From: Liolophura sinensis
Lineage: Eukaryota > Mollusca > Polyplacophora > Chitonida > Chitonidae
Length of the DNA: 64,000 nucleotides
Assembly: GCF_032854445.1 (NCBI RefSeq)
Contig: NC_088300.1
Location: 54,348,984 to 54,412,983, forward strand
Direction of reading: 5' to 3'
In this document: in pieces, positions 1 through 64,000 of the stretch
Position numbering within the stretch: the first letter of the stretch is position 1
How the letters are laid out: each line of letters begins with the position of its first letter
Notes under the pieces: model-generated
The model's input: the letters and a program-made list of their open reading frames with translations, nothing else
The model's database searches: none
What the model was told of the DNA's origin: nothing
Made by a program: the position numbers and the translations under genes

Positions 1-414
1 TCAGATGTTAGCCAATAAATCTGTTCAACAATGCCAAATTTTTTCCTTATAAACACAACAGGAAGAAACCAGTCCTCATGCTACAAGGGAATTCTTTGCC
101 TGATTTCAGCATTAAAACGTATCAGAATCTTTTTCAAGAGTTTCAACTGCCTGAAGAGCTCACATTTTTGAACAAGCACTAGGTATATGGAAGGTTCTAA
201 AGTTCGTTGTTGCCTCACAATCACAATGTTCAGCATGCACCACAGGCCAAGTCCACAAAGCAATATTTGACATAAATCAAAATGTAAACCTTCAAAATTA
301 GAAATTGCATAAGGTACAAACTTGGACACGTTTAGCATAACAGAACACTTTTCATGCATTTTCAATTTTGACACAACAGGTCTTAAATTGAGTTGTCATA
401 ATTGAGGTACATAC

Positions 415-3400
415 CTGAACTTGGAATGTCAGTGTACCACCGACAGTATGTGGCTCAGTCCAGTCCCACTTTACTGTACAGTATTGAGGGGCAGGATATC
501 GCCGATTGAAATAGTCAAGGATGGCTGCCTTCGATACATGAGGGCTGCGGTGAGCAAAGAGGCCTCCACAAAAGATCATCATTGTGACGAGTAATGCTCC
601 CGGAAAAATAAAAAACCAGACTGAAATAAAGAAAAGCATAGTGCAAACATACAGTATTTCTTTAATTTTTGTGTAAAGCCATATAGGAGTACAGAAACAT
701 GTATTGGCAATTAAAATAGAATTATACTAAAATATCAAAAAGACACAATAATAAAGGCATAACTTTTCGTGTGGAAATCTATTGTCACTTCCATGTACAT
801 GAGGTATATGTGAGATTTCAGGTTTCCTGCTATGTGTGCGGGGGTCAAATCTGTATTCACCTCAGTGTTGGAGAGTTTCAAATCCTCAACCTAAAGCACT
901 GACAAATCCAATGCTTCTATGACATTTACACAGCTGATCTAGCTTATGAAATGAAATTGCTACTGATTGCGATCATTATTTTTATTTGGATGTACTTCAT
1001 AACATGCTGTTGGCTGGGAACCTAATAATAGACATGCTTCCCCAGGCTCTGCCAGTTTTCCTGCCACCATAATGCTGACCGCTATCATATAAATGAAATA
1101 TTCTCGAGTACATCATAGAACATCAATCAATAACCAAAAAAAAAAAATATATAGAGATATATAACAGACAAGTAATTGTCACAGTATTAAAAAATAAAAA
1201 TGATCAAAATATAAGTTCTGCCAATCAATCTAAGAACAACTGTAATAAGAACAGAAAAATCTGTTCAAGGACCATATTTCCAAGTTCGTGAAACAGGGCA
1301 AATTAGATATCTTACATTTCAGACACCAGCATTTTTAAAGGACTATCAGTCACTCAGATTAATCAGCTGATCTGTAACCACATTGCACAAATCGGGAAAT
1401 AGTATGGTCTGCAAAATCTTATGTTCTAACTGCAAAAATTGTCACTATGCCCTCAGTGAAGTTTGTGTAGTGCATTAAACCTAACCAGGACAAATTGTAC
1501 AAAATGTGTGAACAGAGAGAAGCCGCTTAAGGGACACTTTAATAGCCTCATCACGTAAAATCAATAGGCTTACACAGCCATTACCAGTGGATTATCTTCC
1601 AGTCTTCACGCCAGCGACGACTACATTCTAGCCAGATGTATTCAGAGCATGACACACAACTTATTTCCAGAAGCCCTACATGACAAATCTGGGTACAGAC
1701 ACCATGTTGACACAGTGCACCTGATGAAGAATTATCTCAATTATGTAGCACACATGTCTCAAGGGTTAACACCCCATGTTGTTTTTGGATTAAATTCTCC
1801 ATGCATTAGTCAAGCAAACAGAAAGCCCGGCAAACTACTTGTAAGCTAAACAGCCATGAAATCCCCTAAATGCCCTTATTTCCGTGCTATTAAGCAGGCA
1901 CTGGTAAATCCAGCAGGCATCATGTTGGACCATGGAGTGGAGGAACTTCCAGACAAAGCTGCACACTCCATTCAACCTCTCCAAAAACCTTCTCACCAAC
2001 ATTACTATTGATTTTCCAATAACACTGCAACTGTGCCGGAGAGAAATCAAATTCTCATGTGTTAAATTGGTCACATGACCCTGAAGAGCAGCCTCTGACA
2101 AAAACATGTGCATGTAGATATGGACTGGCTATAGGCATACCCAGTGCTTAATATTGTTCACTGTACACTAAGGCAGTCATCTTCGAACCACATTCAAGGG
2201 GAAGAGAACAAAAATGATACATTCAAACATAAAAGGGGTTACAGCATGCTCATATAAAACACTGTCCATAGAGGTTGTACACATGAAAGTACACACATGC
2301 TCAGTATCTAGGCATAGTGCTCTAAACTACTGCTAAATCATGGAGTTTACACTATGTACATGTACAAATATATGTTTCTTATTTATTTTGGATTTGTGAA
2401 AAACTGCACAAAGACTGTATGCAAATTAATTAATGATGGAGGTTTAATGCTACAGATGTATTAGCATCATTGAAGCCATACACAATAAGCTTGACATTTA
2501 TATCACCCAAAACATTTGAACACTTCATTATCAATATCATGAGAGGTCATCCACACTTCTCTGGACACCTGAGTCACCTTCATCATCATCATCCATACTA
2601 TGAGGAGCTAAAAGTTTCAGAAAACTTTGCTGTTGTGAGCATCTGTCTGTGTCTGACCAGATTTGGTTTCAGTGAGCGTAGGTCGATTGCTGCGGGCAAC
2701 AACTCTCACTTCTCAAATAAGTGTATGATTGTCACGTGACCTGTTGCACATGATGCATCACAAATGACTATCTAATGGAAAATTGGAACCATCTGGATGC
2801 AAGGATGCTTAGGTTGGCGCAACTGGATACAACTGGATGCTTCGAGATACAGAAAAGTAGAATATGTTAAGCTCTGAATCTATGCCAAGTCAGCAGTTGT
2901 TGGTGACAACATAGATTGTATGAAACCAGCGCCTGATTGAATGCTCCCAGTTGCCTCCAGTTGCTCTGAGTCACCAAAAACCCAGTTGCTCCGAGTCACC
3001 AAAAACCCAGTTGCTCCCAGTTGCTCTGAGTCACCAAAAACCCAGTTGTTCCTAGTTGCTCTGAGCCACCAAAAACCCAGTTGCTCCCAGTTGCTCTGAG
3101 TCACCAAAAACCCAGTTGCTTCTAGTTGTTCTGAGTCACCAAAAACCCAGTTGCTCCTAGTTGCTCTGTGCCACCAAAAACCCAGTTGCTCCTAGTTGCT
3201 CTGAGCCACCAAAAACCCAGTTGCTCCTAGTTGCTCTGAGTCACCAAAAACCCAGTTGCTCCTAGTTGCAAGGGCGATCTATGCCAGGCTTAAGTCATCC
3301 AGAATAGTCTTCATTAGACAACAATAATATACACATACAATGTATATGCAGCAGCTTGCTGGTGGTATCCTACAGAAAAACCCTCTCAGGACAAGTTTCA

Positions 3401-6400
3401 TTTGTGAAATAGCTAGGGTCTAGGAAAATACATGAATATTTAAGTGAATTACAGTAAATATATGGAAGCATACAGACAGTGAACTTTGACACTTGGCTAA
3501 GAGGCCTATTTTATGTTTTATCATAAACCACGGCTAATTACAGCTAACAGGAATTCATTAATCAGAGCTAACATTACACTAATACATCACAAAATTGCTC
3601 AACACTTGTTAAAACCTGTAAATTAAGATTTATACACAGAATGCTTGTTACTGAAGATCTAGAGGGTTTTCTTAAGCAAATGTCAAAATGTATATATGCC
3701 TGGGCTAAGACACTGAACCATTTTTAACTGTCAGCTCATTAAACTGGTCGATACTGTAGCCCACATCTTCTCTCATAATTAGATTTCTGTAATGAAGTCA
3801 GCTAGCCCAATGGAGAAGGTGTGGGCGTTATGTCCATCGGCTCACCAACTGGCCTGTGCTTGCATTAAAAAAAAAATTTTTAACTCTAATTGGGAAATTT
3901 GAAGTAAACCTTTTGGGAATAGGCATAACCCCACTATCATCTCCAAGCAGACATGCTTCCACCTTATACTGATCCTTCCCCAGAACAGGCTTACAGGCAT
4001 GAGCGCACAGAGTGCCATTCTACCTTTAAATAGGTTATACATGTAATTACATGATCACAGTGCATGTGTACATATATCTGCATATCTGCTGTATATACCT
4101 CAAAGTTCTGATTAACCTACACTTACACCTAAACCCATACTTACACGCTTCCGACAGCCGTGTTTTCATTGAGTGATTGGACAGGGGAATGCAAGCAGTA
4201 TAATCACCCTTCAGTCTATTGTGACCTGATACTCTAATATTTAGATCAGCTATGTTGTTTTTCTCATTATTGCCTGACAAACCTTGAAGTGATCATATTC
4301 AATCATAATTCATCTCAGTTTGTTGGCTAGCTATGGCGGACTGGCAATAGTTAGGCTGCTGTCAAACTCTGATTGCAGACAAATGCTTCAAAGCACACAA
4401 CTTAATGGAATACGTTTTATTTTAGACCTTGAGCATTGTTGGTGTTGAATACAGTTTTTGAGATATGTCATTATTACAGCAGAGTCACATAAGAGTGTAA
4501 AATGATGTCTTCTTTACAACATGGTAGGTCTACTTGCGTGCATGCATCTTTTAATATGTTTGGGAAAATTACCACATATCGATCTAATATCATGATTTTT
4601 TCAACATGATTCAGCAGATTAATCTAATTCTGTTTAATTAGTTTTCTATATTCTATATAATACCTCACACTAAAGTTGGCAGGATCACCAAACAGTGATT
4701 TGTAGCAACAGTATCACATCGAAAAGGGATGTCTTTCTGTTGTAGTAACCTCCTACGTGTATACCGAAACATGTGTATTGAAATATTTAAGTGTAAAAAA
4801 ACAGAAAAGATGGCTCCAACTTTGTTGGCTTGAGTTTAATGCTGAAGTTAACATTCCACTGTAAAGACTGACAGTTCACAGTGGTTCTAATTGTCTTAAA
4901 AAACCAAATGACACATCCAATAAAGATGTAATATAGCTGCATATACCTGAAGGTAATTTTGAGAAAAGGTGTTTAATAAGATCTTAATTTAAATCATACA
5001 TATGTAACATCAAACAGACCTTTCTAGTGTAACATAACTTTGTTAAAGTGAATATTTTAATAAGTGTAACTTTATTATTAAACCCTGTGGCTGTGAACAG
5101 GGCCAGGAAAGCGATAAAGTTATAAAGATGATAAAGTTATTTTTATGATAATGATCTGAACAACATGAAAATATATAATTTTATAACGAACACTTATTTT
5201 GTTTGCTCTTGATACATCTCTAAGCAGATTCAGCTTGTTGAATCTTAACTAAGCATTGACGGACACCGCTGAGATCAATCAGAATAGTGTACCTTTCCCG
5301 TCTAAAGTAATTTGGGTCTAAGTCGGGCAATCTGTTGTTTATTCCTGTCTTTTAGTGGGTTCAGCCGGTAACATAGTGCTCAGTCACTGAGAACGAACGA
5401 TAATGAAACACTTACGCTCCGCATAAAATGTCCGAGATGAAAATCATTTTTTTTATAAAAGTTCAATATAAGAATTTTACGTCCAAAAGACAGAATAAAG
5501 TTGATAAATATTCATCTGTGAATTTGAAAATGAATTTGCTAAGATTTTACATTTGTTTGAGTTTCCTTAACTCACTGTGAACATCTTTCACGTCCCAAAA
5601 GGTTTTGCCTTTAACAATATTTTCTGTTATTTTAATTAACATCATTCAAGCTTACACCTGTCAACAACATGAAAATGATGGCACAATTTACACTGATTTA
5701 AGTGAACCTTAATGTAATTCTGTATATACAAGTATGGTGCATATGAAATTACAGCGGCTGATATGACCAAGTTTTTACCTATAGAGCTCACACAAAAGCA
5801 CATGAGTAGTATACATACAGCTTTATAATGCACGATGATTAGCACTCTCAATATACAGGGATTATATGTACATGTCACCCTGTTAGGACTACACTATATC
5901 TCAAAATAGTTTGTCTTTCACCTGTCTGTCCACACAATGTACGTGCAACAAAAGAAAGTAATTCTAGTACGATTTAGAGCTATAGAGTTCATCATAACCT
6001 GCAGTAGATCAAATTGCAACAATGTATATTGGATTCCACCCCCAATCTCCAAGATACAAATACTGTGTTTTGTAACTTGAGGTACACTTTTGATAATATG
6101 ATTGGAGGTCAGGACTGTGCTCATTAAAATTATCACTGGAACATATTTTCACAAGTACACATTTTTATACCTCACAGATCCAAACAACAACATATTATGC
6201 ATGGTAGAGTAAAAATAAAGGACCAAAAATTACAGAATATACCATACCTTTAATATCACATGCAGGTATTAAATAAACTGAAAAATTCCACTGGAAGCTG
6301 GAAGAAGCTGCTTGTAATCCATGCTGATTAACCCATGATAAAACATTGACCACGATGGCATCTTCAGTCTATATGGCTCACCATGAAGAAATGAACATGT

Positions 6401-9400
6401 GTATGGTCAATACCACAGAGAGACCACAATGAGGGTGGTGTCAAGGATTCATCAATCAAACACAAGGCTACAGAGAGAATGGGTGACCCTGTATCAGTTC
6501 TCACTGACCTGGATAAACCGGGAGGCGCAGGAAGCAAAACAGAGAGAAACAGGAGCCCCCATCCTTGTGCAATACTAGTCAGACAGCAAGCAGCAGGCCA
6601 GAGCCAATCAGTCACGGAAGGTACAATGTACAACAACAACCAATCAATACAGCCTAACAGAAGAGCGGAGACAGCCCTTTACAGAGGCTATTTACATGTC
6701 CATGCCCCCACAACAAAGCGTGGGAGTCCATACTGCAGACTTATGAGCACCCAAATGCAGATGCAAGCTTTAGACTTGTGCCAATACATGTGTTTCAATT
6801 CTACCTTGGGCTACGCACTTGATTATAGACTTGTAGTTAATGCAAAACTGGTGATGCCAGATCATAATACAATACAAAGTTCAATACATTCTATCACAAC
6901 AATCCACTCCATATCCAAATAACACTATGCAACTACTCTGTTCATCAACAATCTTTTATCATTCAATGTTGCATTTCACAACTTTCTCCTTTTACTTCAT
7001 GTACAATGCATACATACTGTACATTAATATGCTCATTTGGGGACTTTCTTTAACTACGTGTATGGTTATGCTCATTGAACTACACCTGGTTTTCTGTAAA
7101 AAATGGTACTTGCTGCTACCTCACTCAGCGCTCGGTACTATGGGGTTAGAGCAAGGAAACATGACTGGTTGGCCCGGTGTCATTATGATATGACTGGATG
7201 GGGTGGCATATCTGGCATCTTCGGCCGTATGGCCTAACCCTGCCACAGGAAAATGCAGTGCATGTACAAACATCCATAACTGAAAAATGGTTAAGCTCAA
7301 CGTTAAACCCCAAGAACACACACACACACACACACATACATACATACACTTGGTGTTCACAATTTACCCTAGATATACCGGTACCTCTAGATACTGTACA
7401 CTTGTGCAATTAGGCTCAGAACTTCCTGAATAGATGTTTCTAAGAGCAAGGCACCAAAGCTGAAGCCATTATTAAGCCAGGGGAAGTTGTAATGAGCTTA
7501 CTGATCCTGGACAATGAAGCAATCCCCAGGTAGCTTTAGGCTTCACGGCCAGAAATAGCACAAAAATTACACTGCACATTCAGGATTATTTCATTTAAAT
7601 ATATCTGACAGGAATCATACGGATGAAGAGAGGAGAAAACCTTTTTACCTTACCAAGTACTTGTTTGCAGCGAACTTCGCAACATGAAAGTCAGGAGTCT
7701 GTTCAACCATGTGACTTCACTGATTTGAGGTCTAGTCACTGCGCAATGAGACTGGCCTTTAATTATAACATTATACAAATTAAATCTGACAGTGTTTCAC
7801 CTTTGTAATTTGTTTTCTTTTTTTTTTTACAAGTGTTCAGTGTTGGATAGGGAATCAAATTTATATCTTTATGTGCATATATTTCTTAGAGTGCTATTTT
7901 ATAGCCCACCACTTGCAGCCAAAAAAAGAGGCAAATGGATCGCTTTATAAACCTCTTCAGGTCTTGGCATAAACTAACTTGATTATTTATTCTTTTGATT
8001 GGGGTTTAATGCCTTAATCAAGAATTTAATACTTAAATGACCACGGACAGGTTATTGGGTGGAATTAAGAAGCCAGTGTAAACAATCTTCCTACATGCAG
8101 CATAAAGATTCAAGATATTTTGGTGAAAGGCAAGTGATATCCAACAAAATTTATGCAAGGCCATATAAGAACAGCAATGGCTTACTTATTTCCACCAATT
8201 ATTGTTACAGTTTCTATCATGTATCAGCTTGTGTTGTTTTTTGCTGTGGTGAACACAGAAACAGGCCTCATTCATCTCACAACAATGTCATAGTTGTATA
8301 AACAGTTTCAATCATGTATCACTTTGTGTTGTGTTTTGCTGTGGTGAACACAAAAACAACCCTCACATGTCATACAAGAATGTCACAGTTCTATAAACAG
8401 TTTCTATCATGTGTCACATTGTGATTTTTTGTGATGAACCCAGAAACAGGCCTCATTCATCTCACACCAATGTCACAGTTCTATAAACAGTTTCTATCAT
8501 GTATCAGCTTGTGTTGTGTTTTGCTGTGGTGAACACAGAAACAACCCTCACAAGTCATACAACAGTGTCACAGTTCTATAAACAGTTTCTATCATGTATC
8601 AGCTTGTGTTGTGTTTTGCAGTGGTGAACACAGAAACAGGCTTCATTCATCTCACAACGTCACAGTTCTATAAACAGTTTCTATCATTTGGCACCTTGTG
8701 ATTTGCTGTGGTGAACAAAGAAACAGGCCTTACTCATCTCACAACAATGTCACAGTTCTAGAAACAGTTTTGCTGTGATACAACAATATCGGAGACATGT
8801 ACAACATGTACAGCATTTAGAGCTGAGAATTGAAGTTCCTTACTTGTCATACCAAAGAATTTTCACTTGTTGGCAGTCAGTTTTACCAGTGAAGGATGCC
8901 CTATGTCAACCTCTGACCTTTGGTAAGATACTGGTGCTGTGTCTGACGTAACATGAACGGACTGGCACATCATATTAGTGTTAGGCAAAACAGTTCTGCA
9001 TTTGAAATCAACAAGTTATTGTCACCAAGGCCTTACAAACAATTAGAGTAGTTAGAGAATATGGTAGTTACTTACCAAAGCTTGACACTGTCCACTTGGC
9101 CTGGTCAGCTAAAGCCTTGAAGCCTGCTGGTGAAGAATAGTAGGTGACTAGACTATGTCTGAACCTCAACTTCTTCAACTGATGCTGTAACACTGAGTAA
9201 TCTTGAGACCTGGAAACCTTTTTGGCCAATTGTTGTAAGGTTTTGTCGGGCACATCACGTAAAGCTTCCAAGCTATTTATCCCAGAATCCACCAGTCTGC
9301 AAAGAGACAAAAATCAAGTAAAAATGTATTTATATTATTTTGGAATTAAGTACAGCATATAGTTTAACAAAACTGATGAAAAAACAGAGATGACATTCGA

Positions 9401-12400
9401 AACGTTTCAATTTTTCTTACAACTTATGTTTTGGCTGTAAATTATTCCGCAACAATCTTTTTTTTTAACAACTGCATCTGCAGGGTGGAAGGTGAGTGTG
9501 TCTTGGGAGAGGAGGAGTGTATAATGGGAAAGCTTTCTAAAGCTTTCACGAGGAGATTGAGAGAATTTTCCCAAAAGTTCAGTTATTAGGCTGCTGAGCT
9601 TATGAAAAAGACAGCAGGATTCAAGCCACGTTGTGCAGAGTCGTAAAAGGGACATGGTAGTTTTCTTTTTTTGATAACTGTGCGTTTTTTACTTTTTCCA
9701 CTTTTGCAATCTGAGTTTTTCTCTTTTTTAAACAGGCACAAAAAAAAAAAATAAAGAAAATAAAGAAATACTCCCAGAAATTGAGAACAGGTGGAGTTTC
9801 TTATTTTTTTTAAGCAGACGAAAAAAAAGAAACTCTCAGAAAAAGATCTAGGACCCCGAGATAATAAATCAATTGGATTACAACTCGGTTCATGGTTTCG
9901 TCTAAATCGCAATATCTATGGCCAAATGATTGGCTGGTTCTGTTGAGGTCCGACTTAGTTATCTCAAGCCCCAAGATAATCATCCAATGATAGTGTCAAC
10001 TACATGAGTGTCTTAACAATGCGTGAAGCAATACATATACTGATTGGCTTATTATTTCGGGGCCGAAGATCTTTTTCTGTGAGTTTTTTTTTGTCTGCTT
10101 GAAAAAAATAAACTCCCACTCGATCTCTGTTACTGGGAGTTTTTGCTTTTTTCTTCGTCTGCTTAAAAAAAGAATGTCCCGTCCAATCTCTTTTCCTGGG
10201 ATTTTTTTTTTGGCCTACTAATACATAAAGAAAAACTCTGACTGAAAAAGTGGGGAAAATAAAAAACACACAGTTAAAAAAAAATAGAACCGCCATGTCC
10301 CGTTTGCGGTTTTGTATCATTCTGACCCATGGCTGTAAAGGTTTTAAAGGTAATCTTGGAGGTAAGTAAAGTACCCTAATTCTTCAACCTTTTCAACCGC
10401 CTCTTTTCAACCTGTATTTTGAAACATTCTGAAAGAGCTATGGGATGTAGACAACTAATTTGTTCAGTTTTAAGAAGCTTGTATCTATAGCGACACAAAT
10501 GAATGATTTTAGCATCATTGTGATAATAATTATATGTTTAAATTCCACTGAAAAAAGTACTTTAATGGTTGAAAAAGAAATAAAGTAACTTGAACACCCA
10601 GCACACATCACCAGGTACAGAGTCAGTGCGTATGGTTCTGTTACCTCCAACATGTCTAACCTCAAAATTATACTATGCACATATATGTATGAGACTCATG
10701 TTCCTGTATTTCTCATTTGGGATAAATTAGTGTATATGTTCTCATCTCACAAATTTCACTACTATGTTCAACAAATCTTTATCTGACCACATCTTTGTAA
10801 AACAGAGAATGTAATTTGAAGATGAGGTAACACAGAAAACTGGAATTTCAGCATTCTCATTGTACCCTGATGGGGGCTTCACTGGCTTAGTTGGTTAGCG
10901 CGCTAGCGGAGCGTAATGACCTAGGAGCCTCTCAGCAATGCGGATGCCGTGAGTTCCAGTCCAGCTCATGCTGGCCTCCTCTCGGGCAGTATGTGGGAAG
11001 GTCTACCAGCAACCTGCAGATGGTCGTGGGTTTCCCCCAGCCTCTGCCCGCTTTCCTTCCACCATAATGCTGGCTGCCGTTGTATAAGTGAAATATTCTT
11101 GAGTACGGTGTAAAAAACCAGTCAAATAAATAAATAAATTGACACTGATGTCACAAAGAAAATATACACAAAGAACTTAATTAAGCACCCCACATGGTTT
11201 TCACTGTGGCGGTTTGTAACCATGTGATTAATGTTCTTCTGTATCAAAAGAGTGCAAAACGTGACCATTATGGTTGTGATCCATAAGACACTTTGGCTAA
11301 TGAAAAACGACAAAATGATTGAAATCCATGTGTTTTAATGATAACACACATGCATTTCTATCATCACTGGTTCTGATGTGGAACAATGGCTTTATAAGTA
11401 TGGTTCTGCAGTGAGCAGTGTTGAAGCTGTGGTTGAAATTACTCAATAAAAATGTGATTTGCAAAGGTAGTTTTCAATTTGGCTAGATCATGTACAGGTG
11501 GATCCTTTTCTGGTCCAAATGGAAGCTGCCTCGCACAAGGAATGGTAGCAACTTTTCCCTTCAGCTGAACAGGTGGTAAGAGGAGATTTTAATTTTGGGA
11601 ACAGCAGTCTAGTCCAAAAGAGCAACAGGTAACATGGTTCTAAGATGGTAGCTGATGAAGTTCTGATGATGTCAGAGTTGGTGCATCGGATACATGTGCT
11701 ATTAGTGACATTATGATTTTTATTATCCTCATGCATAATGAGGTAATATGAATTGAGAATTGTTTTAAGGTTATGAGACACCTCTTATTGTGACGTACAA
11801 TACTGGGGCTTTGAAGAAAGCCCAGGAGACAGGACCAAGATCCAAGTTTGTGAATGTAATGATTCAGGGCAGTTAATGTGGAAGCTGCTGGGAACATGGC
11901 CAACCGCTCTCAGAGCAAAGGTTAGCTTATTTTCAGTACACACATGTACATAACAACAACTATAGTCCTGAACTTACACATCAGTGAATATCCCCAAGCC
12001 TTGAGAGATCAGCCAATATTCCAGAGTTTTTATACTCTTCAGTTCCTTGACAGCATTTGTAAAATAATCAGAGAAAATAGCCTCAAACTTTCTCCTTTCC
12101 AAACTTTTTGATAAAGAGCTGTGATCAGCCGACAATAGAATGACATCATCAAGATTCTGGACACCTGCATAATAAAGAATATAACAGAAACGTTTTAGCA
12201 TTCAACATAACATTTCTTAAATTATATATGTGGTTAACCTATAATTACTGTAGTTATAATTCAACTTCTACACTGAGCATGTAAAAATATATATGCATAT
12301 GCACATAAACGATCTAAACATATCATCAAAATATTTGGCAGTTCCTGTCTAGTTGTCACAGGGATGCTTCTATGACTGAAGGCTTTTGAAATAAATTTAT

Positions 12401-13835
12401 CTTTACACCAGCAAAACTACAACAATATAAGTATTCTTGGTTACACTCTTCATTGTCAATGTCATGGTCGGAATGGTCACAGTGCCACATGTTATTCTCT
12501 ATACTAGTCAAGAACTATGTTGTATGTATTGGATGATGGATCATACATGTGTACATGTATTTGTGTCAACTTTAAAAACACTATAGTTCTAAATAATAAT
12601 TAACTCATCTGCATTTCTATATTACAAATCTGGTTCACCATTAGAAATAGTGTTGATTTGTTATGAAAGTTATATAAGTGAGTGTATACACATTTTTAGG
12701 GGGACGGGAATGTTTTCAACATTGGGAGGCAGCCATGCAAGCATCCCGGCACATTTCCATGAGGTTGCACCAGAGGTCATGCAAGCTTTTGACCCCAGGA
12801 TGGCCTATATTCAAAGTGATTTCCAGGAAATAAAATTAGACATTATAATAATGAATAATAAGTCTTCAAGTCATGATACATGATATAGATTCATATATTC
12901 CAAAGCCAAAAATTACATATAGCTCCATACATGTATCTATGACTTTTTTTAAGCTCAGCTGCACGATGCTGTTTGATGCAAAAAATTAACGGAGACGGTG
13001 GAATGGCCAGAGGCAAGATACCATTCGAAGCCTAACTATATTAAAATAAATGCTATAATGACATGTAAATTAACATTTCTGGAAACTTCTGGGACTATCT
13101 CCCGACTTGCTTGCCAAATGATGGGAAGGGAGGTAATCACATACATGAATGAGAGAGTTAAAAAACAGCCAAGGTCTGATGCAATAACAATACCCAGATA
13201 TGATTATACATAGAAATGACAGTTGTTCCACACAGCTGATAGAGGGAGTGTCAAAACGTTGAATATCTAATCCACGCAGAGTGCGTCACCAGTCAATTCT
13301 AAGCAATTTACATATTACCTCCCTTTCCAAATGCAAGTGTAAAAATCCTAAACCTTAATTATGGCATTTATACCATGCCACACCTTTATACAGGTGCGTA
13401 AATTTCCTACTTAGATCGCAGTGATGTCTTACACAAGCAGGACACCTGGCCTGGTCAAAAAGTTAAAAGCAAAAATATTCCACTAGCAAGAAGCATTTAA
13501 ATAAAAGTCTGCTCATATAAAACCACAGTATTCATTTACTTTGCAGCGAAATATTGCATACCGTGCCAATTTTGACTTTTACTCTAACAGTTTAATAATA
13601 GTTTCAACTGTTAAGCACATTTTATTGTCATTGTAAATTTATTTACAGATAGCATACCTAAATCTCCCAAAGCTTTTACGTGTTGTGAAAATCCATGTTT
13701 GTCAAGCCAAGATACCAACTCTTTGTGGTCCTTTGATTTCTGTTTCACGATAAAATACCCGATTATCAACCCAATCACACCCAATAACAACAATTTCCGG
13801 GTGCATTTCTTTTTAAAACAATCCACGCCCAGCAT
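415..13835 (-). CDS. AREL1: AREL1-like HECT E3 ubiquitin ligase, 5' four exons (3' part outside window)
   Basis: Coding exons in transcript order: 13835-13658, 12164-11978, 9296-9076, 620-415. All have GT-AG borders and phases fit (264 codons). The last exon reads ILDYFNRRYPAPQYCTVKWD followed by WTEPHTVGG, matching the start of human AREL1 (DY, Y, P, C, V, WDW, P, VG in register), where the filamin-type repeat begins; the HECT domain would lie beyond the left edge. AREL1 is known to ubiquitinate IAP antagonists. Before this come two hydrophobic segments: residues about 14-30 (LLLLGVIGLIIGYFIV), and WFFIFPGALLVTMMIFCGG encoded at the start of exon 4. Between them lie two SAM-like units, starting at LVSWLDKHGF and LEYWLISQGL. 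Human AREL1 has only a short N-terminal hydrophobic segment, so this extension is unusual. An in-frame ATG at 637-639, just upstream of the exon 4 acceptor, could give a human-like short form. The family assignment rests mainly on exon 4. The exon 3 to 4 join crosses an 8.5-kb intron and is inferred from phase. Confidence 0.8.
1032..1150 (+). repeat. 3' fragment of tRNA-derived SINE (family A)
   Basis: The stretch carries the family A 3' region (TTTCCTGCCACCATAATGCT, then ATATAAATGAAATATTCTCG) and ends in an A-rich run. The tRNA-like head is absent, so this is 5'-truncated. It is antisense to AREL1. Confidence 0.8.
2940..3272. repeat. Minisatellite, about 35-bp unit
   Basis: About nine or ten copies of a unit built from CCCAGTTGCTCC, AGTTGCTCTGAGTCACC and a run of A. 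One shortened 25-bp unit lies near the start. Copies differ by few substitutions. It lies inside AREL1 intron 3 and keeps a reading frame open only because of its repeat structure. Confidence 0.9.
7128..7350 (+). repeat. SINE family B, 5'-truncated, ending in a CA/CATA microsatellite
   Basis: The segment from GTTAGAGCAAGGAAACATGA through CTTCGGCCGTATGGC to AAACCCCAAGAACACA matches copies at 22.74 kb and 45.56 kb. The 3' end runs into a CA then CATA microsatellite (about 7316-7350). The tRNA-like head seen at 22.74 kb is missing. Confidence 0.75.
8195..8775. repeat. Tandem repeat, about 92-bp unit, about six copies
   Basis: The phrase ATAAACAGTTTCTATCATGT recurs near 8299, 8395, 8486, 8578 and 8668, each followed by a GTGGTGAACACAGAAACA block and a CTCACAACAATGTCACAG block. 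Unit length varies around 90-95 bp. It lies within AREL1 intron 3 and no coding potential is seen. Confidence 0.88.
9649..10301. mobile_element. Foldback / MITE-like element with long imperfect inverted repeats
   Basis: The left arm (about 9649-9875) starts GGGACATGG and the right arm (about 10041-10301) ends CCATGTCCC. Reverse-complementing the right arm reproduces the left arm in order: AACTGTG plus GTTTTTTA, then CCACTTTT, then GAGTTTTTCT, then AAGCAGACGAA with an A-run, then CAGAAAAAGATCT, then CCCCGA plus ATAATAA. The arms are about 230-260 bp around a spacer of about 165 bp. The right arm holds an internal duplication of the GCAGAC...CTCCCAG block. No transposase is present, so this is a non-autonomous element in AREL1 intron 2. 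I could not identify a target-site duplication. Confidence 0.75.
10872..11142 (+). repeat. Full-length tRNA-derived SINE, family A
   Basis: The head TGGCTTAGTTGGTTAGCGCG resembles a tRNA A box and GTGAGTTCCAGTCC resembles a B box. The body contains ACCTGCAGATGGTCGTGGG and ACCATAATGCTGG, and the tail contains AAGTGAAATATTCTTGAGTA followed by AAATAAATAAAT. This is the best complete plus-strand reference copy here. It is antisense to AREL1, in intron 2. Confidence 0.92.
11143..13657 (-). other. Remainder of AREL1 introns 2 and 1 around exon 2
   Basis: Apart from coding exon 2 (11978-12164), I see only AT-rich intronic sequence without recognisable repeats or coding similarity. Confidence 0.5.
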
Positions 13836-14722
13836 GTTGCCAAATGTTTGATTATTTAGTTTCAGTGGGGACTACCATACTTTCTTTCCATCCTCCCCTT
13901 ACAACTGCAGAAATAAGAAAGATGGCTTTATCTCCGAACAACACTATTTGATATTCTTCTGAAATGTTTTCGGTTTCTGCTAGCTGTATCAACTTCCGCT
14001 GTCAATGTTTTGACATTTATTTCAACATATCATCGCATGCGGTGCAAAGCAGAATCGGAGCGGTCCAATCAAATGACATGTTACAAAAGGATGAGTTGGG
14101 TAAGGTCTTTGAAATTTGACAGCGCGTGTCCATGCTGAGACCGGAAATGCTTCTGGGGTAATGTGTAGCAACCTCTGCTGCTGTAAAGCGGGTGTATGGA
14201 TAGACATTTTGGTGATTTGGCTAAGTGGGCTTAGTATTGTTCATCATATACTAGAGTACCTTAAAAGAAAATCGATGAAAACAAACTGGTTTAAACTGAA
14301 TCGATGTTATTTTTTAAAATTAATACCTGATAGGTCTGTATTATGTGGATGAGACTATTTACAAATAAAGTGGTGCATGCGCCAGCATACATTCCTGTGA
14401 TAGGGTTAAGATAGTTCAACATCATATTTAGAGACAGTGCTGCCAGAAACGTATTTTTATTAATTCAGGAAAAATATTTAATAATTTCTTTTGTTTATTG
14501 CACTGTTCTACAATTAATGTATATCAATTAATTCAAAAGTGAACCATGAATGAATTAGAATAAATCAATATATTCACTTCTGGATACCGGAAGTAGTTCG
14601 AGCACAGGCAGAGGTTAATTTTAGCACAGTGGAAAATTCGACGGGTTTCGGTTACGAAATGTGAATTAAGCACGGAAGTTGTCATCAGGTAAAGTAGATA
14701 TGACGAAATTACGAGATTAGAG
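13836..14722. promoter_or_regulatory. Shared intergenic promoter region between AREL1 (-) and SPRYD3 (+)
   Basis: The two start codons face away from each other across 887 bp. ETS-type sites lie at 13992-13998 (CGGAAGT on the minus strand), 14141-14147 (CCGGAAA), 14586-14594 (ACCGGAAGT) and 14673-14679 (CGGAAGT). The first suits AREL1, and the last two lie 45-140 bp upstream of the SPRYD3 ATG. There is no clear TATA box near either start. Bidirectional promoter function is inferred from geometry and motifs. Confidence 0.5.
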
Positions 14723-17700
14723 ATGGACAACTCTCGAGTTCTGAGGTTAATGCGCTTGGAGGTAATCAATGTCACAGTTTAAAAAGACATCTTTTCACCC
14801 CTGTCTGTTATACCCGTTGACTTCGCCGGCATCAATCTGGAAAGTCAATCGCGATTGTAACACATACAAAATGATTCTAGTCATTCGCCTTAACACCAGC
14901 TTGAGGTTCTGTTCTTATATTTGTACACTACCTCTGCTTATTAAACTTGTCAATAGGCCTTCAAAAGTGTTCAAATGTACGCCGTAATAAACTTTAGGGT
15001 AAGCTGAAATTCAGATGCTAAGAAATAGTAAGATAACTCTGTGGGTGATAGCTAAGAAATGGGCTGTTAGCTTTTAATATTGGGTAAAATCCAGTTCACA
15101 GCCGAAAAGCAGCCCATTGTGAAATATGGGTATGGGAACAACAATGCAAGACAGACTTAAGTGACGTGGGCAAGCATCAGGTGAATTACATGTATAAACA
15201 GATTATTGGTGTTTTGGACAAGCTTCACCTCATTCCAAGACGTATACCAGAGGCAATTTCATGATATCTGGCTTTTGTGCCCTTCTTGCAAATATCACGA
15301 TTTTGTGATTATGTACGTGCAGCTATTTTATTCATGCAAGGTGCATGCACATCAGTGGTTAACTGTACATGCCATGTACATGTACTGAGCATCAACTCGC
15401 TCTCAAAACATCAATTTCTTATCATTTTAGAAGCATTAGACACTTCAGATTCTCAACAGATGTCAACATGATTGACCTACCATTTGAGGTTATTCGAGGA
15501 AAGAGACCTTATTTTTGAGTTAGACTGAGAGTTTTTGAGGAAATGTCAGATAAAGGTCAGTGTCAATGGATGCGAAAGGTGCATAAATGTCTTAGCTTGC
15601 AGACAGACCATGACAGCACAGGGCTGATATCAGTCCTATACGCCCAGTCATAGAACTTTACATGTACTGTATATAAAGAGGGACGAGGTTGGAAACCAAG
15701 TCTTATCAGAGAAATTAAGTATTTCTCACTTAGTTTTACACTTATCTGCACTTCGAGGTGTACTGCTAGTCTCATGCAGCCAGATAGTCACCATTTAATG
15801 TGGAGTCTGCTAATGACCTAGTCCTAGGTAGCTAATTTCAGGCATGAAGATTTCAGAATTGCTGGGAAACACTTTTTTGGTTACATGTACTTTTGACGTA
15901 GGAAAGTACATTTCTAATCTAATTTCAGATCTAATTTTCATTTACATTGTAAATTAAAAATTATCATAATCCCTCAACCTTGTTGTTTAAAATCTATCAA
16001 CTGTCACTGAATGATTAAGGTATCTGACTGCAAACTATGGAGGGGAGGGGGGGGGGGAGAGGAGGAGAGAACAGGGTACTCTAAACTTTGTCAGTTTGAG
16101 CTGTCTCCCTTACCCGAAGACTACAATGAAGCATGTGTTAAATACAACTTCCACAACAACCTTGAATTCAAAGGAATCTTAGAATCCAAATTTCATATGA
16201 ATCACAACTTCCTTGGTCAAGGAGCTTGACTGGCTTTCTGTTCTTCATGTAATTAATCGGCTGTGCTACTTCCTGTCCATGGTGGCAGATAGCATTGCAG
16301 GCTGACTGTACACAGAGATTGAAAAAGGTCCATTCTTCATGAGACACTTGTGGTAACAAAGTACACGCGCCTAGTGACACCTTAGCTACAATTTGAAGGT
16401 TCACAACTCAAGTCCTCAGACAATTAACTCTGTTCAATGTTTACTTAGCAGTACTGAGTGAGTAGCCAAGCCTTTTTGTGTTGGAAACGGACTTTCGGTT
16501 CCATGAATTTTAATCATGGGAACTGAGGTGGGAACAGAACAATCGTTTCGGTGAAATTCTCATGGCTGTCATTTGTTGAAATTTGCATAAAAAAGTCTGA
16601 TGCAAAACTTATTTTAAGAGATAATATACAATCCACAGTGCATTGTCATGATATGTAGGCTATATGTTTATATCCTTTTCCATACTCATGCTATATTTCA
16701 TGCTATATCTCCAGAATGCTTTTGCATATTAATACAGATCAGATAACTTACCCATTGTCATGGTGCATCGTCTTAGTTTATTTCTGCTTTTCATAGTCTA
16801 CAGTCTCTCATTTTCCAGGAGGTCAGTATGCATGTTCAAAGAGATGTACTTTTTTGCCTTTCATTCTTGTTCTGGTAAATGTATTTTAAGATTATGAATT
16901 GATATGATGATATGAAAATTTACTACTGGTAGATTTACATCCAATCTAGCATAATTTAAATAATTGACAGGAACAGTAATGCCACAGTATAAAGCTTGCC
17001 ACCGTCATATACATACTCGAGAGTACGGAGTAAAACAACAATGGAATAGATAAATAAATGAATCATTTTGCATGTGTGATGGCAGGGATTAAAGGCTGCC
17101 ACTGCCACTATATATTCATAGAAAAAATGATATGGGACACAGTTATCACAGAAAAAAATGTAAAAAAACTGTGTGAAGTTTTGAAGCCGAGATGATGAAG
17201 TTCAGCACTGGGGATAAGGCACTGACGGACAATTCACTCTGAGTAGCCATGTTGTTGACGCCCTTATGAACTTGGCCTGTCACTAGCACTGAAAGCGTCA
17301 CCTGATAATTGGCTGTCACGTCAATAAAAAAAATTAGCTCTTGATTGTCAGTGTGGTTTCTTATAGTGGATAGACAGATATTGATGCATTAAATTGGATT
17401 TTCAGTCAGTTTAAGTGTTAAACGGGTGTATGTTGGACATTTATGAGCAGGGAGCTGAGAACGGCTGCCCGTGTCGCAATGCGTACATGTTGGGCAGGAG
17501 ACTGCAGTAACTTGTTAAGGTGAGCTGGCTAGAGAACTGCCTTGGGAGAGTCATGGCTTGAAGAAAAATATTGTGACTTTGCATTATTTTTCCCTAGCTT
17601 TTGTCCACAAACATCGCCTGACCAAAGGCCAAATTAAAGGAAATATCGGCCATTTGAACATGGAATGGAGCTAATCCTCTTTGGTTGGGCATCAGGCGTT

Positions 17701-20700
17701 TGTTTGTATTTTCTCATTGCCACATTGTTTAATACCGATGGTACTGGAGAGCTCCTAGGTTTTGTGACATAACTCTATATGGCTATAACAGGGCAAAATG
17801 GCATCACCAAATGAGTGGCTAGGTACTGATTATTGTTTCCTATTTATTTTGTTGATAAGCGGTGTGGAATTTTTGAAGTATTTTTAGAACATTTCTGGAA
17901 TACTACTTTATTAATTAATTCCGCTTTAGTGACTGATTTTATGTTTACTTTAAGATCTTCATCAATGCCACAAATTTATCTGCACCCTAAACAGTAGTGC
18001 AGAAATTGATGAAAAGGGTTATAGGGTCTCTTTACAAACATCGTTGTATAAAAAAAAGGAAATTCATTTCTGCCTCAGGTGACAATTTTAAGTAATCTCC
18101 ACAAATCCGTATTAAAATTAACTTTTTTCTTTTTAAGAGAAAATTTGTCATTGAAATGTTATTCTGGCAGGATATGGAGGAGATACTACAGCGGCATCGG
18201 TTCATGCACGCTTTTCCCCGTCGCCGGCTTCGCATTCGGGACAAGGGTGAAGCGGCAAAACAGCCACGGTTTGAGAGGATACTGGTAGAGGGGGATGTGC
18301 TGGGGTAAGGCTCACACAGAGAGTGTTGTACCTAAGCTCACGATACTGCTTTGAAAGAAAGAAAATTATTCCGAGCATTGTTATTCTTTACGTCATCACA
18401 GATTGACATAGAGACATAAGACATACATGAGAAACGTATCAGCCTGTTTGATTATCTGTACATACACAGTAAATATTACATATAAGGAAAGCCCTTGTGG
18501 CTGATCAAAAAGTTATCCTGTCTTACAAAAACATAAGAATTTGTTGCCTGTTTCCTGATTTGCTATTAGTAATGCTCAAGTGAAATAATTCTAATTTGTA
18601 TGGATTATCAAATGCCCTGGTAGTAGGAATGACCTCAACTGTTCTGGTTTTGTATAGATGATTTTAATGTGTTATATCTGGACAGGTATGTTCCTAATGA
18701 AGATAATCGAGTCGGTGTTTACATCTCACCTCACCCACTAACCCCAGACAACAATTACTTTGAGGTAGAAATCCTGGACACTGGCCTAATAGGGGCCATT
18801 GGTAAGTGTCTTCGTGTCTAGCAGGACCTAATACACATTTCCAGTTAAAGTTTTTTTTTATCATATATCTGGTGAAAGTTTATAAGTGCGAAATTGTATT
18901 CAGAGCTACCTTTATACTGTAGACTGAAACATGAGAATTTGTGGTCCTGTCTGATATTAGATTCAAGGCATTTCTATTTTATGTACATGTATGTAGGTAT
19001 GTAGTGAAAAACAGGGGTTTCACATATTCCTGAGGTTTTTCCACTGGGACCAAACTTCCACAATGATAGGAACATGTCCAGTGGGTTCTCCAAATACTGC
19101 TAACTGTATATTAGTAGTTTTTCTGATGCTTGGTATCCCAAACTTGCAATGTTTATCACCCACTGTAAACCTTGTTTGAAAATATTTTATGCTCTAATAC
19201 ACCAGTAAAGTAATAAATTGGTTTAAACATAGCTGATATAGTTTTCTTTCAAGATATCATTCTGATTGTTATATCCTAAAACTTTTTTTTTTTTCACTTA
19301 TAGGAAGTTTTGTGAAGCTGTAATTAGTTCTAAAAGTAAACGAGTCTGTGGTGCAGTACATTATTCTATGGGTGTTACCTGATACGTGCACATCATATAT
19401 TAAGATAGATGTACAAACGTTATAAGGAGTGTAAGGACTGAGTGTCATAACACCAATATGTTTTGTAAGTCTGGTTAACTTATGTGTCCAATAAGTGGTT
19501 GACAGATAGTCTATCACTGAGTACACTGGTTTCCTCCACCCATAAATGCTGACCACCAGTGTACAGGTAAAGCATTCATTGCGTGAAGTATTGTGTGAAA
19601 CAACAATCAAATGATATCATAAACTCCATCTGTTCACAGCTATTGGTCTAGTCCCTTGCCATTACCCATTAGACAGGCAGCCTGGCTGGAACTCGGAGTC
19701 TGTAGGATATCATGCAGATGATGGGAAGTAAGTCAACTTCAGACTGAGCTATTAGACATTCTACCAAGCTTGTTGGTTGGATTATTGTGATGGCACTTAG
19801 CCTTTCTGTTATATTACAGGACAAGCATCTCTTTTTACTTTGGGTAAACTCAGATTTGTGCTATGTTAAATATGACTTTTGTGGACTGTAATGAGTCATT
19901 TTTATTCATTGAATTTTTGTACCTGCATCTGTTGTAAAAGCTTGCAAAACTTACTACAATACTACAGTACTTACTACATACTACAAATCAGTGTGTTTTC
20001 AAAGATGTTTAGGTAATGTGTGGTGCTTATGTCGAATTATTTGCTTCTTTATAAGTTCATGTTTTCATTCTTGTGTTTAATGTTACAATGTAGGTATACC
20101 CATTTCCCCATACTTTATGAATAAATCTGTTTGTTTTGTTTTTTTCAGGCTGTTCAAGGCAAATGGGTTTGGTAGAGTTTTCGGACCAAAGAACTATATA
20201 GGGGACAAAGTTGGTTGTGGGATAATATTTGATAGAGATGAGGATGAAGAAGGTCACAAACCAACAGCCAAGGTTTTCTTCACACGGAACGGCAAAGAGG
20301 TGGGTCTGACTTAGAGGCAAGATTAGCCTGTATAGGTATGAAATGCACGTGACAAATTAAGTATACATCTTCAGTAAAAATGATTAGGAGGTCTGAATTG
20401 ACTAATTTACCTACCTTCTTAACCTTTGAAGATTAACAATAGCTGTCAAAAGCGCTAGAACATACTTGTTGTAGTTTTGTTACAACTGAAGAACGCTAGA
20501 ACCAAAAGTAAAAATTACAGTTTAAAATGGCCTTAGTAATTCTGCAATTAGTGTTGGTAAATTTGCAATGCTGAATTCTCTACCCTATTACTAAGCAATA
20601 ATCTTTCCTTGCATTGTATTAGTGGAATTTACTGGTATGATGATGGTAATGTCATGTTAGCGATTTGATTTTCCATGCTTGTATGTTATCACATTTGGTT

Positions 20701-23700
20701 GTACCCAGCTTTTTATTTTTACATCAGAGCATACTTGAACCTGGTCACACATGAACATAAATTCCAGTACAATATATCTACTTTTGTATTACAGATTGGG
20801 AAAGTAGCAGTGCCTGTGCCTGCTGAGGGCCTGTACCCTGCCATTGGTATGCACTCCGAGGGGGAGGAGGTGCGACTCAACCTGGAGGCAGAGTGGCAGG
20901 CTGAGGACGTGATCCTCATGGCCGTGGACAACTGTGAGGAGGAGTGGTCACGTCTCCATGACGTCAAGCTGAACGGCAGTGTAAGTGTGAGTACAACCTC
21001 CTTTCTTCATATATTTGATATTTCGATATTTGGGGTGTAAATAGATAGATGTATAACACTTTGGCTTCATGTAAAAGGTGCCATGTAAGGACAGATGGAG
21101 AGTAGAGTGCCTTGGCTTCATGTGAAAATTGCCATGTAAGTAGATAGAGAGGCAAAGTGCCTTGGCTTCATGTGAAAGTTGCCTTGTATATACATCTAGC
21201 TACAGTGTTGTGCTTTGAGCATGTGTAAAAGTTGCCATGTAACAGAAATACAAAAGCGTAGAGAATTGTGTCCATGTGAATGTTTCCATTTCTGTAAGTG
21301 CAGTAGGGAAGCGTTTTAGCTCATGTGAAATTCTGACCATTTAAATAAACAGTTAATAACCGCTGAAAAGAATCCAGTTATAATGTGCTTGTTCTTTTTT
21401 GAACAATTAAGTTGTGAGGTCTGATCTTTGTTCAGGGATACTATGTTTGTTTATGATTGTTTTTGTTTGCAGATTCCTCTATATGTAGGATTACACTGGT
21501 CTAAGTGACCTGTTTCAAGTAGACTTCTCAGTTACTTTGGAGTAGTTGGCACTTATATATGGAAGAAGCAAATGTCCTCTAGAAAAAGTTCTATATTTGA
21601 TTGCTGACTGGTGGAAACGTTCAGATATTTTCTGAAAGTATATGCATGAAACACCAGACCATTTTGATGTTTATATGTTGTTCAGATCCTGGAGTACACT
21701 GGTCGAGGGAAAAGCATAATAGATGTGGGTTTGGCCCAAGCCAGATTTCCCCTTGACACAACATACCACTACTTCGAAATAGAAATTGTGGACCCAGGAG
21801 AAAACTGTTACATAGCCATAGGTCTAGCCAGAAGGGTGAGTACAGGCATGAGATTTATCCTCTTTTTGGAGGAATTCCTCTTATTTATACAAAAAATAAA
21901 TCAGAAAAATGTTCAGAATGTAATTCAGAAATGCTAATAATGACAAAATTATGAGGACGACATATAGTTTCCTCTTTTTGATCCCAGTGTCTGTCTCATC
22001 CCTGTGAGTGTGGTCATTACCATTATCTAAGGTATGAGATGACAAGTTCAGACCCAGGCCTTGTTGTTCAGTGCAAATGGCACTGCTTGTATTCTGTTAT
22101 TAATTATTAATCTTACCAAGCTTTTTTTACACAGAACCTAAATGAAGCTGAGTGGAGAGCAGCAAGTTTTATCTGGCTCCTTCTTTACTTCAGGCATTTT
22201 TCTCTGGGCTTTAAAGTGAATTAATCGCAAGGAAACTCTTTCAAATATAAAGGAATAAAAAAAAAAAAAAATGGTCAAGACTAGTCTGCTTCTACTGCTA
22301 ACATGTACCATTTGTAGTATTCAAGTTTCTAACATAGCAATGGTTTTATATTTCAGGATTATCCAAAGCACAGACACCCTGGGTGGAACCGAGGCTCCAT
22401 AGCCTATCATGCAGGTAACAATATATATAGAATAGTCTTTATTGCGAATCTTCCAAGTGATATATGCGACATGTTTTGTGTGTGCGGGCAGAACTACTTT
22501 GATTGTCTTAATGTCACGTATGTGCGAGATGTGCAATTTATAACCCACTGAAAAATATTTGTCTCGATGACTCTTTTACAGATCAGATGTTGGCTTAGCT
22601 GGGATTGATTTGTAATCGTCATCTTTGTACACTAATGAATGAGTAGTAGTAGTATTGTGAGAATTATTTCGTTTAGAACTCCTTTGTTGGGAATGTATAT
22701 AAGCCAAAACTCTTGTGGCTCCTTATGTGACTACTTCGGTGCGGTAATGGTTAGAGGGTCTGCCTCGAAGTTGGAAGACCCTGCATCAAACCCGGGCTGG
22801 GTCATACCAAAGACATTGAAAAATGCTACTGTGTGTTCAGCTCTGAGAGGTTAGAGCAAGGAAACAGGACTGGTTGGCACGGTGTCAATATGTGACTGTG
22901 TGGTGTGTCATGTCTGGTGTCCGCATGATACTTCTGTCATGGCAGCACTTTTGCGGCATGGATTCGCCCTGCCACAAAAAGACACTGTATATGTACATGT
23001 ATACACACCCAATGACTCCTCGTCGTCATATGACTGACATATTGTTAAGTACGATGTAAAACCCCAAGCATACATACATACATTCTTTATTTCTAACCAG
23101 GTGAGGGAAAATGTGAGGATGGGTCGTATCAAGGTTACCATTGACATCAAGAACAATTCTGTACAGATTTTTGTGTCTTGGGGGTGGATTTCAGGACTAA
23201 CTATTATTTTAATTGAGTAATTTGGCTTTGTGGGTGTTGTATGACTGATGCTCATACAAATGATTGTATTTTTTTCAGATGATGGGAAGATATTTGTGGG
23301 CAGTGGAGTAGGTGATCCATTCGGTCCAAGGTGTCATAAAGGTAAACTCGAGTTTTCTTCCAAAATCAAATGATATCCTGAGATCTGCAATTCATCAACC
23401 CAAAAACTTGAGCCTAATCTATGCCATGCCATGGCACAGTTCAGTCTCTCACACGATGGATAGTTTTGTGGTCTAATACTATTGAGCTGTAGGATATTTA
23501 AATCTGTAAGCCATATCTCACTGGGCATGTCCCGTGATATTGATAACATCTGAATTTTATTTATTTAGTTGTTTGAATATTTAATATTTCCATGTTTTCT
23601 TGGGGGTAAATTCTCTTCCTTGTCTTTTACCTTCAGGTGATATAATGGGTTGTGGGATTCTGTTCCCGCGGGATTATAACAGTGATGCTGACAGTGATGG

Positions 23701-24733
23701 GTCATCAGCAGCCAGCCCTGACTACCCTAATGTGGAGGAGCTGTTATTGGAGGACTATCACACTTCTGACTCAGATGAGGAGGAGTTCTGGGGACCAGGG
23801 GCAGGGCCATGGGAAAAACCCATCGCAGAATATGGTGCTAAGGTCAAGGTAAGCCATCCACCTTCTCAAGTGGTGATGCTATTACAGGAAATGATCTAAA
23901 ATTTCACCCCAAAACATGTGTTTTTAAAAGCAAAGTAAATGTCAAGAGATATGGAGCTAATTGTTACATATTTCTAGAAGGATATCATCCTTCTCTCCTA
24001 ACAAACCAACTTTTCTGAGATGGACAGAACTCTCAGAATCAGGTAAATTGTGCATCTTAGCCATGGGCGAAAGTTTAGGTCACACCTTATCTTACCTCAA
24101 GAACAGTTATACATGTATGTAGTATTGAAAAAGGTAGTGTCTTTTCACATGCTTTGGCAAGCTTTTTCCAGCAATCCACAATCAGAATGCTATTATTTTA
24201 GTATAGTTAAAAATGGATAAGCTGACAATTACAAAAGATAAAATGAATTAAACATAATTTTTGTTTGTTTGCAGTGTTATTTTGCTCACGTGACGGTGGT
24301 TTCTCAGAGTTGGATAGTCTCTTGGTTGATTTATTTGTACTGGAGTCACCATATGGAAATACCCCACATACGACATCCAACTGCATACACACTCAGAGAC
24401 AAATACTTTGCATGACCACATGTTTTACACTGTAAATATACCAAAATTTCAGGCATCAGCTGATTAACCCAGCAATTAGGCATTATATTCCACTTATTAA
24501 GACTAGATACTTATTGCTGACATTGGATTGTGTCGTTTTTGCAGGCTGCAACAATGGTAAATTATACTATTTAATGTTTTTGTTTTTCCTTTTATCAGAT
24601 ATTTTTCACACGAAATGGAAAAACAATAGGCCAGAAAGAAATCCGTATGCCAAAGGGAGGTTTCTATCCAACAGTTGGAATGTTGAGTAGTGATGAAAAA
24701 GTGAGAGTTGACCTTCGTCCTTTGACTGGTTGA
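14723..24733 (+). CDS. SPRYD3: SPRY domain-containing protein 3, complete, 11 coding exons
   Basis: Exons: 14723-14761, 18171-18304, 18686-18801, 19640-19727, 20149-20299, 20795-20980, 21686-21835, 22357-22414, 23279-23341, 23637-23848, 24599-24733. All borders are GT-AG and phases agree; the sum is 1332 nt, 443 codons plus TGA, against 442 in human SPRYD3. It has two SPRY domains. The first includes NNYFEVEILDTGLIGAIG, ADDGKLFKANGFGR and VFFTRNGKE. The second includes GKSIIDVGLAQARFP, YFEIEIVDPGENCYIAIG, HPGWNRGSIAYHADDGK and FFTRNGKTIG. These match human SPRYD3 nearly block by block; an acidic insert (DSDEEEFWGP) interrupts the second domain, as in human. SPRY domains bind proteins; the cellular role of SPRYD3 is not well defined. 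Exon 1 (MDNSRVLRLMRLE) was chosen because its phase-0 donor fits exon 2 and MRLEDMEEI aligns with human MNKMDDLNL. A start at ATG 18174 is the alternative. Confidence 0.95.
14762..18170 (+). other. SPRYD3 intron 1, 3.4 kb
   Basis: AT-rich, without recognisable coding similarity. It contains a G-rich purine run (about 16033-16068) and a SINE-tail fragment near 16975-17062 (CTCGAGAGTACGGAGTAAAA, then AATAGATAAATAAATG). Candidate donor sites at 17519/17520 and 17822/17823 give the wrong phase for exon 2 and are not used in this model. Confidence 0.5.
16033..16068 (+). other. G-rich polypurine run
   Basis: A purine tract with an uninterrupted run of about ten G flanked by shorter G runs. It could form a G-quadruplex or triplex. 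Function is unknown; it lies in SPRYD3 intron 1. Confidence 0.6.
19480..19612 (+). repeat. Diverged SINE-like fragment
   Basis: GGTTTCCTCCACCCATAAATGCTG and a following GTGTGAAACAACAATCAAAT correspond weakly to the SINE tail seen elsewhere, with many substitutions. Intron 3 of SPRYD3. Confidence 0.45.
21045..21340 (+). repeat. Degenerate tandem repeat, about 50-bp unit
   Basis: CTTGGCTTCATGTGAAA followed by TTGCCATGTAA recurs about every 50 bp, four to six times with growing divergence toward the right. It lies in SPRYD3 intron 6, just after exon 6. The open frames across it are not coding. Confidence 0.7.
22735..23095 (+). repeat. Full-length tRNA-derived SINE, family B
   Basis: A tRNA-like head (GTGCGGTAATGGTTAGAGG as A-box-like, CTGCATCAAACCCGGGCTG as B-box-like) is followed by the family B body (GTTAGAGCAAGGAAACAGGA, then TGTCTGGTGTCCGCATGATA), then TGACTCCTCGTCGTCATATG and AAGTACGATGTAAAACCCCA, ending in CATA repeats. 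This is the best complete family B copy here. It lies in SPRYD3 intron 8. Confidence 0.85.
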
Positions 24734-25159
24734 AAGCTTCTGCTTGTTTTGGATGATAAGCTGAAAGCTCAAGTGTTGACTGCCATGTAAGCGTGTGGAC
24801 ATCTATGAGAGGACCTGCTGTGGGAGATATGTCCACTTGGTCAGTTTTGTGATCAATGTTGTGTTATGTGTGCGTGAGGTGGAGTGGCTGTGTCAGACTG
24901 TTAACTGGTATTTCTGATATTTTATTGTATAAACTGTACAGATGTAGTCTCCAAGCAGCTCTTACCAAGATAAAAATCAGCAGCTGCATGCATTGCTTTA
25001 GTGAAACTGTTACATATTGTAGACTTGTGCAGCAGTTCGGTAATGTTTTAGTATCACAGGTAACTCAAAGCTTATACCTGGACAAAATATGAAAGTTATG
25101 CGGTAATTTGAGACATTGACTTTGTTGATAGCAGGGCCATACCCTGTTATTTTAAGGTA

Positions 25160-25640
25160 TCTCAGTTGTACTGTTGATGCCATCTAGCTGTTGTGGCTGT
25201 GTCATCTAGCTGTTGTTACTTTGTCATCCAGCTGTTGTCATCGGGCTGTTCAGGTGGTGTCATCCAGCCGTTGTCACAATGTCATCCAGCTGTTGTGGCA
25301 GTGTTATCCACCTGTTATGGCAGTGTCATCCAGGTGTTATGGCAGTGTATTTAAGCTGGTATGGCAGTGTCATCCAGCTGTTATGGCGATGACATTTAGC
25401 TGTGATGTGGGTGTCATCCAGCTGTTGTAGCGGTGTCATCCAGATGTTATGGCAGTGCATTTTAAGCTGCTATGGTGGTGTCATTTAGCTGTTACAGCGC
25501 TGTCATCCAACTTGTATGGTGGTGTCATCCAGCTTTTATGGCAGTGTCATCCAGCTTTTATGGCAGTGGCATCTAGTTTTCATTTTAGTTTCCTCCAGTT
25601 TTTATTTTTATGTCAGCCAGCTGTTCTGTTGGTTCCAATA
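25160..25640 (+). repeat. Minisatellite, 22-bp unit
   Basis: About twenty units close to GTCATCCAGCTGTTATGGCAGT, with variant units such as GTATTTAAGCTGGTATGGCA. Period 22 was counted over several adjacent units. It lies shortly after the SPRYD3 stop codon and may be transcribed in the 3' UTR. Because 22 is not a multiple of 3, the open frames across it are cyclic reading artefacts. Confidence 0.9.
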
Positions 25641-26894
25641 ACATTGAGCTACACATGTGTTTCTTAACACTGTTGCCAAGTCCCCTGGTTTCAGTTCATG
25701 GTAACAGAGCCAGTATTGACAGTGCTAGTGTTTTGATCATGTTTGGAGATCATATATTAATTGTATGTAGATCCTAAAACTCAAAACACATACCTGTTAC
25801 TTTTATCCATCTGTGCAATTGTTGTCTCTTGTGTTCTTTTTTACATATTTCGTTTTAATACTGTGGCTTTTAGCAGAGTAGATTGTTTGATATTTAGACT
25901 GGTATATATTTTGCTATTTGTATAATTTTAGAGAAGCTGTATTAATGCTGCAGTTATCATGTGCCATTTCCATGCCAAAGACTTGCACAAGTATAAATGA
26001 GATAGGAATACTGTAGTTACCCAGACCAGCCATAGTTCTCTGAGCACACGGTAACACTGCTGTGTAGAGGTTCTAGGGGTGGGACTGGCTTTAGTCTCTG
26101 TGTAGTCACCCTTGTCTACATGTACTTACAGGAGCAGGGTGATGTCATCTCCTTTTGTAGGCTTTTGTTGTTGTTTTGGACATTCCGTTTGTGCATGTCT
26201 CAAGTTAGAAAGGATATTTCTTAAATTGAATGTCATCATTTTGTTCCACATATCTTTTAGTTTAACAGAATTGTAAAAAAAACTTAAGGAGGTATTGTCA
26301 CTTCCTTTTTCCTTTTGTGTCAAAATGTTGTAAACATGAATTTGTTGTTGAAGATATGAGAGTTGGTTTGCAATTTATACAGTTGCAGATTTGAAGGAGC
26401 TTCAAGTCAGTATGTACAGAACTTATCACAAATAGGTTGTTATAGTTCATGGCTTCTGTTAAGATGTCTGGTTAAGTATTTTGTCACTTGTTATTTTCCA
26501 TTCAGGGATAGTATTGAAACCTCATAATCGGCTTATGTACATGTCTTATCCCCCAGTCCAGTTGTCTGTCCAGTGTAATTTGTGTTCATGCCATACATCC
26601 GCAGCAGTTTATATTTTGTGTATATATGTATATGTATTTATTATCAGGCAAGTGATGTGATATTTATACCTATCCGTGCAAACCTTTTAGCCTGTTATTT
26701 TAGCCAGCACGATGTTGGCAACTGTTGTACATTTGGAAGTTTCAGACTGGACACGCTGGTCTGTCTTGTGTGTGGTGGAGGAAGTTAAAACTGAACCTAG
26801 TTCGGTCTTTTCACTTCCATTCTCAAGGTCGCTGTGGTGCATCTTGGGATGTCCTGTTACTATGCATTAATATGTATGGATGGTTTGTTTTGTT

Positions 26895-26940
26895 TTTTTG
26901 GCGGGGAGTGGGGGGGGGGGATTTTTTTTTTTTTTTTTAA
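26895..26940 (+). repeat. Poly-G run abutting poly-T run
   Basis: GGCGGGGAGTGGGGGGGGGG is followed directly by an A and a run of about 16 T. It is a low-complexity tract downstream of SPRYD3, prone to length change and sequencing error. Confidence 0.85.
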
Positions 26941-27371
26941 CACATTTCTCAGTTTTAAATGTGACTAGAAATTTACAGAATTTTTCCCCATTAGCTGCAA
27001 ACAGTGTATGTGGTTCAGGTAGTTGCTTACTAGTGTGGAAGTATGTATTTGCATTGATTAACAGGAAGTGATAATTGGTTATTACTTAAGATATTTCTGT
27101 TGTCAAAATCTAGACCTTAACTGATTAGTAAGTTTTGCAAGAATTCAATCCATCTGCATCACTAAAGAAATTACCCTTGTTTGTTACATGCTTCACTGTG
27201 TTGATATTCTAGTAGTGACAATGTAACAAACGATTGATTTAAGGCTTAAGATGCATTTTCACCATGTTCAGTCACCTCTATGGTTTGTATACAGTCCAAT
27301 AACATGTACAGGGCAAGCAAATTCACTTCCCTTGGTCAAAGAACTGAACCGCAACCCTTCAATATCAAAGA

Positions 27372-27377
27372 AATAAA
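27372..27377 (+). terminator. Candidate polyadenylation signal
   Basis: Canonical AATAAA 2.6 kb after the SPRYD3 stop codon, followed by T-rich sequence near 27400-27430 that could act as the downstream element. No transcript evidence. Confidence 0.3.
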
Positions 27378-27449
27378 TAATTCTCTTAACTGGACATTTT
27401 TCCTTTGTTTGTTTTTGTTATGTTTTTTGAGATGTATTTGAAAGATTTA

Positions 27450-27650
27450 TTTATTTTTCGGTGATCGGTGGTTTATGCCATACTCAAGAACATTTCACTT
27501 ACATGATGACAGGCAGTAATATTGTGAGAGGAACCCAGGGGAAACCTTCTACCAACAACAGGTTGCTGGCAGACCTTCCGACATACAACTGGAGAAGTCA
27601 ACTTGAGCTGGACTTCACAGTGACCGCATCGATGAGAGACTCCTGAGTGA
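27450..27650 (-). repeat. Diverged SINE family A, reverse orientation
   Basis: On the plus strand the family A tail comes first (ATGCCATACTCAAGAACATTTCACTTA), then AACAGGTTGCTGGCAGACCTTCC, then CTTGAGCTGGACTTCACAGTGACCGC. This is most of the body and the B-box side of the head in antisense, clearly diverged from consensus. Confidence 0.75.
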
Positions 27651-27814
27651 CTGTTTTGTACGAGCTAATCACCCTTTCATGGAGTCCCCAGTATTTGACA
27701 GATGTTCATTGCTAGACTCTAAAACATGTCAGATGTAATGGTAGTAAGTTCTATAGCAGGAAGAAACAGTCCAGAGCAGAGAGGAACTAGCCAATTCTCC
27801 AACTACAGTAGAAA

Positions 27815-28215
27815 CACTACACTTTGACACATACCTAATCCACCAGAATGTTCCTGATACCTCAGAAACACAACACTTTGACACATACCTAAACCACCAG
27901 AATGTACCCCGTACCTCAGAAACACAACACTTTGACACATACCTGATCCACCAGAATATGCCAGGTACCTCAGAAACACAACACTTTGACACATACCTGA
28001 TCCACCACAATATGCCAGGTACCTCAGAATCACAACACTTTGGCGCATACCTAATCCACCAGAATGTACCTGGTACCTCAGAAACACAACACTTTGACAC
28101 ATACCTAATCCACCAGAATGTACCCGGTACCTCAGAAACACAACACTTTGACAGACACCTAAAGCACCAGAATGTGCCGGATACCTCAGAAAAACAACAC
28201 TTTGACATACCTTAA
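27815..28215. repeat. Minisatellite, 54-bp unit (18 codons)
   Basis: Seven to eight copies; the phrase TTTGACACATACCT recurs at 27823, 27877 and 27931, exactly 54 bp apart, and at the same spacing further on. Each unit contains CACCAGAATGT and GTACCTCAGAAAC. As 54 is divisible by 3, frames stay open on both strands for up to 159 codons, giving 18-residue peptide repeats. I read this as a non-coding array: no start context, splice sites or homology. Confidence 0.9.
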
Positions 28216-31200
28216 CCATTATCTGTCTTTGTTCGCCACTTTTCATTATAAAGATTTTAAGATGCAACACAAATGCATTGTATTATCTGTGTCTGTCGTG
28301 GGAGATTTGTACACTTAGCCCTAACCATCAGTCCTGGACATATTCCCTCGACATTTTAGTGGAAGGCAAGAGGTCTACAGCAAACTTCACACAAAAAGAC
28401 CACAATCGTTCGCTATCAAACCACTTATTGCTAATAAGGCCCACCTTCGAGAAATCAGTTCCTTGGTCAAGCATGTTAACGAATTTGAATAAGGTATGCA
28501 GGACTTGTGCACTACAAAGGTATGCAGGACTTGTGCACTTCATTATTTTCTTGGGTTGAGGCTTTACACCATGAAAAGCCATTTCATTTGCATATAATTA
28601 ACCCTTGTCCGGTTTATTAGTCAATGGTAGCAAGAAGAGCCTAGTGGGGACAGCAGACAAACTTCCTGATGTAAAGCCTTAGTAGAGCCAGCGTGGGTGG
28701 ATTCAATCATGTATAACCTCCCTGGTGAATGACCTGTCATCTGAAACAAGACCCCCACCCCCCGAGTCCGACTTCACAAAGCCAGTTTTGCCTTTAGCCT
28801 AAATTTGAAATATAATTTTAAAGCCTATTTTCGAGATCTCTACATTAAAATATTGACCACTTCATCAATATTATCTTAAGACTAAGCATTGTGACGTTTT
28901 AAATTTTGAGACAAGTCACAAATGTATCTTTGGGGAAACTACCCCAGCACTTGATAGAGGATCAGCTAGGGATTGCCCTACGTCAGGCACAAGAGATTAG
29001 CTTCTCATTTGTTCTGTACTTTCTTGTGTGGGATCCTTGTCCTTTATCACTTACCATAGCTTACAGTGCTCCTTGGCAGACAAAAAAACAAACAAAATAC
29101 AATATTCAGTTATATATATTATACATGAATTTATTAACTGAAATGTACATAATATACAATCTTTCCTACTGTTTAGAAATTTTGAACACAAGCCATACAT
29201 ATGAATTAAATACACTAAAGCTTGATAGTTCTGAAGTGGAGTCTGTACAGACATGACCCAGCAATTCATAGCCTACACAAGGGGAGATCGTCACACAGGC
29301 GAACAAGTCAAGGCTTAAACAAAGCAAACTTCTACAGACATGACAGTATTATTCCCGGCCTACTAGGAGACCTCTGTATAGATGTGGTCAATGCCCCTCT
29401 TACACTAAAGTGACCACTTGACCAATTGATGTGCTGGCATGAACATCGTCCACACTGCGAGGACTAGCTCAGCTCTTACGACAAGTATTTACAAGTGCGA
29501 AGTCTTCTCTAATAACATGGTAAAATCTGAACAAGATGTACATCAGGAGGCAGACGAGGTGGTATTCAGGTTGCCTAAAACATTATACCCAAAGATTCTC
29601 CTCGGCCAAATTTGGACAAAAATCATCACAGGACTTTTGAACACTTTCAGGACAACCTTACACTTTTGCTATTATCATTGATGGTACATGCATCTGCCTG
29701 TAATACAGGCTGGTTCAAAACATACCAAAAACATGAAAAGGTCTCTTCCCTGCTCACATGGTAGAATATGGATCACAGAAGAGCCTACTCACTACAAACA
29801 TGTATTCTTCCCTTGAATATGCTGTTGATCAAAAGCATATATTTGCTGATGTTCCTAGAATGGGATTTTCACCAGGCTGTTCATCCGCACAAGTATTTGC
29901 TACCAAAATAGGCTGCTCACCACATGCATGTATTTTTTCCCTGCTGAAATAGGCTTTTTCACTACAACTAAATGAGATATCTGGTACGTTATTTATGGCA
30001 TAACTGAGCCTTCATTGAACAGCTCAAGTCGTGTGTGCTCAGCAGAGACTTAAACAATTCGAGGTTAACAAAAGGACACCTCTGACCAAATGTTGAGTGC
30101 AGATACTGTGGAGTGAGACAGCAGTGACTGGTTAATACAGGGAATGTAGTCACATACAGTACAGCAGGGAGAGCTTCAATACGCTAAAAAAGCTTGGTCC
30201 CAGAATCACAAAGTCATCTTAGATTTATTCAAAATTTCAATCATTGAATTTGGTATGTCGTTTTCCGTTCTTTTAGCTGAAATTTTGTTGCGCAATAACT
30301 TACCCAGAAATTACGTTGTCAAGCAACATTTTGACCTTGTTACATAAGAAATAACAATTTTAAAAAGTTTTGAAATTTTGACTTACCCCATTTCCTCAAC
30401 CTATTCACAAATGATTGATCGACTTTCTGTCCAATTTATGTACATTTCTACAAAATTACATTGGTTGGATTTGCCAGTTTTTGGGCTTTCAACAAAGTTT
30501 ACTTTTATCACTCAACACAGAAAAATTCCTGTAAAATATAATGCTTAAATAAACACCTTGCAAACATGTGAAAAGGTTGAAGAATTACAGTAATTCTAGG
30601 ACTGCTTTGTGATCTTGGGGAACATTAGCTTATAGGCAGGTGGCGGAAAGCCAGCACTATGTAAATGATCAGCAAAGCAGAGGAATAATGGATATATGCA
30701 AAAACCCAAACAGTGATACACAATGCAGCTTATACTCTGATGCAGATGATATATGTATTATCCATATAAAATATGACCTTATACAGGTTGACTGTCGGCT
30801 GTGTTCTTCATGTTATTCCACACCAGTGGCAAGTATACATAGTATTAACATGCCAACAAGTGTCTAATTTCAATCAAATAATTACAAGGTGATTTGGTAT
30901 GAATTCATTTAATAACCACAAACACAGATAAGGTGAACAGGTTACCTAAAATCAACATACATGTACCTACATGAATCATATATATTAATTTTGGCAACCT
31001 ATCTTCCATAAAGTAAAATTTGGATCAAAACACAGATGAAAACTACATATTTCACACACACACAAAATCAGTGGGAAGGGAATCCCCTAGAGAGATACAC
31101 ATTTCTTGTTTCCTCGACATGCTGTCACAACCTGAATTATGGTCCTGTCTAGCTGTCTACGAGAGGATTATGCCGCTGTGAACTGTACATGGGGAGCGGA

Positions 31201-31309
31201 TGACAATGTCACACGTGTAGACAATAAGCTATTAACTGACCATGTCATCTGCAGCATCAGTCCATCATCAACAGTACCAAATTAGTATCAATAACAATGC
31301 CATGTCAAT

Positions 31310-31356
31310 GGGTTTATATATGTATATTTTTATATATATATATTTATATATATGGG
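31310..31356. repeat. TA-rich microsatellite
   Basis: Interrupted TA/TATT tract. Simple sequence only. Confidence 0.75.
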
Positions 31357-31500
31357 TGTGGTTCATTCAGGCATTTTGTTTTGTTTTTTCCATATACATA
31401 CAGATGTATCACTAATACCAATGTACTCTGTACATCCTAATTAATTAGGACTGGCTAATTTATATAATTTATATTGTTTATCGTACGTGTACTTTTAGTG

Positions 31501-31715
31501 CATGTACATCACACACTGTTTTGTACATGTACATCACACATTGTTTTGTACATGTACATCACACATTGTTTTGTACATGTACATCACACATTGTTTTGTA
31601 CATGTACATCACACATTGTTTTGTACATGTACATCACGTCATTGTTTTGTCATGTACATCATACACTGTTGTGTACATGTACATCACGTCATTGTTTTGT
31701 ACATGTACATCAAAC
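31501..31715. repeat. Minisatellite, 25-bp unit with palindromic core
   Basis: Eight to nine copies of ACATGTACATCACACATTG plus TTTTGT. The spacing between the first and second copy is exactly 25 bp. Each unit carries the palindrome TGTACATGTACA, so a single strand could form serial small hairpins. Confidence 0.9.
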
Positions 31716-33345
31716 ACAGAGGTCCATGGATCTCAATCATACATTATCTTGTACATACAATGATTTATTATACCTGATAATACAGATGCATATCACACAA
31801 CAAAGTGGCCTGATTATCCTTGCAGACACTTGATACCAGTTATTCACGTCAATGTTTAACATCAAACACACCTTGAATTTAATTAAAATATCACATGCAT
31901 AAAATTGTGCTAAATTCTGTACACACATGAATGCATGTTAAATGTCCACTATACCTGTCCTAATTTCAGCTACATGACTGTGTGGACTATTGTGGTGATC
32001 AAGGGGTGAGGGGTGGATGGTGTTGGGGCACTGCAGATTCCATGATAATCAAAAACATATGCACAGGCCAATGGCTCACAATACTAATAAGGAGATACGA
32101 GCAAGCACGTTCCATACCTCGTGCTAAGGAATTTTAAAGAATCATTTTGCTGTTGTCAACTTGGTAAAAGCAGTTGATGTCCAGGTACACAGAAAATCTT
32201 CCAAGTTGAAATAACTCATGACATCCACACAGATGCTAGACTAGCATGGTGAGCATATTGCCTTCCTTTTTCAAGTGTGCCAGAAGACAAGATAAGGTAC
32301 TGAGAGCAACACTAGATTTATCGATCAAATGTTCTCAAGCTACTGCCAATACTGTTTGAATCAATGGTCAATGTCACATTATTTTGAACAATTTCTAACC
32401 AAATAAGCTAATGTGTTGATTGCTCCAACCATGGCCCTAAATTTTTAGTGATGTTTAAAATGTAAAAGCGTTCCTTTCTAATTTACAAATTCAGAATGTG
32501 TTATACCAGAATGTACAAATACTATGCAAATAATTTGAAAAGATTAAATTGTCATACTTCTGTGGAAAAAATATGCATTCATGCAGAATATGTAAGCACA
32601 TTAATAGTGAGCGCAGAATGCAATCAAGGAACCTGGTCTTCTGAACCAGCTGTATGTAAGAAAACAGCCAGGCACCTTCATCCACAAATCGGCCTGGACA
32701 TCTGAGAGAGAAGCCTACACTAGTAGCATCATCACATTCAAACAATTAAACCCCAAACTTGCAAAGACAAAGCAGAATCATGCAGAACTGACGAACGTCA
32801 CAAATATTGGAATGACAGAGTGTTAACTCAATTAAATTCTGTACAATTAAGGATAAATTGAGGACAATGGGTAGCAACTGTTTTCTCCCTACTGAATATG
32901 GGGACATCTTTTCTGCTTTTGTTTGCCTTGAAAACTCTCGTGTACATCTTCTGCTTTGAGCATTTAAATAATAAATCATACATTTCTCAATCTATGTACC
33001 ATCAATATTATACAGATATCAGGTGCTGTGACCTGGCTGAGGTTATAGAGACTGTACACTGTACAGGTACAGATGACCAGCAATTCCAGCCAGCCAGCCA
33101 GCCTTCCAGTCACCGAAGCTACAGTCTGTGGGATAGCATGCTGCTGGCACAAGCATTCAGCTCCAGACTTAACCAGAGTTAACAGTTCCTCACAGGTCAG
33201 CATACACCCACGGGCCCACTGGGGTATATAGACTAAACCTTTACAGGGCTTGTCGCCCCATGGGCTGATGGCTGTGAGTGTGCATAAAGGGGTGAGGACT
33301 GTCACACATGTACACCAGCTGGGGGAGGGGCTGAGTTCCCAGGGG

Positions 33346-36300
33346 TCACTGCTCCCCAGTGTCCCCCTCCTCAGGACCTGGTTTTGATTCTGTCGGTGAC
33401 TGTGGTTGGAACGATGGCAGCTTCTCCTGTAACTGTGCCTGGATGCTCTTCCTCACCTTCTCAGCTTTACGGAAAATTGTGATTTCCTGTCAACAGATTC
33501 ATTGACTGTTTGATTGGAGTTAACATAAAATTATTTTGATTCCCTCACGACAGCACTTCCTTGCAGTAACCTGGTTGCCATACCTGGACAACCATCCTGA
33601 TGATAACATGTTTCATACTCCACTCATGCACTTTCACTTCTTTTTCTCTTCTACTGATTGCAAAATCAGCAACTTGTCTACTGCTTGCAAAGAGCTGTAC
33701 CAAATTACATCTCAGAAAACTACATAGTAGCACAAAATTTACTGACAAGAAACTATAACGACCAATGTTCTGTGGCTTAAGTGGAAGTCTTAATTCACCG
33801 TTCTTTAATGCCATACTCAAGAATTATTCACTTAATCAATATGTGGATCAACTTTATAATGAGTTGAGAAAACTCAAGGTAGAGGAGAAAGGCTCTCCAG
33901 CACTTCTGTAAGGGTGATGACATACCTGCTGTTTGAAGTAGCGCCTCTCCTCTTCATCCACTAGCACAAGGTTCAGGTAATAACGCACTGAGAATTTCTT
34001 ATTGATGTCCCTCATGGTGGGAGTGAGCTCATATCCACTGAGAAACAGCCGGATAGGTATAGACTCCCCTAAAAAACAAAACCAATCAGAATACTACCAC
34101 AATGGAATGTCACAGTAACAAATACATGCAAGAATAGTGATATGAAAATCACTGTATATGTCACTTTACAACTGAAAAATTCATTTTGCTGGATTGGGAT
34201 AAATAGTCCAAAACATGAACCTGTGAGCAAAATAACTGAAACTCTTGAGGGAAATAGCAACAATGTCAGACATTGGCTCAAACAAACATGAGCTGCAAAA
34301 GTGATATAATTCTGTAAAAAATACCATGATGGCCAAGAAAATTTCTATTTATTTATTTACTTATCTGATTTATTTATTTCATTGGTGTTTTCCGCCGTAC
34401 TCAAGAATATTTCACTTATACGACGTCAACCAGCATTGTGGTAGGAGGAAACTGGGCAGAGCCTGGGGGGAACCCACGACCATCTGCAGGTTGCTGGCAA
34501 ACCTTCCCACTTATGGCCAGAGAGGAAGCCAGCAGGAGCTGGAATTCAACTTACAGCGACCGCATTGGTGAGAGGCTCCTGGGTCATTACGCTGCGCTGG
34601 CGCGCTAACCAACTGAGCCACGGAGGCCCCATTTATTATTTGATTCCAGTTTTACACTGTACTCAAAAATATTTTATTTATGCACTGACGGCCAGCAAAT
34701 ATAGTGAAATGATACCCAATGGAAACACACAATCATCCGCAGGTTGCTGAGAAATCTTTGTAAAACTGGGCCCAGGATTTCTATCACAGTGTTTTAAAAT
34801 AAAGGGTTGGCAACTGTTTGTGAAAGGGATGGGCAATCCAACTTACCCCTTACAGGAGCACCATCCATGATTTCATACTTAGCAATTGTTTCATTTTCAT
34901 TGAATGTGTTTGGGCCTGTAATATAAGGTATTATGAGATTATAGCATTCAACAAATACTTGTCAAAAGTTCTGGCAATTTTTACAGAATACAAACAAGCA
35001 ACCTGCTCATATTAAAAAGATCATGAACAATTTAATACTGTTTAGAGAAAAAAGATCCGATTTCACAAAAAACAAAATTCACAGAATAAATTTTTACACA
35101 AAAACATTCAGAACTGGTTATGTTTCCTACATTGTAAATATTCATACAGGCTCTTTAGGCATTTATTTTATTCCAACACAAAAGTTATCAAACCATGGCA
35201 AAAAAACAACAGTTCAGTTAAAGACTTAATCAAACAAATGATAATAAAATGCAAGAATATGGTAGTATATATACTTGGGGTGCAGAAAAAATGAAAAAAT
35301 AACAATGTTCTATACGCATAAATGGTGAGGCCCAACAATGTGCTAAGTTTCACAATCCATCACACAAAAACTATTGCATCCTTCAAAGCTCAGAGCACTG
35401 CCAATCTAAATCATGTAAATGAACGTAAAAACGTAGTGCTGACAACCTAAATTAATGTCCAAAAGTATGGTTTGTGCTTAACAGAAATGTTCAATACATT
35501 ATTCCCTGTTTAGTCATATTCTAGCTATTACAAAGGCAAATGGTACCCTAACTGACCATAAATTCTGTCCATGACTTGCCAATTTTTCCTGATTCTGAAA
35601 GTTCTATTGACTTTAGAAAGTGTTTTCAGGTTTGCTTGGAACATGGGGTGATACTCTACTGGAAAATTGTAAGTTTCTGTACCAAAAAAAAAATAGTCTG
35701 TGACGTTTATTTGCTCCAAAATACACTTTTGTGGGTGAAATTTTAGGTAATTTAAGGTATATTTTACAAATAGGCATTTGAAATGGTAAATGACCTTCTT
35801 TTATATTCTAAGAATATTTAAAGGTTATAATGTTATGTTTCTAAAGGCAATGGACACATTTTTAGAGACAATGGACATTTCTGTTATATTCTTGGCATTT
35901 TTAAAGTTACAGGCAAATGACACTTCTGTTATATACTAGGCTTATTTAAATGCAAAGGATACTTTATAGGCAATTAAAAAGGCAAAGGTACACTTTTTTT
36001 TTAAATGCAAATGTATTTTATCCTTTGATTTAGGCATTTGTAAAGGCAATGGACACTTCTCAGTATTATAATTCTTACATAACATAACTTATAAATTTTC
36101 ACAAGGTATCACTGCATCACACAAGTTACAGTAGCAAGAATGAGAAATGTTGGAGGCCTTGACTTATGAGGGTTAAAGGTGTGTTTCCATGGAGATGAAC
36201 TCTGACCTGTTCCAGTACTCTCTCTCTTGATAATTTGAAGTTTCCATGTGCTTGATTTTTATCCTGACAAGCAGGAAATAAATCTTGCCAACTATAACAT

Positions 36301-39300
36301 CTTTCAAATGATACCTGAGAGAAAGAAACACAAAAAAAAACTGAAAAACACAAAAAATAAAACACAGAAAAGGGCAAATATAGAGTATATAGATCATTAC
36401 TAGGTTACTAACGAGACAAAACATTTGTGGAGACAACAGCACATGATCACATTACATGCCCATGCTTCAACATTAAGCATTTCAACAAAACATATATACA
36501 AACATTGACATCCTGACACTCAAGCAAACCAATAATCTGGTCTTCTCAGTACTTGGTTGTTTATCAATTAAAAGAAAGGTGTAACATATCAGGGCCAAAT
36601 CTAGAAAAATACAAAGATCTTGTAAAATGCAACTCAAAACAATGTTTTCTGAGAGCTTTGATGTCCGTAAATGAAAGAAATTTGTATAACTGAGCTAACA
36701 ACTTGTATTGGTAAACCATCATATTTATGTACAATTTAAGTGTTGTTTTTAACACAGCTGGATTGGTTTAGGCACACAAATGTTTTCCAGAATTAAAATG
36801 GCTCCAGATATGTCCCTGCATACTATAGAATATATCGCCAGAAATGCTTGATATTTCCGTATGCAAATACATATAAAAAAAATTTTCATGATTTTTTTTA
36901 TTATAGTGCCTAACAATAAACTGTTAAATGTAAGCTCTAGCAAATGGCTCAGATTATATGCACATGAGGGAAGCAGCCTGGCCCACAAATGGAAGTGAAA
37001 TCCAGTTCCGCTGATGTGAATAGGGCTGCACACACATTACTCAGGTGTAATGTGCATTACTCTGCCCAACTGACACAGACAACACAGGAATTCTCCCAAA
37101 TGTGGCTGCCTCCAATCAAATGTACATCGTTATATTTTATCACCATTCAAGAATTAGTCATTTCAAACAATTTCATTGAAGACAAAGACAAGACTGAAAA
37201 GAGAAAAGACAAATCTTTCAGGTGATATTATAATGTTTAATGCTCACTTTTCTTAACAAAAATAAAAAAAAATGCTTGTTTAACAGTTCAACAAATAATT
37301 ATTTATATCAGCCAACAACCAGAAAGTATTGAGAAGACCAATGTAAGACAGACAATACATAGAGAGATCTTGGAGAGTGCAAAGTCTTCTTGAGCTGTAG
37401 CCACAACAGCTGTGAGCTGCTCAACAAAGACTCAAGACTAGTCCAGTATGATCCCAAGTCCAGACTGACGTGGATCTGTATTATAGTAACATCTACCTGA
37501 GCCAGTTGTCTCCCTTCGCACTATAGCCAGCTCCATATATCGTATCTTTATACGTACCAGGAGAAAATAAATTTTCCCCACTATAACATCCTGCAAGTGA
37601 TATCTCCAAAGAGCAATAACAAAGAAAGTATTTTGTTAGAAACCAGTAGAAGTCACTTCCTGCACATTTTTAGAATACTGCAATTGTTCATCATGTTCAA
37701 TTGTGAAATCACCTCACAGATTTTTTTTTTGGTTTGTTAATTTTCATCAGCTAATGGAGCTGATAATGTAATAAGGATGAACCTTCTCTAGATTTAAACC
37801 CAAATTCTCATTCATGAAGAGACTACAACAAATGCACCTATGATAGTACCCTTTTCTGTGCATGTAATAACATCAATGTTCAACAGACTTTTTATTTGGT
37901 GGTGTTTAATGCTGCACTCCAGAATTTGCCATTTATGACCATGACATTTATGGGTGGAGAAAACTAGAACACTGGCAAGAAATAACAACTCTGGAAGGAA
38001 ACCACAAGGTATCAAACCCTTCACTAGACATCTAACAAAAATCCTCCTGTTAAAAACAAGCCTCTACTCACTTAGCTTTCTTCTTGGGCTAATTACAACC
38101 AGAAATTCCGATTTCAGATTCAATCTCCTGTTTTTTTTCAATAATAAAACCACAACTCTTCACACGCTCCATCAAGTTGAACAAATTTTGAAAATGGTTT
38201 CTTTCCAGGAGACATGTCAGACATTTTTCCACCTTTAATCTCAACTCAGTATTTTGGGAATGACTTGGTCTAAGGATAAAGTGGTTGTACTCACTTGGAC
38301 TTGTTGTATTCAAACTCTATGTGTAGGCAGTCCTCGATGCCCACCTCCATCTTGATGCTGTTATTCATCTCCGGGTATGAGGATAATGTATGCACAACTA
38401 TATCCTGTTCTTTTACGATATCACTCAAACGTTTTACAACTGTCACCCGTAGAAAGTAACTGCAAACGGAATTCACAAAACATCCATGTTATATTTACAA
38501 ACATGTATTTATTTATCTGACTGATATTTCATGGCCTACTTAAGAATGATTCTCTTACAAGACAGTGACCAGCATCATGGTGGGAGGAAACTGAGCAGAG
38601 CCAGGTTAAACCCAAGACAACCTGCAGGTTGCTGGCAGACTTTCTCACATTAAACCGGGTAAAAAAGCATGAGTTGGACTTGAGTTTTGCAAATGCAAAT
38701 TTTTCTAACAATTCATCACAAGGCGGAAATAATCACACCTGTACCTGTAGACAAAATACTACCTTGATAGTAAAAGAAAAGACAACAAATGATATACCCT
38801 TAATTATTTTGGAAAGAGGGTGGAAACAATTCAACAATTGCAGCCATTTTTTCTTGCTGTGCTTGGTCAGTCTATAAACTTTTAATGTGGAACTATTGCA
38901 AGGCAGAGAGGGATATGCTACACTAATTGAGAAACCAAAAAACAAAACATCAGGTTCCTAGTATCATAAATTCAACAGTGTACATGGCAAAAAGACAAGG
39001 CAGGGATCGCATGACATCAAAGAAGAAAGAGGCATGTTCACAAGTTACTGAAATAACTTGTACCTAATTTGTTAAAATTGATTGTTAAAACATTGCGGTT
39101 TACTCCATGTAGGCATTTTGTCCTCAACTTGATCCACGTTATTTTGACTATAGAAGACCACTAAAATAATTGGTGGGATACTTTCAGCACTACATATATG
39201 CACTTCGTCTATTGCAGTCTTTCAAGAAAAGTTCATGCATTCATTAAACTCAGTTAGCAACAAAGTTAAAACTCACCGTAACCGCACATTTGCCCCTGTG

Positions 39301-42214
39301 TACGATTCATATGGCTTTTCCACCTGAAGAAACTCAAAGCCATAACTAGAACTCTGAGTTAACTCCCCTGGTCTGGCTAATTCTTTGACTAGTGATGTAA
39401 ATTCATGGTGGTTTCCTCTGTCATAGTACAATTCTGCACAAAATAATGTTGTGTCAACTTGTAAACAACTAAATCAGACATCAGAATGAAATTTCACAGA
39501 GACATATAAGACTCCTTAATTTAGTTACATTTAGTTACAAAACAAGGAAAAAAATCCTACTTGATCAAGTCACACAGCTGAAAGCAGGAATATGTCAGCT
39601 TGCTGCTTTTTGTTTTTGATTGACGCTTGACTGAGTTCATTGATTGACGTTTATCTTTGTTTAAGATGCCATTATTTAGCAATGTATAGGCAACTGATTT
39701 CTGAGTGAAAAGAACATGATATCGCTGCAAACAATCACATCATTTAAATATGCTCTTCTTTACATTATTTAAGAACATGTCACAACTGTCAGTTGTGTTA
39801 AATGATAAAAAAATAGGTAATGGAAAGTGAAACTTTGTCTATAAGACGAGGGCATCTCCTGATGCAATATGAGAAATTCTGAAACTTTTAAAAACTGGGA
39901 AAACCAAACAAATTAGCATAAAGTATAAGAATCTACACAGTACAAAATTAACACACATATTTCAAACCTCCCAGAAGTAAAACTATCTGATGTTCACAGA
40001 AGAACAAACCTACCTATTTGACCTATGAATTCTATCTTTATTCCTTGATGTTCTAATTTACTTCCCGACTTTCGGAGAGTGATGTTCACCTGAAAGTAGC
40101 AGATTGCATTGTCCACTATTATCACATAAGAAGTACAAGAGTTTTTTTTTTTAAAATAGTACACATCCTTGCCAAAGGTCAAATGGAAAAATTTATGCTT
40201 GACATTTTCTTTTACTCTGGCTAATTAAAAAGGTAATGATAAAACATAAATTAACATTGAGAGATAAATTAAAAGACATCAAAAGACCTTTTTGATGTTG
40301 AGCCCTTCTTTTGAAGGGTTCTTCAATAAGTGATGCCTATTGAACATATTTTTAATGATGACCTTGTCTATTTGTTTATATGTATATCAGAAAGCAAACG
40401 GAACGTGGAACATTATATATACAGGGTAGTGTTCAGAGACTGTGTGTCTGGACACCTACCTTGCCGGCCACCGTCTCCCCATCAAAGTACAGGTAGTATC
40501 TTTCTTTCTTTCCATCTTCAGTTTTAATTTCTGCTGTTTTTCTCTTGTCTTGACCTTCTAACACAATGTCTATGTCAGCACTCTGGCCAAAACCAAAGAA
40601 ACTCTAAAACATGCAAAAAAAAAAAAAGGGAAGAAAAAAAGTTAGTAAATGTCATTCAGGATATTGGGCTGATGTCTAGCCTCTTTTGCAAACTATGACT
40701 TACTTTAGCTCAGTAGAAAATTACAAGTGTTACCCTATTTAACATGAAAAACTTGTCATTCATAATAATCTCTCAACTTACAGAACTGCTTATTTATCAA
40801 AGGTTTATGTTTACTTGTTCCATTCAATATGCTGTTTGAAGGAGTCCAACAGCAGGCTCTTGAAAGGCATGCTGATCATCCAACAGGAAATCAATGCCAG
40901 AATCTGCAAACCTGTAACTGTGGTTCACGTGCGAAAGAAGGTACAATGTATTTATTTACTTATCTGATTAGAGTTTTACGCCGTACTCAAGAATATTTCA
41001 CTTCTACGACGACAGCGAGCATTATGGTGGGAGGAAACCCACAACCATCCACAGGTTGCCGACAAACCTTCCCGCGTACGGCCGGAGAGGAAGGCAACAT
41101 GAGCTGGGCTTGAACTCACAGCCGCCGTATTGGTGAGAGACAGCTGGGTCATTACGCTGTGCTATTGCGCTAACCTACTGAGCCATGGGGGCCCCCAACA
41201 GTCCCCTAAGATGGATATTTTTCACCAAAATGAGTGCTTGTTAAGGCAATTCTTAGCTGTAAGTACTGAAACAGATTTGTGGATTATGGTGTCACTTATA
41301 TTTGAAGAAATTCTGTCACAACTACATGTACTATCAGAATTAAAATGAGTAGGGATAGAACAATACTGCTGAATACACAATTATATAGCATAGACAATTT
41401 AGACCAGCAAATTACTCGGAAAATATCTTAGTGGTAGTGGAAATAATTAGTCTGAATTTTCTGAATCAAACATACAGCAGATATTGTAAGAAGCCTTATG
41501 CAGTTCTGATCAGATGTCGGCCCAGTTAGCATCATCAACAGTATGACGTGTGTGACATAAGCAGTTCTGCATGGACAATAGCAGATGTAGTGAAAGGGTG
41601 AATGAAGACTTTGTTCGTCAAAATACTGTTTAACATAGTACAAAAAGTAAATGTAGACGAGTAGAGAAGAAATATAAAGCGCTTGAACGCAGATCAAAGA
41701 AGAGGTTAAAGTATGTAATTGCAAGATTGTTTCGAAACCTAATCATTCCAAGTGAACAGACGTCTGCCCAGAACAGCAGCATGTCAATACGTTTTGTAAG
41801 TTCTAGTCAGAAGAATCGGACTATTCTAAGAAAGAATAGGCCTGTATTCGCAACGAATCAGCAGCACAGGGCGTAAACTAAAGGGATAAGTACTTGCATA
41901 TTCTAAAACCGGCAGCACAGTAGGAATTTGTCTCAGTGTTTGTGTACTTTAGTTGAGTGTCAAAAATGTAATTTCCGGACCCCGGGCGATCAGCGGGTGT
42001 TATTTCGTGCAGCGATCGCTGGATGGCATTTGTTGATAACTGTCACATGATGCACACCCCCCTTTTGACTGACCTGCTCAATCCAAACCTTATGTCAGGC
42101 CAAAATGAACATTTATAAGAGTTCAGTCGACTGTAGATATGTTCATTGATAAATCAACTTTAGGAGTGAAAGAGCAAAAATATTGAAATGTTCTGATTAC
42201 ACGACATCCATACC
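33346..42214 (-). CDS. VPS26: VPS26, retromer arrestin-like subunit, complete
   Basis: Exons in transcript order: 42214-42212 side (ATG only, at 42216-42214), 40603-40460, 40089-40014, 39433-39277, 38459-38295, 37603-37497, 34915-34847, 34068-33926, 33486-33346 (TGA). Phases fit and total about 334 codons; human VPS26A/B have 327/336. VPS26 binds VPS35 in the retromer coat that recycles cargo from endosomes. Diagnostic blocks are FGFGQSADIDIVLEG, LEHQGIKIEFIGQIELYYD, VKELARPGELTQSSSYGFEF, VEKPYESYTGANVRLRYFLR, NNSIKMEVGIEDCLHIEFEY, KYEIMDGAPVRGESIPIRLF and FSVRYYLNLVLVDEEERRYF. YELTPTMRDINKKFSVRYY resembles VPS26B more than VPS26A. The C-terminal tail is acidic and Pro/Ser-rich, as is usual. 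Exon 1 coding only ATG is known in the family; ATG|GTATGG at 42216-42212 is my candidate and is the weakest part. A second version of the 107-nt exon lies at 36314-36207 (separate entry). Confidence 0.95.
34340..34632 (-). repeat. Full-length SINE family A, reverse orientation
   Basis: On the plus strand: TTTATTTCATTGGTG, CCGTACTCAAGAATATTTCA, ACCCACGACCATCTGCAGG, GACCGCATTGGTGAGAGGCT, and the inverted A box AACCAACTGAGCCACGGAGG. It lies in a VPS26 intron, sense to the gene. Confidence 0.92.
34633..34760 (-). repeat. Second SINE family A copy, truncated, directly adjoining
   Basis: Starts at once after the preceding element: ATTTATTATTTGATTCCAGT, ACTGTACTCAAAAATATTTT, then AATCATCCGCAGGTTGCTGA. 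It lacks the tRNA-like head and is more diverged, so it is probably the older element into whose end the other inserted. Confidence 0.8.
35750..36060. repeat. Degenerate tandem repeat in VPS26 intron
   Basis: The phrases AGGCAATGGACACTTCT, TTATATTCT and AGGCATTTTTAAAG recur in varied form about every 60 bp, four to six times. Copies are heavily diverged. The block ends about 150 bp downstream (in transcript sense) of the frameshifted duplicate exon. Confidence 0.6.
36207..36314 (-). pseudogene. VPS26: Duplicate VPS26 exon with a 1-nt insertion
   Basis: This exon encodes KYHLKDVIVGKIYFLLVRIK like the intact exon at 37603-37497 (KYHLQDVIVGKIYFLLVRIK). It has a good acceptor (CTCTCAG) and a donor (ACAG|GTCAGA). 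It is 108 nt against 107 for its twin. The difference maps to GGAAAC near 36240-36244, where the family reads GGAAC. After that base the original frame gives unrelated residues, while the shifted frame ends with IIKRESTGTG, matching the family's IIKRETTGTG. Both exons enter and leave in the same phase, so they could only be used one at a time. The extra A may be a real lesion or a homopolymer error in the sequence. Confidence 0.85.
37895..38030 (-). repeat. Diverged SINE-like element (family C)
   Basis: TTTATTTGGTGGTGTTTAAT, GCTGCACTCCAGAATTTGCC and GGAAACCACAAGGTATCAAA in this order resemble an inverted SINE tail and body, related to copies at 57.55 and 59.34 kb. Low similarity; tentative. 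Confidence 0.45.
38505..38660 (-). repeat. Truncated SINE family A, reverse orientation
   Basis: TTTATTTATCTGACTGATAT, ACCAGCATCATGGTGGGAGG and AACCTGCAGGTTGCTGGCAG match the tail and body of family A. The head is missing. VPS26 intron, sense orientation. Confidence 0.82.
40948..41198 (-). repeat. Near full-length SINE family A, reverse orientation
   Basis: TTTACGCCGTACTCAAGAAT, GAGCATTATGGTGGGAGGAA, ACGGCCGGAGAGGAAGG and GCGCTAACCTACTGAGCCAT follow the family A order. A short internal deletion removes the GGGCAGAGCCCGGGG segment. VPS26 intron, sense orientation. Confidence 0.9.
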
Positions 42215-42216
42215 AT

Positions 42217-43180
42217 TTTGGGGCCAGGATCGCTCTCGCAGTTTCAGTAACTTCCTCTGACCCTCTCTAATATGGCGACCACAGTAACGCTGTGACGGTA
42301 TTTCGCTATGTCCTTGGAATGGAAGTAAAAATGATATTAGCTATCAAGTATGGAAATTAAATCAGATAACTGTTATTTCGTACTATGGGAAATATATTAT
42401 TAAAACGAAAAACTGTTTTCTCATTTTAACTCGTACTTTTTAAGGTTTAGCCTCGCGAAAAGCGACATCCTTCACTGGTCAGAAAGTGAGATAAGGCGTA
42501 CAGCGCAATTCTCATACTATGATTAACATACTGTTTGTGATTGACTCCCACATAAGATCAATGTATTTTATCACAAAAACTTGAAGGGTTTTTTATGTTT
42601 TCTGTTAGAAATGCCGTCACTTTATAATAATGGGAGATTATGTGTGTGTCTGTAGTCAGACAAACATCCATAGTGCGAGACATATGAAAAATCAAACATA
42701 CATATTACAAAGTGCTCAAAAGTATTTTTGAAAATTCATTTCATATGTATACAGACAGTACTGTTTATATGTCTTTAACCAGTCACGATACCATCGATAG
42801 GCCTATATACAAACACTTGCAGTAAAAAAATTCAAGTCATATTCCTGTTAGTTGAATTCAGCAAGGCCTCAAGTGCAGATCCCTTTGGGAACTTGCATAC
42901 AGGATATTGGGGCAAAAATGCACTCAAAATTGATCAAAATGTGTTGATTTAAGGAATGTAAGAAATAATGTACATATCTATATGTCATGAAATATTTACT
43001 TCTATCAGACTTTTTTGTTATAACTCAAATTTACTTCTTTTAAATTGTCTGCACTCAATGTAAGGCTGCACCTGACGAATTTTAAACATATCATTGGTAT
43101 TTAAAGTCTGGTATGTGTGAGACTACTAAAGCAATGTACGAGCGAACTCTTATGACTTCCGGTAGCATTGGCGTGCGTGC
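42217..43180. promoter_or_regulatory. Intergenic promoter region between VPS26 (-) and SNF (+)
   Basis: This separates the inferred first exons of two divergent genes. CCGGAAGT lies on the minus strand at 43155-43162, just before the inferred SNF leader exon, and a YY1-like ATGGCGACC is at 42272-42280 beside VPS26. The remaining sequence is AT-rich without obvious elements. Transcription starts are not mapped. Confidence 0.45.
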
Positions 43181-43253
43181 GGCACACGTTTAAGGTACAA
43201 AGGTAAATGGTCGATTTATGTTGAGTTCGATAAACAGGAGAAAAAGGGCGACG
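43165..43253 (+). other. Inferred SNF 5' untranslated exon
   Basis: Ends at GGGCGACG|GTAAGA, a strong donor, just downstream of an ETS site, and would splice to the acceptor CACTTCAG at 44896, 12 nt before the ATG. The left boundary is a guess. Confidence 0.4.
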
Positions 43254-43383
43254 GTAAGATTGTTTTACACATTACGCAGTGTTTCTGTGGTTAAATGTAG
43301 AAAATAACGTAAGGCGAAAGTGTAGTTTGTTTACTTTCACGGTGTTTACATGGGGCGCGATGTAAGTTAACGAAAATTGGACA

Positions 43384-43945
43384 TAGGGTTAGCCCCATGC
43401 GGCTGTTTCAATCGTCTTTTTTGTGGGCTTGGTTGGCAGACTTCACAGCCACAGGGACAACCTATGGTAAACCGTACACTGTTTCATGCCAAGTCCGATA
43501 AGTCCTTTCTAAACAGTGACTGCAAGCCAAAACAGCTCGCCCGCACACACAATGTTCCAGGTATAGTCCACTCGGTAATGGCACACCTGCTCCGAAATAA
43601 CGAGCTATTTTGCTTACACCACAGTTATGGATGTTGACAAAATTTTCAAAATAGCGTCTAGTTTTTTTTAGTAACTAAAAAATAGTTTCCCTTATTGTGA
43701 ATCTGGGTCTCTCATACCCGTATCAACAGGACTTTACAATATGGGATGTTGCATGTGCTGCCAAGCTGTGAGGTAAGAACCACAGTTGACACCTGTTTTG
43801 GTTTGTAGCCACCTCTTAGAAAGGACTATCAGACTTGGTGTGGAACAGTGTATGGTTCACCATAGGTTGTCCACATGGCAGTGAACTCTATCAACTAAGT
43901 ATAAAAAGAGATGAAACAGCCACATGGGGCTACCATAAGGTAGTA
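43384..43945. mobile_element. Second foldback / MITE-like element, in SNF leader intron
   Basis: The left arm (about 43384-43555) reads TAGCCCCATGCGGCTGTTTC, GACAACCTATGGTAAACC, TACACTGTTTCATGCCAAGTC and GTCCTTTCTAA. The reverse complement of the right arm (about 43780-43945) reads TAGCCCCATGTGGCTGTTTC, GACAACCTATGGTGAACC, TACACTGTTCCACACCAAGTC and GTCCTTTCTAA in the same order. The arms are about 165-170 bp around a spacer of about 225 bp. No transposase is encoded. The arm sequence is unlike the element at 9.65 kb, so this is a separate family. It is a non-autonomous DNA-transposon-like structure; superfamily unknown. Confidence 0.75.
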
Positions 43946-44908
43946 ATTATTGTTCAGTAACCAGTTTACAGTAGTTTATCAACCTACCTGATTGAACCTC
44001 ACCTGCATCTGATGCCATGTGCGAAAAACTGCCTGTACAGGTGAATTCCCTATAAGTGATCTTTTCGTTTGTTGTCGCTGGTTGTGTTGATACCTTTGAG
44101 CCAGGTAAACTATGATTCCAAATCATAGTATATTCCTCCTGAAAACATTGGTTACATCATTCAGAATAGAATTATCGTATTTAACATGCTGCAACAATGT
44201 TAAGATTTAACACTGATCTTTTTTAATATTAAATGTGAAACAACTAGCCAAGAGAAAAATATTCTATAACCTTGTGTATTTCTGTCCAACCAAGAGGTCC
44301 TCTTGTGTTGTTACAAACAAAACCCTTTCGTACATTTTCGTAAATCCCCACATGAAATGCTGAATTTTATCATGTTGAGTACAGGGGCTAACCTCAACTT
44401 CCCAACTATGACTGGAGGTCAGTGTTCTGAAAAAGGGGATTGTCAACAAAATTTAACCTGTATTTATGTTTACAGAACGTGCATCGAATAGTCATGAGAG
44501 TTACAATGCGAAAAGAGATCAAATATGTATATATTTAAGTGAACTGAATATAGTCTGATTTGATGTCTTACTTTTGGCAAATCATATTTCCTGAATTTTC
44601 ATCCCTCTGGGCAATAGCTTCAGCCTGCTGTTTCCTATTTCAAACTTTTGGAACCAGACCACTTTATTTACTTGGAGCAAGCTTAGGCCCATCATTGATC
44701 TGCTGACAGTTGCTGCTCACACAGCTTTCCGAGACATAAAATTTAATAGAGGTGTCTTGCTTGAAATATTTCTTCGGGATTTTAAACCTTGTTCTTATTT
44801 TATGCCAGAATATTTTCGATTCAGATGTTGTTGTTACCATGTTGTTTCTCCTACAAGTGTTAATAATTTTTTTTCTATCGTTCACTTTCACTTCAGAAAT
44901 AAAGCACC

Positions 44909-47900
44909 ATGGATATACGACCAAACCACACCATCTATATCAACAACCTAAATGAAAAGATCAAAAAAGATGGTAAGACTAGGTTTTCAAATTCATTTTA
45001 CATTTTCTTATGGATTAAAATAGCTTTATTAATTTGAAAATAAAACCCAGTTCTCATATGTTGTTAAAATTTAGAAACAGATTCCCATAGCTTTGTCATT
45101 TGTTGCTGTGAAATGATAATGTTTATTTCATGATGTTGTTTGATGAAATATAATAAAATGCAGACAAAACAAAGCTGACTTGAAGAACCTGCTGCTGTCA
45201 AATGATTTACACTGATACCCATTCAAGTGTAAACCTTTCAAATTTCCATCTTTTCAGAGCTGAAGAAGTCTCTCTATGCAATCTTCTCCCAGTTTGGGCA
45301 GATCTTGGATATCGTGGCTCTAAAGACACTTAAAATGAGGGGACAAGCATTTGTTGTATTTAAGGATATAAACAGTGCTATCAATGCTCTCAAGTCCATG
45401 CAGGGATTTCCCTTTTATGACAAGCCAATGGTAAGAACAATACAGAAACTGTAAGACTCTAACTTTGACTTTCTTAGAAATTGGCAAGGTTGTTTATGGA
45501 ATCTGGTTGTAGAGATAGAATAGGTGTTTTAGTATTTTGAAAGGTTTATACTTCATTTGTTAATTTGGAAGGTCTGGGATCAAACTCAGGTCTGGTCATC
45601 ACAAAGAATTTCAAAACTGTACTTGATGCTGTCTTGCTTGGATCTCAGAGAGTTTAGAGCAAGGAAACAGAATGTTGTGGCCTGGTGTGAGTAGAATGTG
45701 ACTGGGTGGAGTATCATATCTGATGTCTTCGGCATAATACTTCAGTGGAGGCAATACTTTAATGGTATGGACTTTCCCTGCCTGAAGAAGATACAGCAAC
45801 CTGTGAATGGTGGTGTTGTTTCCTTCCAACATGAAGCTGGCCGCCATCCTATTAAATGAAATATTATTGAGTATGGCTTCATACACCAATCAAATAGATA
45901 AATCAAGAAGACACATTATATGTAAACACACCTAATGACTCCTCGTCTTCATATGGCTCCACGTCGTCATATGACTGAAAAGCTACAAAGTACAATGTAA
46001 AAACCCAAGCATACAATCATATAATTTGTTAAACATGTTTTTGCTCTGACAACAAAACACAATTGTATTATATTTAGTGTGAATGTTTCATGTGAAGTTT
46101 CCTGTTTTTCCTTCCAACCTTCATGTACATTACATTTCTAACAGATGACACTTTTCTCCTAGCCTCCCATGTTCATGGGGGCCTCCGTGGCTCAGTCGGT
46201 TAGCGCACTAGCGCAGCGTAGTGACCCAGAAGCCTCTCACCAATGCGGTCGCTGTGAGTTCAAGACCAGCTCATGCTGGTTTCCTCTCTGGCTGGACGTG
46301 GGAAGGTCTCCAGCAACCTGCGGATGGTCGTGGGTTTCCCCCGGGCTGTGCCCGGTTTCCACCCACCATAATCCTGGCCGCCAATCAAAAAAAAAAAAAA
46401 AAATCCCATGTTCATGTCCAACTTATTTAGGTCAGGCTATTTTTACGAGGACTGGACTTGCATCAGATCACGAGGATTTTACCAGGGAACATGCCAGTGT
46501 AATGACAAAAAAGCCGTGTTCATTTTGTTTTGTCCCACATACCACTTTTAGGGATTTGCTAAACACTTATAAACTTGCTTGTGGTACCCTGCTGGATCAG
46601 ATGGTTAAAGCTGGCTGCATCTGTCAGGGCCTTGACCTGTGAGGTTGGGTGCTTGAATCCTGCTCCCTCTGTTGTGGCTATAGCTTTATTATGGGGTTTG
46701 TCTGGAACCTGGGGAAGGGCAGTGTTTTACTCTGGACACTGGTTTGCTCCACCCTTAAACCTTGTTGTTGCCATGGGAGTGAAAAGTTCTTGAGCACTGT
46801 GTGAAACACTCATCAGTCAGTTAATCTTTACTACCACAGATGTCAGATGAAGGCGATGTGACGAGTTTCATAATCTGACATATATGTAATCCAAAGCTTT
46901 CTTGACATTTGTCTTAATTCTGTGTAGAGAATCCAGTATTCCAAGAAAGACTCTGATTTGATCTCTAAGATGAAGGGTACATTTGTGGAGAGGCCCAAAA
47001 GGAAGAAGGAGGACGAGCCTGCTGAAGGAAAGAAAAAGAAGAAAGCCCAGCAGAAGTAAGTTGTACAGCACTGGGTTTTGTTTGAGTGGGACTGGTTTTT
47101 TACACTGATGTCTTTGGTGGTGAAACCCTTGTGTTCATAGCAAATTTACTCATTTTAACATTTCGTTTGTGGCAGGCCAACATAGAAAGTAAACATATTA
47201 CATAAAATAAGGTAATACAAATGAATATCACCAGAACTTGTTTCAGTGTGACTAGATATGTTAACCTTTCTAGTGATATTACTGTTATTTTGGGCAAATT
47301 ACACGTTTCTCTATTTCTTATGTAGAAAATGTGAGATATTAGATAAAAAATGACCATAAGTAAACAGTCTTGTTCCAAACCAGCTTCAGGTAAGCAAATT
47401 TTTTATGCAATGACACGTTTATTTCTGTGTGCAGGGCCGCTGCAGCAGCTGCAGCCGCAGTTACCGCTCCAGTGCAGCAGGTGGTTCAGCCCCCTCAACA
47501 GATGCCAACAGGTGAGTAATGAAGTAACCAGCCTCTTACTACGGGTGATGTTGTGTGAAAGGTGACCTGTATTTTAAACGTGTATAAAATCGTTTCAGAT
47601 TGGCTGGTCTGATAGATAGGCAAGTGCCCGTATACCTACTCTAAGTTGAATATTAGGTGTGGCATGACCACAATTGCTGGATTTAACTCCTATCTGTGCT
47701 GTGAGCCAGTGAGCATCGATCCTGTAGCCCTTTAAGGGCAGACTTTGTATATTGCCGATCTCCGTGATTATGGGGACCTTGGTGACAGTAAGCTTGAAGT
47801 TTTTATCTGGGGCAGGCTTTAGTGTTAAAGCCGTCAAACATGCATTTGAATGTAGAGGCTTGTGGAACATCAAGTTCAACACAGATTACAGATTTTTTTT

Positions 47901-48790
47901 CTCAGAATTCAGGAAATTGGGTACAGTTCATCTTCATGTTAGAACATCAAAAAGTATGTTAACTGAAGTAGGATTAAGTATTTTGTAAATTGCATGTTGG
48001 CCTGAAAATCTTACCCTTGTACCTGGACTTACCATTCAAACATGTATTCAATCTTGAATGTGGAGTTCTGCATTGTCCCTGACAAAATGTGATAATAAAG
48101 CTGGTACATGTATGTTACTTTGTGTTCTGAAAGCTGTTGTCACTGTGAATGACAATGTACTGTTGTTTACCTCAGCTCCTGCCCAGACTGTTTTGACTAC
48201 TGCACCTGCCACTATGCCAGAACAACCACCCAATAACATCCTATTCCTGACCAACTTGCCAGAGGAAACCAACGAAATGATGTTATCTATGTTGTTTAAC
48301 CAGTAAGTAGTAGACTTGTATGAAAGTGATGTCAGCAGTCTTTAAATGCATTTAATTTTAAACATTTTAAGGGGCCCTGTCTGATGTACTTGGCATGGTG
48401 TTCAAGACAGGCAGCATTATGATTATATTACGGCCGGCCTGCTACAAATGGACAACTCAGTGGGTTAACGGTAGAATTAATGTTACAATTGCACCCCCAA
48501 GGAAATGAACAAAAAGGAACCCTGTATGATTAATGCGGTTTAATTGTCACAGTTGCAGGTATTTTTGTATTTCTTTATTAAACATCTTTCATATTTATAT
48601 CCTTCTTAATTTTTGCTTGCCTACTTACAGGTTCCCGGGATTCAAGGAGGTCAGATTGGTTCCTGGTCGACACGATATCGCTTTTGTTGAGTTCGAAAAT
48701 GAAATACAGTCTGGAGCAGCCAAGGACACATTACAGGGATTTAAAATTACACCTAGCAATGCCATGAAAATATCGTTTGCTAAGAAATAA
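44909..48790 (+). CDS. SNRPA: U1A/U2B''/SNF-type U1/U2 snRNP protein, complete, six coding exons
   Basis: Exons: 44909-44972, 45258-45430, 46928-47055, 47435-47511, 48176-48302, 48631-48790 (TAA). Total 729 nt, 242 codons plus stop (human U1A 282, U2B'' 225, fly SNF 216). The start has a strong CACCATGG context. RRM1 has RNP2 IYINNL and RNP1 RGQAFVVF, with the [20 protein letters not shown] loop that binds U1 and/or U2 snRNA stem-loops; it is followed by [10 protein letters not shown] and a Lys-rich linker ([20 protein letters not shown]), then eight alanines and a Gln/Pro stretch. RRM2 starts [20 protein letters not shown] and ends MKISFAKK at the C-terminus. It acts in the nucleus as part of the spliceosomal U1 and U2 particles. 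Many invertebrates have one gene doing both jobs; sequence alone does not say whether a second paralogue exists elsewhere. Confidence 0.96.
45560..46025 (+). repeat. SINE family B interrupted by a truncated SINE family A
   Basis: The family B body (GTTTAGAGCAAGGAAACAGA to CTTCGGCATAATACTTCAGT) breaks off at 45790 and resumes at 45911 with ACACATTATATGTAAACACA and TGACTCCTCGTC. Between them lies a 5'-truncated family A copy (CAGCAACCTGTGAATGG to CACCAATCAAATAGATAAAT). AAGAAGA flanks the insert (45785-45791 and 45905-45911). Lies in SNF intron 2; the inserted A copy is in sense orientation. Confidence 0.85.
46178..46403 (+). repeat. SINE family A with 13-bp target-site duplication and deleted tail
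   Basis: It begins GGGGCCTCCGTGGCTCAGTC with a clear A box, and GTGAGTTCAAGACC serves as the B box. The body is close to consensus, but after CCTGGCCGCC the roughly 40-bp conserved tail is missing and AATCAAA leads into a run of about 17 A. TCCCATGTTCATG occurs at 46165-46177 and again at 46404-46416, a perfect duplication of the insertion site. It lies in SNF intron 2, sense orientation, and is probably the youngest SINE here. Confidence 0.95.
46590..46835 (+). repeat. SINE-like element with a different head
   Basis: GATCAGATGGTTAAAGCTGG (A-box-like) and GAGGTTGGGTGCTTGAATCC (B-box-like) are followed by TTTGCTCCACCCTTAAACC and AAGTTCTTGAGCACTGTG, a diverged form of the family A tail. Ends at CAGTCAGTTAATC. 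A tRNA-derived relative sharing its 3' part with family A. Confidence 0.6.
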
Positions 48791-49069
48791 AGTTTTAAGA
48801 TTATCTCATCACTGTGGTTCCTCAGATGTGCCACATCCTGTTCAAAATTAATTTTCACATGACTGATCTGAAGGCATAGTTGACATTTTCACTGGTAACT
48901 GTCATGTAAAAAACACATCTGTTTTGATAACGTGAATAATTTTATGTCAGGCTTCTAAATTGGTTTTGCCGGTTCCATTTTCAGAAACCAAACTTGTCTC
49001 TCTGGTCTCTTGGAATTTGTTCATCTGGACTTAAATTAAAAACCGGCATTGCATTTAGCTGGTTAACGA

Positions 49070-49910
49070 CAGACAGGTTTGATACTGGTTACCCAGCATT
49101 GCACATTGCTGTGTTGATCAGAAAAGTTTTTATACTGGTCACCCAGCATTGCACATTGCTGTGTTGATCAGAAAAGTTTTTATACTGGTCACCCAGCATT
49201 GCACATTGCTGTGTTGATCAGAAAAGTTTTGATACTGGTTACCCAGCATTGCACATTGCTGTGTTGATCAGAAAAGTTTTGATACTGGTCACCCAGCATT
49301 GCACATTGCTGTGTTGATCGGTGAAGTTTTGATACTGGTCACCCAGCATTGCACATTGTTGTGTTGATCAGAAAAGTTTTTGTACTGGTCATCCAGTATT
49401 GCACATTGCTGTGTTGATTAGAAAAGTTTTGATACTGGTTACCCAGCATTGCACATTGCTGTGTTGATCAGAAAAGTTTTGATGCTGGTTACCTAGCATT
49501 GCACATTGTGTTGATCAGAAAAGTTTTGATACTGGTCACCCAGCATTGCACATTGCTGTGTTGATCAGTGAAGTTTTGATACTGGTCACCCAGCATTGCA
49601 CATTGTGTTGATCAGAAAAGTTTTTGTACTGGTTACTCAGCATTGCACATTGCTGTGATAACCAGAACATACTAATCAGTATTAGTGGTTGTCCAGCATT
49701 GCACTTTGCTGTGATAATCAGTATTATTGGTTGTCCAGCATTGCACATTGCTGTGATAATCAGTATTAGTGGTTGTCCAGCATTGCACATTGCTGTGATA
49801 ATCCGTACAGGTTTTAATGACTGGTCAGGCAGCATGGCAAAAAGCTGTGGTAATTACAACAGCTTTCCGAAATTGACCATCTTGCATTGCACATTGTTGA
49901 TAACCATGTC
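49070..49910. repeat. Minisatellite, 50-bp unit
   Basis: About 16 copies of TACTGGTCACCCAGCATTGC followed by ACATTGCTGTGTTGATCAGA and AAAGTTTTGA. Period 50 is exact between copies at 49081, 49131 and 49181; the later copies lose or gain a few bases, and after 49,640 they shift to a shorter TGTGATAATCAG form. It starts 280 bp after the SNF stop codon and may lie in its 3' UTR. Confidence 0.92.
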
Positions 49911-50704
49911 AGTGGTTTAAATTCAGTCTGGGCACCCTTGTGCCAAGTGAGATTTGTAATGTTTGATACTTGTCTTTTGATACCTGATGTTAATTCAGGT
50001 TTCAAGAACTTGTTACTACAAATGTCATCTTTGTTGTTAGTTAAAAACTGAGAAGTGATATGCATGTAGTAGTTATTTGACTGTTTATTAACTGCTATGA
50101 ACAGATCTGGCATGTCTCTAATTTTCACCTGCTCTGCCAGTTGTATCTGAGTGTTGCCTATCAACGATTTCTGGGCCTTTGCTTGTCAACAGTCAGCCTG
50201 GTCATGTGGTATGCTTGAGTAGACTTTGCGGACAAAGTTGGCAACACTCGACTGATCACCAAACTCATCATTGCCAGTGTATAAATTGAATTTGGGCACC
50301 CTGAAGACTGCTAACATAACAAAGTGCTTGTTTGTGCACTTCAAAACACTACGTGAAATGAAAGGCCATTGCAGATGAATCTTCTGACATACTTTGTTTT
50401 ATTTTGTATTTTTGTGCAAGGTAGGTGTGCATGTCCTGATAAAGTAGTTTGTTTTGTCATTCACATTTTTTTTTTTACCACATTCCTGTACATTGTCATT
50501 TTCACACGTAATTAAATGCCATAATTAAAAGATGAGTGTTTGTGTTTAAATGTTTAATAATCATTCTTATTCTCTTCTGATTCTTATTCGTTTCACTCCT
50601 TAAATCTGCCTTGTTTGTAAAAACAGTGTAAGGTAAAGTGTTAGGGGTTTTCACACTAACTTCACGCACTGAGAGCAGTGTTGATTGGTCATCTATGCAA
50701 CCAA

Positions 50705-50845
50705 ATATATTTATTTGATTCATGTTTTACACTGTACTCAAGATGATTTCACTTATATGACGGCGGCCAACATTACAGTGGGAGGAAACCGGACAGAGCC
50801 CGGGGAAACCCACGACCATCTGCATGTTGCTGGAGACCAGATATA
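50705..50845 (-). repeat. Truncated SINE family A, reverse orientation
   Basis: ACACTGTACTCAAGATGATT, CGGCGGCCAACATTACAGTG and AACCCACGACCATCTGCATG match the family A tail and body; the head is missing. Confidence 0.82.
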
Positions 50846-52249
50846 ATGTACAGTAATTCTTCCACCTTTCACATGTTCACATGTTCATGACATGCTTATT
50901 CAAGTATATTCTAAAGGCATTCTGTGTAGACTGATAAAATTATACTTCTGTGTAGCCCTGAAATTGAGCAATCCAACCAATGTGGTTTTGTCTCCATTCA
51001 CATTAAAATGTGCATAAATTGCACTGAAAGTTCTTCTTTGCGAAGGGGTTGAGGAATAGAGGTATTGGCAAAAGCCACCCAGTGGATTTCCAGCACAAAG
51101 CACAGTATGAATAATCAGCACTCCAGTCATTCCCTTGTATAACGAAATGTAGAAACCTCACCAATCGTATTTGATTTAAATTAAAACACAAGCAGCTGGT
51201 TGGGATACAAGAAGAGGTTGAGACTGGTCAGGCACTTGACAAAGGGCAAATCCCAAATTTCTTGGCAAGCTTGTTCATGTCCTGGAGCCAGTTCCTTAAA
51301 GCGTAAAAGTAGATTGAACACGAGGTAATATGTCTGGAATTTGTTCCGTGCACGTTCTGTATGTTTGTGTAATTGAATATTTCACATTCAACATGGTCAA
51401 GATAATGGGTGGTGAAAACTTGGGAAGGTACTAAACAAAACCTGACAATGCCACGTCTAAATTAGAGCTGGGTTTAAACAGCCAGTATGGGCCTGGCCCA
51501 GCATAATAAAGCGACTTGAGACTGTCAAAATTTCAAATCATTTTAAAATTATTTCTGATGTGACGAAAATGTCAAAATATTTCTTGACATTGTAAATTTT
51601 AGTTATGTTATTGTACAACAAATTTCAGCTGAAATAATGGAAAGGAACATAACAAATTTAATAATTAAAATTTTGACTTAAGTCTTAGAATGCTTCATGA
51701 TTCTCTGGTCAGGGCACTGGCCAGAAATGTGAAAGAGGGTGTCCAAACCCTCTAACCCTTTTTAAGGTCACTTTGTTATTGCCTGGTGTCCACATTTCTT
51801 TTTCTTCTATCTCTTCCTTGTTAAAAGTGCTGAAAACAATGTGTGCAAATAGCACTAGTTTTCTGTTTCACCTGTCCACTTGGCGGGTAGTTGGCAAACC
51901 CTTTGGTAAGGGCCCAAGTTGCTGTTCAGCCTTTGCGTACGAGTCCCATACTTAAGTATGAACGACTTAGACTGGTTTCCTCAATGCATTCCCAAACCAA
52001 TTCTGTAAGCCGAAAGCACTACATGTACATTTACCAGTACCAAGAATACTGGGCGAATTTTCACACAAGTAAATAATTTCTTTTAAAGCTCCATCATAAC
52101 TTAAAGGTCATAAGAAATCCGATTTACCTATGTGTTGTGAAAGCGGTTATAGAAGCTGTGATGATGCTGTGTGGAACCAGTTGATTAGCACGGTAAGCAT
52201 ATTTACCAACCTTCAGAAAAGAAGAGATAATTATTTGCTTAATTTTCTT

Positions 52250-52505
52250 TTTATTTTATTATTTGATTGGTGTTTCCTGCCATACTCAAGAATTTCATTT
52301 ATACAACCGTGGTGAGCATAATTTATTGTGGGAGGAAACCGGGGCTTTTTTCAGCACCATGCTTGAGAATGATACATTTACGTGATGAGTCATGCAGTTC
52401 AGTGGATGGAGGAAACAGCTGGTTTAAACCATCAACCTTTAGTCCGTTACTGACAAACTTCCCAACCGGTCAAGGCTTGCCAGGCACGCCCTTAGAACTT
52501 CAGAT
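52250..52505 (-). repeat. Truncated SINE family A next to a family C-like piece
   Basis: TTTGATTGGTGTTTCCTGCC, ACTCAAGAATTTCATTTATA and GGAGGAAACCGGGGC are family A in reverse. From about 52345 a second tail-like stretch (CATGCTTGAGAATGATACAT, then GACAAACTTCCCAACC) suggests a second, older element. Boundaries are uncertain. Confidence 0.6.
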
Positions 52506-52833
52506 TGCAACTGATCTGACATGTAATCCAACATGACCCATTTTTGTTATTCACAATTCTTGTGGTCTCCCACATGACCATCTATTAAGAACTGTTTTAA
52601 TTTGTAATTCTGTCGTTCCACTTGAAAGAGACGATTTTAACCTGATGCAAACCAAGAGTGGAATATTTAAGATTGAGTACCGAAGAAACAACATAACACT
52701 GAACTGTCCAACATCATAGATTTAATGATAATTTCCACAACGAAAAAAAAATTGAACAAGTTTTCTGTTGGTGTGTGATGTGCGGTATCAACGTATACAG
52801 TAGTATTTCATTCATGCTATGGTCGCACATTGC

Positions 52834-52839
52834 TTTATT
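52834..52839 (-). terminator. Candidate polyadenylation signal for the PUR gene
   Basis: AATAAA on the minus strand (TTTATT as printed), about 2.76 kb past the PUR stop codon. Several other AT-rich sites exist, so this is only a candidate. Confidence 0.25.
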
Positions 52840-55243
52840 GTTTGCTGGTAAGTCCGGGCCTTGGTACAAAAATAAAGCTATTACGGCCTCTATCGCATGA
52901 TTGAAAACTAGTGATGTCTAAAACAGGAGTCACACTCCCCTCAGTAACACAGCCAGGGCCGAGCAGTTCATAACTTCTTATACGGAAAACAAGGCCCAGA
53001 AAACAACAAGCAATAGGTCAGAACAGGCTTCAATCCATAACAATGGCTTGACAGGTCTTCAACAATGCTGAAGATAAGACTTTAAAAGAAACTCGGCACT
53101 ATTACCGGGACTCCAAAAGAAGAGCGCAGAGGCATTTTTAAGATCAAGGTTGTGTGCAGCCATGCAGAATTTAGCACTTACATATGTCCATAAAATACAT
53201 CATCAACATAAAATAAATCATTTGAAAGACAAAAGACAATTAAATTATATAAGAACTAACATCTGCTTTCCTTATGATGCTTCCCTTACATCATAAACAA
53301 TGGTGCCTTCATTAGAGTTAAGATAAATACTTCCCCTCATACTGGAGAAAGGCATGTGACAAAAAAACAACAAAAACAAGCCTTCAAAATGAAGCCGCAT
53401 CATCCTGTAGAATACATTAAATATATAATAACGTGAAAGTGGATCAAGACTGTGTCCACTTAACAATAATTTACCGAACTAAACAAATACCTTTGTAGAA
53501 TGGTACTGATTAGATGTTCCAATGAACAATGCTGATGGAGGGTTAAAGAGAGAACAGCTAACAGGGATCCACAGCTGTTCATATTGCGTGATAGCCCAAT
53601 TTATTTCCTTCTCCATTTTTCAGAACAACACTCTGCTTATAGCAACAATCTCTAAACATTTCAACGGCTGTCATAACAAACAAAGCATATTTACGAACAT
53701 GTACGTAACGGTACACCTGCAATGCAGTAACAAATCTATATAAATCAACAATATTGTTTTTGTAACAGTTTTTCACTTTTCTCGAATTTGGTCTGATATG
53801 CTACATCGCTGAAGCTCATATCTATCTTCACAGCTTGGCGTCGAACCTCCCTATCAATGGGTCATACGCGTAAACTTTAGAGCGTAGGGGAGCCAGAAGT
53901 TTAAAAACACCTGGGGATTAACCATGATAAAAAATATGTGCACCTAAATAGTCACCATACACTTCAAATTACACACACACTGCTTTAGCACAATAATAAC
54001 CAACAAACCCAACTCCTAGCATCTTGCGTCAGCAAAAATTCAAGAAAAACTCTGTACATTACATGCTAATACCGGTGATCGAACAATAGAATAACCAACA
54101 ACAAAAATGTCCCCCGTGCCAGAAGTTGTCTCCCCTACAATCCTACACAAACATGGTACCTCTGCCATTGACTACGTGCTCTGTACTATCGAAGCCATAA
54201 ATACATACTGTGTCTGGATATCAACACCTAATTAACAAACGTGGGACAGCCAACTGGTACCAGAACAATCACACGAGGGACGTTAACATCAGGTTTCATA
54301 TCCAACGATCAAGGGACATATTCCAAGCACAAAGAGAGAGAAAGCTGATGTGAATTCAGCACAAGGTTTTAAGCTGTCCGTCTGAATGAGCACGGTATGG
54401 AGGCTGCTTGGAGCAGAGTTTTACTGGAAGGCATGTTTCCATGCTGGGAGATTGGAGAGTGTCACTTTTCTGTTTGCAATTCTTGGTAAAAATCTACTGC
54501 ATGCAAATGACATGTTTTCCCCATCTTTGAAACAGTTCTGGCAATAAAATAGTTTAATATTTATACATATATATAAATTTATAATCTACATATTATCAAC
54601 ATTCATCACAGTTAAGTTCTATGTAATGTACCCAATGGTTGCTCATGCCACATGGCTTTTGTATGTGCCATGGGGTGTACCAGTTGGATAGGCTTAAAAC
54701 CTTGTCCCTCTTTATACGAGAACCATACTAATAATAGCCAAACAAGACACTACCACCCAAATGTGGATTCACCAATCACGGGGTAACTTTCAACAAATAG
54801 TCATCAATGAATCCTGCAGTACCTGAATCGATTTTCTAGCCTGCATTTTAGACATAGGAAATGTGCTTTTGTGATGTAACAAGTTCATGTTGCAGCTGAG
54901 TAGTTTTCATATAACACACAGCTAATGTAGAACACACCCTGACTGGATTTGGAAATGGGGACAGCGTATGGAGCAAAGGTCAAACAGTAACTTTTAAAAC
55001 CAAATCAAACAGCCCATAATAACGTAAATGAATCCCTTAACTTAAATAAAAGCAGACTGAGACTTGAACATGATATCTGATTCTGTTGTGTCCTTAATAC
55101 AGCTGTGAATGGTTGCTAGGACAATCAGAGCATGACGGCAAGACCAGCTAGTGTAAGTTACTGAGAGTGGGGGAAATGTCGGCTAATGTGTGCGTTCTGG
55201 CTGGACTGGTCAGGCCGTTAACAGGCCCATCCCCTGTCTCTAG

Positions 55244-55290
55244 CGGCCAGCCCGCCCGCCCGCCCGCCCGCCTGCCTGCCTGCCTACCTG
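55244..55290. repeat. GCCC/GCCT tetranucleotide microsatellite
   Basis: Four-base repeats change from CCCG to CCTG across the tract. It lies about 300 bp downstream of the PUR stop codon, likely in the 3' UTR. Confidence 0.88.
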
Positions 55291-55595
55291 TGGCCTGCAA
55301 ACTGCCTCCACCCATTCGGTGCACAGGCTTCTGGGCTAGACCATCCTCATATACATACAGAGCTGTACAAGCTGTCTAGTGGTTATCTTTCATGTGTAAG
55401 CAATTGACCAATATGTCACATTGTCAATTAATTTTACAGGATTTAGTCACATTTTGACAATGAAACCTCCACATACGCCAATCACCACCATGCATCCAGT
55501 TGGCAATGTTCATCTCTCCTCACCGGTTTGTGTTTGTTTTATGACAAGGCTCATGAACACGGACATCACCAAGCACATTCCCACGGTCAGGGTCT

Positions 55596-58500
55596 CTATT
55601 GGCCTCCTTCCCTCGAGCTCTGGGATTTGTCCACAAACTCAGAGACCATATCACGAAATCTGGCCCAACATCTTTCTGGAATGGTGATGGCAGTACGGTA
55701 CGAGGGTCTTACCTGTAACAAATTCACGCACTAACCCATTATGTGGCATTCCAAACTTGTACCATCGTGCCCATTATGATAATCCTCGCTGAAGGAATCC
55801 AACTCAGAGCAATTGGACAATGAATTAACAAGACCAAACATTACTTGGCTACAAAAAAACAAACAAAACAAATATGCTTTACTCGACCTAAAGTTTCGTC
55901 CATAAATAAGTTATTCATCTCGCTCAATTTGAATTTCATTGATTTTATAAAAGTGTTTTTGACTTTTTTAATGAAGGAAAGATGACATTCTCTTAAAAAT
56001 CTACACTCAGCACTAAAGTAATATTTTACGATGTTTATTTGCCTCTAAAAATGCACTTCTTCAGCTGAAATTTTAGGGCAAATACAGTAATTATCTTTGT
56101 ATTATCACTCTACCTTAGATAAACAGCACATTTGTTGCAGCTTTCAAATCATTTACCTCTGATATACGTAGAAACACTCCTCGTTGATTTGATCCGACAT
56201 CAAAAAAGAACTTCTTATTTTCTACTCTAAAATGTTGACTTCCTGGTAGTTCCCCTTGGCCCTCTGTCAAACAAAAGTCAGCCCTTGAGACATACTGTAC
56301 ACAGCAATCAGGATGGACTGAGTTGTAAAATGTAAATTCAATCAATCTTTCTTTCTGCCAAACACTGTCAAGTTCTTTATTGATGAAATCATATTACTGA
56401 CCTAAGGCAGTGCTAACAAAACCCGTTGGCTCTAAAGCTAGTGACCCCAATCCAAAGAACTAGATACACCTACTGCGCAGCATTTGCAGATACTCAGTTA
56501 CATTTCCTGTAAATCCATATATGAAGTTTCATTTTCATTTGATTTAGAAGTTGGAAGATTTAAAGATAACTAGCCAAACATTAATTATGACCACAGAATG
56601 TAGCCTAGTCAAGGACATTTGCAATGGCTAAAGGTAATCCATTATTATCTACTTTTGGCAGTCATACTGGAGTACTGAGATACTACCAACCCATGCTAAC
56701 GGGACTCCAATATGGTCGCCTGGTCATTCTTCTGCTAGGGTGATTATGACCACAGAGTAATACAGTACAGACAACTCACAAATGAAAAGTATGAAAAGTT
56801 TTATTGAAATTGGATCAGTAGATTTGGAGGCCTGGCTTTACAACTTCGACATGAGCTCTGACCTGAGAGAGTAGGTCAAAAGGTTAAAAGTACCAACCAC
56901 ACCAGTGAATCCAGGTATATGAATTTTGCTCCATAGTTTTAGACATATAATGCAAGCCAGCCAAATATAAATTGTGAACCCATGAAAGTAGGTCACCAGT
57001 CAGTAAAATGACTGCCTGAAAATGATTTCATTAGGCTTCCTTCTGCAAAAGAGACAAACTTATTCAAAAAACAATAAAAACACATGAATCAAATCTCAGG
57101 GTATTTCAGTGACTGACTTGGCTCAAAGTTGGCCTAGGAATGAAAAACTGGATGAATGGACAAAGCCCCAATTGTATGCTCCTCTAAAATTTATTCAACG
57201 AACATAAAATGTCTGTCCCAGGCTAAAGCATAAAGGTGTACAAGAGCCAATTCTCTCCCTTTAGTTCCCTTATAACCAGCTGAGAACCTGATTTTCCCAC
57301 TCACCTTGATCATCTGTGCCAAATTCATCCAGCAAGTCTGTGAGAGCATCTCTAAATTCTATCATGCCTTGTGCTGGAATAGCAATTTGACTTCGAGGAC
57401 CACCTGAGCGAAGTGTTTGTGATACCTGGCAACAGGATATAAACAGCAGTGTTACTGTGTCACTAACCCCTATGAACACAATGTGCACAGTAACATTTGT
57501 GGTACCTGCAGAGGCAAGAAGAGCACGGCCATTTCTGATATTTATTGATCAGATTGTTGTTTAACTCCATACTGTACATTTTTATTCACTTACATGATGG
57601 TGGAGGACACCAGCGAACAAAACACCAGCCATTGAGAATTTACTGACAAACTTTCCCATATATCACATTCAGATATGCATCCTATATTGGTAGAAAACAA
57701 GCTTCAATAAATGACAGTGCTAAAGACCAAATAAGCAACATCAAAGTGTCCAAATGGTGAGTCTCAAAGGTGTCTGCTGCCAGTCACATTGTTCCATTTA
57801 CCTAGCCTTAAAACCTGCATTTATAAATCCACCTTTAACATTCTTTTGAGGGTAGCGTGTCATCCAGTTCTGTTTATTAGTCACGAAAATAAATGAACTT
57901 AAAAAAAGCTAAGCAAAAGAAAAGTGAAACCACATTAAAAAGGGTGTTGTCCAATGGAATTGCATTTTACATTGTTGTATGATTTATTGTACAAGTAATG
58001 TCAACTGATTAGTTACTATGAGGTGTGAGGTCCAGGAATGTAGGACCTTAAAATGTAAATACAAACAAATGAATTAGTATTTTCAAGTCTTTTTGGATAG
58101 CAAAAATAGCATGAGCAGTTATCATGTGATAGATGGATGCAGATGGACGCAAATGCACACAACACATCCTGGTTCCTGGGCATTGAATCAACCAGTGTGT
58201 CGCAGTTGTTTGTTGTAGCCAGACCTGGGTTCCAGTGTACACGCCACTGGTTGCAGTACTGTAGAGCTCCACAAAACTTGATGTTGCCTAATATTTTGGA
58301 CCCATTGTTACTGTTGATTTCCAGATGATCTACACCTGAGAAAACTTGTTTCTTTACAATTCTGACTCTAAATACACAAAAGTTTTGGATATTAAAATAG
58401 AACAAAACAGAATTAGAAGAAATTAACACAGAAGCAAATGGGGCTACCCCAATTTGTGAATTCGTCAGTGTTGCCTGTGATATGCAAATACGCACCGATT

Positions 58501-61500
58501 CCTAAGAATCTCAATGAAACACTGCTCAAAATGTTGAGCATAGTTTGGAAGCAGTTTTGTCAGATTTGTTTATCTGATTGGTGTTTTATGCCATACTCAA
58601 AAATATTTCACTTATACAATGACAGCCAGCTTTATGGTGGGAAGGCACCAGGCAGTGGCCTGGGGTACTGATAACCATCCACAGGTTACTGGCAGACCAT
58701 CCCACGTACAGCGAAAGAGGAAGCCAGCATCAGCTGGACTAACAGTGATCGCATTGGTGAGACACCCCTGTGTCACCATAATGCCGTACATGTCCGATAA
58801 TAGCACGTATTGGACAATGGTACAGTAATAGGGACGTACAAAAAATCGTATGACAAATCTATGATTAAAGAATAACTGCTTTGTGATACTGTGCCCTGGG
58901 TCATTGCACCGTGCTGGCACACTAACCAACACGGCCACAGAGGTCCAATTTTTGTTATAAAACAAAAAACTTTAAAACAAGAATCAAATGGTACCCACCT
59001 TTAAAAATCGCCCTCTTTGATTTTCCTTGAGGTCAAGATAGTATCGCCGATTCTGTTTGACCATAATTCCAGTTTTAAGTTTTCCATCCTCTGGGAGGTT
59101 ATCTGGATTTGGGGGCCCTGTATAAGTGATAAAATATCAGACTTCATAAAGAAAACAACTAGTGGTAACACTAAATGTCCTTCTAGACGGAAAAATGATA
59201 AAGAGGAAAAAATGGTATAAAGGAAAGAACCTCACACACTTCATACTTTTGTTGTTATTTCTGCCACTAAATAGCTCTATAATGTTTGTTGCTTTGTCTT
59301 TCTGCAAGACGATCAAGTTTTTTTTTTTAATTTATTTTTCGGATTGTTGCTAAACGCCAAATTGATGACAGTTTTAAGGATGGAGGGAACCAAAGTGCCT
59401 GGGGTAAACCTCTAACTTTTGGCAACTTAATGACAAACTTTTCCACTTGTGACATGCAGATATGCACGCCATATTGGTGGAAGACAAATGGTCTTCAGTG
59501 AATGGCAGACTGTGTGATGCCTTGCTGCACGAACATGGTTGAACACTTAAGACCCCACAAGCAGTGAAAGCTTGGGGTCAAATTTTTGAAACCCTATCCT
59601 TTAACATGGGGTCTGAGTGCAAGACTATGTGAAACCCTACACTCTTGTGAATGGGATGGCTAATGGACATGCTCACAGACAATGGTGGTAAATCAATGAA
59701 CACCTCAATTAACACCTTCCCATTGGTGGATTATATTCAAACCACGGGTATTTATATTTATTTATTTATTTGATTGGTGTTTTACGCTGTACTCAAGAAT
59801 ATTTCACTTATACGACGGCGGCCAGCATTATGGTGGGAGGAAACCGGGCAGTGCCTGGGGGGAACCCACGACCATCCGCAGGTTGCTGCAAGACCTTCCC
59901 ATGTATGCAGGTATTTAAACAAAATAAATTTATGACTTCTGACAGCAGGTAGACTGAAAGAGTTAAGATTTTGTGAAGGGGATGGAAAATGAAGTATAAT
60001 ACATAAAGGTTTATCAGCACTCAGGAGTTCCACAGGAGATGACAATCATGTGATCACTGTCGACCGCTGCTGCTGTTGTCAAGCGTCATAGGACATACAC
60101 TTTATAATGTATTTTGGAATAAAATCATGTAGAGAGTATTTAGCAACTCGTATCAAACAAAGTTGTAATATAGATGCGCTTGACATTTAATTAAGACTCT
60201 TTTAAGTTTGTAAAAACATCTGGAACTAATCATCAGCTCTTGGCCTCTATAATACACCAACTTTTTACTTTGGGTTCCTGTCATGCACATACATAACGGT
60301 CAACATCATTTTTGTGCCACATTATGATATGCTCTATCGAAGATCCTCTGCATCTTGCCGGCTAGTAATAGACAGCAGATAAGGTTCCTGTGGGTCTACC
60401 CAGTGTTTAAAATATAATGTACAAAAAACACTGAATGAACAGATTGCAACCTTCAGATATGGACATGGCTACTCATAAAAACATGGCTACCATCAAAAAC
60501 ATGAGAAACATATACAGTACACCAAACTTAATATTAGGTACAAATCTTTAACATTTCTATTTTTTTTTAACAATATTTTCCCGAATTTCATCCTGTATGT
60601 CTTATATTTTTTACAAGGAAAAAAAAATAGGTCAAAAAACATTGGCTTGTTATGTTACCTACCCAGAGATGCATAGTGTTCACTAAATTCAGTCAGGTAG
60701 TCTCGAAATTCTGCCGCAGTGGACATAGCGAGAAGGAGGCGGTTCTTTCTTCCACCAGATGCAACCTACAACAACAATAAATTAAATACTCTTAACCTGA
60801 CATCTACGAAACATGTTTATTAGACGACATATTCAGCCCTTCTGTTACCATCAGCATGGTATCACATCTTACTATCTCCAAAAATGTTAACATTTCACAA
60901 TTTTCTGATTGTTGGTTTTTTAGTGCACTGGAGCTTGGAATAAATGTGACTGAGGATGGAAGGTGTGAATAGTTTTTGGCAGGGATTTTGTACTAAAGAC
61001 AGTTACAACATTTAACCCATGAGAATGTTTAGTGGTCTTGACACAAGACTATAACAGCTTTGCATATTGTCTCCAAGTGGACAAATCCTAAAATGTATTT
61101 ATGGTTTATTTGATTGGTGTCTTACGTCGTACTCAAGAATATTTCACAAATACAACGGTGACCAGCATTATGGCAGGAGGAAACCAAGCAGAGGCTGGGG
61201 AAAACCCATGACCATTCGCAAACTGCAGGCAGACCTTCCCATGAACGACCAGAGAGGATGGGCCAAATCCTAAGAATAACTTAAACCAATTAATACATGA
61301 AACTAAGGAACTGTTCACTTGAAAATCGGGTAATAGCCAAATTATATGTCAAAATGAAGTAAACTTGCATAATACCTCAGGCATGCACAGCTCATTTAGT
61401 TTCCATCTCCGTACATTCATGATAACCAGATCTGAGAGAAGTTCATAATTTTTTTTTTACTGCAATCAAAAAAACTTCTGCATTACTATTTATTTATTTA

Positions 61501-61929
61501 TTTATCTGATTGGTGTTTTACGCTGTACTCAAGAATATTTCACTTATACGACGGCAGCCAGCATTATGGTGGGTGGAAACCGGGCAGACCCCGGAGGAAA
61601 CCCACGACCATCCGCAGGCTGGTGGAAGTCCTTCCCACGTATGACCGGAGATTAAGCTAGCATGAGCTGGACTTGAACTCACCGCAACCGCATTGGTGAG
61701 AGGCTCCTGGGTTATAACGTTGCGCTAGCTCGCTAACAGAGCCACAGAGGCCTATGAAGTGCATTACTACACAAATATTACTACAAATGACATGTCACAA
61801 TGAACAGAGTGGTTTGCCTCACCTCTGCAATCTTGATAAACCTTCCTCTACTGTTCTGCTTGACATCTAAGTAGAATCTCTTGGACTGTATCTGCAGGAC
61901 TTTGGTGGCAAGTTCCTGCTCACCGGTAC
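55596..61929 (-). CDS. PURA: PUR-alpha-type single-stranded nucleic-acid-binding protein (N-terminal exon missing)
   Basis: Exons in transcript order: 61929-61823, 60765-60663, 59117-58999, 57425-57305, 56263-56157, 55712-55596 (TAG). GT-AG borders and phases fit; 224 codons plus stop. It contains three PUR repeats. Repeat 1: [32 protein letters not shown], then [20 protein letters not shown]. Repeat 2: [40 protein letters not shown]. Repeat 3: [20 protein letters not shown] and [16 protein letters not shown]. These match animal PURA/PURB closely. PUR proteins bind purine-rich ssDNA and RNA and act in transcription and mRNA transport; repeats 1 and 2 bind nucleic acid and repeat 3 dimerises. 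The first exon in the window starts in phase with GT, so at least one upstream exon (Met and the usual Gly-rich leader) lies above 61,929 and was not found. The C-terminus is short and lacks the Gln/Glu-rich tail of human PURA. Confidence 0.94.
57550..57720 (-). repeat. Family C interspersed repeat, copy 1
   Basis: GACAAACTTTCCCATATATC, CAGATATGCATCCTATATTG and GTAGAAAACAAGCTTC parallel the copy at 59338-59560, with a degraded tail (TTGTTTAACTCCATACTGTA) on the left. PUR intron. Confidence 0.65.
58565..58950 (-). repeat. SINE family A split by an insertion of about 105 bp
   Basis: The body runs in reverse from TTTATGCCATACTCAAAAAT to GATCGCATTGGTGAGACACC, is broken near 58788, and resumes near 58895 with GCCCTGGGTCATTGCACCGT and GGCACACTAACCAACACGG. 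The foreign segment starts GTACATGTCCGATAATAGC and ends TTTGTGATACT. Part of the SINE (CCTG.GTCA.T...GCC) is present on both sides, as a diverged duplication. PUR intron, sense orientation. Confidence 0.8.
59338..59560 (-). repeat. Family C interspersed repeat, copy 2
   Basis: TTGTTGCTAAACGCCAAATT, TGACAAACTTTTCCACTTG, GCAGATATGCACGCCATATT and GGTGGAAGACAAATG match the copy at 57550-57720 in order. Probably a third SINE-like family with a diverged tail. Confidence 0.65.
59755..59910 (-). repeat. Truncated SINE family A, reverse orientation
   Basis: ATTTATTTATTTGATTGGTG, TTTTACGCTGTACTCAAGAA, CGGCGGCCAGCATTATGGTG and CCACGACCATCCGCAGGTTG are close to consensus, then the copy stops after AGACCTTCCCATGTATG. 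Low divergence suggests a fairly recent insertion. PUR intron, sense. Confidence 0.9.
61093..61262 (-). repeat. Truncated SINE family A, reverse orientation
   Basis: TTTATTTGATTGGTGTCTTA, CGTCGTACTCAAGAATATTT, ACCAGCATTATGGCAGGAGG and AGACCTTCCCATGAACGACC. The head is missing. PUR intron, sense. Confidence 0.85.
61483..61757 (-). repeat. Full-length SINE family A, reverse orientation
   Basis: Complete from the TATTTATTTATTTATCTGAT tail to the head (GCGCTAGCTCGCTAACAGAG, CCACAGAGGCC). A-box and B-box regions are readable on the minus strand. It lies 66 bp upstream (printed left) of PUR coding exon 61823-61929, i.e. in the following intron, in sense orientation. Confidence 0.92.
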
Positions 61930-63029
61930 CTGTAACAAACGGCATGAACAGTCAGTAACAGGAGCTGCCATCATTAACATAGGGGATGTAACAGTGTCAA
62001 TACACATGTATTTAACAGCGACATGAAAACGCTGATCTGTGTACAGTGTACATGTGAACCCTAGCATGTCCATGTACTGAGTCTGTATGTCATCACAAAA
62101 CACACACATGTACCAAACTTGAAAAGCTTTATGTTCCATGTTAATAAATTATACCAATTTGCCATGCCTAGGCTTTAACAAGGCCTTGACATTATCCTCA
62201 GGTATTTTTACCAGCTTCCTTTCACAAAACAACAGTATTAACATAGCTGAATGTATTACTAGAATGAACCACAAACGGAGATCATGCAGTGTGGTAAACC
62301 ATAATGCTATAGTGGCGAATTTCTGGACAGATTGGGGGAGGGATTTTTTTAGCCATTTGAGACAGTCAGATATTGAAGTCGCCGTCTAGACCACGACATG
62401 TCAGTAGATCTCAGCAGAACCTTAATGTAACACCAGACCCTCATGTCATACAACAAATCCAGGCGAAAACATGGCTAAACAATGAGACAAGCCAGATTCA
62501 AATTCTACCCTCAAATTCTTTCATTCACAAAGAGCACCTGGATGTACAAAACTGCACGTCTAAATTTACAATGGGATAAGTCAGAGGAATTTATATCAAG
62601 CAAAGAAGTAACAACTGAGCAACTCCTTCAGATGGCTTGAAGTTGAAGGAAACATGATACGAGCAAAGACTAAAAACATATTATGCAATATATAAAGCAT
62701 GTATGTACCATTAAGATATTATGCGTTCTGAACTGTGGGTTACATGTAAATTAGTAACAATCACTTGATTCATTCCAACTTTAACCAAAACAAACAGGAC
62801 TATCTTGACAATTTTGTACATGGTGGTATATCATGAGATTTCAGTTGCAACTGCTGCCATCATCAGATAAAAACACACAGTTCCATTCACTTACCAGCTA
62901 CAAAAAAGAAAAACAAAAAAACAATAAGGCGGGGTGATGTGCTCTTATAAAGACATGGAACTAGGAGACAATTAAATATCAAAATGTCAAGAGAATTTGG
63001 GTTCTGATTTTGATTGTAACTATTTTTTT
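61930..63029. other. Upstream of known PUR exons; no exon identified with confidence
   Basis: AT-rich sequence. At 62895-62897 the minus strand reads a long pyrimidine tract, TAG, CTG, then GTAAGTGAA: a possible 3-nt microexon or splice-regulatory site of the PUR gene. Otherwise nothing is recognised. Confidence 0.35.
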
Positions 63030-64000
63030 GTGTGTAATATATGATGTTCACCGAACCTCTGACCAATGTGACGTTTCGTCAGTCCTATGCAACCGGAGTT
63101 ACAATCACCACACTTAACTTTGTAGATGACATTACTGCATAACACATCATCCTCTCGGTCTGAAATTTAAAATATCTGCTTATAAGAAGGGTCTAATGCA
63201 ATATAGCAAATTGTACTGCAGGCAGTAATTTTTGTAGTGAGGAGAGTTGTCGAACAAGTTTGGTAGACGCTAGTCCTAATTAAGGGAGTGTTATGAAGAT
63301 TTTGTGTTTTTCAGGGCCATATACTTTGCTAGTTGGGCATGAAAACTTTTTGATGAAGAATTGCTTGATGCCAGAATCTTTCACACTGGGTGGATGCATA
63401 TTTCTAGACAGCATAATTTTAATATTTTCAACCTCATTGGAGATGCTGGTATAAGAACTGCAAATGTTGCAGGCACAGCTTAGTAGTGTGTTAATTAAAT
63501 TGATTTTTGTATCTGTTGGACACAAAGCTAGTCTATTTGGTGTAGAGTACAGTACACTGTAGTGCTGATTCTGGTGTCTTAGAGATGAATACATCAAGGA
63601 ATGGGCAAGAACCATTAACTTCATGTTTGCAGGTGAAGTTCAGCTGAGCACGACAGTTGTTAATATAATCAAGGAAAGCTTGAACATCGCCTATTTCTCT
63701 AAAAACTAAGAATATGCTGTCCATGTAATGTTTGTACGCATTTGGTCTGACTCCAGGGTAATTTCGGACAAACTTGTTTTGAACATGTTTCATAAAGACA
63801 TCAGCAAGCAGAAGCGCCACAGGGAATCCATGGAAACACCGTCCACTTGCTCAAAATATTTGTTGAATTTGAATATGATATTTGTTGCTACAAAGTGTCA
63901 GGGCACTTCTGCACAAGAACATCTTTACAAAAGGAAATAACTCTTGAAAACAATATATGGAATGTTTTTTGATCAACTTCTGGGGTATTCAATGACGTAA
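63030..64000 (-). mobile_element. Decayed Penelope-like retroelement (RT core and GIY-YIG fragments)
   Basis: Minus strand, entering from the right edge. FNKYFEQVDGVSMDS then, one frame over, ALLLADVFMKHVQNKF correspond to reverse-transcriptase motifs before the catalytic site. The catalytic box reads YMDSIF where YVDD-type is expected. FLDYINNCRAQLNFTCKHE and GSCPFLDVFIS continue the RT core, and the next frame carries CPTDTKINLINTLLSCACNI. At 63043-63171 VIYKVKCGDCNSGCIGLTKR then HIGQRFGEH is a GIY-YIG endonuclease core as found C-terminal in Penelope-like elements. Frameshifts, a lost catalytic Asp and in-frame stops show it is inactive. The 5' end lies outside the window. An ancient copy, annotated for description only. 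Confidence 0.82.

Follow-up and report, generated by a model that had tools for sequence, protein, structure and literature searches.

The VPS26A/B gene of Liolophura sinensis, which lies on the minus strand of the window (the whole 64,000-nt stretch of DNA analysed here, C6:54348984–54412983), carries tandem copies of one internal exon, 6A and 6B, and in the present sequence 6A is the sole copy that gives an intact VPS26. The reading that we prefer, with a probability of about 0.6, is that an old tandem pair was kept by purifying selection and that a real insertion of one base disabled 6B recently. On this reading, an old tandem duplication of exon 6 would have produced the alternative exons 6A and 6B, purifying selection would have kept both until their synonymous sites were saturated, and a single-base insertion, either recently fixed or segregating in the sequenced animal, would then have disabled 6B. 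On this haplotype, VPS26 would be encoded by 6A transcripts alone, with splicing into 6B leading to an early stop and presumably to nonsense-mediated decay. VPS26 is a highly conserved subunit of retromer, and if the insertion is real, then an old alternative exon has been caught just as it is being lost, and it is the more ancestral of the two copies that is going.

Apart from the duplicated exon, the gene model comprises exon 2 (40460–40603, beginning SFFGFGQSADIDIVL), exon 3 (40014–40089), exon 4 (39277–39433), exon 5 (38295–38459), exon 7 (34847–34915), exon 8 (33926–34068) and the last coding exon, with the stop codon (33346–33486), all of them minus-strand. We assume that an exon 1 further upstream supplies the initial ATG, and the first methionine was added to the model by hand. 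The isoform with 6A is a complete VPS26 of 334 amino acids, counting this assumed methionine, and ends in a stop codon. It matches the Pfam Vps26 family (PF03643) from position 1 to 275 of the 275-position profile at 459.1 bits, against a cut-off of 27. Among solved structures it matches VPS26B (2r51, E = 1.8e-159) and VPS26A (2fau, 1.1e-149) far better than VPS26C (8p0x, 4.5e-09); the product is thus nearer to VPS26A/B than to VPS26C, with VPS26B the best solved relative. A search of the assembly (609,464,459 bases in 632 contigs) with the PF03643 profile returned eight matches, seven within this gene and one on contig C1, which by its translation we take to resemble VPS26C; the C1 match scored 37 bits in the genome search, above the Pfam cut-off, and its 45-residue piece scored 20.5 bits, below it. 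A single VPS26A/B gene was therefore found in the assembly. No relatives appeared in the bacterial and archaeal genome contigs or the viral contigs, as expected of an animal gene.

Exons 6A (37497–37603, 107 nt) and 6B (36207–36314, 108 nt), both on the minus strand, are homologous, neighbouring internal exons, each with AG just before and GT just after, and both splice in the same phase to the same flanking exons, exon 5 (which ends at 38295) and exon 7 (which starts at 34915). These coordinates and flanks had been proposed by a sequence-only reading of the window, and they hold. Exon 6A translates as YHLQDVIVGKIYFLLVRIKIRYMELAIVRRETTGSG; exon 6B reads YHLKDVIVGKIYFLLVRIKIKHME in frame 0 and then IIKRESTGTG in a shifted frame. 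In a global alignment the two agree in 71 of 108 columns and need one gap of 1 nt, which has three equivalent placements around the GGAAAC run at 36245–36240 of 6B (minus strand), so that the one extra base and the shifted continuation described in that reading are borne out as well.

The consequences of each splicing choice follow from the common phase. The junctions of exon 5, 6A and exon 7 are in frame. With 6B alone, the extra base makes the product stop after 223 residues, in exon 7; with both copies it stops after 220 residues, inside 6B, in agreement with the earlier claim that splicing in both would break the frame; and with neither it stops after 187 residues. Because both copies or neither give an early stop, the reading frame requires exactly one of the two. 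An intact protein does come from 6A on its own and does not come from 6B on its own. By eye, no alternative splice site rescued 6B: an AG lying 26 nt before its acceptor restores the downstream length, but its use would have the 5′ part read in a frame that contains stops, and the next GT past its donor gives the wrong length. Programmed ribosomal frameshifting was set aside, as none of the known slippery sites is apparent.

The divergence between the copies indicates that the duplication is old and that both were long under constraint. We compared 24 codons before the insertion and 10 after it, omitting the one codon made ambiguous by the insertion. The copies differ at 8, 4 and 22 of the 34 first, second and third codon positions, respectively; synonymous sites show saturation (ps 0.96), Ka amounts to 0.18, and the copies share 26 of the 34 residues. 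When the same number of differences was placed at random sites, starting from either copy, none of 20,000 controls reached 26 identities. Saturated synonymous sites, low Ka and the absence of any such control together imply an old duplication with both copies under long constraint: by this codon comparison, 6A and 6B were both selected as protein through most of their shared history, and both were probably once used as alternative exons. Their flanking introns, compared over 100 nt on each side, have no detectable similarity (the observed scores are equalled in 268 and 261 out of 300 shuffles), which is consistent with an old duplication. A third copy of the exon was found neither in the window, among the matches listed, nor elsewhere in the genome by the PF03643 family search.

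Comparison with solved VPS26 chains, which we take to be from mouse (VPS26B, 2r51), human (VPS26A, 2fau) and a fungus (6h7w), suggests which copy is closer to the ancestor. Over 35 columns, with 6B taken in two pieces and the one column at the insertion omitted, 6B shares 33 residues with VPS26B and 30 with VPS26A, against 28 and 25 for 6A. Omitting two columns at the insertion leaves 6B at 33/34 to VPS26B and 29/34 to VPS26A. Residues present in neither vertebrate protein number one in 6B and seven in 6A over the 35 columns. The fungal chain reads YHLKDVIVGRIYFLLVRLKIKHM in the first part of the segment, and of the 20 columns, among 23, in which it is identical to both VPS26B and VPS26A, 6B keeps all 20 and 6A keeps 18. 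For scale, identity to VPS26B is 82% in exon 5, 83% in exon 7 and 96% in exon 8, and 77% in 6A. The frameshifted copy, which the sequence-only reading had treated as the odd one of the pair, thus looks from these alignments like the more conserved and ancestral-like, and 6A looks derived (33/35 versus 28/35 to VPS26B).

The same conservation bounds the age of the frame break. If the roughly 80 nonsynonymous sites of 6B are assumed to have been free to drift, and at most one of them has changed, the neutral distance accumulated since the break is below about 0.04–0.06 substitutions per site (95%), which compares with an allelic difference of 0.0124 within the animal. The frame break is therefore recent, or confined to one haplotype, or an error. 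This bears on the possibility that 6B has long been dead and that its protein-like sequence is what slow decay has left: 6B is out of frame, and the gene can make a complete product when it is skipped in favour of 6A, but only one of its 35 residues occurs in neither vertebrate protein, which is what holds drift to that bound, and the saturated synonymous divergence between the copies lies far beyond it. We regard a long-dead 6B as very improbable.

Whether the extra base is real is a separate matter from the age of the pair. An error in the consensus, with 6A and 6B both working and mutually exclusive, would account for a 6B that is otherwise intact, with 33/35 residues as in VPS26B and its splice sites present. 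HiFi errors, however, occur mostly in long homopolymers, and the run that holds the insertion has only three A. As a control for errors of this kind, we looked for coding matches split by a frame change in two other families, 81 myosin-head and 49 HSP70 matches, giving 130 matches that span 35,211 nt, partly intronic. A frame change within an exon should leave two neighbouring matches separated by less than 45 nt, and by this criterion none was split; the control misses breaks near match ends or with low-scoring second halves. As a rough measure, it suggests that any one exon of 108 nt has less than about a 1% chance of containing an error.

Several of the myosin and HSP70 matches contain stops, probably from running into introns. 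Among 132 kinesin matches, one overlapping pair was noticed by eye (C6:59112099-59112329 and 59112308-59112781), with 4 and 6 stops, which probably spans an intron. For VPS35, 7 of 13 matches are free of stops, and the other 6 have stops at an end, outside the VPS35-like stretch.

The depth of sequencing argues in the other direction. The assembly analysed here is, by strong inference, the one reported in a Liolophura japonica genome paper with 14X HiFi and Omni-C data and a heterozygosity of 1.24% (PMC11068029). A total of 14X is about 7X per haplotype, and with heterozygosity at this level some stretches would rest on few reads. The assembly contains the 6B sequence a single time, and no second haplotig of it was found. 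Taken together, the HiFi origin, the short run of three A and the lack of other frame splits lean towards a real insertion, although they do not prove it. We give an error a minor but appreciable chance, and not a smaller one, because it is also improbable that the better conserved copy should have been lost so recently. The sequence-only reading had left the choice between an error and a recent death. The premise common to both, an old tandem pair of which exactly one exon is usable at a time, is supported, and of the two options a recent death through a real insertion is the more probable.

The splice sites of the two copies are weak and unequal. The acceptor of 6A (ttggag) has a G at −3, which none of the 14 other acceptors examined has (8 from VPS26 and 6 from VPS35). 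Acceptors with G at this position are generally weak, and 6A, to judge by its acceptor, may splice poorly. The acceptor of 6B, at the end of a pyrimidine-rich stretch (ctctcag), looks better. A putative branch site (ctaac) lies upstream of the 6A acceptor. Both donors, gtagat in 6A and gtcaga in 6B, match the +3 to +6 consensus at two of four positions and are the weakest of the 8 VPS26 donors; one of the 12 others is as weak, in what is a small comparison. The VPS35 sites that serve as background come from 6 of the 11 junctions tried, picked by judgement of frame and sites in a chain that leaves out one of the 13 matches (L016), the other five junctions having given no convincing pair. Weak and unequal sites of this kind fit alternative exons without proving them.

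At 1182 nt, the intron between 6A and 6B is too long for the copies to exclude each other sterically. A 12-nt stretch in the intron before 6A (37849–37860, minus strand) is complementary to one in the intron before 6B (36363–36374, minus strand), which lies some 50 nt ahead of the 6B acceptor. Base pairing between the two would loop 6A out. Its score is not clearly above chance, since 12 of 200 shuffles equal it; for the best RNA pairing in each of the three intron pairs, the corresponding numbers are 12, 80 and 53 shuffles out of 200.

The contrast between the acceptors also bears on a different future for 6B, in which the inserted base would have converted it from a coding alternative exon into a regulated poison exon that lowers VPS26 output through nonsense-mediated decay. 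Its inclusion puts an early stop before the last junction: in both products that contain 6B, two or more junctions follow the early stop, and transcripts stopping there would probably decay. Besides this, and a 6B acceptor that looks better than the poor one of 6A, there is a human precedent in U2AF1, in which transcripts with both or neither of two duplicated exons decay (PMC5224494). If 6B does act in this way, it would compete with the sole coding copy, 6A, and set the amount of VPS26, an exon swap turning into an expression switch. Against this, the conservation of 6B is that of a protein-coding sequence, and too little time has passed since its frame broke for selection on a new role to show; we consider such a conversion unlikely. 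Under our preferred reading, a recent and real disabling insertion, 6B is nonetheless a surprising copy to lose, being ancestral-like and having the better-looking acceptor.

The duplicated exon encodes residues 183–217, which correspond by alignment offset to 185–219 of VPS26A, and the segment presumably sits in the C-terminal domain, which Shi et al., as cited in PMC2699828, reportedly found in 2006 to bind VPS35. It had been suggested that two versions of this segment could tune retromer binding, an idea that gains no direct support here: the core FLLVRIKI is identical in 6A and 6B, and the residue differences between the copies are few and mostly conservative. In two solved chains that we take to be mutants (3lh8 and 3lha), the change relative to 2r51 inside the segment is precisely in this core, where FLSVEIKI replaces FLLVRIKI. 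Since neither chiton exon departs from FLLVRIKI, we expect no large difference in assembly. Exon 6A itself differs little from solved VPS26.

Exon pairs of this kind are already known. Human U2AF1 exons 3 and Ab are likewise homologous, neighbouring internal exons in the same phase, for which inclusion of both or neither gives a stop, and there too exons of unequal strength compete, one having poorer recognition sequences and the other a long pyrimidine tract (PMC5224494). A survey of human tandem duplicated exon substitutions counts 236 events in 214 genes and describes old, constrained homologous exons that swap one protein segment, as 6A and 6B would have done (PMC9741552). VPS26 is absent from the main text of that survey, and among the matches listed from the open-licence literature none describes a mutually exclusive or alternative exon in VPS26. 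Within that literature, the kind of exon pair is thus familiar, U2AF1 being one example, and VPS26 appears to be new to it.

The chiton gene differs from U2AF1 in that 6B is frameshifted, so that only one of the two exons can give protein. It differs in another way from its vertebrate relatives. Vertebrates carry two genes, VPS26A and VPS26B; in the chiton we found one VPS26A/B gene with two versions of one exon. If both exons are used, or once were, splicing of a single gene would give this animal lineage a counterpart to the division into VPS26A and VPS26B in vertebrates.

Dispersed SINE-like repeats (ggcctccgtggctcagttggttagcgc...), with 67–85% identity to reference copies, lie within and adjoining VPS26, at 34340-34650, 38507-38650 and 40940-41200, with fragments at 33790 and 37891; judged by their look, these repeats are possibly of tRNA origin. 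Downstream of the VPS26 stop codon, around 9 copies of a 25-nt unit form a tandem array (31494-31716), which perhaps falls in or near the 3′ UTR of the gene. Another tandem array, at 27810-28207, consists of around 7.4 copies of a 54-nt unit with 90% matches, and each of its two strands retains long open frames.

Elsewhere in the genome assembly that contains the window (G000), five HSP70 matches fall inside approximately 67 kb of contig C10 (G000:C10:18983545-19050453), split two to three between the strands. All five span the full length of the model free of stops, and their scores are nearly equal. On contig C1, two neighbouring matches (G000:C1:26642195-26642299 and 26643291-26643386) cover one shared region of the myosin head, positions 118-152 and 121-152, respectively. 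This pair possibly represents alternative exons lying in tandem within a gene for muscle myosin, an arrangement known from other animals.
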